Origin: Nematopogon swammerdamellus
Lineage: Eukaryota; Arthropoda; Insecta; Lepidoptera; Adelidae
Length of the DNA stretch: 64,000 nucleotides
Assembly: GCA_946902875.1 (NCBI GenBank)
Contig: OX336337.1
Location: 5,022,001 to 5,086,000 of the forward strand
Direction of reading: 5' to 3'
Shown: piece by piece, positions 1-64,000 of the stretch
How positions within the stretch are numbered: the stretch's first letter is position 1
How the letters are laid out: every line of letters begins with the position of its first letter
Made by a program: the position numbers and the translations under genes
Notes under the pieces: model-generated
Database searches by the model: none
The model's input: only the letters and a program-made list of their open reading frames with translations
Told to the model about the DNA's origin: nothing

Positions 1-715
1 TCCTTGAAATTTTACATTGTGATTAGTGATTTTTCCACACTCAGCTTTCCAGCTCCTAACCTCCATTACCTAAAGGGATTCATTCAGAACGGTGTGGTGT
101 CAATGAAGGGACCTAACAGCTCTACGCGGAATCCGAAACACAGCCTCGACGGTGTCGGTGTCACAATAGCGCGCAAAGGCGGGCTTATCGCTTACAGCGA
201 TTTCTTTCATTCAACCTTAGATTAGATTAACCTACATTAATGAAGTTGAAGATAAAGCCGTTATATAGGTAGGTATATAGTTTCTCGAAGACGCCAAGTC
301 ACTGAACACGAGGTCAAAGGTGGAACTGCGTTCAGGTAATAGACATACTTTTTGAAAAACAGTAAGTCACCACGGGCGCGGTTGAAGGCCGAGCTGCGTT
401 CGGGTAAAATATATGGATTTTCGAAAAAAGTAAGTTTAAAAAAGAAATAAAAGAAGAAAGAAGAGGCTTGGATAAACGAATGAATACACCTCCCGAAGTA
501 ATTCAGTTAGGGCCAGGTCGAGGGCCGAAGAGAACTCGGAAGAGAATGTGGTATGATATGATTGACTGATACGGAACCCTCCGCGCGCTTGTCCCACTCG
601 CACTTGACCGGTTTTTTTATTACTCAAACAGGTATAGAAATGGAGGTGGAGTTGGTAGCCAACGTCCGAAATATTCCTGTAATTCCGAAATGTTCTAAGC
701 CACGATGTAGAGTCC
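1..715. other. No gene recognised; weak 68-bp tandem pair at 295-431
   Basis: No convincing coding exon is visible. Positions 295-362 and 363-431 are two diverged units of about 68 bp, both built around AAGTCAC and CTGCGTTC. Open frames here are short and have no recognisable motif. Confidence 0.4.
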
Positions 716-801
716 GTCTCACGAAAAAAGTCCCGCAGACGCGGCACTACTACTACGGTCATACACTTCCACATATTGCCGCGGGACTTCTTTCGTGAGA
801 C
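716..801. repeat. Short hairpin (21-bp inverted arms)
   Basis: The arm at 716-736 is the reverse complement of 781-801 with one mismatch, around a loop of 44 bases. It could be a small foldback MITE or a structured RNA stem. No target-site duplication was identified. Confidence 0.7.
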
Positions 802-984
802 GAAGTCTATGCACCTACCATTTTGGCAGAATACAATCTGACGTCTTAATAAAAGAATTTGCCTATTTCCGATGATAAGATAAATAATAGCAGGTACCTA
901 TCTAAGTATTTCCCGATGCATCATCTTCGTCACGTCTTGTCTCAATAAGGAATATCACTTGAAATTATATGACTCGACTAACTA

Positions 985-1345
985 GTTTTTACGCCTACTC
1001 CGTCTGTCTGTCTGTCTGTCCGGCCGTCGCGTCGTCCGTCTTAGAGCTGTATCGTTTGAACCGTAATAGGTAGGTAGCCGGTTGAAATTTTCACAGAACA
1101 TGAGTTATTTTGGCGGATGTGACAAAAAATAATATAAAAAGAAACATTCGAAATTAAGGGGGTCCCCGTACAAGAAACGTGCTAAGAATCTATTAGTACA
1201 TATTCACGCTACTGAATAATAGATGGCGCCGCAGGTATTTATATTTTAAATTATAGAAAGATAACAATATAGACGAATATGGTTTTTTTACGGGTATGGA
1301 CTAGGGGGTCTATGGAACCCTCCGCGCGCGTAAAACTCGCACTTG
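985..1345 (+). repeat. Dispersed repeat family A (CTGT-rich, ggttccgt type)
   Basis: Contains a (CTGT)n/(CCGT)n tract, then a segment ending GTTGAAATTTTCACAGAA, and closes near 1345 with the typical end ACTCGCACTTGG. Related copies occur at about 16466-16534 plus 20591-21195, 33040-33395, 37800-38085, 40330-40610, 42860-43015 and 47275-47520. The transposon class is not certain. Confidence 0.75.
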
Positions 1346-1422
1346 GTCGATTTGTAATAGCAGTCTAGACTAAAATTCAGAACCCATCTTTCATCCATCA
1401 TACTTTTGCAGTTGTCAGATCT

Positions 1423-1572
1423 AAAAACCACCTTCAAAAATGTATGAAATAAAAAAAATCTAACCCTAGAGTTGAAGGCGGTCGGTTATTTTTGCTTGCT
1501 TTAGCACCGCACTGCCTTCAATTTTAGGGTTCTATTTTCTTTTTATTTCATACATTTTTGAAGGCGGTTTTT
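1423..1572. mobile_element. Full-length palindromic MITE
   Basis: The whole 150-bp segment folds back on itself. The outer arms carry CACCTTCAAAAATGTATG and its complement CATACATTTTTGAAGGCG. The inner arms carry CTAGAGTTGAAGGC and GCCTTCAATTTTAG. No coding capacity. Confidence 0.75.
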
Positions 1573-1639
1573 ATATTTTTTTAAATAGTTTTTTATTTCA
1601 CAGTTTTTTTAGTAATTTTTTGCTATTAATGTACTTGGC

Positions 1640-2118
1640 GGAATCGCTCGGCCTTCTGCCTTGCGCTTCCGCCTCGCTTTCCAATCCGATATTGACCAAA
1701 TTTAACAGAAATGGGACCACACGGGAAGCACCAACTTTCAAATAAAAAAAAAAATTTCAAAATCGGTTCACTCAGTCGAAAGTTCTGAGGTAACAAACAT
1801 AAAAAAAAATACAGTCAAACTGATAACCTGCTCCTTTTTTTGAAGTCGGTTAAAAAGTGGAGATGACGTTTAGAACCACAGAACACCTTACTTCTCTCTC
1901 AACGTACAACGGACCGTCTTGAGGTCTCAGTGCGGAGAATGGCCCACCCGCCTTCCCAAGAGGCTGGGCAGCAAACAACAACAACAACACCTTACTTCTC
2001 TGATCTGTGTTTAGAACCTTGTTATACCTACTCACAAATCACCATTTTGTTGTTGAAAAACAAAAAAATACAGTGGAATTGAGAACCTCCTCCTTTTTTT
2101 AGAAGTCGGTTAAAAACA
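1640..2118 (+). repeat. Two copies of a dispersed repeat ending GAAGTCGGTTAAAAA
   Basis: One longer copy spans about 1640-1857 and a short 3-prime copy about 2040-2118. Both end with CTCCTTTTTTT followed by GAAGTCGGTTAAAAA, a terminal motif I associate with lepidopteran interspersed repeats. The segment between them (1858-2010) carries an (AAC)n stretch and matter repeated within itself (ACCTTACTTCTCT twice). Confidence 0.6.
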
Positions 2119-2278
2119 GTAAACGACAATAGCTAAATCTAAATCTTCCGCATATGGATGAATCAATGGCACCACGCCCGCGCTCGCCGACTGTGACTCC
2201 CTCCCAGCACGGACGGACTTCCAAGGTACATTATAAGCAGACTTCATACATGCAATGCTCCTCCTCCTTGGTTATAGG

Positions 2279-2560
2279 TACTATCAAATCAAATCAAAAA
2301 ACGTTTATTGCACATAATTGTTGTACAGAAGGTAGCACTTAATGCCTATGACATTTTCCACCAGCCTACCCTTATTTACATATAGAACCAGGGTAGGTGC
2401 AACAAGACAAGGTAAACAAAACAAAGTCTTATAAAATAGAAAATAGAAGGACGAATAGTATATATCTATATGTATAATGCATATAATACACATATATTAT
2501 TCATAATAAATAATAAACATATATAAACATATACAAAATAAAACTCAGACATTACACAAC
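2279..2560 (-). repeat. 3-prime end of a non-LTR retrotransposon
   Basis: On the - strand this segment ends in AATAAACG then TTTTTTGATTTGATTTGAT, the AATAAA-plus-simple-repeat tail of a CR1/jockey-type LINE. Only the AT-rich untranslated tail is present; no reverse transcriptase remains. Confidence 0.6.
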
Positions 2561-3270
2561 ACATTATGAATTTGCTCAGAAACTAGGGATACGGAAGTAG
2601 GAGATGAGATTTAGGAATTGAGGAGATAGTCTTTCAAGAGCACTCTGAACGTGTGGATCGATGCACACTGTCGTAAACGAAGAGGAAGTTCGTACTACGC
2701 ACTTGACCAATTTTGAGGTAAATATTATATGTGAATTTTTGAGCCGACCCGTAACTTTCATTATCTTTGCTACTCACCAATGTTGAATCACCAGTTAGCT
2801 CGTTGCCAGATAGTTACAGCTAGTGACTAGTTTTATTTAACTACCTACATATGTACCTACTTCTAAAAAGATGAACTTGCCACGAACAGGTAGTTATTTG
2901 CACGTTTTTATGCAGATGAGGTAATCAATTAAATCTGCTCCTTTAGAATAAGCGAAAACACCTTTGCTCACGTCATAGAAGGTGTAATAAATAACGGCAG
3001 TCGTCAGTCAGTCTTTATGCATCCACTCTCCACTGCTGGACCAGTAGTTTCCTGTCGAAGTCTGGTGGTCTGTATGTTAGGAGGACACGATGACTATAAC
3101 GGTCGTTGTCTCGTCGGCGGCCGCGGCGGTGGCCGACGCGCCCAGTCCACTGTCATTTGAGCTTAGGGACCCGGCGTTCAATGTCGACTACTTTGGTTGC
3201 ATCGGCGAATTGCCTCGTTACGCAGCACCCACCAGATTGCGTATCGCTAAGGAATAAAAACAAAATGCCG
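2561..3270. other. Intergenic; possible RTE-type fragment at 3005-3110
   Basis: No gene seen. The words CCACTGCTGGAC at about 3030 and AGGACACGATGACTA at about 3083 resemble the repeat near 63740-63930, which is an RTE/SINE-like family. Confidence 0.4.
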
Positions 3271-3545
3271 TTCTAAAGGGCGACCGGATAGCCACCTCTC
3301 ACCTTGGCACGGTCCTTCCACCGAGTCGTGCTGCAGGTGTGTCTTCGTGCCTTACTTGCTGCTCGATATAGTTATCTCGTCCTAATACTTTTCTAAATGT
3401 GGTGGTCGGTGTTGCGCTCCAATTTACCAGAGTTCTTGCAGCACAACACCGATTATTCTGCTTACGCCGATTGTCGCGATACAGCGTGTGGTCGTAGGTA
3501 GATACAGCAGTAGGACAGACAGACAGACGGTGTAGTGTAGGTTTA
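3270..3545 (+). repeat. Dispersed repeat family C, + orientation
   Basis: Carries the blocks GATAGCCACCTCTCACCTTGG, CACGGTCCTTCCACC and GGTCGGTGTTG found again at 6090-6430, 42495-42690, 48297-48600 and 63500-63730. Non-coding interspersed repeat of unknown class. The nearby short open frame on the - strand is a by-product of the repeat. Confidence 0.7.
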
Positions 3546-4261
3546 CGCATTGGCATCCTTACAGGGTATGGAAACCTTGGTGCATGAAGACAACATTGTT
3601 TGTTTTTTTAAATTTGAAAAAACAAATAAAATAAAAATAAACATCCATGCAGCAAACACACAATGCGATACTGTAATCCTAATCTCTGACATTAGTCCAA
3701 CAACGTGCATACATACAATGATCTTGACCTTGGTTACGAAATACCTACTCGTACTTACTGTTGAACACGTGCGAGTATCATGCATGCTCATATAATACCT
3801 ACCTACACACCGTCTCACATTGTTTCTTACCAGTTCTTCAACAAAGGGGTGATGGATGTTCGTTCGTGTAGCATTTATTTGATGAACTGTGATTATTTAT
3901 TTTCTGTCAACTTCATTCTTTTGTCACTTAAAATCGTAAGTTAGTTAACACACACAGATCACGGAATATCCCCCGCGCGCGCCCCCTCCTAGAGACGCCC
4001 TAAGCGATAATATTTGAAACCCAATAACTGGACGCAGTGCTACTAGCGCTTTGTGTAGTATTGGGCCAAGGCAAGGCTAACCTCCAAATGTAAAAATTGA
4101 AAAAAATAGGGCTTCAAAATAAAATTTCGTCAAACAAAAGTTAACTTTCACGTACACATTCATAGATAGCATATAATAATTTACCTTACATAATTCCATA
4201 CCTACCTAACCGCGGACACTCTGTAGGTATGGTATGCTCCAATTGGCGTCTACCTTGCTCT
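3546..4261. other. Intergenic, no feature recognised
   Basis: AT-rich DNA with a few CCTACCTAC strings and a short GC-rich patch (CCCGCGCGCGCCCCCT at about 3971). No exon, RNA gene or repeat boundary could be supported. Confidence 0.4.
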
Positions 4262-5632
4262 GAAACCATGTTCCAATTGACTTGCAACCATTCCATGTTC
4301 CATGAAGCAGTTCCATGCAATGCAACCATAACATGTTCCATGGACCAGTCCCATGCAATAAATCCATTCCATGTTCCATGAACCAGTCCCATGTAATGCA
4401 ACCATTCCATGTTCCATGAACCAGTCCAATGCAATGCAACCATTCCATGTTCCATGAACCAGTCCAATGCAATGCAACCATTCCATGTTCCATGAACCAG
4501 TCCCATGCAATGCAACCATTCCATGTTCCGTGAACCAGTCCCATGCAATGCCACCATTCCATGTTCCGTGAACCAGTCCCATGCAATGCAACCATTCCAT
4601 GTTCCATGAACCAGTCCCATGCAATGCAACCATTCCATGTTCCGTGAACCATTCCATGCAATGCAACCATTCCATGTTCCGTGAACCAGTTCAATGCAAT
4701 GCAACCATTCCATGTTCCATGAACCAGTCCCATGCAATGCAACCATTCCATGTTCCGTGAACCAGTCCCATGCAATGCAACCATTCCATGTTCCATGAAC
4801 CAGTCCAATGCAATGCAACCATTCCATGTTCCATGAACCAGTCCCATGCAATGCAATCATTCCATGTTCCGTGAACCAGTCCCATGCAATGCAACCATTC
4901 CATGTTCCGTGAACCAGTCCCATGCAATGCCACCATTCCATGTTCCGTGAACCAGTCCAATGCAATGCAACCATTCCATGTTCCATGAACCAGTCCCATG
5001 CAATGCAACCATTCCATGTTCCGTGAACCAGTCCCATGCAATGCAAGCATTCCATGTTCTATGAACCAGTCCAATGCAATGCAACCATTCCATGTTCCAT
5101 GAACCAGTCCCATGCAATGCAACCATTCCATGTTCCGTGAACAAGTCCCATGCAATGCAACCATTCTATGTTCCATGAACCAGTCCAATGTAATGTAACC
5201 ATTCCATATTCCATGAACCAGTCCCTTGCAATGAAACCATTCCATGTTCCATGAACCAGTCCCATGAAATGCAACCATTCCATGTTCCGTGAACCAGTTC
5301 CATGCAATTGAACCATTCCATGTTCCATGAACCAGTTCCATGCAATGCAATGCACCATTCCATGTTCCGTGAACCAGTTTCATGCAATTGAACCATTCCA
5401 TGTTCCATGAACCAGTTCCATGCAATGCAATGCACCATTTCATGTTCCGTAAACCAGTTCCATGCAATTGAACGATTTTATGTTCCATAAACCTGTTCCA
5501 TAAACCAGGCCCATGCAATGCAACCATTCCATGTTCCGTGAACCAGTTTCGTGCAATTGAATCATTTCATGTTCCATAAAACAGTTTTATGCAATACAAT
5601 CATTCCATGTTCCACGCACCATTTCCATGCAA
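4262..5632. repeat. 38-bp satellite array, about 36 units
   Basis: The unit is built from CCATTCCATGTTCC, a variable A or G, then TGAACCAGTC and CCATGCAATGCAA. Three units equal 114 bp, so the translated - strand repeats every 38 residues. The unit has no stop codon in any of the three - frames, which leaves overlapping open frames of up to 289 codons. Edges (after about 5440) are more diverged, as usual for tandem arrays. I regard the frames as artefacts of the array. Confidence 0.93.
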
Positions 5633-5734
5633 CCATTACCAAAATAATGGGCTATGGTGTTGGTGCCAACTGCCAGGTCTCCCAGTGTGTGTTCAATGAT
5701 TGCCCACCTCAGCTCAGTCAGTAATGTTTTTTTA

Positions 5735-5880
5735 ATTTTTTTTTTATGGTAACTGACATGTTTGGCTACATCACCTACAACATGCGTGATGCCATAACAC
5801 CAGGTGAACTAGGTGTCATGTCAGTGCTTCCCTTCATTTCATGTCGGCTACATGTGTATGAAATGTGGAGTATTCTGTGA
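5735..5880 (-). repeat. SINE family S1, 3-prime part
   Basis: The complement matches the 3-prime half of the fuller SINE at 56944-57270: a stretch with TCAGTGCTTCCCTTCATTTC on the + strand, a block around AGGTGAACTAGGTG, and an A-rich end. It lacks the tRNA-like head. Confidence 0.65.
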
Positions 5881-6089
5881 TATGGCGCATTGTTGACCAA
5901 ACCAACTAATCATTAATAATGGTCAGCGTGCGACAAAGCAAAGGTGTGCTAATGTGCTATCTATCTGTGAGTGCTCGTTCGTATCATGATATCAATACAT
6001 ACCTACATACATACATATCTACATAGTATAGAAAGTTTGCTATTAACGATATTGAGTACATACATCATACATACCAAACTCTGTATCCC

Positions 6090-6430
6090 GACAATAGGGG
6101 TAAGCAGAGTAATTGGTGTTGTGCCGCAAGTACTCTTGTAAATTACAGAACAACACCGACCACCACGTTTAGTATAGGTATTCGGACAAGATAACTGTCA
6201 AGCAACAAGTAAGGCGCGACGACAGAAATCCTAAGTAATAGCTAATACTTCTCTGATCTGTGGGCGCGACCCACCTGCTGCATGACTCGGTGGAAGGATC
6301 GTGCCATGGTGAGAGGTGGCTATCCTGTCGCCCTTTAGCTCAGCATCTTGTCCTTATCACTTAGCCATATGATTACGCTTACGATATGCACGAGGAGAGA
6401 TGCAGTGGGGCTATTTATGACTACTATGTC
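6090..6430 (-). repeat. Dispersed repeat family C, - orientation
   Basis: Reverse orientation copy of the 3270-3545 repeat. It includes the end block GAGAGATGCAGTGGGGCTAT at 6397-6416, also seen at 29446, 42646 and 55562. Confidence 0.7.
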
Positions 6431-6995
6431 ATTTCAAGATAGTTCCATGATGATGATGACAGATGGCTAGCCTGTCGCCATTTATTACGGCATCGTGTCC
6501 ATAATGCAATAGCGATCGTAGGTACATACCTTTATGTTAGTATTTTCATATCAAAAGACTCACAAACGAAATGACACTCCATCAGTGAAGGTTTCTCAGT
6601 GTTTTTTTCCCAAAATTACATATCAGTCGTGAAATCTGCTATGCTGAAGCGCGATTGAAGTGCCAATCGATAGATACTGCCAGAGCACAATAACATCCGC
6701 GCCGCTTACACTATCTTATCTACTCACATAGCATCATGCATCAATGAAATATTTCAAATCACTTCGGAAACAATACTTTATTATACGAAATGTTTTGTAC
6801 GAACTAGGTATCTTACCTTTTCTTAATACAGCCGTTCTCTATCATTCATTCATTATCCGCCATTGTTCTTTTAGCATTATGTGTTTTAAAATTGGAATAC
6901 TTACTAACGATTGTTTTTAAGTACATAACATGTCAGACGGTTCTTTCTTTAATTATTTTGAAGTCGAGTGTGGTCATGCCTTCGTGATTTTAACT
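6431..6995. other. Intergenic, no feature recognised
   Basis: AT-rich non-coding DNA. No exon, structured RNA or repeat boundary is supported. Confidence 0.4.
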
Positions 6996-6999
6996 ATAT

Positions 7000-7450
7000 A
7001 CAGGATGTTTCTGGATAGGGTTTCGTAACTTCAGGGTTCGAAAGGGGTCCTCTGACACTTTTTCCCAGATTCGGTCATTTTATAGTACTTTTTGGCGAAA
7101 ATAGTTTCATGGAGCTTTGATGGACGGTTAACGTCCGCCTTTATTAAATAAAAAATAAAATAACTAACTTACATACTTAACTAGTGCATGCAGGTAGATT
7201 CCAAACACTTTTTGAATGACATCAAAAGGAAAAGGGGACTGGACTAGGTCATTTGCACTCCCTAGACCTAGACAGCACTGTTGCCCAAATCTCCCCATAC
7301 TCACTAGTGTCCATTGAGTTTTTATTACAATTTTTATTTTTTGTATAAAAAAAAATACGGAATTTCGATTTGAGTGATAAGAATTTTTTTCTTCTAATAA
7401 TGAGTACTTTCTATTCCTGAAGTTTCTCAAGCCTATCCTGAAACATCTAT
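7000..7450. mobile_element. MITE family M1 (ACAGGATGTTTC ends), copy 1
   Basis: Begins ACAGGATGTTTCTGGATAGG and ends CCTATCCTGAAACATCT, which are inverted termini. The interior is non-coding but shared with 39373-40033, including the block CTAGACAGCACTGTTGCCCA with small changes. Transposase class not assigned. Confidence 0.75.
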
Positions 7451-7544
7451 ATAACAAACATATATATAACATTGTATATATAACAAACGTTGTATATATA
7501 ACAAATTGGTACGAAACATTAAATACAGAATCCATGTTATCGAT

Positions 7545-7745
7545 CGCGGTCAGTAATTTGAACGCGGATGGGTGACCGCTCGAGCGTTGGAGGGTGACCG
7601 TGGTTCGGATTCCACTCCCTTCCCTTCTTACCTTACTAGGTGGTACTATGGTTTATCCCGGCCAGATTAGTACCACCGCACTGAACGAAACGTGTCGGTC
7701 GAGCGAGACGGCTATGTAAATAGCTGTCATGGGGGCCGGGGCTAC
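7545..7745 (+). repeat. SINE family S1/S2 mosaic copy
   Basis: Contains the B-box-like segment GACCGTGGTTCGGATTCCAC at 7597-7616. Downstream is TTACTAGGTGG...TAGTACCACCG, shared with the SINE-like family at 10880 and 43967. Then comes GCACTGAACGAAACG, also found in S1. It appears to combine parts of two SINE families. Confidence 0.6.
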
Positions 7746-7989
7746 TTTTATATTCCAAATATGTTATTTAAAGCAAAATATGTATCACTGTACCACAGAT
7801 TAAGTAGTATTTTTTCCCTTATTAGTCTGTGAGTTATTACTTATTAGTAAATTAGTGACTGTACTGTCTCCTGGCTGTGAAATAAACGTTTTTTTTACGT
7901 TTAACTTTTTATGTTTAATTAATTAGTATTCGTTTATGTATTAGTTAACATCCTGATTGCTACTTTATATATTTTCGATACATCCTTCC

Positions 7990-8225
7990 TTATCCTTCCT
8001 TACCTTTAATAAAATCCAACGTCTGCTTTCTGTCTGCCTGTCTGTCTGTCTGTCTGTCCGCTTATAACTCGAGAACCACTGAACCGATTTTAATAAAAAA
8101 AATATTCTACGGATAGCTTGATTCTTCCCATCAACTATAGGCTACTTATTCACGCTAAATGGCTTATGAGGTTAGCAGAGAAGTCAAATATGAGAGCGGG
8201 CGGAGCCGCAGACATAGCTAGTTAA
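7990..8225 (+). repeat. Dispersed repeat, copy 1 of a close pair
   Basis: Nearly identical to 20863-21085: CCAACGTCTGCTTTCTGTCTG, a (TGTC)n tract, AACTCGAGAACCACTGAACC, then GAGAGCGGGCGGAGCCGC. Non-coding; class unknown, common type in lepidopteran genomes. Confidence 0.7.
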
Positions 8226-8544
8226 ATTATAATATCGGAAATAAAAGATTATTAATCAACTAGGTAATGTTTGCGTTGTTAAAACGAGGTCTGCCGCCGC
8301 ACTGATCGGAAAATTAATTGCATTCCAGTATCTGAAGAAGTAATTGAAATCAGACATTGTTATAATGAACGGGTCCGCCGCCGCGCCGCCACCGCCGCGC
8401 CGCGAGTACGCAGCGCAAGCATTATAATTTCTAATACTGATTGTATCGTACGATAAGCTGTATGTAGGTAGGTACAATATGTTTGTTAGGTATGTGGGTT
8501 AATTATTGTTCTACATAACTTAATTCGGTTAGGCTTAGGGTCAG
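8226..8544. other. Intergenic with a short GC-rich patch
   Basis: Mostly AT-rich. Positions 8370-8405 hold a CGCCGCCGCGCCGCCACC-type run. No exon is supported. Confidence 0.4.
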
Positions 8545-8840
8545 CGATATGCTTTGCAATTGCCCCCGTAATATTTTTAACTGACATCAGGGGGTGGTTC
8601 TATATTGTGAAACTAAATAACTTATGCGGCGAAAAAAAAAATTGATAAACGATTTCAAAATTCGAAATTCGAATGTCATGTCCATACAGAATTTTAATAG
8701 CTATTCTCAAAATGTATGCGGAAAATAATTTTTTTTTTCTTCAAATTAAAAAGTCGTAGAACAAAAGTTGTTCGGTTTCATGTACAGAATAACCCCCTTT
8801 CGGGGTTAACGGTTGGGGTTGCAACAGCGTGTATAAGTCG
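8545..8840 (+). repeat. Dispersed repeat family D, copy 1
   Basis: Shares with 56460-56720 the ordered blocks TTGCCCCCGTAATAT, GTGAAACTAAAT, GCTATTCTCAAAATGTATG, GCAAAAGTTGTTC-like sequence and the ACGGTTGGGGTTGCAACA end. The two copies differ by indels, so the family is fairly old. Confidence 0.65.
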
Positions 8841-9244
8841 ATGCTTAGGGTTCGATTTTGCGGGTACTTCGGAACCCAAACATTTATTTGGCGCTGTGTG
8901 TATAAAACCCAAAAAGAAAAGTGCGAGTCGAATTCGCGTGGAGAGGGTCCCGCCGCCCGACCGATTCCCGCACCATTCCGTTTTTTAGCTTTTCTTGTAA
9001 ACTATAAGAGAGACCCTATATCTAGTAGAAGTAACTATTAAGTAATCTGTGCCTATATTCCCTATTTTTTCAAACTTTTAGACTGAGTAGTTTCGAAGAT
9101 AGGGGAGGGGGGAAGAATGCTCAATTTTGGTATATTAACTTTAATATCTTTTAAACTATTTCAGATGATGAACTTGAAAAAGAAAATGTTTCACTTTCCA
9201 ATTTGTCCCCCAATATTGACCCCCTAAATCGAAATTCGTTCTAT

Positions 9245-9440
9245 TACGTTATACGTGATTGGGTCATTCATTACATTAATATAGTAGGTATATGTATGTA
9301 ACAAATTTAATTTTTTTTCGACCAGTGTGTAGATTCGGAGAAAATAAGCTGTGACAGACGGACAGACAGCAGACACGAGGGTGATCCTATAAGGGTTCCG
9401 TTTTGGTTTTCTTTTGAGGTACGGAACCCTAATAAACTAT
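9245..9440 (-). repeat. Dispersed repeat ending GGGTTCCGT / TACGGAACCCTA
   Basis: Holds CAGACGGACAGACAGCAGAC, ATAAGGGTTCCGTTTTGG and GGTACGGAACCCTAATAA, typical of a very abundant lepidopteran repeat. Non-coding. The following (AAATAAAC)n string at 9440-9470 is a simple tail. Confidence 0.65.
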
Positions 9441-10594
9441 TTACAAATAAATAAATAAACAAATAAACATTTTTAAATAGAATCGGCATATTATACTGAA
9501 TTAAGAATTTGTGTAGTACAGCATAAAGATAACCGAATCAAGCGTCCTATTAGAAAATTCACAATATCAATTCTGTCTGTGCATCGTCAATGAAGTGAGA
9601 AGAGTTTTCGAAGTAAAAAAAAATCAATTACCTGATAGCATCTAGGTATCAACGTAATATCGCCTACGTAATGTTAAGATATCGATTTCAACGAAATAGG
9701 CGCCCTTTTTGACCGATATGTGACAATAGCTGATCTCATTTTGAGATACGCTTATTGTATACTTTGTGGAAACGGTAATCGTATCTTCGAGGTAATAGGT
9801 ATGTACCTACCTGTAAACTTGATTGACGTAGAACACCGCATTGTCGGGTTCTGGGAACTGAACTGAACGTTATAAAAAAAATTGCTTTTCAATATAATTA
9901 TTCCTTCATACTAAAAATGGGTAATGAATATAGAATAATATTTAAACAATTATTAAATTTAATCTAGCTAAAAGATTAAAATATGCAATTAAAACTATCT
10001 TAAAAATCATTAAAAGATACCTAAAATATAATATAATATATAATAAAAATAACCTAAAACAAAACTAACCTGAACAATTAATGTCGTCTAATCTTTAAAA
10101 ATTATTTAACTATAGGACTTGACGCTGTCAATAGATTGTTTAAACAGCCGGAATAGGAGCGGGGGGCGTCCCCCGCTAGGCATATGTGTTTAAATAAATA
10201 CAATTCGATAATTACTGTTGCACGAAAAATTGGTCACGGTAACGATATGGATTTGATTTGATTTCTCGATATCGAAGTTACCTGACTCGTTGTTGATTAA
10301 TGCGAAATCGGCCAATTAATTGACTCGAATTGTTTAGCTATGCGTTTTAAACAAATTACGATACTTAACAATAATTGTGAAAGCGGTTTTCCGCGATTGG
10401 ACCCGATCGTCGCGTCTCTGGGGTTATGTAAGGTCCTTATAGCCTGGTTCTGATGTTGTGTTGTGACATCATCGAATTAGAAACAGGCCGAGTGGAAAAT
10501 GTTGTCAGCGCGCTTCGTGGAAGACGCTGGAAAACGCAGCAGGGTTGCCAGATGGTCAGATAAACGGTTGGAGCGAAGTTCCTTTCGCTATATA
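9441..10594. other. AT-rich non-coding DNA
   Basis: Positions 9890-10110 are strongly AT-rich (AATATAATATATAATAAAA type). A short palindrome with GGAGCGGGGGGCGTCCCCCG lies at 10147-10166. A TTTGATTTGATTTC string at 10253 looks like a LINE tail remnant. No gene. Confidence 0.4.
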
Positions 10595-10830
10595 TATCAC
10601 TAGCTTTTGCCCGCGGCTTCGCTCGCGTGAAATTCGTATTTAAAAAGAAGAAAGTAAGTAAACAGGTAAGAAAGAAGGCCGAGCCACAGATTACTTAATA
10701 GTTACTTGCCGATATGCGTTCCTGCATTACATTTATTTTGTGGCGCGGAACAATTCGGTTTGTATGAGAGCCACATCTTAGCGTAACCGGAACTGAATTT
10801 TATTTAGCCTATCCTGTGTCACGATGCATA
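10595..10830 (+). repeat. Dispersed repeat starting ACTAGCTTTTGCCCGCGGC
   Basis: Matches 42015-42290 over CTTTTGCCCGCGGCTTCG, GAAATTCGTATTTAAAAAGA, GGAACAATTCGGTTTGTATG and ATCTTAGCGTAACCGGAACT. A shortened relative is at 35160. Class unknown. Confidence 0.7.
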
Positions 10831-10879
10831 CCTACACCTGCTGCTTCACCGTTCGGAACCGGTGTAAAACTGTAGGTCC

Positions 10880-11115
10880 CTTCCCTTGCCCCTTACTAGG
10901 TGGTAGGCTCAAATTGCAGCCGGGTTAGTACCACCGTACTGGATGTAAGATGGCCGCATAGCAGCCTCGGTTGTCTTCTCCTCTAGTTCAGTATAGCCAG
11001 CAATCCAGGGAAGTCTCCGGTATGGCACCTACCTTCTCGGAGGTGATATTGGCTGGTCAGAGCATGCGCTTTGGCCCCTCCGACTCAGCCACCCATACCG
11101 GATTACATAAAAAAA
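10880..11115 (+). repeat. SINE-like family S2, copy 1
   Basis: Runs from TACTAGGTGGTAGGCT through GTACTGGATGTAAGATGG and GGAGGTGATATTGGCTGGTC to CCCATACCGGATTACATAAA with an A-rich tail. Other copies are at 43967-44165 (+) and 45284-45480 (-). The A tail suggests retroposition. Confidence 0.7.
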
Positions 11116-11179
11116 ATATATATATTTTCATCAAAGGGGGACCTTTAAATTTTTCAAGTAGGTACCTACATGTAACCGA

Positions 11180-11370
11180 GTGTCCATGGGCGTCGTCACG
11201 GTCCCTTCGGTCGTGCCGGCTACACCAAACTGGACGGAAAATTACATAGCCGTTTCGACCAACCTTTCATTCAGTGCGGTGGTATCAACCCGGGCGGGTT
11301 GGTAAGGTGAGAGGAGAAGGGTCCTACATTTTTACGTGGAATCCGAACCACGGTTACGTTTTTTCTCATT
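11180..11370 (-). repeat. SINE family S1 fragment
   Basis: Reverse orientation; shares CGGCTACACCAAACTGGACGG, CCTTTCATTCAGTGCGGT and GTGGAATCCGAACCACGGT with the S1 copy at 56944-57270. The last block is the complement of the B-box region. Confidence 0.65.
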
Positions 11371-12179
11371 AAAAGTTTAGTTATTATTCAGTTCCTTTAA
11401 GTTATTCAGTTGTGTACCTATGTACCTACCTACAAGCATAGTAAAATGAGTCTGGTTTAACTATGCTACAAGCAACCAAGAAAATAAGTAGGGTGGATAT
11501 TCCTATCTCCGGCCCCCCTCCTAATACCGGCCCGCAAAACATTTTTGCTTTGCTTTACTAAAAAACGATAAACAATCTAAAACTTTTTAATGGAGTCACA
11601 ACTCCAGTTAATCCTCTAAGTTTTAAGATCAATATTACCCCGATACGTCAATTACAATTCACACAACGAGCATTAGTAGTCACCGAGGCCGAAAGAGAGT
11701 GCTTTTCTCTCAAAAAACGGTCAAGAGAACGGCCGACGCGATCTTTGGGAAGTCAGTTTACGAAGGTAAGATGTATATTTTTATAAATTACGTTTTAGTA
11801 TTACTTATTTGTAAGAAAATTCACTAATTTCAGATAAAATCGGGGGGCCGGAGTAGGTTGGTGATTTTTCATAAAATCCTTTTATCGGCCGGGGGCCGAT
11901 GTTGGGCAAATAACTTTCGTTTGAAAAATTAATTCATCGTCATTTGCTCGTCTTAAGGTTGAAATTTGAAGTGCTATTAACTAGATTTACTTATCCTGCA
12001 TCCAGTAGCCTAAATACGGCCGGGTGAATAATGCTTAATTCCTGAGTTATTTGCTCTTCAAATTATTATTATGTCATATCTTTATTTTCACGTTTTTTGA
12101 TACATATTTACATTAATTTTATATAATTATAAAATAAAATACCTATACAAAATTAATACAAACAGACAAAAACAAAAAA

Positions 12180-12670
12180 CGGTATTCTCGCCGGCGGCGG
12201 GAGGCGGACCTCCAAGCACGCCGGCGGGTGCAGGCCGTGGCTACGGAGCTCTCCGAGACGACGCGAGACTAAGCTTCGAGCGGTAGGTGGTGGTACTAGA
12301 CACGTAGGCCACCACCACCCCCATCTCGGAGAGCTCCGTATCCACCGGCTGCGGGGCGACGACACGCAGTCCTTTCATGGATCTTGATCCTCGTGCGTGC
12401 GCTGCCGTTGCGCACCGTACCGCCACGCCGGTAGCGAGGGCTGTAGTCAGGGCACGGAGCCCCGATAGCCCCAAGCAGGCTGGTTGATGTGGCGGACATC
12501 GTCGTCCCGTCGTAGGTCTTGTGGCGGGAGCGCGATGTTGTTCGTCGTCGTCGCCGGCAGATGTCGGCGATGCAGCGGCGAACCTTGGTGGTGGGTGTGC
12601 GCTGTCGTGTAAGAAGTGGCAGGTGAGCGAGACACAGGGACATATCAACGTCGTCGTCGTCGGTGTAGGT
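12180..12670. other. GC-rich block with 17-bp inverted repeat
   Basis: This GC-rich segment in an AT-rich neighbourhood has several overlapping - strand frames without known motifs. The arms TACGGAGCTCTCCGAGA at 12242-12258 and their complement at 12324-12340 form a perfect stem around a loop of about 65 bases. Just beyond it, 12735-12760 (GCGGTGGGCGCACTGCCC) recalls the 3-prime region of an R1-like LINE, but this is uncertain. Confidence 0.4.
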
Positions 12671-13015
12671 ACTCAAAATAATAAAATATTAATTTAATAA
12701 AATTTTGACTGAATTTCACAAGTTCAGTTTTTGCGGTGGGCGCACTGCCCTACCTGACCTTGTATGATACAGGGCGTTATTATAATTTGCATTGTTTACA
12801 TCATTCGCATTATTGTTATTAACATTTACGTTAACCTGTGGTTCATGTACCTCATCTCTCACTTTCATATCTTGTACAAAATCATCATCATCATATTCGT
12901 AACTAAAATTTGGTTTTATATTTGGAACAGGTTTATTTGTACCCGGTTCCTTACATAAAATTTACCCTTGTAACAGATCTTGTATGATCTATAGCTTACC
13001 ACTTTATTATTATTA

Positions 13016-13870
13016 TTTGTTAATGAACTAGCAGCTTAATATGCTGATGGGTTCATGTCTATGATGATCACTGGTGTTGCTATTTGTTATATTTCTTCGC
13101 TTTTTAAGTACTTGTCAAGCCTATTTTTGAATGTGTTTATTGAGGGTGCTTCAATAACTTCCTCGGGCAGTTTATTCCAGCTGTTTACGATTCTGTTAGT
13201 CAGGAAGTGTTTTCTTGCTTCGATTGAGAAGCTTGTTACATTGAGTTTCAAGCTGTGACCTCTTAGGTGAGTGTTTGAGTTTAACACAAACATGCTTTCT
13301 AGCTCTGGGCAGTCATAGTGCCGCTTCAGTATTTTGTATGTCTCTATGAGATCTCCTCTATGTCTTCGTTGTTCCAGCGTTGTTAGTTTGAGGATTTTTA
13401 ATCTTTGTTCATATGGTTTTTTTCTTAGAGTTTTTGGCAATTTTGTCGCTCTACGCTGTACACTTTCAAGTAAATTTATGTCCTTGGTAAAATAAGGGTT
13501 CCAGATTTGAAAACCATATTCAAGTAGAGGGCGAATGTAAGTTTTGTAAATCTTTATAAATGTTGTCATTGTTAGTGCTTGAAAAGCTTTCTTTACTAAA
13601 TATAGAAGTGAATTTGCTCGCTTTACAATAATTTCAATATGGTTTGCCCATTTCAGGTTATCTGTTATTGTTATACCAAGGTCTTTTGTGTGTTTGTGCC
13701 TGTTAAGCTGGTGAATCCCAGTTGATAGTCATGTTTGGGGTTGTTTCTACCAAGGTGTAGAACTGTGCATTTGTTGGGGTTAGTTTTAATAATCCAGTCT
13801 TGAGTCCATTTTGTGATTTCATCCAGAGCTTCCCTTAATATTCCACAATTCAAAACAGCATCAGCAGATT
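13016..13870 (-). pseudogene. 5-prime-truncated LINE: C-terminal end of reverse transcriptase
   Basis: On the - strand, 13853-13671 and 13569-13087 encode two out-of-register pieces of the C-terminal part of a CR1/L2-type reverse transcriptase. The first piece includes NPNKCTVLHLG. The second includes YIRPLLEYGFQIWNPY, SVQRRATK and NSWNKLPEEV, all typical of the region after the catalytic box. The copy begins close to where the ADD box would be (about 13866), which fits 5-prime truncation. The 3-prime end is an (AAT)n tail at about 13005-13016. The frame break and missing N-terminus make it dead. It sits inside the 11491-14620 element. Confidence 0.85.
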
Positions 13871-14620
13871 AGATTAAATTAGGGGCCGATATTAGAATTA
13901 TATGGGAACCTAATGTCGGCCGGCCATCAAATCTTTACAGCAGTACACAGGCTGTTCTCAAATATGGTTTTAATTATTATTTTAGGCTTAGCATATAAAG
14001 TTGTTTTATAAAAGGATTTGTTTGTTTACGATCGAATAAGAGAAATCTATGCCCGGAAATTGCCTTTTTAAAAAATCCTATAAATACCTACCGGTTCAAT
14101 TTTTTTTATTAAAAACTTAAGACCGTTATATCTCACATTTACAGGTTTTTTGAAATAGGCATGGACGTTCAGGCATGGATTTCTCTTAACTTCTCGTAAA
14201 TAAACAAATATTTTTCTTGTTTTCAAATTATTATCATTACACTACTATTGTATGGACAGCGAATCAGTTCATCTAGTTCATACTGGTTTTTTTATTAAAT
14301 AAAAATCAATTTTTTTTCATTTTGAACAAACATTGTGGTTTTATTTTGTAACCTCCTGTATCCGGCCGGAATTAGGCAAAATCCGGCCGATATTAGGGCA
14401 AAGACCGCCGGAATTAGGGTTTTTCGCCCTTCGTGCATTAAAACGCTTGCCAATTTTTTTCCCAAAAAACTGCGTAAAACTAAGTTCTATTTTCGAAAAA
14501 AATATTAATGAAGCTACCCAAAACTGCATCAACGATATTTTTAAGACCGTAATTGTGGCAGCAACAGAGTTTCAAAGTGAAAAAACCCTTGAGGGGGGCC
14601 GATATTTGGCATATCCACCC

Positions 14621-15300
14621 TATGTAAGTACATACCCACCTAAGTAAGTAATAAATAACTCTATTTATATAGCAATATGATACAAGACGAAAAACAAAAA
14701 TAAATTTATAAAAAATAATTACTTACTTACGTACCTACCTACTCGTTATTGTCTACCTGTTATCCAATGTACCTACTTACTTGTAGGCGCCAACGCAACG
14801 GTTCCAATGCCAAATGTAACTGACGTATCTCTAATTAAGATTAGAATGAGAGACGTGTTGAAAGTCGCCCCAAGACAGTCACCACAAACAATCCAATGTA
14901 AGTACCTACCGTGACGTCCGCATCTGTCCGACGACGTCGCGTTGTCGCAAGCCGGTTACGACAATCTCGACTAACGGAAGATCTCATCCACTGTTCTGGG
15001 GAAATAAAAATGTATAAACTCCATCATCCGTCCGTCTTTCGCCGCCTAGTCGTGGTCGTGGCTGGCATGATTCTGCATGAATTGGATTTGCACTGATAAC
15101 GTCAGTAACTAACTCTTGTAGATACGCGCGCGGTGCACTGGATTGATTGAACGCACGCGCGAGCGAAGCCAAGCCAACAACTCAACTAGCTAGCTGGCTA
15201 GTGGCTAGTCAGTCGACGCACCGCCATCGCGCATTTAGCACGCGCGTGCGATAGCATAACACCATTACCATAGGCGATCTTAAACTAATACGCGATTTAA
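14621..15300 (+). other. Upstream region of the first exon
   Basis: Starts with CTTACTTACGTACC-type strings, then becomes less AT-rich towards the first coding exon. It contains a CTAGCTAGCTGGCTAGTGGC cluster at 15186-15205 and CG-rich words (ACGCGCGCGAGCG). No TATA box or initiator can be assigned with confidence. Confidence 0.35.
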
Positions 15301-15457
15301 GCGCATTCAAGCAACAAACCATTACTAAGGCGCGCGCAGTTTTTGCCACCGGGTGATAGTGCGGAAAATTGCCTCCAAGTATGCGGCTCGCTCGTCTGTG
15401 AGTGGATATTTCAAAAGTGTGTGAGTGGCGAGTGCGTTGTGAAAATAAAACTACATC
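15301..15457 (+). promoter_or_regulatory. Putative 5-prime untranslated region / promoter-proximal DNA
   Basis: Sequence immediately upstream of the first coding exon. It has no LINE or SINE signature, is richer in CG than its surroundings, and leads directly into the ATG at 15458. The transcription start is not determined. Confidence 0.35.
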
Positions 15458-15505
15458 ATGAAACCCAACGGATGGAAGCCGCTGGTCGTGATACAGTGCT
15501 ATGAA
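15458..15505 (+). CDS. Exon 1 of spliced gene 1 (poly-Pro / WH2-like protein)
   Basis: A 16-codon first coding exon reading MKPNGWKPLVVIQCYE, ending at a strong donor (GAA|GTAGGT) in phase 0. I chose this ATG because it follows a CG-enriched leader and joins in frame to exon 2 at 40123. The gene model on the + strand then runs through eight further exons to 58842, giving about 619 residues if every exon is used. I do not recognise the family. A proline run at the end of exon 2 and a WH2-like segment in exon 3 suggest an actin regulator, which is inference. The following intron is about 24.6 kb and filled with mobile elements. The link between exon 1 and exon 2 rests on phase and strand only, so other exons in the intron are possible. 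Confidence 0.55.
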
Positions 15506-15818
15506 GTAGGTTTGATTCTTTTTTATTTCTACCTCTCAGAAAACCTTTGGGTTGGCGGTTTCAAAACGGACACCGGACTAGCGACTACTTGGTCGGTTGG
15601 TGGGCTAGTTGGTATAATAGGTTACTCTCTATAGGAACAGGTAGTTCTTTTATATTACGTGGAAAAAATTCTAATATTCAATACTAAAAATTATTCATTC
15701 AAAACGACTTTTTTTGCAAAACCGGGATGCGCCGCCTCCGCGCCGCCCGCCTTGCCCCGATTCCGCCTAGACTTGGGCGGAGCCGGTAAAATAAATAGGA
15801 GCGGGGGGTTCGCTCGCT

Positions 15819-15847
15819 CCCCCCCCCCCCCCCCCCCCCCCCCCCCC
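15819..15847. repeat. Uninterrupted run of 29 C
   Basis: A homopolymer of 29 cytosines (29 guanines on the - strand), preceded by GGAGCGGGGGGTTCG, so the local sequence could fold as i-motif or G-quadruplex. Short glycine- or proline-rich frames across it are artefacts. The length is likely to vary or be misread. Confidence 0.9.
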
Positions 15848-16465
15848 GCGAAGCCTGATGACGTCCCACGACTCGTGGAGGGACATGCAAAGTGACATTT
15901 TTGAAAAAAAATCTTGTTTTTTATTCTCAGATTATTACTGAATTTTTTTTTTATTCCTTTCCTTTTCAACAATTCCTCAGCCTCCATAACCTAATATCAT
16001 TAACTTGTATGGGAATACCCCTATTAAATGCGCTACTACTCTACACTCAAAAATATAAAAAATAACATTAAATTCAAATTCATTATCGGCTTGATCCAAA
16101 GAAGGAAAACACGTGAGGAATGAACTTTAACCGTCTGCGGTATACGAGATTAATGTTCTTAATATCAAGCAGATTAGTGCGCACGAAATCATCCACATAA
16201 GTACCTAATACCCAAATAGTAAATAGGTATGTATGACGTGCACTCAAATTCTTCAAGATCATGGACGTTCCCATGTCCATATTTGCTTGCTTGCCCCTTG
16301 CTTGCCACTTGCTTGCTTGCCCCTTGCCTCGCTTGACTTACCTACCTATATTAGAATTTAATTAGTAAACGTTGAACCTATTGATGAGTTCTTGATAATT
16401 CTTAAGTATAAGTATCTCTTGAATAACATCGTTAATCGTCAACAAATTGAATAACATCGTTATTA
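15848..16465. other. Intron DNA, no feature recognised
   Basis: AT-rich intron sequence with a small (TTGCTTGCC)n cluster at 16285-16330. No exon with coherent splice sites found. Confidence 0.4.
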
Positions 16466-16534
16466 GGGTTCCGTATCCGGTACGGGACCCTATTACTAAG
16501 CCTACACCGCTCTCTGTCTGTCCGTCGGCCCGTC
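16466..16534 (+). repeat. Family A repeat, left part, cut by the LINE
   Basis: Reads AGGGTTCCGTATCCGGTACG, GACCCTATTACTAAGCC and the start of the CTGT/CCGT tract, then stops where the LINE tail begins. The remainder resumes at 20591. Confidence 0.8.
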
Positions 16535-17145
16535 AATTCAATTCAATTCAATTTCTTTATTGTGATATCACCCGTAGGCATGACAATATTCATAATAAAA
16601 ACACAATACAAGCAGAGCAGAGATAAGCAATACACACACATCATTTAAAAATAAAAAATTGCTTCTAAACTTGTACATACTAAATATAAAACACAAAAAG
16701 CATTATAAAATCAACAAGTCGACTAAATTAATTATTCATTCAAATAAATCATTGACAGATTAAACTAAATAATAAATAGAAATATATCAAGTACTCTCAC
16801 ATTTTAAAAATATTAAATATTACATGACAATTACAGATTAGTTATAAAATCAACATTTAAATAAAATATACGATTGAAATTACATTTTTGCTCGTGCAAT
16901 AGGGAATTTGTCATGTTCATAAAATTATTTATTTATTACAAATATTTACAGCTCATAACTAAAGATTATACATTTATTTAATTATACATTTCATTTATAA
17001 AGATTAGAAAATTGATAATTTACCTTAACTTAAACATAACCATAAATTATACATTTGTTTCAAATGCATAGAGAAAAGAAAATAATAAAATATATCTATA
17101 AATACCTTTCCCAATAGTTAATAAATAGATGACTAATAAAATAAA

Positions 17146-20017
17146 TTACACATTCGTCGGTTTAAGAGTATGTAGGCCTTCTTTAAAATATTCCTGAAGG
17201 GTATAAAAAGGGTTTTTGATCAAATATTCTTTAAGCTGTGATTTAAACTTGTTGCATGTATCGGACATTTTGATGTAATTTGGCAAATAATTATATATTT
17301 TTATCGACAAGAAACTTCGGCTTCTTCTCTTTAAATTTAGTCTGGCCCGAGGTACAATAAATTTATTTCTATCTCTTAAAACATATCTAGCTTGTTGACT
17401 TCCTTCCTTGATCAAATCAATTTTGTTTGCATACACTTCGAGGCTTAGTATATAAATATATAGGTTAATCACAGTCAATATTTTTAATTCTTTAAAGAGT
17501 GGCCTACATGTCGCATCCCATTTTGAACCAGTAATTATCCTTAGGGCCTTTTTTTGTAACTTTAAAACTTTGTTTACATCTGTTCCTGCACCCCACACTT
17601 CTAATCCATATCTAGTGACAGATTCAACATAAGAGAAATATACCATCCTTAGTGTAGACATTGCTGATGTGGTCTTAAGTGTTTTTAGCGCATAGCATGC
17701 ACCGGCCAGTTTTTTACATACTTTATCTATTTGTTGTTTCCACTTTAAGCTGTTATCTACCACTACTCCTAGAAATGTTACTTCATTCTTTTTTTCTAAC
17801 TGTGTATTGAACTCTCTATCATCTACGTTAATTTGTTTTGTTTTGTAGTACATATAATGGCTCTTGTTCATGTTTAATTTTAAGTTGTTACAGTCGAACC
17901 AGTGTGTTAATTCATCTAGAGTTATTTTCATGTTAGTCATTAGTTTATGTTCTGTATTTGCACTTATTGTGCAACTGGTGTCATCAGCGAATAAATATAT
18001 ATCACTTTTAGATACATTATTGGGAAGGTCATTTATAAATATAAGAAATAGTAATGGGCCTAGGACTGAGCCTTGCGGTACACCATATTTAATTGTTTCT
18101 AATTCAGACTGGATAGGTATTTTTGAACTTTGTTTGTTGTAAAAATTTATTTCAACATATTGTTTTCGGTCTGTAAGGTATGATCTGAGCAGTTCCAATG
18201 GCGGTCCTCGTATTCCATAATATTCTATTTTTTTTAATAAAATGCTATGACACACACAATCAAAGGCCTTGCTCAAGTCACAGAACAGTCCAGCAGTTTT
18301 TTTTTCTTAATTCCAAATTTTCGATAACATTACCTATTAGTTCCTTAATTGCGTTCGTGGTAGATTTATTTTTTCTGTATGCAAACTGTTTATTCGTGAA
18401 TAAGTCACGTTTCTCTAGATATAGAAGAATTTTATTAGCTATAATTTTTTCAAAAACTTTTGTTATAGGTGATAATATGGATAGCGGTCTATAATTGGAA
18501 ACATCTTTTTTGTCCCCTTTTTTGAAAAGAGGGATCACCTTCGCAATCTTTAGGGCATCTGGGTATACACCATGGTTAATACAAGAATTGTACAGATTTG
18601 TTAAGGGTTCACTTAATAAATTTGCATTTTCTTTTAATATGTCCGTTCTCAGACCATCGTAGCCTATACTCTTGCTGTTTTTTAAACTTTTGATGGTTTT
18701 TACCACTTCACTATTAGTAAAATAATCTAAATAAAAAGAGTTAGTTGTTTTCTTATTATTATTATTCAGTAGTTTTATATAGCTATTATCTTTGTTTATA
18801 CTGTCAGGTTTACCAACATTTATGTAGAATGTATTAAATAGTTGTGCAACTCTTTTCGGATCAGTTATTTCCTTACCATTATTTAGTAATATAATATTTT
18901 CATTTTTAATAATATTTGCTTTATTTGTACGTTTTTTAATTATATTCCACACTGTTTTAGACATATTGTTTGAGTTCATTATTTGTATTTTATCTGTTAA
19001 AACTTTTGCCAAATTTATACATTTTTTTAATGTTTTCCTGTACTTCTTATAAAATGTATGTTTTTCGCTGGTGGCATTCAACCGTAGGTCAATTAATAAT
19101 TCATTTTTTCTTTGAAAAGACTTTTTAAGGCCTTTTGTTACCCATGTTGTATCTGTTATCTTAGTTTTTGTTTTCTTAATAGGGAATGATTCATTTGTTA
19201 TTTTACTTATGTAATCATGAAATGCTTCAAATTTTTTTACCCCGCTGTTAATTTCATATATTGCTGTCCAGTCAGTAGTTTTTAATTTTTCAGTAAATAT
19301 TTGTTTATTTTTGTGATTGTAATCATGTGAATAAATGAAATTTACGCTATTTATTTTATTTGTTTGTTCGTTTTTTATTTTTAATATAATACCGTCATGA
19401 TCCGAAATATCACAAGGTATGACATAAGATTCCAAATCGGTAATGTTTAAATTTGTTAAAATATTATCAATCGTTGTTGAGGATTTGTTTGTGTTTCGCG
19501 TTGGTTTTTTTATCAAATATTTTAAATTATTATACTTCATAAATTTAATAAAAATCATGTAACCTTTTGATTTTTTATTCAGAATGTCAATATTAAAATC
19601 CCCAAAAATTACTAAATTTTTTAAGTGTTTTTCGCTTATTATCTTACTCATAATGTCACAAAATAATTCATAATTTGTGGAAGCCGTAGATCTATATACA
19701 TTTAAAATATTAATATATTTGCCAGATTTCATTTTCATTTGTATTCCTGTGACCTCAATAACCTTTTCAATGTTAAATTTTTCTAACTGTATTATATTGT
19801 ATAAATCTATGTCTTCCCTACAATAAATTGCGGTACCTCCGCCCTTAAACAATATTCGAGATTGTTCTGTTACAATTTTATAATTTTTTATGGAAAAATA
19901 TTCTGATTCGTTCTTTTCAAGCCATGTTTCACACAGACATAACAGTGCAGGTATAGTTTTTTTATTTTCGTATAAATATTCTAAAAACATTTCAATTTCA
20001 GCGATTTTATATCGCAT
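17146..20017 (-). pseudogene. LINE ORF2: endonuclease plus reverse transcriptase, one frameshift
   Basis: The protein would make and insert a DNA copy of the LINE transcript. In the first block (20017-18278, 579 codons) the apurinic-type endonuclease shows CETW at about residue 29, GDFNID at 139-144, TTIDNI at 181-186 and SDHDGI at 205-210. Reverse transcriptase begins with NYRPLSIL at about 508-515. The second block (from 18276, 376 codons) continues with LSKAFD, VPQGSVLGP, FADD and the C-terminal region. The two blocks are joined across a run of nine T at 18297-18305 (A on the coding strand). Removing one base, or adding two, restores a single frame, so this is either a slippage mutation or a sequencing error. 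The frame is open upstream of the ATG to about 20130, so 20017 may not be the true start. Confidence 0.9.
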
Positions 20018-20085
20018 GCTTCGTACATTTAAAAATAATATATTTGTTGCATGGTATTGTAATTTATCAGTATTGTTTATGTTTT

Positions 20086-20556
20086 TTACCTTACATTTCC
20101 TACGTAGGTTCGGCTGTGAAAAGAAGTGTCACTATTATAAAATTTTTCATTAATTTCTATCAAAACTTTATTTATGCCGTTAACAATTTTATATTTGCCA
20201 GAAAAATTCAGGGAAAATCCAGATCTATTATAATTACTATGTGATAAATCTCTATTTATGTCTAAAATGAATACATTCCCCGTTTCATTGAACTCTTTCA
20301 GAATTTCAAAGTTTAGCTTGTAAACATAGTGATTATATTTCGTGCTTGTTATTTTTTCATCGAAGCAATGTGGAACAGTACATATTATAGTATTGGTATG
20401 TTTTATCTTACAGATAGCATTTTTTATATAGTCTAATGTTTCGGTAACACTGTTCACCTCATAGTCACTTCCTCCACACATTATGACAACACAGTCCTGC
20501 CGCGCGAAGTCTTCTGTCTTGCGTTCAATGTCTTGTAGTACGCGCTCCGAGGGTGT
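20086..20556 (-). pseudogene. LINE ORF1 remnant, esterase (SGNH-like) C-terminus
   Basis: An open frame on the - strand ending 69 bases before the ORF2 ATG. VVIMCGGSDY near its start and TIICTVPH about 30 residues later resemble the GxND block and following strand of the SGNH esterase domain found in ORF1 of CR1-group LINEs. The usual ORF1 N-terminus (often a PHD-type finger) is missing because the element is truncated. No start codon belongs to this frame before M at 20481. Role in the family: RNA or lipid binding during retrotransposition, not firmly established. Confidence 0.7.
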
Positions 20557-20590
20557 TTAGGGTGCTCCGAGGCTGTAGTACGCTCCGTCC

Positions 20591-21195
20591 GCCCGTCCGT
20601 CCATCCGTCCGTCCGTCCGTCCGTCCGACCGACCGTCCGTCCGTCCGTCTGTCCGAGGGTTGTATCTCTTGAACTGTATTAGGTAGCCCGTTGAAATTTT
20701 CACAGAATATGTGCTATTTTGGCCGATATAACAACAAATAATAAAAATAAGAAAAAGTAAAAAATTCACGGGGTTCCCATAGAAGAAACCAAAAAGTTAT
20801 GCACGCGCGCCATCCTCCGAATAGATTATGAAGCATTTTAACTAATCATGACATTTCCTTACCTATAATAAAATCCAACGTCTGCTTTCTGTCTGTCTGA
20901 GTGTCTGTCTGTCCGCTTATAACTCGAGAACCACTGAACCGATTTTAATAAAACAAAATTCTACGGATAGCTTGATTCTTCCCATCAACTATAGGCTACT
21001 TACTATCACGCTAAATAGCTTATGAGGTTAGCAGTGAAGTGAAATATGAGAGCGGGCGGAGCCGCGGGCACAGCTTGTAACTAATATGAAGCATTTCATA
21101 ACACGCCATAGATGGCGTGAGTGGCGCTGGCCATGACATGGCGATACCGAACCCTCGGTGCGCGAGTTCGACTCGCACTTGGCCGGTTTTTTATG
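20591..21195 (+). repeat. Family A repeat, right part, with a nested second repeat
   Basis: Continues the CCGT tract after the LINE, then TGTATCTCTTGAACTG, CCGTTGAAATTTTCACAGAA and, at the far end, GACTCGCACTTGGCCGG. Positions 20863-21085 are the other copy of the repeat at 7990-8225, inserted inside this one. Confidence 0.75.
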
Positions 21196-21205
21196 AAACC
21201 CGATT

Positions 21206-21339
21206 GCTAATAAAATTAAGTAAACAAGGAAATACCAGTAGAAAATGCTGTATTCGGGCTTTTTGTCTATTCGAATCCTTCTACACGCCCGACTAGAGCA
21301 TTTTCTACTGGTCTTTCCTTGTATCCTTAATTTTTTTAG
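21206..21339. mobile_element. Palindromic MITE, about 134 bp
   Basis: The arms AAGTAAACAAGGAAA-ACCAGTAG and CTACTGGTCTTTCCTTG fold back; the outer parts (GCTAATAAAATTAAG and CTTAATTTTTTTAGC) also pair. Non-coding. Confidence 0.7.
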
Positions 21340-21566
21340 CAGTAGGATTTAATAAGTTATTTATTTTATTTTTTACTTAAATATATTTTAGTCACAAACC
21401 ATTAAGTGGTATACTTATTTTTAAAATCGCCTTTTCGACTTCTCTTGACAATGATTGATATGATAACCGATGGGATTTGAAGAAAAACTATTTTCAAATT
21501 TTGACAATAATATGGGGACTAACGGGCGCCATTTTGAATTCATGAAAAAATGTGGTAATCCATAAC

Positions 21567-23036
21567 ACTGAGAAAAAAGTTGTGTGTATAGAGCCAAAAT
21601 TTTGCTACTGGCAGCCAAAAAGTTTCGTTGTTTGAGTGACTCCTTAACTTTTAGCTGCGGCAGCTAACTCATTTTTGCTAACTCAGTTTGACTGCTGTAG
21701 CCAAAATGTTTTGCTACTGCAGCTTAGGTGCTGCCAAAATGTTTTGCTACTGCAGCTTAGGTGCTGCCAAATGTTTGGCTGGGGGTACAAAGTGTTTTGC
21801 TACTGCAGCTTAATGCTTATTGCTGCCGCTGCCAAATGTTGAACTGCTATAGCCAAAATGTTTGGCTAGGGTTACTTAATATTTTGCTACTGCATCCGAA
21901 TGCATATGCTGGTGCTACAAAATATTTGTCTGCTGTAGCCAAATTGTTTGGCTGGGGGTACAATATGTTTTGCTACTGCAGCCGAACGGTTGCGCTGCTG
22001 CTGCCAAATGTTGAACTGCTATAGCCAAAATGTTTGGCTGGGGTTACTTAATATTTTGCTACTGCATCCGAATGCTTATGCTGGTGCTGCAAAATGTTTG
22101 TCTGCTGTAGCCAAATTGTTTGGCTGGGGGTACAATATGTTTTGCTACTGCAGCCGAACGGTTGCGCTGCCGCTGCCAAATGTTGAACTGCTATAGCCAA
22201 AATGTTTGGCTGGGGTTACTTAATATTTTGCTACTGCATCCGAATGCTTATGCTGGTGCTGCAAAATGTTTGTCTGCTGTAGCCAAATTGTTTGGCTGGG
22301 GGTACAATATGTTTTGCTACTGCAGCCGAACGGTTGCGCTGCCGCTGCCAAATGTTGAACTGCTATAGCCAAAATGTTTGGCTGGGGTTACTTAATATTT
22401 TGCTACTGCATCCGAATGCTTATGCTGGTGCTGCAAAATGTTTGTCTGCTATAGCCAAATTGTTTGGCTGGGGGTACAATATGTTTTGCTACTGCAGCCG
22501 AACGGTTGCGCTGCCGCTGCCAAATGTTGAACTGCTATAGCCAAAATGTTTGGCTGGGGTTACTTAATGTTTTGCTACTACAGCTTAATGCTTATTGCTG
22601 CCACTGCCAAATGTTTGACTGGTTATAGCCAAAATGTTTGGCTGGGGGTAAACAATAATTTTGCTAGAATAGCTTAAGTGTTTCGGATATCACAGCCAAA
22701 CTTAAGCTGTGGCAGCTACGCTCCCTTTGGCTGTAATAATAACGGAACATTTTGGTAAAAAAAACTGAATATTTCACGAAGAGAACTTAAGTTTTAAGTA
22801 TACACTATTATGGTTTTAAAAACAAAAATGGCATCTCTAAGTGTATATAACAAAACTTAAGTTCTATTTGTGAAATATTTTTTTTACCAAAATGTTCCAT
22901 TATTACAACCGAAGGGAGCATAATAGTTGCCACAGTTTAAATTTTGGCAGTGACACCGGAACACTGAAGATATAATAGCAACATTACTGTTTACCCCCCA
23001 GCCAAACACCTGCAACAGTCAAATATTCAACAGTGA
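21567..23036. mobile_element. Foldback-like element with satellite-bearing arms
   Basis: The centre is at about 22823. Positions 22638-22805 and 22841-23005 are inverted copies: CTGGGGGTAAACAAT pairs with TTACTGTTTACCCCCCAG, and the segments with GAGAACTTAAG pair with CTTAAGTTC. The left arm continues outward into a 172-bp tandem array; the right arm is short. This layout recalls Drosophila FB elements, whose inverted repeats are tandem arrays. The left end CACTGAGAAAAAAG may be the terminus. No protein is encoded. Confidence 0.6.
21720..22620 (+). repeat. 172-bp tandem array, about 4 full units plus diverged edges
   Basis: Identical landmarks (for example the start of GGCTGGGGGTACAATATG) recur at 172-bp spacing, at about 21952, 22124, 22296 and 22468. 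Each unit contains the near-palindrome GCCAAAATGTTTGGC. Central units differ by only a few bases; outer units are diverged. The open frames of 82-87 codons repeat with the array and are not genes. Confidence 0.9.
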
Positions 23037-23039
23037 GAG

Positions 23040-23184
23040 TACAAGGTATATAAAAGCAAAACTCACGAAACTATAATATACTTAAATGTTTTCAATGAAT
23101 ATGCTCAAGGCTATATATGGGGAAGTCAAATATTTCTAAAATAACAATGAAAGTCAATAATAAACACATTAGGCTTTTTATTTT
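23040..23184. other. AT-rich spacer
   Basis: No feature recognised between the foldback element and the duplicated block. Confidence 0.4.
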
Positions 23185-23549
23185 TTTTTATTTTAGTTGT
23201 GAATATATAAAAGATATTCATATACATCCACATCGGCATACTTAAGTGGCGAGGGCTACACATTAACTTATTTTGACCGTGCTAGCTTTTTGTACATATT
23301 AATGACTACGATAAACATTGTTAAGTATCCTCAAAACTTTATTGCTGCTCTGTCTATGTACTTGCACAGTCAACAAATTTTAGGTAATCATACGTAGATC
23401 GTAGGGTTGACTTTAATGCCGCTCTCATCTTGGATACAGTAAAACAATTATCTACCCTAGTCGACACTGGGCAAGTAGGGAGAGCGGCTATAACGTAATG
23501 AGGATACTGTAAAAACAGCGAGTTTACATTTATACAAATATTACTAGAA

Positions 23550-23651
23550 CAGAGGTCGGGAAACTGCGCTTTGCGAGCCGCATGCGGCATGCATGCATGT
23601 AGGCACCATGTAGGATTCGGCTCTTCTGTTGAAAATTTTTCCCAACCCCTG
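23550..23651. mobile_element. hAT-like MITE, copy 1
   Basis: Begins CAGAGGTCGGGAAACTGCG and ends CCCAACCCCTG, inverted ends of the hAT type. The left flank is TACTAGAA; the right flank does not match it, as expected if this copy was moved by duplication of the surrounding block. Confidence 0.65.
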
Positions 23652-23857
23652 TGCTTAACATAAAAATATAAAATTAAAAGAAACTAATTATGTATATACC
23701 TAAAAGATATTCACATACATTCACACCGGCATACTTATGTGGCGAGGGCTAGGTACATATTAAACATATTTTGACTGTGCTAGTTTTTGTACGTATTAAT
23801 GACTATAATAAACATTGTTACAAACAGTGATTAATATTTGTGAAAATATTACTAGAC

Positions 23858-23945
23858 CAGAGGTCGGTAAACTGCAGTTTGCGAGCCGCATGCAGCCGTT
23901 CACATAGGATTTGGCTCTTCTGGTGAAAAAATTTGCCGACCCCTG
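23858..23945. mobile_element. hAT-like MITE, copy 2, with 8-bp target duplication
   Basis: Begins CAGAGGTCGGTAAACTGCAG and ends TTTGCCGACCCCTG. It is flanked by TACTAGAC on the left and TACTAGAA on the right (7 of 8 match), as expected for hAT transposition. Confidence 0.75.
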
Positions 23946-24540
23946 TACTAGAATAAGTCCGCCTTTGCCCCTCACTTATATTATTTAACAAACTTGTGTC
24001 TGTAAAATCTTTGCAGCAATAAATAATTTCTAGCTATCTAGAAAAAAGATAAAATTAAAAGAAACCAATTATGTATATAAGGTCTTTCAAAATTAGTTAA
24101 TAGTACGCTAGGGGGGGAGGTTCTGTATCGGAAATAGATCACTTTTGAAGAAGAAAGAATTTTTTTTTTATAAAAGAATTTTTTTTTAATGTAAAATGTA
24201 AAAAACAATTTTTTCTCAATCGTTTCAGTTTAATGCCAGGAACAAAAAAGTCTTCCAACACATAGATCTCTTTCTTTCAGAAATTGTGAAAAACCACAAT
24301 TTTAGTTTTATTAGTATGGAATAGAAAGAATTTGATTTTTTTTACCATCTTACACGTGTTACATCATAATAGTAATGAAGACTTTTTTGTTACTGTTATG
24401 AAACTGAATCGATTAGACAAAAATCAACCACTTATTTTTTTATTTAAGGCCGTGACAAACGCCAACGACCTTGAGCATTCGGGAATTCTACATAATGTAC
24501 CATGCGACTGCTAATTTCGCTTCGCACGTTCAAGTCACAT

Positions 24541-24603
24541 TTAGCGTAGTTTGTCGCTATCAGCCTAAAGAGTTGATGGTTCGGGGTTCGAATCCCACTT
24601 TCG
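24541..24603 (+). other. tRNA-like segment inside the TTAA element
   Basis: The segment includes a possible D-arm (GCG...CGC), a stem ATCAGC/GTTGAT around a 7-base loop, and a perfect B-box core GGTTCGAATCCC-like (GGGGTTCGAATCCCAC). No matching acceptor stem was found, so it is not a functional tRNA; it may be a SINE head or internal promoter relic. The same segment is at about 49912-49974 in copy B. Confidence 0.5.
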
Positions 24604-25595
24604 TATGTTTTTTTTTTTTGCTTTTTTATTATTTTAATTATTAAAATGATTGTGGCTTATGTAACTGATGCGTGATTCTAATTTTTTATTTTTTATTATT
24701 TTACCTAAATAACATTTTATTGTAATTTCTTCCAAATTATTTTAGTTCATGTACTTACCACTTTTTATAAACCTCTAAATAGACTATCGATGAAAACTAA
24801 AATAAAAATAGGTAGGTAGGTAATAGGTAGATAGGCATTTAGGTATGTATGGCAAATATCATAGCAACATAGGTACCGGCCGGCGCGCGCGGCGCGCGCG
24901 GCGGCAGCATGGCACGGTGCGGTGGGGTCGGTGCGGTGCGGTAACTCAGTAGCAGCGTGCCACTCACGCATGCAAGCAAGCAATAACAAGCCGCTCCTGC
25001 CCGCCGCGCCGCCGCTCCTCCGCGCCGCGCCGCGCCGCCGCGTCGTCACCGCTCCGCGCCACCACAGTGCCGCCGCCGCCGCCGCCCCCGCTCCGCAGCG
25101 CGCCGCTGTTGCTAGGCTACTTTTATTTAGGCACGGTTCTATAGTCCTTGCATCTCAAGCGCAGACAGCGTTATACCACACCCGTGACACTAGTCACATT
25201 TTCTATGAAGCGGCCGAAAATGTGTACCTACTGCTCACGTACGCGGGCGCCTTTGCGTGTATTGGTGCGACCTCGATAACTTGGGTACAGGGTTGGCACT
25301 CTTTATGAGAAGTTTGTAGTGGACAATATTATAAATTATATTTGGTGTAATTTAAAAGGAAACATTTTTAATTATGACTATCTATGTATATGTACCTCTT
25401 AACATTATTGGAGGGCAAGAAAAAAAGAAAAACATCAACTTATATGCACATGTTTTATTTTTACTCGCTAACTAAACGACAATTTTGCAGTGAAAGTTTC
25501 ACTAAATTTTGGAAACTTTGCAATAGGTATTCCATTTTTATTATTTTTAAGCCGAATCGTATGTGAAGCTAAAGTGAAATTTTCAATGTATACTT

Positions 25596-28335
25596 GCCGC
25601 CATTTTGAACTTTTTAGTTACTGGACCGATTGCTTTCAAAATTGATATCTGGGTGTCTGTGTAGGCTCTGAATACGAATCTGTAATCAAAATTAAAAAAA
25701 AGTGGCCGCCATTTTGAACTTTTTAGTTACTGGACCGATTGCTTTCAAAATTGATATCTGGGTGTCTGTGTAGGCTCTGAATACGAATCTGTAATCAAAA
25801 TAAAAAAAAGTGGCCGCCATTTTGAACTTTTCAGTTACTGGACCGATTGCTTTCAAAATTGATATCTGGGTGTCTGTGTAGGCTCTGAATACGAATCTGT
25901 AATCAAAATAAAAAAAAGTGGCCGGCATTTTGAACTTTTCAGTTACTGGACCGATTGCTTTCAAAATTGATATCTGGGTGGCTGTGTAGGCTCTGAATAC
26001 GAATCTGTAATCAAAATAAAAAAAAGTGGCCGCCATTTTGAACTTTTTAGTTACTGGACCGATTGCTTTCAAAATTTATATCTGGGTGTCTGTGTAGGCT
26101 CTGAATACGAATCTGTAATCAAAATAAAAAAAGTGGCCGCCATTTTAAACTTTTCAGTTACTGGACCGATTGCTTTCAAAATCGATATCTGGGTGTCTGT
26201 GTGGGCTCGGAATACGAATCTGTAGTCAAAATTAAAAAAAAGTGGCCGCCATTTTGAACTTTTTAGTTACTGGACCGATTGATTTCAAAATTGATATCTG
26301 GGTGTCTGTGTAGGCTCTGAATACGAATCTGTAGTCAAAATTTAAAAAAAGTGGCCGCCATTTTGAACTTTTCAGTTACTGGACCAATTGCTTTCAAAAT
26401 CGATGTCTGGGTGTCTGTGTGTGCTCTGAATACGAATCTGTAGTCAAAATTAAGTGGCCGCCATTTTAAACTTTTTAGTTACTGGACCGATTGCTTTCAA
26501 AATAGATATCTGCGTGTCTGTGTGGGCTCTAAATATGAATCTGTAGTCAAAACTTAAAAGTGCAAGATGGCGGCAACTATTTTTAAATTTTGAAAACGGA
26601 TTCGTATTCAGAGCCCATACAGATACCCAGATATCAATTTTGAAAGCAATCGGTCCAGTAACTAAAAAGTTCAAAATGGCGGCCACTTTTTTTTAATGTT
26701 CACTACAGATTCGTATTCAGAGCCCACGCAGACACCCAGATATCGATTTTGAAAGCAATCGGTCCAGTAACTAAAAAGTTCAAAATGGAGGCCGTTTTTT
26801 TTTTTATTTTGACAACGGATTCGTATTCAGAGCCCACACAGACACCCAGATATTGATTTTGAAAGCAATCGGTCGAATAACTAAAAAGGTCAAAATGGCG
26901 GCAACTTTTTTTAAATATTCACTACATATTTGTATTCAGAGTCCACACAAACACCCAGATATCGATTTTGAAATCAATCGGTCCAGTAATTAAAAAGTTC
27001 AAAATGGCGGCAACTTTTTTTAAATGTTCACTACAGATTCGTATTCAGAGCCCACACAGACACCCAGATATCGATTTTGAAAGCAATCGGTCCAGTAACT
27101 AAAAAGTTCAAAATGGCAGCCGCTTTTTTTAAATTTTGACAACGGATTCGTATTCAGAGTCCACACAGACACCCAGATATCGACTTTGAAAGCAATCGGT
27201 CCAGTAACTAAAAAGTTCAAAATGGCGGCCACTTTTTTTAAATTTTGACAACGGATTCGTATTCAGAGTCCACACAGACACCCAGTTATCGACTTTGAAA
27301 GCAATCGGTCCAGTAACTAAAAAGTTCAAAATGGCGGCCACTTTTTTTAAATTTTGACAACGGATTCGTATTCAGAGCCCACACAGACACCCAGATATTG
27401 ATTTTGAAAGCAATCGGTCGAATAACTAAAAAGGTCAAAATGGCGGCAACTTTTTTTAAATATTCACTACATATTTGTATTCAGAGTCCACACAAACACC
27501 CAGATATCGATTTTGAAATCAATCGGTCCAGTAATTAAAAAGTTCAAAATGGCGGCAACTTTTTTTAAATGTTCACTACAGATTCGTATTCAGAGCCCAC
27601 ACAGACACCCAGATATCGATTTTGAAAGCAATCGGTCCAGTAACTAAGAAGTTCAAAATGGCAGCCGCTTTTTTTAAATTTTGACAACGGATTCGTATTC
27701 AGAGTCCACACAGACACCCAGATATCGACTTTGAAAGCAATCGGTCCAGTAACTAAAAAGTTCAAAATGGCGGCCACTTTTTTAAATTTTGACAACGGAT
27801 TCGTATTCAGAGTCCACACAGACACCCAGATATCGACTTTGAAAGCAATCGGTCCAGTAACTAAAAAGTTCAAAATGGCGGCCACTTTTTTTAAATTTTG
27901 ACAACGGATTCGTATTCAGAGCCCACACAGACACCCAGATATCGACTTTGAAAGCAATCGGTCCAGTAACTAAAAAGTTCAAAATGGCGGCCACTTTTTT
28001 TAAATTTTGACAACGGATTCGTATTCAGAGCCCACACAGACACCCAGATATCGACTTTGAAAGCAATCGGTCCAGTAACTAAAAAGTTCAAAATGGCAGC
28101 CGCTTTTTTTAAATTTTGACAACGGATTCGTATTCAGAGCCCACACAGACACCCAGATATCGACTTTGAAAGCAATCGGTCCAGTAACTAAAAAGTTCAA
28201 AATGGCGGCCACTTTTTTTAAATTTTGACAACGGATTCGTATTCAGAGCCCACACAGACACCCAGATATCGACTTTGAAAGCAATCGGTCCAGTAACTAA
28301 AAAGTTCAAAATGGCGGCCACTTTTTTTAAATGTT
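25596..28335. repeat. 109-bp satellite in two opposed blocks (copy A)
   Basis: From about 25596 to 26567 the unit reads GCCGCCATTTTGAACTTTTT onwards (about 9 units). From about 26570 to 28335 it reads in the opposite direction, with AAAATGGCGGCCAC marking each unit (about 16 units). The unit length is 109, with occasional 108 variants. Short frames such as those starting MAAILNFLVTGPIAFK recur with the period and are not genes. The two blocks can pair as one hairpin with arms near 1 kb. Confidence 0.93.
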
Positions 28336-29124
28336 CATATGATTAAGATTCGCTCCGGTGAAGGAAAACACCGTGAGGAAACCTGTGCACAGCAGTACAT
28401 ATAAAATTGTTGTGGACACCGCTTCCAATCCAGCTTGTCACGTGGAAATGTATAACAATTCCCTTCCATGTTCATGGGAAAGGCTTGCGCTCAGTAGTAG
28501 GACATTAAAATTGACTCAAGAAGAAGAATAAGAAACCAAATTGATATCTGATTTGTGTAACATAAATTTCATTATTTCACATAAGAATGAAAATTTCACA
28601 GTAATTTTGCAGAAAGTGCAAAATTTCACTGCAAAATTTCAAGTGAAATTTTTGTGCAAAATTGCGCCTTGCATCTCTAAGTAAGTGCGAACAAGGAGGT
28701 TTGAAGTCCACCGCGCGCGCGGGCGCGGCCGGCCCGATCGTTGTTCTGTGCTGTGAGTGCGAAAGAACCGCGCGCGTACGTGTAAGTAGCTACTACTCCC
28801 TCTCGAAGGTGCGCTCGCTCTCCTCTCGACAGTCGGTGCCAGCCTGACTAGCCGTCCGCCAGAAGTCGACCAGACAGCGCTCGCGGGCTGCGGGGCGCGG
28901 GGGGAAGCAAACTCGCTTCGAGGCGGAGCGTCGCTTCTATACGCCAGTATTATAAGTATTCTATGGTTATACCACAGTACCTATTAGTTATTCTGTGGTT
29001 ATACCAACGAAAGCCATGCATATAACGCCCCGTCAAGTTACGTACCCGAGCGTATACTGATAGATACCACAGAAGAGAGATATTACTGATACGGTCGTAC
29101 TGTATACTGGTACGGAAAATGACA

Positions 29125-29400
29125 CGGTGGCAACATCACCTACAATACAACATCCGAGATGTCAGCTCGTAACAACTGGTGAAGTAGGTGCTATGTCAGT
29201 GCTTTTCTTCGGTCGTACCGGCTTCACTGAACTGGACGGAAAAAAAGAAGGGAGTCATATCCCGAAATAGTTTGTATTTTCCGTCCAGTTTAGTGTAGCC
29301 GGCACGACCAAAGGGAAGCACTGACATGGCACCTAAGTTCACCCGGTGTTATGGGCTGACATCACGGATGTTATAGGTGATATAGCAAACTGTGTCAGTT
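29125..29400. repeat. Head-to-head pair of SINE S1 3-prime parts
   Basis: Left GTCGTACCGGCTTCACTGAA pairs with right GTGTAGCCGGCACGAC, and the flanks (CATCACCTACAA and TATAGGTGATATAG) also pair, giving a fold-back of about 270 bp. The same structure is in copy B at about 55255-55530. Confidence 0.7.
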
Positions 29401-30327
29401 TACATAAAAAAATCCCTCAGTCGCCTTTTACGACATGCACGGGGAGAGATGCAGTGGGGCTATTATTTTAAATTACCATCCCACACGGTACAAATATACC
29501 TAACCACCTATCTTTTTTCCATTCGATCCAAACACAGAAGACAGAAATGACGACCGACACGCGGGCGCAGCAGGGCAGGAGCGAGCAAGCGAGCCCGGAA
29601 CTAAAATTGTATCTAGTATTGAAGTGCCTGCTAAATTGACGAAGGCAAAAATTTTACCCTTCCGACTGAAGAATTACGTCAATAATTTCATGTAGGCGTT
29701 TTTTGTTTTTTATTTTTATCTCCTTTCGTGGATAAAATAATAAAAAAAATTGAATAGAGTTTTCTCAGAGCTTTGTGACCTTTGAATCGGTGGTATTGTA
29801 AAATTGTAATAATACACACATACTCAGATTTTCAAAAATTCATGCTTTTTTTATATATTTTTAATTTTATGTTTATTACTTACTTTTACTCATTATTAAA
29901 AAAACCAGCAATGCACTTTGTTGGTAAGGAACCAAAATATAGGTTGGTATTTTTTTAATTTTCTGAATGTGTGTCAATTGGTCAGTTTTGGACCTTCTTT
30001 GTCGCACTTTTTGCATGTTTTGCGTATTTGGCGTTTGTCACCGCCTTAAATACATAAAATAAAAACATATTTTACATAAAAAAAAAGACCAAGGTCCAAA
30101 AAATTTTATATAGGTTTTACTCACTATATGATACAGAACCCCCCCTTAGCGTACTATTAACTAATTTTGAAAGACCTTATATAAATAAAACATATTCACA
30201 CACATTCACACCGGGATACTTAAGTGGTGAGGGCTACATTTTAACATGTTTTTATCGTGAAAGGTAATTAATGCCAATAAAAAATTTTCCATAAAAAAAA
30301 TCATCATATTACAATGTTATTGAGATC

Positions 30328-30585
30328 TCAGACCTCATCCATTGTTACTGACCCTTGTAACAATCTCTCGGCAACATGGCCTGTGGGGACAGGAATATTA
30401 CTTTCAGAGTTGTGGTGCTTATTGAGATGCTTTCCGTAAGTATTTTTCAATTGGAATGATCTTTTACAATTACCCTCGGCACAACGATATACTGTGATTT
30501 TGTCTTGACAATGAAAATGAGCGAAATGTTTAAATAAATTCTTCACTGTAGGCAGAACTTTGGAACATAAAAAGCAAACTGGCAT
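30328..30585 (-). pseudogene. C2H2 zinc-finger exon fragment
   Basis: An 85-codon frame starting MPVCFLCSK. Two zinc fingers are visible: CFLC with HFAHFH in residues 4-25, and CAEGNC with HLNKHH in residues 35-58. Such N-terminal finger pairs occur in an uncharacterised insect gene family (general memory, not searched). The next exon should lie below 30328, where the nested transposons now sit, so the copy may be broken. It could also be a live first exon spliced further along; the donor-like GAG|GTCTGA at its end is weak. Confidence 0.5.
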
Positions 30586-30789
30586 TTTTTAAAAACAAAA
30601 TTACAAATTTTATTCGCCAACAGATAAATAGCTCAAGAGAGCATTTGCAGAAGTGTATACCTTGTCAGATTTTCTCATTAAATTGTAAAAGCTTTATTGA
30701 ATAAAGTAGCATACACTAGCGCATTCCGCAGGAAACTCAGCGTTCAAAGCGAAGATGATTTTGAAGCACGAATCTACGGCTTGTGTGAT

Positions 30790-31118
30790 TCATGTTATCT
30801 GATACTGCACTAAATCATTAGTCCTATAACGGGAATTATCCACAATTATGTAGCGTGCGGTGATGTCTTTCAACGATGACCCCTCAATAATAATGTAAGG
30901 CTGGAGTGTTAGACCGAGACTTGCCAGTTTTTCACGCCTCCACGTGATGGTTTCTTCTAGTTCTGCAGGACTCTTGATGTGTCTGATGAAAGACTCGAGT
31001 ATCTCCACCTTTGAAGGTCTCCAATTTCGCTTTCCTTTTGCGGTCTTAATGGTACTCGGGTTCATCAGGTACGGAAGAATCATGAACGCAGCAATGTTGA
31101 GGAATTCTTCGTCTTCTT
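30790..31118 (-). pseudogene. C-terminal exon of an uncharacterised insect gene
   Basis: Preceded by an acceptor TTATTTATTACAG at about 31119-31131, the frame continues from EEDEEFLNIAAFM through PSKVEILESFIRHIK and QPYIIIEGSSL to a stop at 30790. Composition and continuity look like real coding sequence. I associate this arrangement (LPYL, WRPS, QPYI) with the C-terminus of zinc-finger-containing lineage-specific insect proteins, which is uncertain. It lies upstream of the finger exon on the same strand, so the two cannot be consecutive parts of one normal copy. Confidence 0.5.
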
Positions 31119-31529
31119 CTGTAATAAATAACAAAAATATAATAATTTTTTTTAAACTACCCAGAAATAAACGCACCTAGTTACAAAATTACGGTCCTAA
31201 TCTTAATTTTTATCCTAATCTTAATTCCTATCTAGCTGACGGGTTAATTAGCAGACAGACATTATATTGGTGTTGATGCTTTAGATACGGGGCCCTCAAA
31301 AGAGGAAAGACAAGATCGCTTCGCCTGGATCGATTGTGCATTATCTGTTTTCATCGGTCTAGGCACCCAAGCTAGGTATTATAATAATAAAAAAAGTTGT
31401 AGTGAGTAACAAGGCAAGTAGCAACAGTCAAGTAGCATTAAAAAGTAAAACATAATTTCCGTTTACTTACTTAAAGGAGTCGGGAGACCGCTAAGTAAAT
31501 TCCCGCGCAGCTCTGAGTTTTTATATAAT

Positions 31530-31793
31530 TTATAAAAATAATTTATAAAATAATACACACCAGATGTAAGCCCTTCTGCTGGCGGAGCGCTTTGAAGTCA
31601 TACTTCTTTTATTTGACAGGCCCAGCTCGTGAAGACGTGGACTTGTGATCATGCGGTTGCAAAGTTTTCTCCGTGCGACATTATTGAGCAGGCCCGAATG
31701 CTCAAACTGAGTGAGCAGTGATTTTCCTTCGTTGCTTGAGGTCAGCAAACTGTATAGAGACGTGACGCGAGTCGTTCGTTCGTACGCACCCAC
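31530..31793 (-). pseudogene. Exon-like frame, probable middle part of the same family
   Basis: An 87-codon frame with SSNEGKSLLTQFEHSGLLN and ARRKLCNRMI, resembling the SxxGxxLL...L...R.KL segments that follow the zinc fingers in related insect proteins. Its putative donor near 31558 (CTG|GTGTGT) leaves phase 2, which does not fit the acceptor of the exon at 31118 (phase 1). An exon is therefore missing or the copy is decayed. Confidence 0.4.
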
Positions 31794-31859
31794 GTAAAGT
31801 AAAATAAGGAATGAAAGAAAATCGTCCCTAACAGCGGTTATGTAATAGGACTGGTTTGC

Positions 31860-32260
31860 AAAAATTATGTCAAAAGCAGCCCAAATTGGGCTGTATGTAG
31901 CTCAAGTTTGGCAACAACTTGCCAAATTTGACTGCCACAACCAAACCAAAGGCTATTTTATATTCTTTGGCTGTATTCTGCCAAATTATGCTGCATGCTG
32001 CCAAACTGTTTGGTAATGTGCAACCAAACACGCGCTTTGGCTGCATCCAACCTAACTGTTTGTGCTCAAGTTTGGCAAAAACTTGCCAAATTTGGCTGCC
32101 ACAACCAAACCAAAGGCTATTTTATATTCTTTGGCTGTATTCTGCCAAATTATGCTGCATGCTGCCAAACTGTTTGGTAATGTGCAACCAAACACGCGCT
32201 TTGGCTGCATCCAACCTAACTGTTTGTGAAGAACTTGCCTAATATTGACTGCCACAGACA
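31860..32260 (+). repeat. 163-bp tandem array, about 2.3 units
   Basis: GCTCAAGTTTGGCAA recurs at 31901 and 32064 (163 bp). Contains AAAGGCTATTTTATATTC and GCTGCATGCTGCCAAACTG. The reverse complement of this unit makes up 33395-34030. Confidence 0.85.
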
Positions 32261-32289
32261 AACAAATGGCAATTTTGTCATCTCCGAGA

Positions 32290-32500
32290 TTTTTACGATT
32301 CCCCGCAGAGGACCCTTAATACTAAGCCTTCGCAGTCTGTCCGTCAGTCTATCCGTCCGTCTGTCCGTCCTTCAGTCTGTCGGTACTACGTATAAAGGGC
32401 TGTATTTTTTATGATTCCTTATCCGTCGTACGGGACCCTATTACTAAGCCTACGCCGCAGTCTGTCTGTCTGCCCGAGGGCTGTATCTCTGCTGTAGGGC
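32290..32500 (+). repeat. Two partial family A heads
   Basis: Two short pieces with ACTAAGCCT, CGCAGTCTGTC and (CCGT)n tracts, then GGGCTGTATCTCTG, lead into the telomere-like block. Confidence 0.55.
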
Positions 32501-32504
32501 TGTA

Positions 32505-32955
32505 ACCTAACCTAACCTAACCTAACCTAACCTAACCTAATCTAACCTAACGCAACCCAATCCAATCAACCCATCACAACCCAACCAAAAACAACACAAC
32601 AACACAACCCAACCTAACCTAACCTAACCTATCCAAACCTAACCTAATCTAACCTAACCCAACCCAATCCAATCCAACCTAACCTAACCTAACCTAACCT
32701 AATCTAACCTAACGCAACCCAATCCAATCAATCCATCACAGCCCAACCAAAAACAACACAACAACACAACCCAACCTAACCTAACCTAACCTATCCAAAC
32801 CTAACCTAATCTAATCTAACCTAACCCAACCCAATCCAATCCAACCGAACCTAACCTAATCTAATCTAACCTAACGCAACCCAATCCAATCAACCCATCA
32901 CAACCCAACCAAAAACAACACAACAACACAACCTATCCTAACCTAACCAAACTGT
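32505..32955. repeat. Degenerate telomere-like (CCTAA)n block with 162-bp higher-order period
   Basis: Runs of CCTAA (the insect TTAGG telomere unit on the other strand) alternate with CCAATCC and AACACAACAAC segments. The landmark CGCAACCCAATCCAATCA recurs at 32551, 32713 and 32875, so about 2.8 units of 162 bp are present. It is an internal block, not a chromosome end. Confidence 0.85.
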
Positions 32956-33039
32956 GTGTGAAGAATTTGCGCAATATAGACTACTATAATAGCCAGGATT
33001 TTTTCGACGAGGACAGATTTATTTCGCTGATTAAAAAAT

Positions 33040-33395
33040 CGTCCAAGTGCGAGTTGGACTCGCACACGAAGGGCTCCGTGTCATCGTATAAGATTTCGTC
33101 ACATCGTACAAGAGTAAAGAATGCTATTTAGCATTCAACTCGCCTGTTTTGTTCCATGTTTTTTATGGTGTACAATAAAGTATATTTTGATTTGAAGATA
33201 TATATAGCGGCGATATAAATACACCTATTTAAATCTTTGAAATACACACTCTGTGAAAATTTCAACTGTCTACCTATTACGGTTAACGAGAAACAGCCCG
33301 TTGACAGACGGACAGACGGACGGATGAACGGACGGACGGACGGACGGACGGATGGACGGGGACGGAGGATCCCGTTGGAACCCTTTGGGTACGGA
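33040..33395 (-). repeat. Family A repeat, - orientation, with a LINE-tail insert
   Basis: Holds GTGCGAGTTGGACTCGCAC at 33048, CTGTGAAAATTTCAAC at 33252 and (GGAC)n at 33300-33360. The stretch GTACAATAAAGTATATTTTG at 33171-33190 is the tail of an unrelated LINE (+ orientation). Confidence 0.65.
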
Positions 33396-34030
33396 ACCAG
33401 TAGTCAATATTAGGCAAGTTCTTCACACACAGTTAGGCTGGATGTGGCCAAAACGTGCGTTTGACTGCATATTACTAAACAGTTTGCTTGCGTGCAGCAT
33501 AATTTGGCAGCATGCAACCAAAGAAAATAAAATAGCCTTAGGTTTGGCTGTGGTAGCCAAATTAGGCAGAATCTTCACAAACAGTTAGGCTGGATGCAAC
33601 CGAAACGCGTGCTTGGCTTGCATTTGGCCGAACAGTTTGGCTGCATGCAGGGATAATTTGGCAGTATGCAACCGAAGAAAAGAAAGTAGCCGAAGTTTGT
33701 CTGTGGTAGTCAATATTAGGCAAGTTCTTCACAAACAGTTTGGTTGGATGCAGCCAAAACGCGCGTTTGGCTGCATATTACTAAACAGTTTGGTTGCGTG
33801 CAGCATAATCTGGCAGCATGCAACCAAAGAAAATAAAACAGCCTTAGGTTTGGTTGTGGTAGCCAAATTAGGCAGAGTCTTCACAAACAGTTAGGCTGGA
33901 TGCAACCCAAACCCGTGCTTGGTTTGCATTTTGCCGAACATTTTGGCTGCGTGCAGCATGATTTGGCAGTATGCAACAGAAGAAAAGAAAAATAGCCTAA
34001 GATTTGTCTGTGTTAGTCAAATTAGACGTG
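33395..34030 (-). repeat. Inverted partner of the 163-bp array, about 4 units
   Basis: Units of about 155-165 bp contain GTTAGGCTGGATGC or GTTTGGTTGGATGC, GCGTGCAGCATAATTTGGCAG and AAAATAGCC, the complement of the array at 31860-32260. Together the two arrays form inverted arms around 32.26-33.39 kb. Confidence 0.8.
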
Positions 34031-34269
34031 ATTCGATAAATTTGAGCAGCATTTAGCTTAACGATAAGAGTACTATGTATTATAATAAGTGTTAAACAAT
34101 TTTGGGCTGTTGTAATTTATAATAAGATAAAATAATAATAGTACGCTTTATGGTACGTTTATTTTGCAAGGGCGGACTTATTGCCTCAGGCAATTTCTCC
34201 CAGGCAACCTCGGATTACCTCACATTATTTCTCCATTACGGTAGCACGTTAATTCATGTTTAGTTAATA

Positions 34270-34764
34270 TGTTCATATTTATGCAACGTGTGTATGTTTT
34301 ATAGGTGTGTTTTTGCAAAACTATGGTACGACAAGCCGTACGTTTTTGTTCCTGTACCCAAAGCCTGTACCTCGTTCTTTAGCCAAGATGCTGTTATGCT
34401 GTTCTAGCCACGTAAAAAGCTACTTCAGGCAAACTTTGGCTATCCATAGGCTAATAACAATTAGCCAATTTCGATTGAAGAGCACAACCAAACTTATTTT
34501 GCATAAACTTTGTTACGACAAGCACAACGGTTTTGTTCATGTAACTTATTATTGGGCTAAAAGGCTGTTATGCTGTCGTAGCCATTAGGTTAGCTGTACA
34601 AACTAAACTTTTGGCTGCTGGTAGACAAAACAGAGTTACCCAAAATCGATTGTCTAACACAGCATAATGGATTAAGCTAAAACAACATAACTTTTGTAAT
34701 TAGCAGCAAATATTTGGGAAAAAATTGAGTAGCCGAACTTTTGTGCTACTTCATTTTTTTCAGT
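34270..34764. repeat. Diverged TTTGGCT-type tandem pair with CAGTG end
   Basis: GTTATGCTGT recurs at 34393 and 34567 (174 bp), along with TACGACAAGC and GCTATCC-like words. The segment ends TTTTTTTCAGTG at 34753-34764, the inverse of the CACTGAGAAAAAA at 21567. Confidence 0.55.
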
Positions 34765-35288
34765 GAATCCAACGACATCTCATATTTATTAAAATCCATC
34801 AAACCGTTTAGGCTACAGGATGTGAGTTGTGACACACAAATAGACATACACTCGAAAAACATAACCCTCATTTTTTTCGCGCAGTCGTAAAAATCTACGT
34901 TCTCCAAACAAATATAACGAAGGTATTTGAAACTATACTTGTAGTAGGTAGTTAGGTACACATGTCTACGTTACGTAGATAATGCCTACAACCAAAGAGA
35001 TTAATTAATAAATTGTCTTTGCCTCCAACCCATAGACTATATAATATTATATAAGTGGTACCTACATCGTGGTACATAGGTACCCTATGTACTGAATGCT
35101 ACAACCGTATTCGTCTGTTCGCAAACTTTATAAGAACCTAATCTCACCTAATTGTAAAACTAGCTGCGGCTTCGCTCGCCTTAAAGTCGAAAAAAAAACC
35201 AGCAAACCTGAGTCTTTAATAAAATTAAACCTTTATAAAGTCGGCAAGTGTTCGAAACGGCATCTTACTACTAAACTAAGTACCTAGG

Positions 35289-35521
35289 TAGAGTGTTTTC
35301 ATTTTACGAAGGCACGAGGGGTATGAGGCAGGGAGTGGTGTGAGACCGCGCGGAGCTCAGTAGGGAACTACTCGGTTCGACGGAGCGACGCGGAGACGTG
35401 TAGAACGTGTGTACCGACCTGGCATCGAGTTCGTTCTCTAGCTCCGCGCCGCGCGCGGTAGTCTGTCGCACCACTTTCTACCTCGTACCCCGCGTGCCTT
35501 CGTAAAATGAAAACACTCTAC
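35289..35521. mobile_element. MITE with 37-bp inverted ends (233 bp)
   Basis: Starts GTAGAGTGTTTTCATTTTAC and ends GTAAAATGAAAACACTCTAC; inner arms CGAAGGCACGAGGGG and CCCCGCGTGCCTTCG also pair. The interior is GC-rich and non-coding. Confidence 0.85.
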
Positions 35522-36645
35522 CTATTGATTTTCCTGTTTCGCCACCTTAGGCCAAATGTAAACTGTCGGTGAACACCTTTCAACTGTATGAAATCGGGCA
35601 CCATTACCTATACCTATCTTTATGAAGTTTACATCAGTGTGTAAGTACGGTTCAGTTTGACACTTTATACTATTAGTATTAGTCCCACTAGACAGATATT
35701 TTTGGCTAGACAATATTGCTGAATATATTTTTAAACTTATTGTTTATGATATAAACATTCATCAGCGACAACCCGATGGCTACAAGTTAGATAGGGTTAT
35801 TGCCCATTAGGCAATTTAACGTGATTTCATAAACAATTTATTGCTGGAAGTATGTAACCTTCAACTTTTATAGTTTTGAAGTTAATGTTATAAATATTAT
35901 GTTTTCGTCGGTGCGTGTGTCCGTTCCCTTTAACTCGAGAGCAGCTCAAGCGCTTTAAAGGTCAAAATCTTAAATTATAAAATAACTGTATTAGCTTTAA
36001 GAATAAATTACTTTAATGTCTTAATTTTTAGCTAACTCGTCCCACTGCACCCAAGTTTATAATTAAAACGCTAGCTATATTTTTTTATGTTTCTTATCAG
36101 CATCCTGTTCGATTTTCCAATTAAATCTGCTCAATTCGAAGTTAAAACGTGCGTTTAATTTAATTATTATTCACAGATATTATATACATTTGTTAGTTCA
36201 TCATCCTTCTGATGCGATATAATACCTCTTTATGAACTTAAAATAATTTTGTACAAACAAAATGTCGCCCGGTTAGGAAGGGAATATCTTTGTCCTGTCA
36301 CAGATTTTGCGACATCATTGCCGAACACCGGAGATTGCAGCGTCGTCGTCCGTCACTCGTCTCGTCACCCACCACATGAAACACATCCTCGTGTCCACAG
36401 GACGATTTTACATTTATGAAAAATCGTCACAAAGCCATTTTGTCTTCGCTGCAGCATATTTGTCCGCTTTGATACTGGCGGCGGCGACGCTTCGCTCGCT
36501 GAACGAGATTTCGGGATGGTGCTGGTGGTGTTATTGGCTCTATTTGATTCCTCACTGACGTGGCACCAAGTTCACCCGGTTGACATCACGGATGTTGTTG
36601 TAGGTGATGTAGCCAACCGTGCCAGTTTCCATAAAAGATTATTAT
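35522..36645. other. Intron DNA; SINE S1 tail at 36553-36640
   Basis: Mostly AT-rich without exons. An 83-codon frame at 36307-36558 has no recognisable motif and no splice support. The last 90 bases carry GGCACCAAGTTCACCCGG and GGTGATGTAGCCAACCGTG, the tail of SINE S1. Confidence 0.45.
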
Positions 36646-36649
36646 AGTA

Positions 36650-37473
36650 TATAAGGTGCTTCGTTATTTATGTAAAAAATTTCGGTAGGGTTACATTAGA
36701 CACTCAAATAAACACGTTACGCAAAAAAATTATATGTTTTTAGCATTACTTTTCGATAAATTTAACAAATCATGTTTGCTACCTAAACATTAAAAGGATC
36801 AACCTGTGTGTAACAGTAGGTAACTTGCATTGTACGGGGTCAATGACCGTACTATGTTCTAACGCAGAACAGCTGTTTGTTGTAAGTAAGTCACAAGGTC
36901 ACTAGACCTGTGTGTAACAGTAGGTAACTTGCATTGTACGGGGTCAATAACCGTACTATGTTCAAACGCAGAACAGCTGTTTGTTTTAAGTAAATCACAA
37001 GGTCACTAGACCTGTGTGTAACAGTAGGTAACTTGCATTGTACGGGGTCAATGACCGTACTATGTTCAAACGCAGAACAGCTGTTTGTTGTAAGTAAGTC
37101 ACAAGGTCACTAGGCCTTTTGTCAGCGCTCCACCGCTCCACCGCTCTAAAACTAGCTACCCACCTACCTACCTACGTGTGCGGCGTGTGCCTAGCTGCCT
37201 ACGCTTCGTGTTTGGCAAGGGTCTATAGCATGATTGGTTTTTACAGCTATTTGATTTTATATTGATTTTATATTGTAAAAACTAAACAGGACAAATTCAA
37301 GCGTAGTGTACTACCATACGAATGATAAATAAAGAATAAAGAATAAAGAATATGTTTATAGGAGCATTTTTTCTCCTAACAAAAAAAAATTTGTTTTTCT
37401 TACGTAAAGTGTTTATTTGAGCGCGTATGTAACCCTCCCGAAATTTTTGACATAAATAACGAAGCACCTTATA
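36650..37473. mobile_element. MITE with about 65-bp TIR and an internal 104-bp minisatellite
   Basis: Ends TATAAGGTGCTTCGTTATTT and its inverse, with AGGGTTACAT and ATGTAACCCT inside them; TA flanks. Three nearly identical 104-bp units start at 36803, 36907 and 37011 (CCTGTGTGTAACAGTAGG). An (AATAAAG)n tail at 37330-37350 is probably a LINE remnant. Confidence 0.85.
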
Positions 37474-37794
37474 TATAAAATAGGCTTCAAGTCGGCGTGT
37501 CCTCCCTCATGCCCTCTGCCATCTTAGCGCTGCACAATTTATATTAATATGTTAATTGTAGTCTCTAAATGTCTCTAATTATCTCGCTAATTATGACAGT
37601 TTATGTTTCCAGCCATACTAGTGTTCCCTCTGTGTTATGTACTTACGTAGGTATGTATGGTATGGTATGTAAGCGTCGGTACCGCTTTTTGCTTACAAAC
37701 GTTACCTAAGGCATTCAGTGTCTCGCATACAGTCAAATAAATGGTGTGCAATGTACTGAATGTATGTAAAAATTGCAGGCGAGTTTTCGTAATT

Positions 37795-38085
37795 AAAAAA
37801 AAAACGGGCCAAGTGCGAATCGGACTCGCTCACCTAGGGTTCCGTACGACCACGTAATTCGCCGGTTTTTATTAGGTACTTGTTATTTTTACTCTTAGAG
37901 TTTGCACTATAATCATACCAAGATTGACGAACGATAGAGTAAAAACAAAACGTTGAAAAAAGGATGTTTCTTGTATGGGGACCCCCCTTAATTTTAGACG
38001 GTTTTTATATGTCTTTAGGATATCCGCCATAATAACACATTCTGGCTACCTACGCGAGTCCAGCTCGCACTTTGCCGTTTTTTTT
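37795..38085 (+). repeat. Family A repeat, rearranged copy
   Basis: Contains GGGCCAAGTGCGAATCGGAC, TAGGGTTCCGTACGACCACG, GGGGACCCCCCTTAATTTT and a closing GTCCAGCTCGCACTTTGCCG. Parts are inverted relative to one another. Confidence 0.6.
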
Positions 38086-38689
38086 TTCTATTTTATTTTG
38101 TTTAACTATAGTTTGGCAGACGTTCTTGTTTGGCAGGTCCTCCACCAGAAACTGTGAACCTATAATTTGATCTATCCAACCACACATAAATAGATAGTTC
38201 TCAAGGTAAACGTGAAATACCGACAACCTACAATTACCGTAATCTCAGGAAGTTCGTTTCTTCACAATATTTACGTACTTAGTTAGGCACCTACGTCTAC
38301 GTTCTACGTATACGTTCAGAGACCACACCTCGCGCCTTAGCCAGATAGACATCATTATTGCATAGTGAACTAATTCACCTGTGTTTGAAAGGTGGACATA
38401 CTTATAAGTACCGAATTAAACACTAGAAGCGGCAAAGCGTGATGAAACTTGTTACCCGTCGGCCAACAAATGTACGTGCCTTCACGTGCTGTATTGTCAA
38501 TATTGTCATACACACTTTCAAAAGATCGCATTACGAACCATCTCATGCTATTAATGCGCGAATGCTCCAAACTCGCGTATTTGCGGACATAAGACATGCA
38601 TAAGACGGTAAGGTGTACCATATAATATATAACACAAGCAGTCTGTCTGTAGGTTGACAAATCTATATTAATTCGAAAATACTATTTGT
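38086..38689. other. Intron DNA, no feature recognised
   Basis: No exon with consistent splice sites and no repeat boundary seen. Confidence 0.4.
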
Positions 38690-38915
38690 GTTTGTCGAGG
38701 CATTTGTTGTTATTTTATTTTACTGTGTGACCGATTGTGATTTGACGAACATTTTATAATTCTATAATTATTTTTTGTTACAATGTTTAATGTGTTGTAT
38801 TTAATCTAACTTGACTATTTGAAAATATTGGAGGTACCCAAATATCTAAACCAACTGTATTTGTTTACGTGTGTGAAATTTTATATTATGATAAAGAAAT
38901 ACAATACAATACAAG
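38690..38915 (+). repeat. 3-prime end of a LINE with (AATAC)n tail
   Basis: AT-rich tail that ends ATGATAAAGAAATACAATAC then another AATAC unit. No coding part remains. Confidence 0.55.
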
Positions 38916-39372
38916 CAACAGTCATTGTGAAATCAGTTTATACGCTCCTTTGGTCGATTACATGTTTGTTCGGGAGTGATGTATGAGAAAGACTCATCTA
39001 GTACTATCAGTGCTATAAGAAAGTATAGGAGGTCGCACTTGCTTGCTACTATGGAACCTGTTACGTTTGACTACATCCCGAGGTATACTTAGGTACATCT
39101 TATTCTTTTACAAGATTATCTCATGTAGTTACTTTAACGACAATTAATTGTTTTATAGTACCTACCTAGATTAAGCAACGGACCTTGGCGATTGCTGAAC
39201 GTATAGACGCAAATAACACCCCCCGAGATGCCCGAGTAATTTATCTATCAGTTATCTATCTATCACTCTCATTACTAGGTAATTCGTCATTTGTGGACGT
39301 CAAACCATCTGGTAAAAAAAGGTTAGGGTGTCGTGATAGTTAAGGGATGTGGGTGGGACCTCATTTAAAATT
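38916..39372. other. Intron DNA, no feature recognised
   Basis: Non-coding; includes a (TATC)n-like patch at about 39242-39262. Confidence 0.4.
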
Positions 39373-40033
39373 ATACAGGATGTTTCAGGATAGGGGTTCG
39401 TAACTTCAGGGTTCGAAAGGGTTCCATATTTGAAGAGGAAAAGCTGTGAAAACTTTTTCCCAGATTCGGTCATTTTATAGTACTTTTTGGTGAAAATAGT
39501 TTCATTAAGAATTGGTGGACGGTTAATGTTAGCCTTTAAATCTCTTAATCGTTTCATTAAGATTTAGTGGACGGTTAATGTTAGCCTTTAAATCTCTTAA
39601 TCGTTTCATTAAGAATTGGTGGACGGTTAATGTTAGCCTTTAAATCTCTTAATCGTTTCATTAAGATTTGGTGGACGGTTAATGTTAGCCTTTATTAAAT
39701 AAGAATAAAATCGCTAACTCATGGATAGAAATGGGTTTGTCGCATACTTAACTAGTAGAATTGAACTGCATATAAGTATATTTCTAATACTAAAAGTTCA
39801 ATGAAATCAAAAGAAAAAGGGGACTAGGTCCTTGCGCTCCCTAGATCTAGACAGCACTGTTGCCCAATCTCCCCATACTCACTGTCCATCAAGTTTTTAA
39901 TATAATTTTCAATTGTTGTATGAAAAAAAAATTGGCATTTCGATTTGAGTTATAAGGATTTTTTTGTTCTTCTAATAATTAGTACTTTCTATTCCTGAAG
40001 TTTCTCAAGCCCATCCTGAAACAACCTGTAATA
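39373..40033. mobile_element. MITE family M1, copy 2, with 52-bp tandem expansion
   Basis: Begins ACAGGATGTTTCAGGATAGG and ends CCATCCTGAAACAACCTGTA. It matches copy 1 (7000-7450) but has four tandem 52-bp units (GGACGGTTAATGTTAGCC at 39517, 39569, 39621, 39673), where copy 1 has one. Confidence 0.85.
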
Positions 40034-40122
40034 TTGTGCTTATTTGTGTAAAATATTTTTGTAGCAATAAAATCATATTATTTTCTATATATCTAAACAC
40101 ACACCTTTCTGAATTGTTACAG

Positions 40123-40251
40123 GACAGACAGCAGACGTTGGCACTCAGGAAGTCGGCCCCGCCCGCGGCGGTGTACAGCAACGATGATTCCAAGAAAACA
40201 ACACCGGCCGCAGCGTGGACGCCGGCCGAGAGACCGCCCCCACCGCCGCCC
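40123..40251 (+). CDS. Exon 2 of gene 1 (proline-rich)
   Basis: A 43-codon exon between acceptor TTGTTACAG and donor CCC|GTTAGT, phase 0 at both ends. It reads DRQQTLALRKSAPPAAVYSN at the start and ends in a run of six prolines after TPAER. A proline run next to a downstream WH2-like segment is typical of proteins that bind profilin and actin, which is inference from composition. The codons are GC-rich, unlike the surrounding intron, supporting real coding selection. A family A repeat lies only about 80 bp downstream in the next intron. Confidence 0.75.
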
Positions 40252-40329
40252 GTTAGTACTGTTGTGTTGTCATATCATATATCTGTTGGGTTGGCATATG
40301 CAATGTAGCTATGCCTTTTTCAATGTTTT

Positions 40330-40610
40330 AGGTTTCCGTATCCGTGAAGCCTATTACTAAGCCAACGCTGTCTGTCTGTCCGTCTGTCTGTCTGTCCACC
40401 CGTCCGATGGCTGTGTCTTTGGAACCGTCATCATCAGAATATGGTGTTATTATGGCGGATATAACAACAAACAATAAAAATAGAAATATTAAAAATTAAG
40501 GGGGGCCCCCATACAAGAAACGTGTTTTTTCAACGTTTTTTTTTGTAGTGTGGAAACCTTTGTGCGCTAGTCCGACTTTCACTTGGCCGGGTTTTACGTT
40601 TCCGTGCCCC
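40330..40610 (+). repeat. Family A repeat in intron 2
   Basis: Carries the (CTGT)n tract, GGCGGATATAACAACAAAC, GGGGGGCCCCCATACAAGAA and the CACTTGGCCGGG end. Confidence 0.75.
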
Positions 40611-40675
40611 GTACGGAAAGTTGAAAGCTGCAACTGTACTTAAATAAAATGTATGTATGGTTTTGTGAATTCCAG

Positions 40676-41215
40676 ATGCCGATTGCAGAAAACGGTGACC
40701 ACAAACCATCAGTCCTGAAGAACGGACACAGCAAAACCAACGGCGTAAACGGAATAAACGGAAAGGCGCACCAGATCCTGAACGGAAACGTCGTCACGAA
40801 TGGAGCTTTAAAGCGAACACCAACTCCAGACTATGAGTCTTCTAACATCGAGTCTTTAACCGCCAAGTTGAAGCTCAAAACTCATCCTGAGGAGACTTGC
40901 GAAGTAGACTCGATCGAGTCCTACAAAATGAGGAATCCATCTTCACCCCAACCCAAGCCGCCTTCGACATACTTCAGACGGTCACCTAACAGCACGGCCA
41001 CAATGAAGAAGACCGGTAGGCCGGTGTCGATAACCATAGGCGAATACCCCTCAAGGACAATGAGAAAGGAGCCGTCGAAGCTAGACTTCCTGAACGGCGA
41101 GAGCAAATTGAATGGCGAAATGGATAAGAATGAGGTACCGATCGCGGGCAGGCTGCAGTCTGAGCTGGCAATGACCTTGTCGAGATCTAATTTGCGGAAG
41201 AAGACTGAACTATTG
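40676..41215 (+). CDS. Exon 3 of gene 1 (WH2-like segment)
   Basis: A 180-codon exon between acceptor TGTGAATTCCAG and donor TTG|GTGAGT, phase 0 both sides. The first 45 residues are rich in Asn and Gly (many NG pairs). Residues 81-105 are rich in Ser and Pro. Residues 112-132 are basic (KTGRPVSITIGEYPSRTMRK). Residues 160-178 contain SELAMTLSRSNLRKKTE, which resembles a WH2 actin-binding motif (amphipathic helix then an LRKK element). No folded enzyme domain is visible and most of the exon looks disordered. Assignment to a named family is not possible from sequence memory; the WH2 reading is moderately supported. Confidence 0.8.
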
Positions 41216-41582
41216 GTGAGTATTAACGTGCTTATAGCTTTAACAACGATTGACAATCTCGATAAACGTTTGCACCTCAACGTGAATGGTATCATCTTAA
41301 AAATAAACGTAGATAGATACATATCAGAACTCGAGAATAAGTTTTTATCAAATGACGAGCGTTATTATGGTAATCCCAAGTTGTTGGGGCTATTCCTAAA
41401 TTGACTCTGTTGCACATAGGAGCGAGTTTGGGTCTATTTGTTTTGTGCCCAGTTTCAAGTCTTGGAGTTACAATAATGTGTGATCTGATCTTGACCTTTG
41501 AACGACGGAGAAGACAAAAAGTGCGGGTCGTGTGTTATCTTGTCAAATGCTATTTTCATGCTGATCCCAATATAATTTGCAG

Positions 41583-41885
41583 GCTAATAAGTTAGATAGT
41601 AACGGGAAGATCCCCGTAGCCGATATCAACAACAGTAGCGACGAAAGCGAACCGGCTCAAGATAAAAACTTCCAGAAGCGATACGGCAACAATATACTGC
41701 CGACACCACCGCAGATTTGCATACCCAAGGTACCGGTCGTGAAGACCAACTCGCACTTCGTAAGCCAGCACATAGCGATGCTCGCCGGCCGAGTGACCAG
41801 CGAGGTCAAGCAAGACGACAACTCGCAAACACCTGTAAATAAACAGCAAGAAAATAGGAAACAAATAAGCTTCGATCGAGTGTAA
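41583..41885 (+). CDS. Exon 4 of gene 1, with alternative ends
   Basis: Starts after acceptor ATAATTTGCAG in phase 0 (ANKLDSNGKIPVADINNSSD) and can run 100 codons to a TAA at 41883. That stop overlaps possible donors: CGA|GTGTAA at 41880 (phase 0) and GT|GTAAGA at 41882 (phase 2). The phase 2 donor, the stronger match, would join to 43357 and add MMATADQ before a stop. The phase 0 donor would join to the exon at 45665 and continue the protein. The exon is acidic early and mostly polar, with PTPPQICIPKVPVVK in the middle. Which ending is used, or whether both are, cannot be settled here. Confidence 0.75.
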   Translation, partial: ANKLDSNGKIPVADINNSSDESEPAQDKNFQKRYGNNILPTPPQICIPKVPVVKTNSHFVSQHIAMLAGRVTSEVKQDDNSQTPVNKQQENRKQISFDRV

Positions 41886-42014
41886 GAAATATGGAAATTC
41901 TATGGAAGCTTGAAGGGGCTAGCGGTTGAGCACAATTTGTAAATACTTTACACACTGTAATTTTGTAGTGGTTGGTGTGGTTGTATTTGGTGATGGCTTA
42001 TTGTGATTTATTAT

Positions 42015-42290
42015 TTAACTAGCTTTTGCCCGCGGCTTCGTTCGCATGAAATTCGTATTTAAAAAGAAGAAAATAAGTAAGCCCGCTAACCTTTATTTCG
42101 GCGCTAGGAACAATTCGGTTTGTATGAGAGCCGCATCTTAGCGTAACCGGAACTGAATTTTATTTAGTCTATTCTATGTCCCGTTTAGGTAAATGTGCTT
42201 GTACTATGTTTCATAGAATTCGGATGTTCGGTTTAAGAGTTATGGAGGAACATACATACATACATACATACAGAAAAGATTTTTAAAAAT
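42015..42290 (+). repeat. Dispersed repeat starting ACTAGCTTTTGCCCGCGGC, copy 2
   Basis: Match to 10595-10830, followed by a (CATA)n microsatellite at 42251-42271. Confidence 0.7.
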
Positions 42291-42494
42291 CGTCAATTTT
42301 GTTTTAGTATCATAAATAGAGTCTACAAACGCAATATCTCATAAAACAAAGTAACTTACTCCATTAGTATTTATTAGTATGTATTATTTGGTGATGGGTT
42401 ATTATGATTTATCATTTAAAGTGTGAGAGTTAGGGCCCCTGAGCCGTATTATCAGTGTGAACTAGATAGATCTATTGTGATCTCTCAATTTTTC

Positions 42495-42695
42495 TGACAA
42501 GATAACGTGCTAACAGCAAGTAAGGCATGCAGACCCACCTGCTGCTTGACTCGGGTGGAAGGATCGTGCCTAAGTGAGAGGTAGCTAGCCTGTCGCTTTA
42601 TTAGCACGGCATCTCGTCTTAGTCGCCTTTTACGACTTGCACGGGGAGAGATACAGTGGGGCTATGCTTTTTAAGTACCGGCCCCACACTGTACA
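42495..42695 (-). repeat. Dispersed repeat family C, - orientation
   Basis: Shares CCCACCTGCTGCTTGACTCG, GAAGGATCGTGCC, GTCTTAGTCGCCTTTTACGA and GGGGAGAGATACAGTGGGGC with the other copies. Confidence 0.7.
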
Positions 42696-42859
42696 AATTG
42701 GTGATGGCTTATTATTTTGAAGTTTTAATTCTTTTTTCCTGGGTAGCAGAATGTAAACCTCCCCTTAGTGGAAATACACTCTCCAAAAATAAACCTTTCT
42801 GCATCTTCAGAGCACCGCCGAGTTTGGCATGATACACGCACGCTGAACATGAAAATTAT

Positions 42860-43015
42860 CACTAAAATAATATAACACATATTCTGTGAAAATTTCAACG
42901 GGCTACCTATTACGGTTCAAGAGATACAGCCCTCGGACAGACGGACGGACGGACGGACAGACAGACGTTGTAGGCTTAGTAATAGGGTCCCGTACCGGAT
43001 ACGGAACCCTAAAAA
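42860..43015 (-). repeat. Family A repeat, - orientation
   Basis: CTGTGAAAATTTCAACGGGC, AGAGATACAGCCCTCGG, (GGAC)n and GGATACGGAACCCTA follow the family order in reverse. Confidence 0.8.
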
Positions 43016-43356
43016 TAAATCTATTGTCGTTCAGACAATTTTTTTTTACCTATATAGCTGTTTCCGCCTGTCTTCTCTAAATGAGTCCTAGTTTCTGCAA
43101 AAATAATGCCTACCTACTTATAAAATTAATTGTCTTGCATTGCGCTATGTACAAATTTCTACTGCGAGTAGAAATTTTCTGAGCGCAAAACACCGCGCAA
43201 AATGCTCGTTACGTTACGTCGAAGTACCTACAACACATTTTACACATTGTACACATTTTACGCGGAAAAAACTACGCCCAGTGTGGCGCTAGGTTAATTT
43301 CACGGAATTAGCGTTTCAGTAACTTCGGTACTAACTAACGTTTAAATTATTTCCAG

Positions 43357-43381
43357 AATGATGGCGACCGCTGATCAGTGA
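43357..43381 (+). CDS. Alternative terminal coding exon of gene 1
   Basis: After acceptor AAATTATTTCCAG, the sequence joins the phase 2 donor of exon 4 to give V-MMATADQ and a stop (TGA at 43379). It is followed by about 430 bases of AT-rich sequence ending in AATAAA at 43807, which would be the 3-prime untranslated region. Only nine codons, so the support is the splice signals plus the downstream poly(A) signal, not protein similarity. Confidence 0.45.
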
Positions 43382-43806
43382 TCAACACATCAGTCGTCGA
43401 ATATTGCAGCGAAAATGGTACCTTTCGAGAAGACTGGATATTTTCTATGAAAAATTTATAATTTATTTGCGCAGTTTTGAATCGCTGCCACGAATAAGAT
43501 TCATATTGAAGTACATGTTGTAGTGAATTTGCGAATTTTTTTAGAGATAAACGAATATTTTGAATACGACTGAAACGGTTTATGCTCAATAAAAGCTCTT
43601 CTCGTTTAGAGTTTCAATAGTATTTTTCTGAAGTGTGTATTTTATTTTAAGTCAGTATGTTGTATTGTATTAGCTGTAGGTATAATTATGTACCAAAGCA
43701 TGTATTTGATGAATGTTTTATGTATTGTTTCATGTAAGTATTTGATGAATATTTCAGTTTGTGTAAATAGAAAAAATCTTGAGTAAAATTATAATGTTTT
43801 CTATGC

Positions 43807-43812
43807 AATAAA
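43807..43812 (+). terminator. Candidate poly(A) signal AATAAA
   Basis: CTATGCAATAAAATGCC with a GT-containing stretch (GAGTGCCACGTGTTC) shortly after. Another AATAAA is at about 43589. These could end the short form of gene 1. Confidence 0.45.
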
Positions 43813-43966
43813 ATGCCTTGAGTGCCACGTGTTCTAATTTGCCTTTGAAAGTAAAATTCGTATTTTGTAAATGTTATTCACAGAACTAAGTCATAAGAAG
43901 CTCTTACCAATAAAATATTTAAAAGTCTGCACTAGTTTTCTTTATAAAATTTTTTTTTATGGAAAA

Positions 43967-44165
43967 TAACTAGGTGGTAGGCTAAAAATGTAGCAGACTG
44001 TGTTGGTAACACCGTACTGGATGTAAGATGGCCGCATAGCGTTCTCCTCTAGTCCAGTAGTCTCCGGTATGGCACCTACCTTCTACCTAGGTGATATTGG
44101 CTGGTCGGAGCATGTGCTTTGGCCCCTCCGACTCAGCCACCCATACCGGATTACATAAAAAAAAA
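43967..44165 (+). repeat. SINE-like family S2, copy 2
   Basis: GGTGGTAGGCTAAAAATGTA, GTACTGGATGTAAGATGG, TCCGGTATGGCACCTACC and CCCATACCGGATTACATAAA with an A tail; internally shortened relative to 10880-11115. Confidence 0.7.
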
Positions 44166-44284
44166 ATACACATTCGTTGTTCTGTGGTTGAACCAAGTAT
44201 TAAACATTAAAGTAGGTAATTATTTATATAAATTAAATTTAGCATTAAATTAACATTATTCTCATTGTCAATAAAGTAACTTAT

Positions 44285-44975
44285 AAGTACAGTACAGTTC
44301 CCGGCAGCAAATAATGCGTGTCGAGCTTTAGGAAGATATAATCGGTTGTAGAGTCATCTCTGTCGCACGAACTCGCACGTCTCTGTGCGACAGGGACGAC
44401 GCACTGCAACCGGATTGTCACTTTCTAAAGCTCGACACGCATTATTTAACTGCCGGGAACTGTACAGTACGCGGCAGTAAATAATGCACAACGGGCTTTA
44501 GAAAGAGATCGTCCGGTAGTAGAGCGTCGTCTCTGTCGCACGAACTCGCACGTCTCTGTGCGACAGTGACAGCGCTCTACAACCCGATTGTCTCTTTCTA
44601 AAGCTCGACACACATTATTTGACTGCCGGGAACTGTACAGTACGCGGCAGTAAATAATGCACAACGGGCTTTAGAAAGAGATCGTCCGGTAGTAGAGCGT
44701 CGTCTCTGTCGCACGAACTCGCACGTCTCTGTGCGACAGTGACAGCGCTCTACAACCCGATTGTCTCTTTCTAAAGCTCGACACACATTATTTGACTGCC
44801 GGGAACTGTACAGTACGCGGCAGTAAATAATGCACAACGGGCTTTAGAAAGAGATCGTCCGGTAGTAGAGCGTCGTCTCTGTCGCACGAACTCGCACGTC
44901 TCTGTGCGACAGGGACGGCGCTCTACAACCCGATTGTCTCTTTCCAAAGCTCTTCTGCTAAAGCTTTCTATACAG
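44285..44975. mobile_element. Tandem array of four 173-bp hairpin MITEs
   Basis: Each unit is an almost complete palindrome: GCTTTAGAAAGAGATCG pairs with GATTGTCTCTTTCTAAAGC-like sequence, around CGCACGAACTCGCACGTC. TGTACAGTACGCGGCAG recurs at 44461, 44634 and 44807 (173 bp). The first unit is more diverged and the last lacks its end. A solo copy is at 47648-47822. The 72-79-codon frames across it are artefacts. Confidence 0.9.
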
Positions 44976-44984
44976 GTACTGTTT

Positions 44985-45027
44985 AGCTCAGAGTAAAAAT
45001 ACTAAAGTAGTATTTTTACTCTGAGCT
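44985..45027. repeat. Perfect 19-bp hairpin with 5-base loop
   Basis: AGCTCAGAGTAAAAATACT at 44985-45003 and its exact complement at 45009-45027. It sits directly after the hairpin MITE array and may be its truncated neighbour or an independent palindromic insertion. Confidence 0.8.
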
Positions 45028-45283
45028 GTTTAGTTATTTAGACTCCACAATACTCGTGACAATACAAACGAAAAATGAATTGTCATTTTGACACGTGCGT
45101 CAATCGTTATGTATGACGTGGTATGACACATAATGCCTTCATTAGGGCGCATTCAAAAATTGCTGTGTGATGAATATTGCCAATTCGAAGACACGGTCTT
45201 GATCGAAAGTCCATTCGCTGAGACCACGCGCGATGGACGCGGCCTGGAACAAGTGCATTTGGGTTTGTGGTTGCTGACATCTT

Positions 45284-45480
45284 TTTTTATGTAATCCGAT
45301 ATGGGTGGCTGAGTCAGAGGGCCCAGAGCACATGCCAATATCCGACCAGCCAATATCACCTCCGAGGAGGTAGGTGACATTCCGGAGACTTCTTGAATTG
45401 CTGGCTATACTAGACTAGAGGAGAACACAGCTGAGGCTGCTATGCGGTCATCTTACATCCAGTACGGTGGTCGAACACAA
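45284..45480 (-). repeat. SINE-like family S2, copy 3
   Basis: Reverse orientation: TTTTTTTATGTAATCCGATATGGG, then CCAGCCAATATCACCTCCG and TCTTACATCCAGTACGGTGG. The oligo-T start is the A tail of the insert. Confidence 0.7.
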
Positions 45481-45664
45481 TTTAGTTTCGTAAGGTCACA
45501 AAACGAAGCAGCAGGTGTGGGTTCCTATGCACGTAAATTCTGCCAGTTATATCCATGGATGGACATTAATTCAAAAGAGTATTTTTTTTATAGAAAGCCG
45601 TCTAACGACGCCCATGGACATTGGGTCGTACGCGGGGGTTGCGAAAGCCATGCCGGCCTGACAG

Positions 45665-45794
45665 GTACCTATTCACGCCCCTAGTGAAGAACCCGAGACT
45701 GTACTTGGGAGGAAATATGTGGGCAGGAAGAGCGTTCCCGAGTTTTCTAGTTCTGTGGAGAATAGATTACAGAACCGATTGGTATATACCCGTG
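45665..45794 (+). CDS. Exon 5 of gene 1
   Basis: Acceptor GGCCTGACAG, donor CCGTG|GTAAGT. The frame enters in phase 0 and leaves with one base, which completes a Gly codon with the first two bases of the exon at 46757. It reads 43 residues including EEPETVLGRKYVGRKSVPEF and NRLQNRLVYTR. An in-frame TGA just upstream (TGACAG) shows translation cannot come from genomic read-through, so the acceptor is needed. The phase agreement with exon 6 is the main evidence. No known domain is recognised. Confidence 0.65.
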
Positions 45795-46549
45795 GTAAGT
45801 CCAGCGTATAGGATGTAGAGATTGTTATATTCAATGCGTATTCAGCAGGAACCTTTTTCTATGATTCCATAAGAAAAACTAAACACATAGACCTCTATGA
45901 AAGAGACTCACGTTTTATGTCTTCTTGTCATAAGTCCTTCACTTCTGTTTGTACGTTTTTTTTTCCTTTGGCTACTCTAAACCGAGCGGAAATCAACATC
46001 GACCGACTATAAGGAAAGAAGGGAAAGGGCCCTACAGTTTAACGTCATAGGCACCTGCTTGCGTCCTTTCCTTAGACTCGATACAGCGCCGAGCCATCCG
46101 TCTCGTTGATGACCCGAAACTTACAGATGGTCTGGAGTCTGAGACGATTTCTAGGTTCACTTAGTCTGTTTTACAGATACTATCACGGACGCTGCTCTGT
46201 GGAACTAGCATCGCTTATTCCCTGCCTATGACTAGACTAGACTCTGCACGACAGATCAGAGAAGTTGTTCTGTGCTCTGCGCCCTTTGCAGACATTGGGT
46301 TTTGAGAACCCATCAGTTCTCTACTTATATCGTTTCTTTGTCGCACCGCTAGGGTGTGAAACTGCGTCTTCCGGCGAGTGTGTTTCCTCCTCCTAACCTG
46401 GGTGTCTTCTAACGGCATATTAACAGGCTAGACAGCCTAGCAACAGTCCGTAAATCTGCTGGCATGGCACCAAACTGAGCGTGGTTTCGAGAGGAAAGTG
46501 ATTTTGGCTCTGTCGACTGCACCATTGGTCTCTCGGAACAGCCACCCAT

Positions 46550-46700
46550 GTTGATTTATATTTGAAAAAAGTGGAATGCGAACCACGGTCAGCCTCAATT
46601 GTCGACCGGTCACCCATCTGAATTCTGATCGCGCCCAGGGGTGCTTAAGATCAGGAACGGCGGTCGACCGATCGCACTACTGAGCTACCGAGGCTGACAT
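46550..46700 (-). repeat. SINE family S1, tRNA-like head
   Basis: On the - strand it starts GCCTCGGTAGCTCAGTAGTG (A-box TAGCTCAGTAG) and includes TGACCGTGGTTCGCATTCCA (B-box-like GGTTCGCATTCC). It carries a small insertion compared with the copy at 57270. Confidence 0.75.
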
Positions 46701-46756
46701 AATAGGTTCTTACTAACAGCTTTTTTCTTCACCTCCAAACACCAACTTCATTCCAG

Positions 46757-46989
46757 GAATAACTCCAAGCAAACTGATCATAGCATACGACTATTTCGAG
46801 CCGCAATGCGACGCGACGGCGATGTGGTGCGGTGAGCCTGAGGTGGAGACCCTGGAGCTGATGTCCCTGTACCCGGTGGAGTATGTCAACTTGAGCGTGC
46901 ACAACAGGAAACAGCGACAGGCGCTGAAGGCAACATTCGCTAACCATGTCACCAGATACTTCGAGTTGGGCGGTCTAGATAAACGCAGG
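46757..46989 (+). CDS. Exon 6 of gene 1
   Basis: A 233-base exon between acceptor CTTCATTCCAG and donor AGG|GTGAGA. It enters after one base of a codon and leaves in phase 0. It encodes ITPSKLIIAYDYFEPQCDAT, a short acidic segment with MWCGEPEVETLELM, then a basic helix-like segment (HNRKQRQALKATFANHVTRY) and ELGGLDKRR. Strong GC3 bias against an AT-rich intron supports coding. The SINE S1 head lies 60 bases upstream in the intron. No family recognised. Confidence 0.8.
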
Positions 46990-47274
46990 GTGAGATGAAT
47001 GTATAGGTAGCATCAAGATTTTAAAATAATTTATTTATATTTCACTCTGTCCTCCCTGCATGTTGATTACCTATCATATATTTTCAGCATCGTAAGCCCG
47101 GTGGTTCGCCGCTTAAGCGATCGATAGCCGAAATTAAGCGCACGGATTCCACGTGAACTGTAGATTCCTTTCATTATGCAGATAATCAAAATATTAATTA
47201 TCTTAAAAAGTGGACCGAATTGCATGGGTTTTTTTTTTAAAAGCTTGAAATAAAAGTTCAATAATCTATTCGGT

Positions 47275-47520
47275 AGATGGCGCGCGTGCATACACTTTTT
47301 GGTTTCTTCTATGGGAACCCCCGCGAATTTTTTACTTTTTCTCATTTTTATTATTTGCTGTTATATCGGCCATAATAACACATATTCTGTGAAAATTTCA
47401 ACGGGCTACCTATTACGGTTCAAGAGATACAGATATGTGATACAGCACTCGGTTAGACAGACAGACAGACGGCGCAGAGTTAGTAATAGGGTCCCGTACA
47501 ACGGATACGGAACCCTAAAA
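47275..47520 (-). repeat. Family A repeat, - orientation
   Basis: TTTCTTCTATGGGAACCCCC, CTGTGAAAATTTCAACGGGC, (AGAC)n and GGATACGGAACCCTAAAAA. Confidence 0.8.
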
Positions 47521-47647
47521 ACAAACGTACGCACAATTTGAGTCTGGCGGCGCGGCGTGTGACGAGTCGGTTGTCGGTTGCTATTCATGTCCATGTGAAA
47601 TTGCTGTGGTGTTCAATTATGTGTCTGCATTTTGTCTATAGACACTT

Positions 47648-47822
47648 GCAATGTACGTACAGTACGAGACAGTAAATAACACATCGTGCTTTAGAAAGAG
47701 ACAATCCGATTGTAGAGCGTCGTCTCTGTCGCGCTAACTCGCACGTCTCTGTGCGACAGGGACGACGCTCTACAACCGGGATTGTCTCTTTCTAAAGCCC
47801 GATGTGCATTATTTAGGTACTT
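47648..47822. mobile_element. Solo copy of the 173-bp hairpin MITE
   Basis: TGCTTTAGAAAGAGACAATC pairs with GATTGTCTCTTTCTAAAGC; the centre is CGCGCTAACTCGCACGTC. Same family as the tandem array at 44285-44975. Confidence 0.85.
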
Positions 47823-47888
47823 AAAAACTCAGAACATAATTATGTAATATCTTTAGTGTACATAATCTACAGAAGTACGATGTTTCAG

Positions 47889-48068
47889 ATGTTCTGGAAC
47901 CTCTGGTGCGAGCGCGTTCTGCACCTCAATCCCGCAACAGCTGATATCGGCATCAGATCCTCCAAATGTCCTTCCCCCAGTCCATCCTTAACCTCCAGGA
48001 GTACCCTGATCACGTGGGAAAGCCGTCACGACCTAGACGTAGGTGGTAATAGTGATAAGAAATTTGTC
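47889..48068 (+). CDS. Exon 7 of gene 1
   Basis: A 60-codon exon between acceptor GATGTTTCAG and donor GTC|GTAAGT, phase 0 at both ends. It opens with MFWNLWCERVLHLNPATADI (the ATG is internal to the gene model), then a serine and proline stretch (SSKCPSPSPSLTSRS), then an acidic end (DLDVGGNSDKKFV). It joins in frame to exon 8 at 58298 across a 10.2-kb intron that holds the second TTAA element. Could alternatively be a first exon from an internal promoter, but the clean acceptor argues against that. Confidence 0.8.
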
Positions 48069-48296
48069 GTAAGTATTGGTTTGTTGGTCTGACATATGAG
48101 TATTTTTATTTGTAGCTAATTTTTACAATGAATATTCTGTATTGGTTTATAAGAGTATCAAGAGTCTTGTATAGGCCACGAATTTAAATGCTCGTCTAGA
48201 AAAGGTATGTTACAATCATTATCATTAAACATCTTTCGAAATCAGGCGAAAAAGGAAAATGAAAAATTAGAAAGCCGTGTGTAGTCCCAAAAAAGA

Positions 48297-48605
48297 ATAG
48301 CCCCACTGCATCTCTCCCCGTGCATGTCGTAAAGGGCTAGTAAGGAATAAGGCAACTAAGGACAAGATGCCGTGCTAAAGAGGGACAGGATAGCCACCTC
48401 TCACCTTGGCACGGTCCTTCCACCAAGTCATGCAGCAGGTGGGTCTTCGTGTCTTACTGGATGCTTGATATAGTTATCTTGTCCGAATACTTTGCTAAAT
48501 GTGGTTGTCGGTGTTGTGCTGTAATTTATAGGAGTCCTTGAAGCACTACGCCGAATACTCTGATCATACCTATTGTCGGGATACAATACAGCGTGTATAC
48601 ATACG
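48297..48605 (+). repeat. Dispersed repeat family C, + orientation
   Basis: A nearly complete copy: AGCCCCACTGCATCTCTCCC, GACAAGATGCCGTGC, GATAGCCACCTCTCACCTTG, CACGGTCCTTCCACC and the TTGTCGGGATACA end. Confidence 0.75.
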
Positions 48606-48752
48606 TATACAGAGTGTTCGGCACATCGACCGATTTTTTTTTAATTGGTAATGTTTAGACTCTTGGCAAATTATCCCTAATTTTGGCCACATAGTGAATG
48701 ATTTGTATGACATGTGGTATACCGTTGGAAAGGGTGTAAACTAGCAAACTTT

Positions 48753-49390
48753 TTAAAATTCGAATGCCTTGGCAATATCTAGGCCAATTGCCAAGGATTC
48801 ACCATGTCCTTCAAGCGATTCCCCCCAAAGGTGAGTGACGTACGCTAGGAGATCACCAGCGGATCGGTTTGGCCGAAAGCCATATTGCCGATCGCTGATG
48901 AGGTTATTTGTCTCCAGGTACGCCATGAGCTGGGCATTGATAATGCGCTCCATCACCTTGCAGAGTAGAGAGGTAATCGCTATAGGTCGGTAGTTCGAAG
49001 GGTTTGAGCGGTCGCCCTTTTTGGGGACCGCTTGAACAAATGCAGATTTCCAGGCCGCCGGCACACGGGAAGTAGAGTAAGAGAGGCGGAAAAGGCGCGT
49101 AAGCACTGGAGCCAGCTCGGGAGCACACCGTTTCAGCACCAATGCAGGAATTCTATCCGGCCCACTTGCCTTCCTGGTGTCTAGGGAGAGAAGCTCCGCC
49201 CGCACAGTTCGTTGTCGGAACTGTACTTCCGGCATGGAGTTCTCACACCTAGTTATGGATAGAGGGATGGCACCCCCATCGTCCAGGTTGGAGTTCCCCG
49301 CAAAGAGAGACACCAATAAATCGGCTTTCTCCTTTGCGGAGTGGGCAAGTGAGCCCCCAGGACACTGCAGTGGTGGAAGTGATTTTGGAT
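48753..49390 (-). pseudogene. LINE reverse-transcriptase fragment, truncated at both ends
   Basis: A continuous frame on the - strand of about 210 codons, starting near 49385 without a true start codon. It shows SLAHSAKEKADLL, LDTRKASGPDRIPALVLK, VPKKGDRSNPSNYRPIAITS, LISDRQYGFRPNRSAGDLL and ends LDIAKAFEF just at the first catalytic Asp block. These are the finger motifs of a jockey-superfamily reverse transcriptase. The catalytic FADD box, the C-terminus and the endonuclease are absent. Loss of the 3-prime end is unusual for a normal LINE insertion and suggests capture or a deletion. Confidence 0.85.
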
Positions 49391-49818
49391 AATTTTTTTT
49401 CGTATCAAATAGTTATTTTCGCAAATAAATATTTAATCCACGTGTTGCTAAAGAGTCAAACTATTATATACTAGGCAATCAACGAGTTGCCAACTGTGCC
49501 GCAGCCTTGTAAATCCCAGCCCCCATCAACCTACATATAGTTAACGTATTGATAATTTGTATGTATAAAGCATTAACCATTTGTTTTGTAACAGTTATAC
49601 TGATCGTGGTTAGTAGGAAATGTCCACACTAAGACGTCCTCAATTCGATTATCTCCGCGTACTGCTGCGCGTAAGGAAATGGTTATGTAATAAAAATTAC
49701 ACGATACTGTGCTCTCGTCGGGGTGGTCGGGGTAGGGCGGAGCGCGAGGGCGGGCGGGGCATAAAAGATTTTTCACGACATCCGAGCGGCGAACCACTGT
49801 GAGGTAATAATGTTTTAA
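49391..49818. other. Intron DNA upstream of TTAA copy B
   Basis: AT-rich, with a G-rich stretch at 49717-49760 (GGGGTGGTCGGGGTAGGGCG). No exon supported. Confidence 0.4.
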
Positions 49819-52800
49819 GGCCGTGACAAACGCCAACGACCTTGAGCATTCGGGAATTCTACATAATGTACCATGCGACTGCTAATTTCGCTTCGCACGT
49901 TCAAGTCACATTTAGCGTAGTTTGTCGCTATCAGCCTAAAGAGTTGATGGTTCGGGGTTCGAATCCCACTTTCGTATGTTTTTTTTTTTTGCTTTTTTAT
50001 TATTTTAATTATTAAAATGATTGTGGCTTATGTAACTGATGCGTGATTCTAATTTTATATTTTTTATTATTTTACCTAAATAACATTTTATTGTAATTTC
50101 TTCCAAATTATTTTAGTTCATGTACTTACCACTTTTTATAAACCTCTAAATAGACTATCGATGAAAACTAAAATAAAAAAAGGTAGGTAGGTAATAGGTA
50201 GATAGGCATTTAGGTATGTATGGCAAATATCATAGCAACATAGGTACCGGCCGGCGCGCGCGGCGCGCGCGGCGGCAGCATGGCACGGTGCGGTGGGGTG
50301 CGGTGCGGTGCGGTAACTCAGTAGCAGCGTGCCACTCACGCATGCAAGCAAGCAATAACAAGCCGCTCCTCCGCGCCGCGCCGCCGCTCCTCCGCGCCGC
50401 GCCGCGCCGCCGCGTCGTCACCGCTCCGCGCCACCACAGTGCCGCCGCCGCCCCCGCTCCGCAGCGCGCCGCTGTTGCTAGGCTACTTTTATTTAGGCAC
50501 GGTTCTATAGTCCTTGCATCTCAAGCGCAGACAGCGTTATACCACACCCGTGACACTAGTCACATTTTCTATGAAGCGGCCGAAAATGTGTACCTACTGC
50601 TCACGTACGCGGGCGCCTTTGCGTGTATTGGTGCGACCTCGATAACTTGGGTACAGGGTTGGCACTCTTTATGAGAAGTTTGTAGTGGACAATATTATAA
50701 ATTATATTTGATGTAATTTAAAAGGAAACATTTTTAATTATGACTATCTATGTATATGTACCTCTTAACATTATTGGAGGGCAAGAAAAAAAGAAAAACA
50801 TCAACTTATATGCACATGTTTTATTTTTACTCGCTAACTAAACGACAATTTTGCAGTGAAAGTTTCACAAAATTTTGGAAACTTTGCAATAGGTATTCCA
50901 TTTTTATTATTTTTAAGCCGAATCGTATGTGAAGCTAAAGTGAAATTTTCAATGTATACTTGCCGCCATTTTGAACTTTTTAGTTACTGGACCGATTGCT
51001 TTCAAAATTGATATCTGGGTGTCTGTGTAGGCTCTGAATACGAATCTGTAATCAAAATTAAAAAAAAGTGGCCGCCATTTTGAACTTTTTAGTTACTGGA
51101 CCGATTGCTTTCAAAATTGATATCTGGGTGTCTGTGTAGGCTCTGAATACGAATCTGTAATCAAAATAAAAAAAAGTGGCCGCCATTTTGAACTTTTCAG
51201 TTACTGGACCGATTGATTTCAAAATTGATATCTGGGTGTCTGTGTAGGCTCTGAATACGAATCTGTAATCAAAATAAAAAAAAAGTGGCCGCCATTTTGA
51301 ACTTTTCAGTTACTGGACCGATTGCTTTCAAAATTGATATCTGGGTGGCTGTGTAGGCTCTGAATACGAATCTGTAATCAAAATAAAAAAAAGTGGCCGC
51401 CATTTTGAACTTTTTAGTTACTGGACCGATTGCTTTCAAAATTGATATCTGGGTGTCTGTGTAGGCTCTGAATACGAATCTGTAATCAAAATAAAAAAAG
51501 TGGCCGCCATTTTAAACTTTTCAGTTACTGGACCGATTGCTTTCAAAATCGATATCTGGGTGTCTGTGTGGGCTCGGAATACGAATCTGTAGTCAAAATT
51601 AAAAAAAAGTGGCCGCCATTTTGAACTTTTTAGTTACTGGACCGATTGATTTCAAAATTGATATCTGGGTGTCTGTGTAGGCTCTGAATACGAATCTGTA
51701 GTCAAAATTTAAAAAAAGTGGCCGCCATTTTGAACTTTTCAGTTACTGGACCAATTGCTTTCAAAATCGATGTCTGGGTGTCTGTGTGTGCTCTGAATAC
51801 GAATCTGTAGTCAAAATTAAGTGGCCGCCATTTTAAACTTTTTAGTTACTGGACCGATTGATTTCAAAATTGATATCTGGGTGTCTGTGTAGGCTCTGAA
51901 TACGAATCTGTAGTCAAAATTTAAAAAAAGTGGCCGCCATTTTGAACTTTTCAGTTACTGGACCAATTGCTTTCAAAATCGATGTCTGGGTGTCTGTGTA
52001 TGCTCTGAATACGAATCTGTAGTCAAAATTAAGTGGCCGCCATTTTAAACTTTTTAGTTACTGGACCGATTGCTTTCAAAATAGATATCTGCGTGTCTGT
52101 GTGGGCTCTAAATATGAATCTGTAGTCAAAACTAAAAAGTGCAAGATGGCGGCAACTATTTTTAAATTTTGAAAACGGATTCGTATTCAGAGCCCATACA
52201 GATACCCAGATATCAATTTTGAAAGCAATCGGTCCAGTAACTAAAAAGTTCAAAATGGCGGCCACTTTTTTTTAATGTTCACTACAGATTCGTATTCAGA
52301 GCCCACGCAGACACCCAGATATCGATTTTGAAAGCAATCGGTCCAGTAACTAAAAAGTTCAAAATGGAGGCCGTTTTTTTTTTATTTTGACAACGGATTC
52401 GTATTCAGAGCCCACACAGACACCCAGATATTGATTTTGAAAGCAATCGGTCGAATAACTAAAAAGGTCAAAATGGCGGCAACTTTTTTTAAATATTCAC
52501 TACATATTTGTATTCAGAGTCCACACAAACACCCAGATATCGATTTTGAAATCAATCGGTCCAGTAATTAAAAAGTTCAAAATGGCGGCAACTTTTTTTA
52601 AATGTTCACTACAGATTCGTATTCAGAGCCCACACAGACACCCAGATATCGATTTTGAAAGCAATCGGTCCAGTAACTAAAAAGTTCAAAAAGGCAGCCG
52701 TTTTTTTTTAATTTTGACAACGGATTCGTATTCAGAGTCCACACAGACACCCAGATATCGACTTTGAAAGCAATCGGTCCAGTAACTAAAAAGTTCAAAA

Positions 52801-55800
52801 TGGCGGCCACTTTTTTTAAATTTTGACAACGGATTCGTATTCAGAGTCCACACAGACACCCAGATATCGACTTTGAAAGCAATCGGTCCAGTAACTAAAA
52901 AGTTCAAAATGGCGGCCACTTTTTTTAAATTTTGACAACGGATTCGTATTCAGAGCCCACACAGACACCCAGATATTGATTTTGAAAGCAATCGGTCGAA
53001 TAACTAAAAAGGTCAAAATGGCGGCAACTTTTTTTAAATATTCACTACATATTTGTATTCAGAGTCCACACAAACACCCAGATATCGATTTTGAAATCAA
53101 TCGGTCCAGTAATTAAAAAGTTCAAAATGGCGGCAACTTTTTTTAAATGTTCACTACAGATTCGTATTCAGAGCCCACACAGACACCCAGATATCGATTT
53201 TGAAAGCAATCGGTCCAGTAACTAAGAAGTTCAAAATGGCGGCCGCTTTTTTTTAATTTTGACAACGGATTCGTATTCAGAGTCCACACAGACACCCAGA
53301 TATCGACTTTGAAAGCAATCGGTCCAGTAACTAAAAAGTTCAAAATGGCGGCCACTTTTTTAAATTTTGACAACGGATTCGTATTCAGAGTCCACACAGA
53401 CACCCAGATATCGACTTTGAAAGCAATCGGTCCAGTAACTAAAAAGTTCAAAATGGCGGCCACTTTTTTTAAATTTTGACAACGGATTCGTATTCAGAGT
53501 CCACACAGACACCCAGATATCGACTTTGAAAGCAATCGGTCCAGTAACTAAAAAGTTCAAAATGGCGGCCACTTTTTTAAATTTTGACAACGGATTCGTA
53601 TTCAGAGTCCACACAGACACCCAGATATCGACTTTGAAAGCAATCGGTCCAGTAACTAAAAAGTTCAAAATGGCGGCCACTTTTTTTAAATTTTGACAAC
53701 GGATTCGTATTCAGAGTCCACACAGACACCCAGATATCGACTTTGAAAGCAATCGGTCCAGTAACTAAAAAGTTCAAAATGGCGGCCACTTTTTTAAATT
53801 TTGACAACGGATTCGTATTCAGAGTCCACACAGACACCCAGATATCGACTTTGAAAGCAATCGGTCCAGTAACTAAAAAGTTCAAAATGGCGGCCACTTT
53901 TTTTAAATTTTGACAACGGATTCGTATTCAGAGCCCACACAGACACCCAGATATCGACTTTGAAAGCAATCGGTCCAGTAACTAAAAAGTTCAAAATGGC
54001 GGCCACTTTTTTTAAATTTTGACAACGGATTCGTATTCAGAGCCCACACAGACACCCAGATATCGACTTTGAAAGCAATCGGTCCAGTAACTAAAAAGTT
54101 CAAAATGGCAGCCGCTTTTTTTAAATTTTGACAACGGATTCGTATTCAGAGCCCACACAGACACCCAGATATCGACTTTGAAAGCAATCGGTCCAGTAAC
54201 TAATAAGTTCAAAATGGCAGCCGCTTTTTTTAAATTTTGACAACGGATTCGTATTCAGAGCCCACACAGACACCCAGATATCGACTTTGAAAGCAATCGG
54301 TCCAGTAACTAAAAAGTTCAAAATGGCGGCCACTTTTTTTAAATTTTGACAACGGATTCGTATTCAGAGCCCACACAGACACCCAGATATCGACTTTGAA
54401 AGCAATCGGTCCAGTAACTAAAAAGTTCAAAATGGCGGCCACTTTTTTTAAATGTTCATATGATTAAGATTCGCTCCGGTGAAGGAAAACACCGTGAGGA
54501 AACCTGTGCACAGCAGTACATATAAAATTGTTGTGGACACCGCTTCCAATCCAGCTTGTCACGTGGAAATGTATAACAATTCCTTTCCATGTTCATGGGA
54601 AAGGCTTGCGCTCAGTAGTAGGACATTAAAATTGACTCAAGAAGAAGAATAAGAAACCAAATTGATATCTGATTTGTGTAACATAAATTTCATTATTTCA
54701 CATAAGAATGAAAATTTCACAGTAATTTTGCAGAAAGTGCAAAATTTCACTGCAAAATTTCAAGTGAAATTTTTGTGCAAAATTGCGCCTTGCATCTCTA
54801 AGTAAGTGCGAACAAGGAGGTTTGAAGTCCACCGCGCGCGCGGGCGCGGCCGGCCCGATCGTTGTTCTGTGCTGTGAGTGCGAAAGAACCGCGCGCGTAC
54901 GTGTAAGTAGCTACTACTCCCTCTCGAAGGTGCGCTCGCTCTCCTCTCGACAGTCGGTGCCAGCCTGACTAGCCGTCCGCCAGAAGTCGACCAGACAGCG
55001 CTCGCGGGCTGCGGGGCGCGGGGGGAAGCAAACTCGCTTCGAGGCGGAGCGTCGCTTCTATACGCCAGTATTATAAGTATTCTATGGTTATACCACAGTA
55101 CCTATTAGTTATTCTGTGGTTATACCAACGAAAGCCATGCATATAACGCCCCGTCAAGTTACGTACCGGAGCGTATACTGATAGATACCACAGAAGAGAG
55201 ATATTACTGATACGGTCGTACTGTATACTGGTACGGAAAATGACACGGTGGCAACATCACCTACAATACAACATCCGAGATGTCAGCTCGTAACAACTGG
55301 TGAAGTAGGTGCTATGTCAGTGCTTTTCTTCGGTCGTACCGGCTTCACTGAACTGGACGGAAAAAAAGAAGGGGGTCATATCCCGAAATAGTTTGTATTT
55401 TCCGTCCAGTTTAGTGTAGCCGGCACGACCAAAGGGAAGCACTGACATGGCACCTAAGTTCACCCGGTGTTATGGGCTGACATCACGGATGTTATAGGTG
55501 ATATAGCAAACTGTGTCAGTTTACATAAAAAAATCCCTCAGTCGCCTTTTACGACATGCACGGGGAGAGATGCAGTGGGGCTATTATTTTAAATTACCAT
55601 CCCACACGGTACAAATATACCTAACCACCTATCTTTTTTCCATTCGATCCAAACACAGAAGACAGAAATGACGACCGACACGCGGGCGCAGCAGGGCAGG
55701 AGCGAGCAAGCGAGCCCGGAACTAAAATTGTATCTAGTATTGAAGTGCCTGCTAAATTGACGAAGGCAAAAATTTTACCCTTCCGACTGAAGAATTACGT

Positions 55801-56166
55801 CAATAATTTCATGTAGGCGTTTTTTGTTTTTTATTTTTATCTCCTTTCGTGGATAAAATAATAAAAAAAATTGAATAGAGTTTTCTCAGAGCTTTGTGAC
55901 CTTTGAATCGGTGGTATTGTAAAATTGTAATAATACACACATACTCAGATTTTCAAAAATTCATGCTTTTTTTATATATTTTTAATTTTATGTTTATTAC
56001 TTACTTTTACTCATTATTAAAAAAACCAGCAATGCACTTTGTTGGTAAGGAACCAAAATATAGGTTGGTATTTTTTTAATTTTCTGAATGTATGTCAATT
56101 GGTCAGTTTTGGACCTTCTTTGTCGCACTTTTTGCATGTTTTGCGTATTTGGCGTTTGTCACCGCC
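49819..56166. mobile_element. TTAA-flanked TIR element, copy B (6.35 kb)
   Basis: Same ends as copy A (GGCCGTGACAAACGCCAA and its inverse), with TTAA at 49815-49818 and 56167-56170. Outside the satellite it is nearly identical to 24448-30045, with only scattered single-base changes and small indels (for example near 50300 and 50370). The 750-bp length difference lies almost wholly in the 109-bp arrays. Such similarity at an unrelated flank means recent movement or recent gene conversion. Confidence 0.87.
50965..54452. repeat. 109-bp satellite in two opposed blocks (copy B)
   Basis: About 11 units in one direction to about 52137, then about 21 units in the other direction. The right block contains three 217-bp double units (109+108), a higher-order pattern starting at 53143, 53360 and 53577. 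Confidence 0.93.
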
Positions 56167-56459
56167 TTAAGGAACAATCCTAGATGCGGCATTCATACAA
56201 ATTCAATGCAACAAATATATTAGGTTAAAATGTATGGTAGCGATATTAGATAAGTATTATATGGTGCGCTCCTCGCATGGCTCTTCGACGTTCTGCGGGG
56301 GATCCTTGACAGCGCTGAGCTGCTGCAGGAGTTGAAACTGAAGGCGTCTACATGCAGGACGAGTCACACCACATTATTTTTTGCAAAACTCTGAGCCACT
56401 AACTACGTGCAGCGAATTGTCACTCCAAGGATAACTCGCACACACACACACACATATAC

Positions 56460-56720
56460 ACGGTGTTGTAGTTGCCCCCGTAATATATTTAACTAATATG
56501 TGAAACTAAATCACTTCTGTGGCGATTTTTTTTTTTTAACAGAAATAATTTTTTTTTCCATACAAACAAATTTTAAATACTTAGCTATTCTCAAAATGTA
56601 TGGAGAAAAATATTTTTTTTTTCTTCAAATTGAAAATCCGTAGAGCAAAAGTTGTTCTATTTCACGTACAGAATCACCCTCTTTCGGGTTTTACGGTTGG
56701 GTTGCAACACCGTGTATATG
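56460..56720 (+). repeat. Dispersed repeat family D, copy 2
   Basis: Follows a short (CA)n tract at 56440-56456 and has the ordered landmarks of 8545-8840. Confidence 0.65.
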
Positions 56721-56754
56721 TATACATATTTATATACTATTTACTTACTTAGAC

Positions 56755-56891
56755 CCAATTGCGCCAACACGAATTTAGAGTTAAGTAGCGAGTTATGGAT
56801 TTAAACGCGGTTCCCACAGTAAACGTGTACTAGCTTTACGAGTTAAACTGGTTTATATAGTTAAATTCGTGTTGGTGCAAGTGGGCCTTAG
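56755..56891. mobile_element. MITE family M2, copy 1
   Basis: CCCAATTGCGCCAACACGAA on the left pairs with TTCGTGTTGGTGCAAGTGGG on the right. The interior (GTTAAGTAGCGAGTTATGG, GAGTTAAACTGGTTTATAT) is shared with 58605-58752. Confidence 0.8.
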
Positions 56892-56943
56892 ATAAATTGG
56901 CATGCTTTAACTAAACAAAGATTACTAAAAAGTATATGTATTA

Positions 56944-57270
56944 ATTTTTTTTTATGGAAACTGACACGGTTAGCTACATTACCTACAACATCCGTGATTT
57001 CAGCCCATCACACCGGGTGAACTAGGTGCCATGGCAGTGCTTTCCTTCATTTCATGTCGGCTACATTGAACTGGACGGAAAACACGAACTATTTACATAC
57101 CCGTTTCGACCGACGTTTCATTCAGTGCGGTGAGAAGGGAAAGGACGTAGAGTTTTACGTGGAACCCGAACCACGGTCAGCCTCCAACGGTCGAGCGGTC
57201 AGTCATCCAAGTACAGACTGCGCCCAGGTGTGGTCGACCGACCGCACCACTGAGCTACCGAGGCTGAAAA
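56944..57270 (-). repeat. SINE family S1, most complete copy
   Basis: On the - strand it begins with the tRNA-like head CAGCCTCGGTAGCTCAGTGG (A-box), carries a B-box-like GTGGTTCGGGTTCCACG about 100 bases later, and continues into the tRNA-unrelated body with CCGTCCAGTTCAATGTAGCC. It ends GTGTCAGTTTCCATAAAAAA. This layout supports RNA polymerase III transcription and retroposition using a partner LINE. Confidence 0.8.
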
Positions 57271-57657
57271 ACCTGCTTTATATTAGCTCAATCCAAAGTA
57301 AATATTTAGTCTAGTCTAGCCTTGTTTCTAAGTCTATGTAGTGAACGTGTTGTTTTTGTCTGCGTGTTGTGTTAAAATTGAGGTTTTTGTCAATGAATAC
57401 CATTAGCTCGCTTTCCTCGCGAGCTATTTATTTTTATTTATTCACTTTTTTCAGAACGCGGGGATTATTATTAATACTTCCGTGTAGATTCTCTAACTTC
57501 CAACGTACTGGAAAAGGTATAATAATATTCAGAGGTTTCTTTCCTTAGGTCGCGACCACCCCGGTAGCGTGGGCTCGCCCCGCGCCGTCGGTGGTGGAAA
57601 CTAAATGTTTTTTTTTAATAATTAATTTGTATACCAGACCGCATATAACTTGGGCCA

Positions 57658-57834
57658 CTAATTACGAGATTTAACCCACTACGCTACGCTACGCTACGCT
57701 ACGCCGTGTTCTCCGCATCATTTTGTATGGAGAAACGGGGCAGCGCCTCTAGTGATAGATTTGCGAACTTCGTTTCTTCATACGAAATTATGCGGAGAAC
57801 ACGGCGTAGCGTAGTAGGTTAAATCTCGTGATTA
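57658..57834. mobile_element. Palindromic MITE with GCTAC minisatellite
   Basis: AATTACGAGATTTAACCCAC pairs with GTAGGTTAAATCTCGTGATT, and CCGTGTTCTCCGCAT with ATGCGGAGAACACGG. Inside the left arm are five tandem CTACG units (57678 on). Confidence 0.85.
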
Positions 57835-58297
57835 GAGTACAGTTTGCGCAGGTACGGGAGTGTATTTGGGTGCGAACGGCGCGAGCGCGCGGTGCGGAGG
57901 AAAACGAAGCTCTCAATTCCTGTCAGTTTTTTTTAAATTAATTAATAAATTAACATTCTGTCATATTTTTACTCGTCCTCGGGAATTTGGGAGGTCATAA
58001 GTCCTTCTCAAGGTATTAACTTTATCAAATAATATTTTTTTCTAGAACAAGGGTACGTTCTAAAATCCAATAATTTACCACGCCACCTGACAAAAGGTAT
58101 CATGCATGGGTCAAACAAAACCTTGCAAATGACCCCACTTACCTACCAAAAATATTTGTCCGTCGATGTGCCGAACAGCCTATATATGTATAGAAAAATA
58201 AACATAATAATAATTTGTGTTGAATAAAAAGCCCCCATTGAATTATGTTTATATTAGCACACTATTAGTCAATTTATAAATATTTTCCCGGTCTAAG
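57835..58297. other. End of intron 7
   Basis: Includes the right half of the TGTTCGGCACATCGAC element. The acceptor for exon 8 lies at 58296-58297 (CCGGTCTAAG), with a moderate pyrimidine tract. Confidence 0.45.
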
Positions 58298-58552
58298 CGT
58301 CGAAGATGGACGGACAAAAACATTTACATGGGAACCATACGCGAACGTGAAGACGCCAAGAGACTAACTCCCGTAATCGGTATGGGAGCCACGTCTGAAA
58401 TGAAACTGCTCTATTTAAAGCCTTCAAAATGGCGATCCACAGACGATTCGGAAGCGAAAATGTATTGGAAAATTCAAGATGTCTATGATTATGACATGTA
58501 TACATACACAGGGGGGCCCACTTCTAACGTGACATACACGTCTATAGCAAAG
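58298..58552 (+). CDS. Exon 8 of gene 1
   Basis: An 85-codon exon from acceptor CGGTCTAAG to donor AAG|GTTAGC, phase 0 both ends. It starts with a basic cluster (RRRWTDKNIYMGTIREREDA), followed by KRLTPVIGMGATSEMKLLYL, a segment with WRSTDDSEAKMYWKI, and a Tyr-rich end (DVYDYDMYTYTGG). Alternative acceptors a few bases later (CGAAG|ATGG) would shorten it slightly. The reading frame is also open upstream for a short distance, so the exact start rests on the AG and the phase of exon 7. No family recognised. Confidence 0.7.
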
Positions 58553-58604
58553 GTTAGCTGTCTGGATAAAATTACACCCTTATCTCTGAAATAAAGATGC
58601 CTTA

Positions 58605-58752
58605 GGCTCACTTGCACCAACACGAGTTTAAAGTTAAGTAGCGAGTTATGGATTTAAACGCGGTTCACACAGTCAACGGGTGCTAGCATAAAACTGGTTT
58701 AGCGAGTTAAACTGGTTTATATATTAAATTTGTGTTGGTGCAAGTGGGCCTT
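58605..58752. mobile_element. MITE family M2, copy 2
   Basis: GGCTCACTTGCACCAACACG and GTGTTGGTGCAAGTGGGCC are the inverted ends. It sits in the short last intron of gene 1. Confidence 0.85.
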
Positions 58753-58794
58753 ACTCAATTATGTAAATTAATTATGTTAAACCCTTTGTTTTAG

Positions 58795-58842
58795 GCATAC
58801 AGTGCTAAAACTAATAGCCTCAAGCTGCTTGGAGTCAAATAA
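58795..58842 (+). CDS. Terminal coding exon of gene 1
   Basis: After acceptor CTTTGTTTTAG the frame enters in phase 0 and reads AYSAKTNSLKLLGVK, then TAA. The stop codon overlaps an AATAAA poly(A) signal (58838-58843). The short exon is supported by acceptor quality, matching phase and the poly(A) signal, not by protein similarity. Confidence 0.6.
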   Translation, partial: AYSAKTNSLKLLGVK

Positions 58843-58843
58843 A
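58838..58843 (+). terminator. Poly(A) signal overlapping the stop codon
   Basis: AATAAA lies across the TAA stop; another AATAAA-like word follows at about 58857. Likely the 3-prime end of gene 1. Confidence 0.5.
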
Positions 58844-59525
58844 AGAGATGGCAACAAAAATAAAAGTCTATGGGAAAATATTGAGTTTCTTTTTTAAAAG
58901 TTGAGTTGCCGGTTCTCTCGAACACGAAGCTCGTGTGACAAGTATTTTTTATTCACATGCTCTAAAATTAAATTAACTTAGATTTTATTGCTATGGGCAC
59001 ATACAAATAGATTGAACACTTTTTCACCTACCTAGGTATTTCGTGAACCAGACTTTTCCCGCCAATGCACAACATCCGGAGCATAGAGAATGTTTTTTTT
59101 TTTTTTTTGTTTACTTCGTCTCCTCCCGAAACAGGCAAAACTCATTAGAGTATACAGCCATTTCTTTTGTAGCTTTAACGTCTGTTGTATAAATTCTCGG
59201 CCCGCGAGAACCACAAAAATATATATTTTTAATCACAACGACGACACGACAAACTGCCGCCGTCCGCCATCTTTATCTCTATAGATAGATAGAGTATGTC
59301 TTTTTATCTGTATGTTCTGCGTTGCGTTGGTAAAACAAACAATGGCCAATGCGAAACACGTCATAACACTTAATTGTTGTTAGTCATTTATTCAGTTCTA
59401 AAATTGTAATGATTTGACGATTTTGGAATCACTACAGAGCGGAAAATGGTTGTGGCACAAGTTATTACATAAGAATAACAAAAATATCAAATATTTCTAT
59501 TCATAGTGTAACCTGATCGTCCTGC
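58844..59525. other. Intergenic DNA between gene 1 and the Caprin gene
   Basis: Includes an A/T run at 59091-59109 and a possible promoter-like area near 59200-59290 (CGACGACACGACAAACTGCC, TATCTCTATAGATAGATAGA). No coding exon supported. Confidence 0.4.
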
Positions 59526-60266
59526 CAATGTATCAGATAATCGGTACGGCACCTGAAAGCCTTTTTAGATCCTGCGGTGCCTCGGACCTGCGATCATATT
59601 CCTTTCGGAAACACTTAGGTTAACTCGGCTCGAAAGCGAACCAATTGAAGCCGATATTCGTTTGGTCGTTTATGTGATTTGGTGGCTCAGTGGTAAGAGT
59701 GTAGGGTTGGTTTATTTTTTCGATATCGACCATGGGTTGGTGTCCCTCAAAATGTTTTTTTTTTAAGCAATGTGCCTTGGGAGAGGCCTATGTCCAGCAG
59801 TGGACCGATACAGTCTGATGATGATGATGATGAATGAATGTTATATACAGGGTGTTAAGACGGCGAGTACATTAAATTTAGGAAATTATTATTGGGATCA
59901 AGAGAAACAAAAATGTCAAATAACTTTTTTCTGAATTCCCTTTCAATAAAAAGTTACAGTTTTCATACAAACTAATTGATTATTTTAGTGTAAAAATGAT
60001 CTAATGACAAAAGGGCGGCGCGGAGAGGTTAAGAGCGGGTGAGACGTGAGCGCCTCGGACGGAGGTATTGGCGGGAGGGCCTAACCCTGGTTATTTTTTT
60101 TTTTAAACCACTAAAACATCACTCATCTCATACCATTGCCGATAAGTATAAGATATCGATATCGAAGATAAATATGCACAAAAGGAGTACCTAGGTAGGT
60201 TGCGCAGGTTCGAGGCACCGCAGGATCTAAAAAGGCTTTCAGGTGGCGGACCGATCAGATAATGGT
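59526..60266. mobile_element. Foldback pair of about 60-bp arms around a SINE
   Basis: ATCAGATAATCGGTACGGCA, CTGAAAGCCTTTTTAGATCC and TGCGGTGCCTCG on the left (59537-59587) are mirrored on the right (60206-60262) as CGAGGCACCGCA, GGATCTAAAAAGGCTTTCAG and CCGATCAGATAAT. The interior carries a SINE and unassigned sequence. Probably a MITE with a later SINE insertion. Confidence 0.65.
59684..59840 (+). repeat. tRNA-derived SINE with RTE-type tail
   Basis: The head GGTGGCTCAGTGGTAAGAGT has an A-box; a weak B-box (TTCGATATCGACC) follows. The tail GGGAGAGGCCTATGTCCAGC then CAGTGGACCGAT and (GATGAT)n is the 3-prime end of lepidopteran RTE-type LINEs, the likely mobilising partner. Confidence 0.75.
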
Positions 60267-60757
60267 CATGCATGATTGTCTATGACCACAAAATTAGGCG
60301 ATGATGAAATGTTGCCATAAGTAATAAAAATAAATCATAACATAATACCCCTAGTATTTTTGGCTGTAAATTTTATAACGTCGCAATCCCTTTGAACTTC
60401 TTGAATGAGCATTTTATGAAACGTTTTTACCTTTGCAGCAAACATGATATAGGTACAATTTTAATTTCGAACGGAAGTGAAGTGGTTACGCAGTTTGATG
60501 GCTAAACTAACTGGCAGCGGCAAAGTTGTTGGCCCTAAAAATAACATAAGTAAAACAAAACAATTTATTTTTTGCATATTGTGCCAGTATTGTTGCCGTA
60601 TTCCGTATTCTATTATAATATTTTAATTTCAAGGTCTGGCATCATAAATAATAAACTTTTGTTGTTTGTGACGTGGCAACACAGCACCGCACCGCTACCA
60701 CACGCAGCGGGCGAAGTTGGTGAAGTTGTTTTCGGGGAGAGTTGTTGCCTGTGAAGG
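60267..60757 (+). promoter_or_regulatory. Caprin upstream and 5-prime untranslated region
   Basis: The last 100 bases are GC-rich and CG-containing (CACCGCACCGCTACCACACG), unlike the AT-rich DNA before 60650. This fits a housekeeping-type promoter and leader directly before the ATG at 60758. No TATA box stands out. Confidence 0.45.
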
Positions 60758-60910
60758 ATGCCTTCAGCCGCGAGCGCCAAGCCCGAGAAGGCTCCCTCGG
60801 CGGAGGCAAGCGGCGTCCCTCCGCCTGCCGCTGGAGCCGCCGACAATTCACCCATCCGCCAGATATTGGTGATCATCGAGCACAAGATTCGCAACCTCGA
60901 GAAGAGAAAA
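60758..60910 (+). CDS. Capr: Caprin homologue, first coding exon
   Basis: A 51-codon exon from an ATG at 60758 to donor AAA|GTAAGG, phase 0. The first 30 residues are Ala- and Pro-rich and disordered. Residues 32-51 (PIRQILVIIEHKIRNLEKRK) closely resemble the start of the conserved Caprin homology region, where animal Caprins read ...KQIL.VID.K.RNLEK.K. Caprin proteins bind RNA and partner with G3BP/Rasputin and FMRP to control translation in stress and neuronal granules. The rest of the protein (coiled coil, G3BP-binding motif, RGG region) would lie past the end of this window or in exons I could not recognise. The start choice fits the short acid- and Ala-rich N-terminus seen in the family. 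Confidence 0.85.
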
Positions 60911-61846
60911 GTAAGGCGTTCCGCTTGTGCGTTTAGTGCGTAATTTGTGTGGGGCAGTGCGATGAGGAGTAGGGAAACTGATTGATGAGCGCGATCGTCA
61001 GAGGAAGCGCGTGCGGCACCGTCGGGCTGCTTACAGTCGGCAGATGTGTGCCGGGCGCGACGGGACGCCATATTCGCCCACATGTGCTGTCGCGCGGTGT
61101 TTTGTTGACGCAGCGCATTACAGTCGTACGAAGTGACGATGCCAAGTTGGCTTAGCTCTATCTGTAGCTCTTCGTCCCGCTGCGTTCCGTGCTAATTGAC
61201 GTGCGGCACTTTTGACTTTTTATATTTACTAACCGATCCTATCGACAATGGAAAATGCGCAGCAAAGCACATTTGGCTATTTGTGAGGACAAAGAATGAG
61301 TTATGAGGCCACGCGGTATACGGGGAAGAGGTCAAAGACACAGCCGTTCCCCTACTGCACTGCAGACTAAGAGGAATATCATTGTTTACTGCAGCAGAGT
61401 GGGAAGTCCCCACTTATCATTCGAATACTTTTGTTCAGGGTCACTTCAAAATGAATGACAGTACAGTTAAAATAACACGCTCCCTGTCCCTTTTTATTTA
61501 TTGTATGACCTCATTCAAAAGAAATGGACTGCATGTTTATTTAATAGTTCTTATTGGAAAGCAGATTAGATCACAGATAATGGACAGGTGCTATAACAAA
61601 CTAAAGCCCGATATCAGGAAACGATGACTCACTGATTACTTACCATACAATTGCTTACGCCGAATGAAGGTCAGACGAAAAGGGTATGAACATATTAGTC
61701 TGTAATTTCTGGCCATTTCAGTGTAGTCGTAACGACCAAAGGGCTGGCACCAGGTTCTGACAGGAACAAGGTGCATGTGCTGACATTACATTATATGTAT
61801 TATTTTTTCAATGACAATTTTTACAGTTTTGCCAGAACTGTGAAAC
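60911..61846 (+). other. Start of Caprin intron 1
   Basis: No second exon recognised. The first 250 bases remain CG-rich (downstream part of a promoter island), then AT content rises. The open frame at 61382-61627 has no motif. Confidence 0.4.
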
Positions 61847-61850
61847 TTAA

Positions 61851-62513
61851 CCCTTTGAGTCCCTTTGACTCAAAATAATACTACTCCCCTTGGCTCCCAG
61901 GCCCTTTTAGCGGCGCTCAAAAACGCAAAATTTTGGCGCGCGCGCTCCCGCACAAATTCGAATATCCTGCCTCAATCGATCGATCCATCAATACTCGTTA
62001 TTCAGTCTTGTTTGTACTGAAATTACGCGTTCAGTGATACCAAACTCTTCGGATTCACTTATTTAGAAGCACAGACCGATTTTTTGAACTCCAGGCAAAA
62101 CAAAACACACTCGACATTTTTGTTTTTTTTTTCTGACCAAGACTGTACAATTTTGTCTTACATGTCGCATACCAAAATAAGCGCATTGAAACAAACTATC
62201 GAATACCGAACTACGTTTACGGGTACAATCTTTGTCTATTCCAGGGTCAGTGGAAATGTCAGCTGCCAAAAGTGACATTTTATTTTCAGTCAACTTCACT
62301 AAATATTTTCTGTGTGAAGGTGATTGTGTTGCCCTGTCGTGTCTGAGAATATTAATTAGTAAGTTTAACCAAGAAATGATACCAGTATTGGGTGTTTTGG
62401 TAGAAAATTGGTAGAATTAGATAATGAATTAAAAAGTGGAGCGCGCGCTCCACTTGGGAGCCATGGGTCGTCGACGAAAACTGGAGCGCGCGCTCCAGTT
62501 AGGACTAGAAGGG
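61851..62513. mobile_element. piggyBac-like MITE, 663 bp, TTAA target
   Basis: TTAA at 61847-61850 and 62514-62517. Ends CCCTTTGAGTCC and, inverted, CCCTTCTAGTCC (10 of 12 identical). CCC-initiated TIRs with TTAA targets are the hallmark of piggyBac. Two 16-bp palindromes near the right end (see next entry) mirror CG-rich words near the left end. No transposase. Confidence 0.75.
62436..62502. repeat. Two tandem 16-bp palindromes TGGAGCGCGCGCTCCA
   Basis: Perfect palindromes at about 62437-62452 and 62481-62496, each with slightly different outer bases (AAGTGG/CCACTT, AACTGG/CCAGTT). GGCGCGCGCGCTCCCG near 61936 is a relative. They could be binding sites for the mobilising transposase or host factor. 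Confidence 0.75.
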
Positions 62514-62564
62514 TTAATCAAATTTGTACAATTTTCCATCTCAGCTGCATTCCACTGCCCTCGG

Positions 62565-62780
62565 TAGAGTACCTATTTATTTATTTATTGTAAATGGAAC
62601 ATACAGCACACAATTACATTACATTGTTACAAGTACGCACGTTTAGATATTCGTGAATCTCATTAATACGATACCATACTACACAAATTTAACATTTGAC
62701 CAACATTTTAACTTAATATTTTAAAGACAATTGAACGTAAATCTTCCACACAACATAATAACGTTTTAATACATTGACTG
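62565..62780 (-). repeat. 3-prime end of a LINE
   Basis: On the - strand the tail reads AATAAATAAATAAATAGG. Body is AT-rich untranslated sequence (CACAATTACATTACATTGTT on the + strand). Confidence 0.5.
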
Positions 62781-63480
62781 GAAGAAATCACTTGCTCTCA
62801 GTTATAAGTTTACCTTTAGGGAAATACATACATCCAATTACGTATAGGATAATATATTACAACTGCCGATGGGCCCGGATATGTTCGGTGAAGCCATCGT
62901 AAGCTTAGATCCACACCTCCCTCCTTATGAATGTGTATAAATGTGAGATATGGTGAATATGTATTCAAGTCCTCCTTCTCCTTCTTCTTGGTGGGCATTT
63001 TCCACATGTAGGTCTCGCTGTTTGGACCCGTTGTGCGTATCATGTATTCAAGTATTTAATGAACGCCGATCAAATGCCTGTGATTTTGACAGCTGTGCAC
63101 ACAGACATTACTATTAACAAACAGGCTTAGTTTTATACAATTTATATCTGATTAATATTTCAGTTAAATCTGAATAGAATAGAACATAACAATAGTGGAC
63201 ACAATTCAACGAACAACAAACAGTAACGAAAATAAATAAGAAATAACGGAGGCAGAATTATCACTGCAAGTGATATCTTCCAACCAACCTTTGGAAGATG
63301 AGGAATAAAATTATAAAGAAAGAAGTATGAGTAGTGTAAGTGGAAGTGGAGGAGGAATATAATGTTCTTTTATAAGTATTCAACATACATAACTATGCAA
63401 AGCTATATTTAGTTATAGCAGCTAATAATTTTCATAAAAATAAAAAAAAAAGTAAAGTAACTAAAGAAAACTATCAAAAG
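62781..63480. other. Caprin intron DNA, no feature recognised
   Basis: AT-rich, no repeat boundaries or exons supported. Confidence 0.4.
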
Positions 63481-63489
63481 GGGCGTTAC

Positions 63490-63970
63490 AGCTAATAATA
63501 GTTCCACTGCCTCTTTACCTGTACATGTTGTAAAAGGTGATTTATCACGGGATAAGGACAAGTTGGTAAAGGGCGACGCGATGGCCACCTGTTGCCATCT
63601 TGGCACGGTCATTCCATCAAGTCGTGCAGTATTTGTCTTCATGCTTGATAGTTAGCTCGTCCTAATATTTTGAAGGTGGATGTGTTGTGCAGTAATTCAC
63701 TCTAGTTCACGCAGCACAACGATCGCTTTGCTTACACCGGTCAGTCAGTCAGTCAGCTTGTAAGCGTCCACTGCTGGACATACGCCTCTCCAATTTTCCT
63801 CCAGTCCTCCCGGCCTTCAGCGATACGGAACCACTGCTTTCCGCCGACGTACTTGATGTCCCACCTGGCGGGTTGTCTTCCCACATTCCGTTTTCCTGTC
63901 CACGGCCGCCAGTGTAGGACACGGTTACTACAACGGTTTGCTTACACCGATCAGCGGGATACATTGTGAT
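63490..63970 (+). repeat. Family C repeat with an RTE/SINE-like insert
   Basis: Family C blocks at 63500-63735 (CCACCTGTTGCCATCTTGGC, CTAGTTCACGCAGCACAACG), then GTCAGTCAGTCAGCTTGTAA and GTCCACTGCTGGACATACGC up to GGACACGGTTACTACAACGG, an RTE-like body. The family C tail (TTTGCTTACACCGATCAGCG) then resumes at 63938, so the second repeat is inserted into the first. Confidence 0.7.
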
Positions 63971-64000
63971 GCTATACGTACACGTACGAAATAAATTTCA

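What the first reader, a model, noticed from the sequence alone, without database searches (positions are those of the whole stretch)
24448..30045. A TTAA-target element family built around a giant fold-back of 109-bp satellites
Seen: two copies (also 49819-56166) share an 18-bp TIR (GGCCGTGACAAACGCCAA), TTAA on both sides, and an internal 109-bp array that flips orientation in the middle, with arms near 1 kb or more. Known: TTAA targets are typical of piggyBac, whose TIRs start CCC, and, as far as I recall, of Sola3. This TIR starts GGC and fits neither well. Inference: a non-autonomous, satellite-carrying element whose transcript would be a very long hairpin, a possible source of small RNAs.
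Basis: partly seen in the sequence, partly recalled or inferred. Interest (0 to 1): 0.82.

Follow-up and report, generated by a model that had tools for sequence, protein, structure and literature searches.

The report
Moth jumping element carrying satellite fold-back
In a moth or butterfly genome, a recently active jumping DNA element, apparently without genes of its own, carries a large mirror-image block of repeated satellite DNA to hundreds of places, and the same mirror-image block also sits inside other, unrelated repeats.

Summary
Confirmed and extended. Both copies are full-length members of a young, dispersed, apparently non-autonomous DNA-transposon family ("A"). The genome holds 1,455 TTAA+TIR ends. 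Among the first 100 listed, 42 pairs form, each with one GGCC- and one GGCG-end. TTAA flanks both sides of 15 of 15 copies checked, two of them diverged relatives. Two copies, one a satellite carrier, have a paralogous empty site with a single TTAA.

Of the 42 pairs, 27 are short (1-2.3 kb; none of the 9 fetched has the array) and 14 carry it. It has one origin in A: 7 of 7 copies share left edge and inversion centre (one base differs in e1), the centre occurs 247 times, and unit order is conserved while unit number varies.

Unexpected: the head-to-head 109-bp array is not private to A. It occurs in at least two other repeat families with unrelated arms, and family B has A's inversion junction in mirror image. 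A seems to have captured an older palindromic core.

TTAA plus GG..CC termini fit Kolobok better than piggyBac, but no partner transposase was found. Small RNAs were untestable.

The parts
24444..24447 (.). TTAA target, left of copy e1
24448..24465 (+). left TIR of copy e1 (GGCC form)
24448..25595 (+). left arm of e1 outside the array; its first ~40 bp are shared with diverged relatives L022, L025, L026
25170..25180 (+). 11-bp GTTATACCACA, left copy; short copies such as L019 and L021 are joined at this repeat
25596..26559 (+). 109-bp array, + arm of e1 (9 anchored units)
26543..26573 (+). inversion centre of e1; 247 exact matches to the centre pattern in the genome
26551..28332 (-). 109-bp array, - arm of e1 (17 anchored units)
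28333..30045 (+). right arm of e1 outside the array; contains a short hairpin repeat also found elsewhere in the genome
28966..28976 (+). 11-bp GTTATACCACA, right copy
30028..30045 (-). right TIR of e1 (GGCG form, 1 mismatch)
30046..30049 (.). TTAA target, right of e1
49815..49818 (.). TTAA target, left of copy e2
49819..49836 (+). left TIR of copy e2
50962..52138 (+). 109-bp array, + arm of e2 (11 anchored units)
52122..52152 (+). inversion centre of e2
52130..54453 (-). 109-bp array, - arm of e2 (22 anchored units)
56149..56166 (-). right TIR of e2 (GGCG form)
56167..56170 (.). TTAA target, right of e2

Best explanation
The element is a non-autonomous cut-and-paste DNA transposon inserted at TTAA and moved in trans by a transposase encoded elsewhere, most likely of the Kolobok type. 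Shown: dispersed near-identical copies, polar TIR ends, TTAA on both sides, paralogous empty sites. Inferred: cut-and-paste, the helper and its superfamily. One lineage acquired, once, an already existing palindromic core of 109-bp satellite units, and transposition then spread it to about 250 sites (247 exact centres). The block is inherited, with unit-level duplications and deletions changing arm lengths. The core has its own wider history, since the same head-to-head array occurs in other repeat families with unrelated arms. A read-through transcript of the array would be a long double-stranded hairpin; its processing into small RNA is a prediction only.
For: Copy number: 787 exact left-type TIRs and 1,455 TTAA+TIR ends, reversed-pattern controls 0. 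Polarity: 42 of 42 pairs among the first 100 listed ends have one C-end and one G-end. TTAA on both sides of 15 of 15 copies with both ends in view, two of them diverged relatives; unrelated flanks (e1 against e2 1-kb flanks no hit). Paralogous empty sites for array copy L016 and short copy L009. Youth: six array copies differ by 0.31% on average over the last 1,080 bp (15 pairs). Single array origin: left edge identical in 7 of 7, centre in 7 of 7 (one base differs in e1), right edge in the 5 of 5 in view apart from single bases; 247 exact centres; conserved order of unit types. Wider core: 14,026 unit hits, 41 of the first 100 outside A elements at 10 places; families B and C; B's L051 has A's inversion junction in mirror image exactly, L052 with small changes; arms of B do not match arms of A. 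The Kolobok rule, TTAA with 5'-RR..YY-3' (PMC9587614, passages), is met by GG..CC.
Against: No autonomous copy or transposase with this TIR was found. None of the 15 long copies among 42 pairs is autonomous, and the rest of the 1,455 ends could not be inspected. Of 24 THAP and 8 piggyBac hits on contigs C1-C3, one THAP hit lies within 10 kb of a listed exact left TIR, at 5.3 kb, and its frame holds a stop. About 600 bp upstream of the THAP match in four long THAP ORFs showed no such TIR next to TTAA. Direction of array transfer is inferred: long and short forms are joined at an 11-bp repeat, which fits either an insertion or a deletion. Family C's centre looks different from A's, so a common inversion is shown only for A and B.
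Confidence: 0.75

Rival explanations
1. The two copies are a segmental duplication of a locus, not transposition.
For: Two copies lie in the window, 25 kb apart.
Against: 1,455 TTAA+TIR ends in the genome; 1-kb flanks of e1 and e2 share nothing; TTAA on both sides of 15 of 15 copies; two paralogous empty sites.
Confidence: 0.01
2. The helper is a piggyBac transposase; the element is a piggyBac-type MITE with aberrant GG ends.
For: TTAA target; many piggyBac transposase matches in this genome, most without a stop in the matched stretch (117 listed matches).
Against: Termini GG..CC. In 2 of 10 piggyBac loci fetched, TIR pairs next to TTAA were recognisable and start CCC or CAC; the other 8 gave none within 4.5 kb. 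0 of 8 piggyBac hits on C1-C3 lie within 10 kb of a listed exact left TIR.
Confidence: 0.2
3. The helper is a Sola3 transposase (TTAA target, as recalled by the first reader and by me).
For: TTAA target; Sola3 MITEs are listed for insects (PMC5199201, passages).
Against: None gathered: Sola3 termini and transposase were not tested here; no Sola model was run.
Confidence: 0.1
4. The array is private to A in origin and grew inside it, as TIR-220 did inside Tetris; arrays elsewhere were seeded from A.
For: Among arrays seen, those of A are the longest, and 59 of the first 100 unit hits are in three A elements.
Against: Units of B and C are more diverse (mean 13% and 11%) than A - arm (6%) and A + arm (9%) units, and the letters in the majority in only one arm of A are in the minority in B and C at most of those positions (13 B and 13 C units only). 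B and C places carry no A-arm sequence outside the array apart from matches of about 30 bp at one place.
Confidence: 0.15
5. The inverted array arises again and again at each site by local inversion or palindrome formation.
For: Arm lengths differ between copies.
Against: Same centre to the base in 247 places and conserved order of unit types in seven copies.
Confidence: 0.03

Closest known systems
Xmix / Xstir (T2-MITE, Xenopus)
   Same: Non-autonomous TTAA element, attributed to Kolobok, whose amplified internal segment forms a tandem repeat family (PMC6004289, passages; the original Xstir papers were only seen cited).
   Different: In the passages seen it is a MITE with an amplified tandem segment; here the array is a head-to-head palindrome of 109-bp units in a 4-9 kb element, and the core is shared with other repeat families.
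Tetris (Drosophila virilis fold-back transposon)
   Same: Non-autonomous, modular, tandem repeats (TIR-220) on both inverted sides, a shorter relative (DAIBAM), source of satellite arrays (PMC4079207, abstract and one Results section).
   Different: Tetris repeats lie within long TIRs and its target duplications are 8-10 bp; here TIRs are 18 bp, the target is TTAA, and the palindrome is central between unlike arms.
CMITEs of corals
   Same: Attributed to piggyBac-like transposons (TTAA target, recalled); can form tandem arrays (PMC2872659, abstract).
   Different: There whole MITEs are tandem; here an internal satellite is.
TE-LNCR of Spodoptera frugiperda
   Same: High-copy, unclassified lepidopteran element with tandem repeats and small RNAs (PMC3184123, passages).
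   Different: About 2 kb, short tandem repeats at one end only; no TTAA or fold-back in the passages seen; sequence not compared.

Membership tests
Kolobok superfamily | TTAA target site duplication | tested here: met
   15 of 15 complete copies; single TTAA at two paralogous empty sites
Kolobok superfamily | termini 5'-RR..YY-3' | tested here: met
   GG..CC in the copies examined; rule from PMC9587614 (passages)
Kolobok superfamily | DDE transposase, usually with THAP domain, between matching TIRs | tested here: inconclusive
   150 scored THAP matches of 950 candidates, none tied to this TIR; most TIRs could not be inspected
piggyBac superfamily | TTAA target | tested here: met
piggyBac superfamily | termini beginning CC(C) or similar (recalled; seen as CCC and CAC in this genome) | tested here: not met
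   GGC termini here; CCC/CAC in the 2 of 10 piggyBac loci with recognisable TIRs
piggyBac superfamily | DDE_Tnp_1_7 transposase between matching TIRs | tested here: inconclusive
   117 listed matches; 0 of 8 on C1-C3 near a listed exact left TIR
Sola3 | Sola3 transposase and termini | not tested
   no model or sequence at hand
Fold-back elements (FB, Tetris) | long terminal inverted repeats that reach the ends and hold tandem repeats | tested here: not met
   TIR 18 bp; palindrome internal, unlike outer arms
MITE (non-autonomous TIR element) | TIRs, fixed target, no transposase, many near-identical copies | tested here: met
   size exceeds the usual MITE range (recalled)

The most novel reading that the evidence does not exclude
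The head-to-head 109-bp satellite palindrome is itself a mobile module, a selfish fold-back core that moves between unrelated transposon families (A at TTAA, B, C and others), by nested transposition or template switching. It rides whichever host element is active, and its long hairpin RNA feeds small RNAs that act in trans on all the families that carry it.
Probability: 0.25. Interest if true: 0.78.

Novelty: new variant of a known kind. Interest (0 to 1): 0.52.

Why it matters
It shows, at base-pair resolution, how a satellite can be dispersed to hundreds of sites: a palindromic satellite core appears to have been captured once by an active TTAA transposon and amplified with a readable barcode of unit types. 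The 247 copies with one inversion centre are natural replicates for measuring how palindromic arrays gain and lose units, and whether such hairpins make siRNA or piRNA. The mirror-image junction shared with family B makes the movement of satellites between transposon families directly testable.

Tried and rejected
1. Segmental duplication: rejected.

2. Autonomous partner among long copies: none in the 15 long copies of the first 42 pairs. L014 is a short copy with a nested palindromic element carrying a transposase-like fragment (no Pfam match; 48-63% identical relatives in many arthropods). L020 (its first element, not counted as a pair) holds nested reverse-transcriptase insertions.

3. hAT reading of family C (CAGTG inner palindrome, similar 8-bp flanks): withdrawn, because homology between C copies continues outside that palindrome.

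4. tRNA gene or known RNA in the element: ARAGORN 0 in the window; Rfam gave five matches, all below gathering score.

5. TIR or satellite in viral contigs: 0.

Full report
Observation. The left TIR is GGCCGTGACAAACGCCAA and the right one GGCGGTGACAAACGCCAA. Shuffled sequence gives 0.05 such matches per window. The window lies in G000, contig C6:5022001-5086000, of a 699-Mb assembly in 39 contigs. A window exon finds 75 proteins; of the named ones all but one (Timema) are of Lepidoptera, e.g. Papilio, Diatraea, Pararge, Plutella, so the host is most likely a moth or butterfly, species unnamed.

It is a transposon family. The genome holds 787 exact left-type TIRs and 1,455 TTAA+TIR ends of either type, with 0 in the reversed control of both searches. 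Only the first 100 places are listed per search. Of those, 84 fall into 42 pairs and 16 are unpaired. Every pair has one C-type and one G-type end. Lengths split into 27 short (963-2,329 bp) and 15 long (4,182-9,313 bp). Of 20 neighbourhoods fetched from the list, 20 have TTAA before the left TIR. The 15 copies whose two ends lay in the fetched or window sequence all have TTAA on both sides; two of these are the diverged relatives L025 and L026, and loci whose right end was out of reach were not counted. The 1-kb flanks of e1 and e2 share nothing.

Empty sites. Joined at one TTAA, the flanks of the array-bearing copy L016 align at 86% over 162 bp to an uninterrupted repeat 1.3 kb away. The flanks of short copy L009 align to two uninterrupted repeats with one TTAA (86-87%, 4-base gap beside the TTAA). 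The other 13 joined sites gave no crossing match in the sequence held. This is insertion with duplication of TTAA, and it covers a satellite-bearing copy too.

Age. Over the last 1,080 bp, six array copies differ by 0.31% on average (15 pairs, maximum 0.56%); all 16 copies average 1.24%, raised by L012, part of whose aligned stretch is foreign.

Who carries the array. Of the 15 long copies in the 42 pairs, 14 carry it (five, nine). The fifteenth, L014, is a short copy with a nested palindromic element. Of the 27 short pairs, 9 were fetched and none has the array; 18 were not looked at. In short copies such as L019 and L021, left and right parts join at an 11-bp sequence, GTTATACCACA, that stands at both ends of the extra segment in the long form. 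This is what an insertion with an 11-bp duplication, or a deletion between short repeats, would leave; I cannot decide which.

One origin inside family A. In seven long copies the left edge is identical, the inversion centre is identical except for one base in e1, and the right edge is the same apart from single bases in the five where it was in view. The centre pattern occurs 247 times genome-wide, reversed control 0. All 15 listed hits on C1 and on C2 up to 17.2 Mb fall in A elements: 13 inside listed pairs, two beside a single listed TIR. Thirteen of the 14 array copies above have the exact centre; the copy at C2:5194959 does not. Arm lengths vary: 7-13 anchored units in the + arm and 9 to at least 28 in the - arm (two copies cut at the end of the fetched stretch); L030 has about 2 in one arm. 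Units form types (22 distinct among 62 in + arms, 36 among 129 in - arms) that keep the same order from copy to copy with blocks gained or lost (order read by eye). The array is therefore inherited through transposition and edited by local duplication and deletion.

The array is wider than family A, and seems older. A unit pattern has 14,026 exact hits (reversed control 0). Of the first 100, 59 lie in three A elements (one inferred from a single TIR) and 41 at ten other places. I looked at eight of those ten, four of them only at their edges. Four places belong to one family, B (L051, L052, L060, L062); in L051 and L052 the arms outside the array are themselves inverted repeats, and a B edge pattern has 109 exact hits. 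Three belong to family C (L053, L054, L056/L057). One, L058/L059, fits neither. In seven of the eight the array is also head to head; at the eighth (C1:2567564) only one arm was seen. Outside the array, B places gave no match to the arms of A; L053 (C) and L058/L059 gave only matches of about 30-90 bp, the longest in a short repeat that is common in this genome. A's centre read on the other strand gives the junction TTTAG|TTTTGACTAC, which L051 has exactly and L052 with small changes. A's right edge starts like B's, with AAATGTTCA. C's centre looks different. B and C units are more diverse than A - arm and A + arm units (mean 0.13 and 0.11 against 0.06 and 0.09; only 13 units each of B and C). 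The simplest reading is that A acquired a piece of an older palindromic satellite core in the opposite orientation and then amplified it.

How it moves. The short TIRs, fixed TTAA and lack of a transposase gene in the copies seen point to trans-mobilisation. The TTAA target with RR..YY termini is the Kolobok rule (PMC9587614, passages), and Kolobok TIRs of Xenopus such as AGGACGTGTCAACCCT (PMC6004289, passages) look similar by eye to GGCCGTGACAAACGCC; this is a lead, not a test. piggyBac matches are abundant (117 listed), but the two of ten fetched loci with recognisable TIR pairs start CCC or CAC. THAP matches in open frames over 900 aa are present, but about 600 bp upstream of the THAP match in four of them held no such TIR next to TTAA. 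Of 24 THAP hits on C1-C3 one lies 5.3 kb from a listed left TIR; of 8 piggyBac hits, none within 10 kb. The helper therefore remains unidentified.

Hairpin. A 1,000-nt RNA across the centre of e1 folds into one long stem (-640 kcal/mol; no shuffle control was run). No RNA data were available, so transcription and small RNAs are predictions.

Verdict. A real, recently active, apparently non-autonomous TTAA transposon family and a new variant of a known kind (compare Xmix/Xstir and Tetris). The surprise is the shared palindromic satellite core with a mirror-image junction in a second family.

Noticed in passing
L014:5938-9901, continuing into L029: Nested insertion that is itself a palindrome (arms about 1.2 kb, 96% identical) and holds a 152-aa transposase-like frame with no Pfam match but relatives in many arthropods.
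   Followed up: partly
24585-24595: GGTTCGAATCC, a pol III B-box-like word (consensus recalled), followed by a T run near the left end of e1; no tRNA called by ARAGORN, no Rfam tRNA match.
   Followed up: partly
29197-29323: Short hairpin in the right arm (match to MIR9555 below gathering score) that is part of a repeat found at many other places in the loci fetched.
   Followed up: partly
32503-32952: Interstitial (TAACC)n, the insect telomere repeat (recalled), within a 162-bp tandem array.
   Followed up: no
L020:1004-8875: Two family members abut and share a single TTAA; the first carries two reverse-transcriptase insertions.
   Followed up: partly
G000:C30:8.9-9.6 Mb: Dense cluster of THAP-domain matches (dozens within 0.7 Mb), unlike dispersed transposons; may be a host gene family.
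   Followed up: no
L022, L025, L026: Diverged relatives share about 40 bp at the left end; L025 and L026 also share the right terminal ~40-75 bp, while L022 keeps related right-arm sequence but not the terminal bases. Probable transposase-binding ends to use in searching for the helper.
   Followed up: partly
4283-5632: 38-bp tandem array of about 1.3 kb, apparently unrelated to the element.
   Followed up: no
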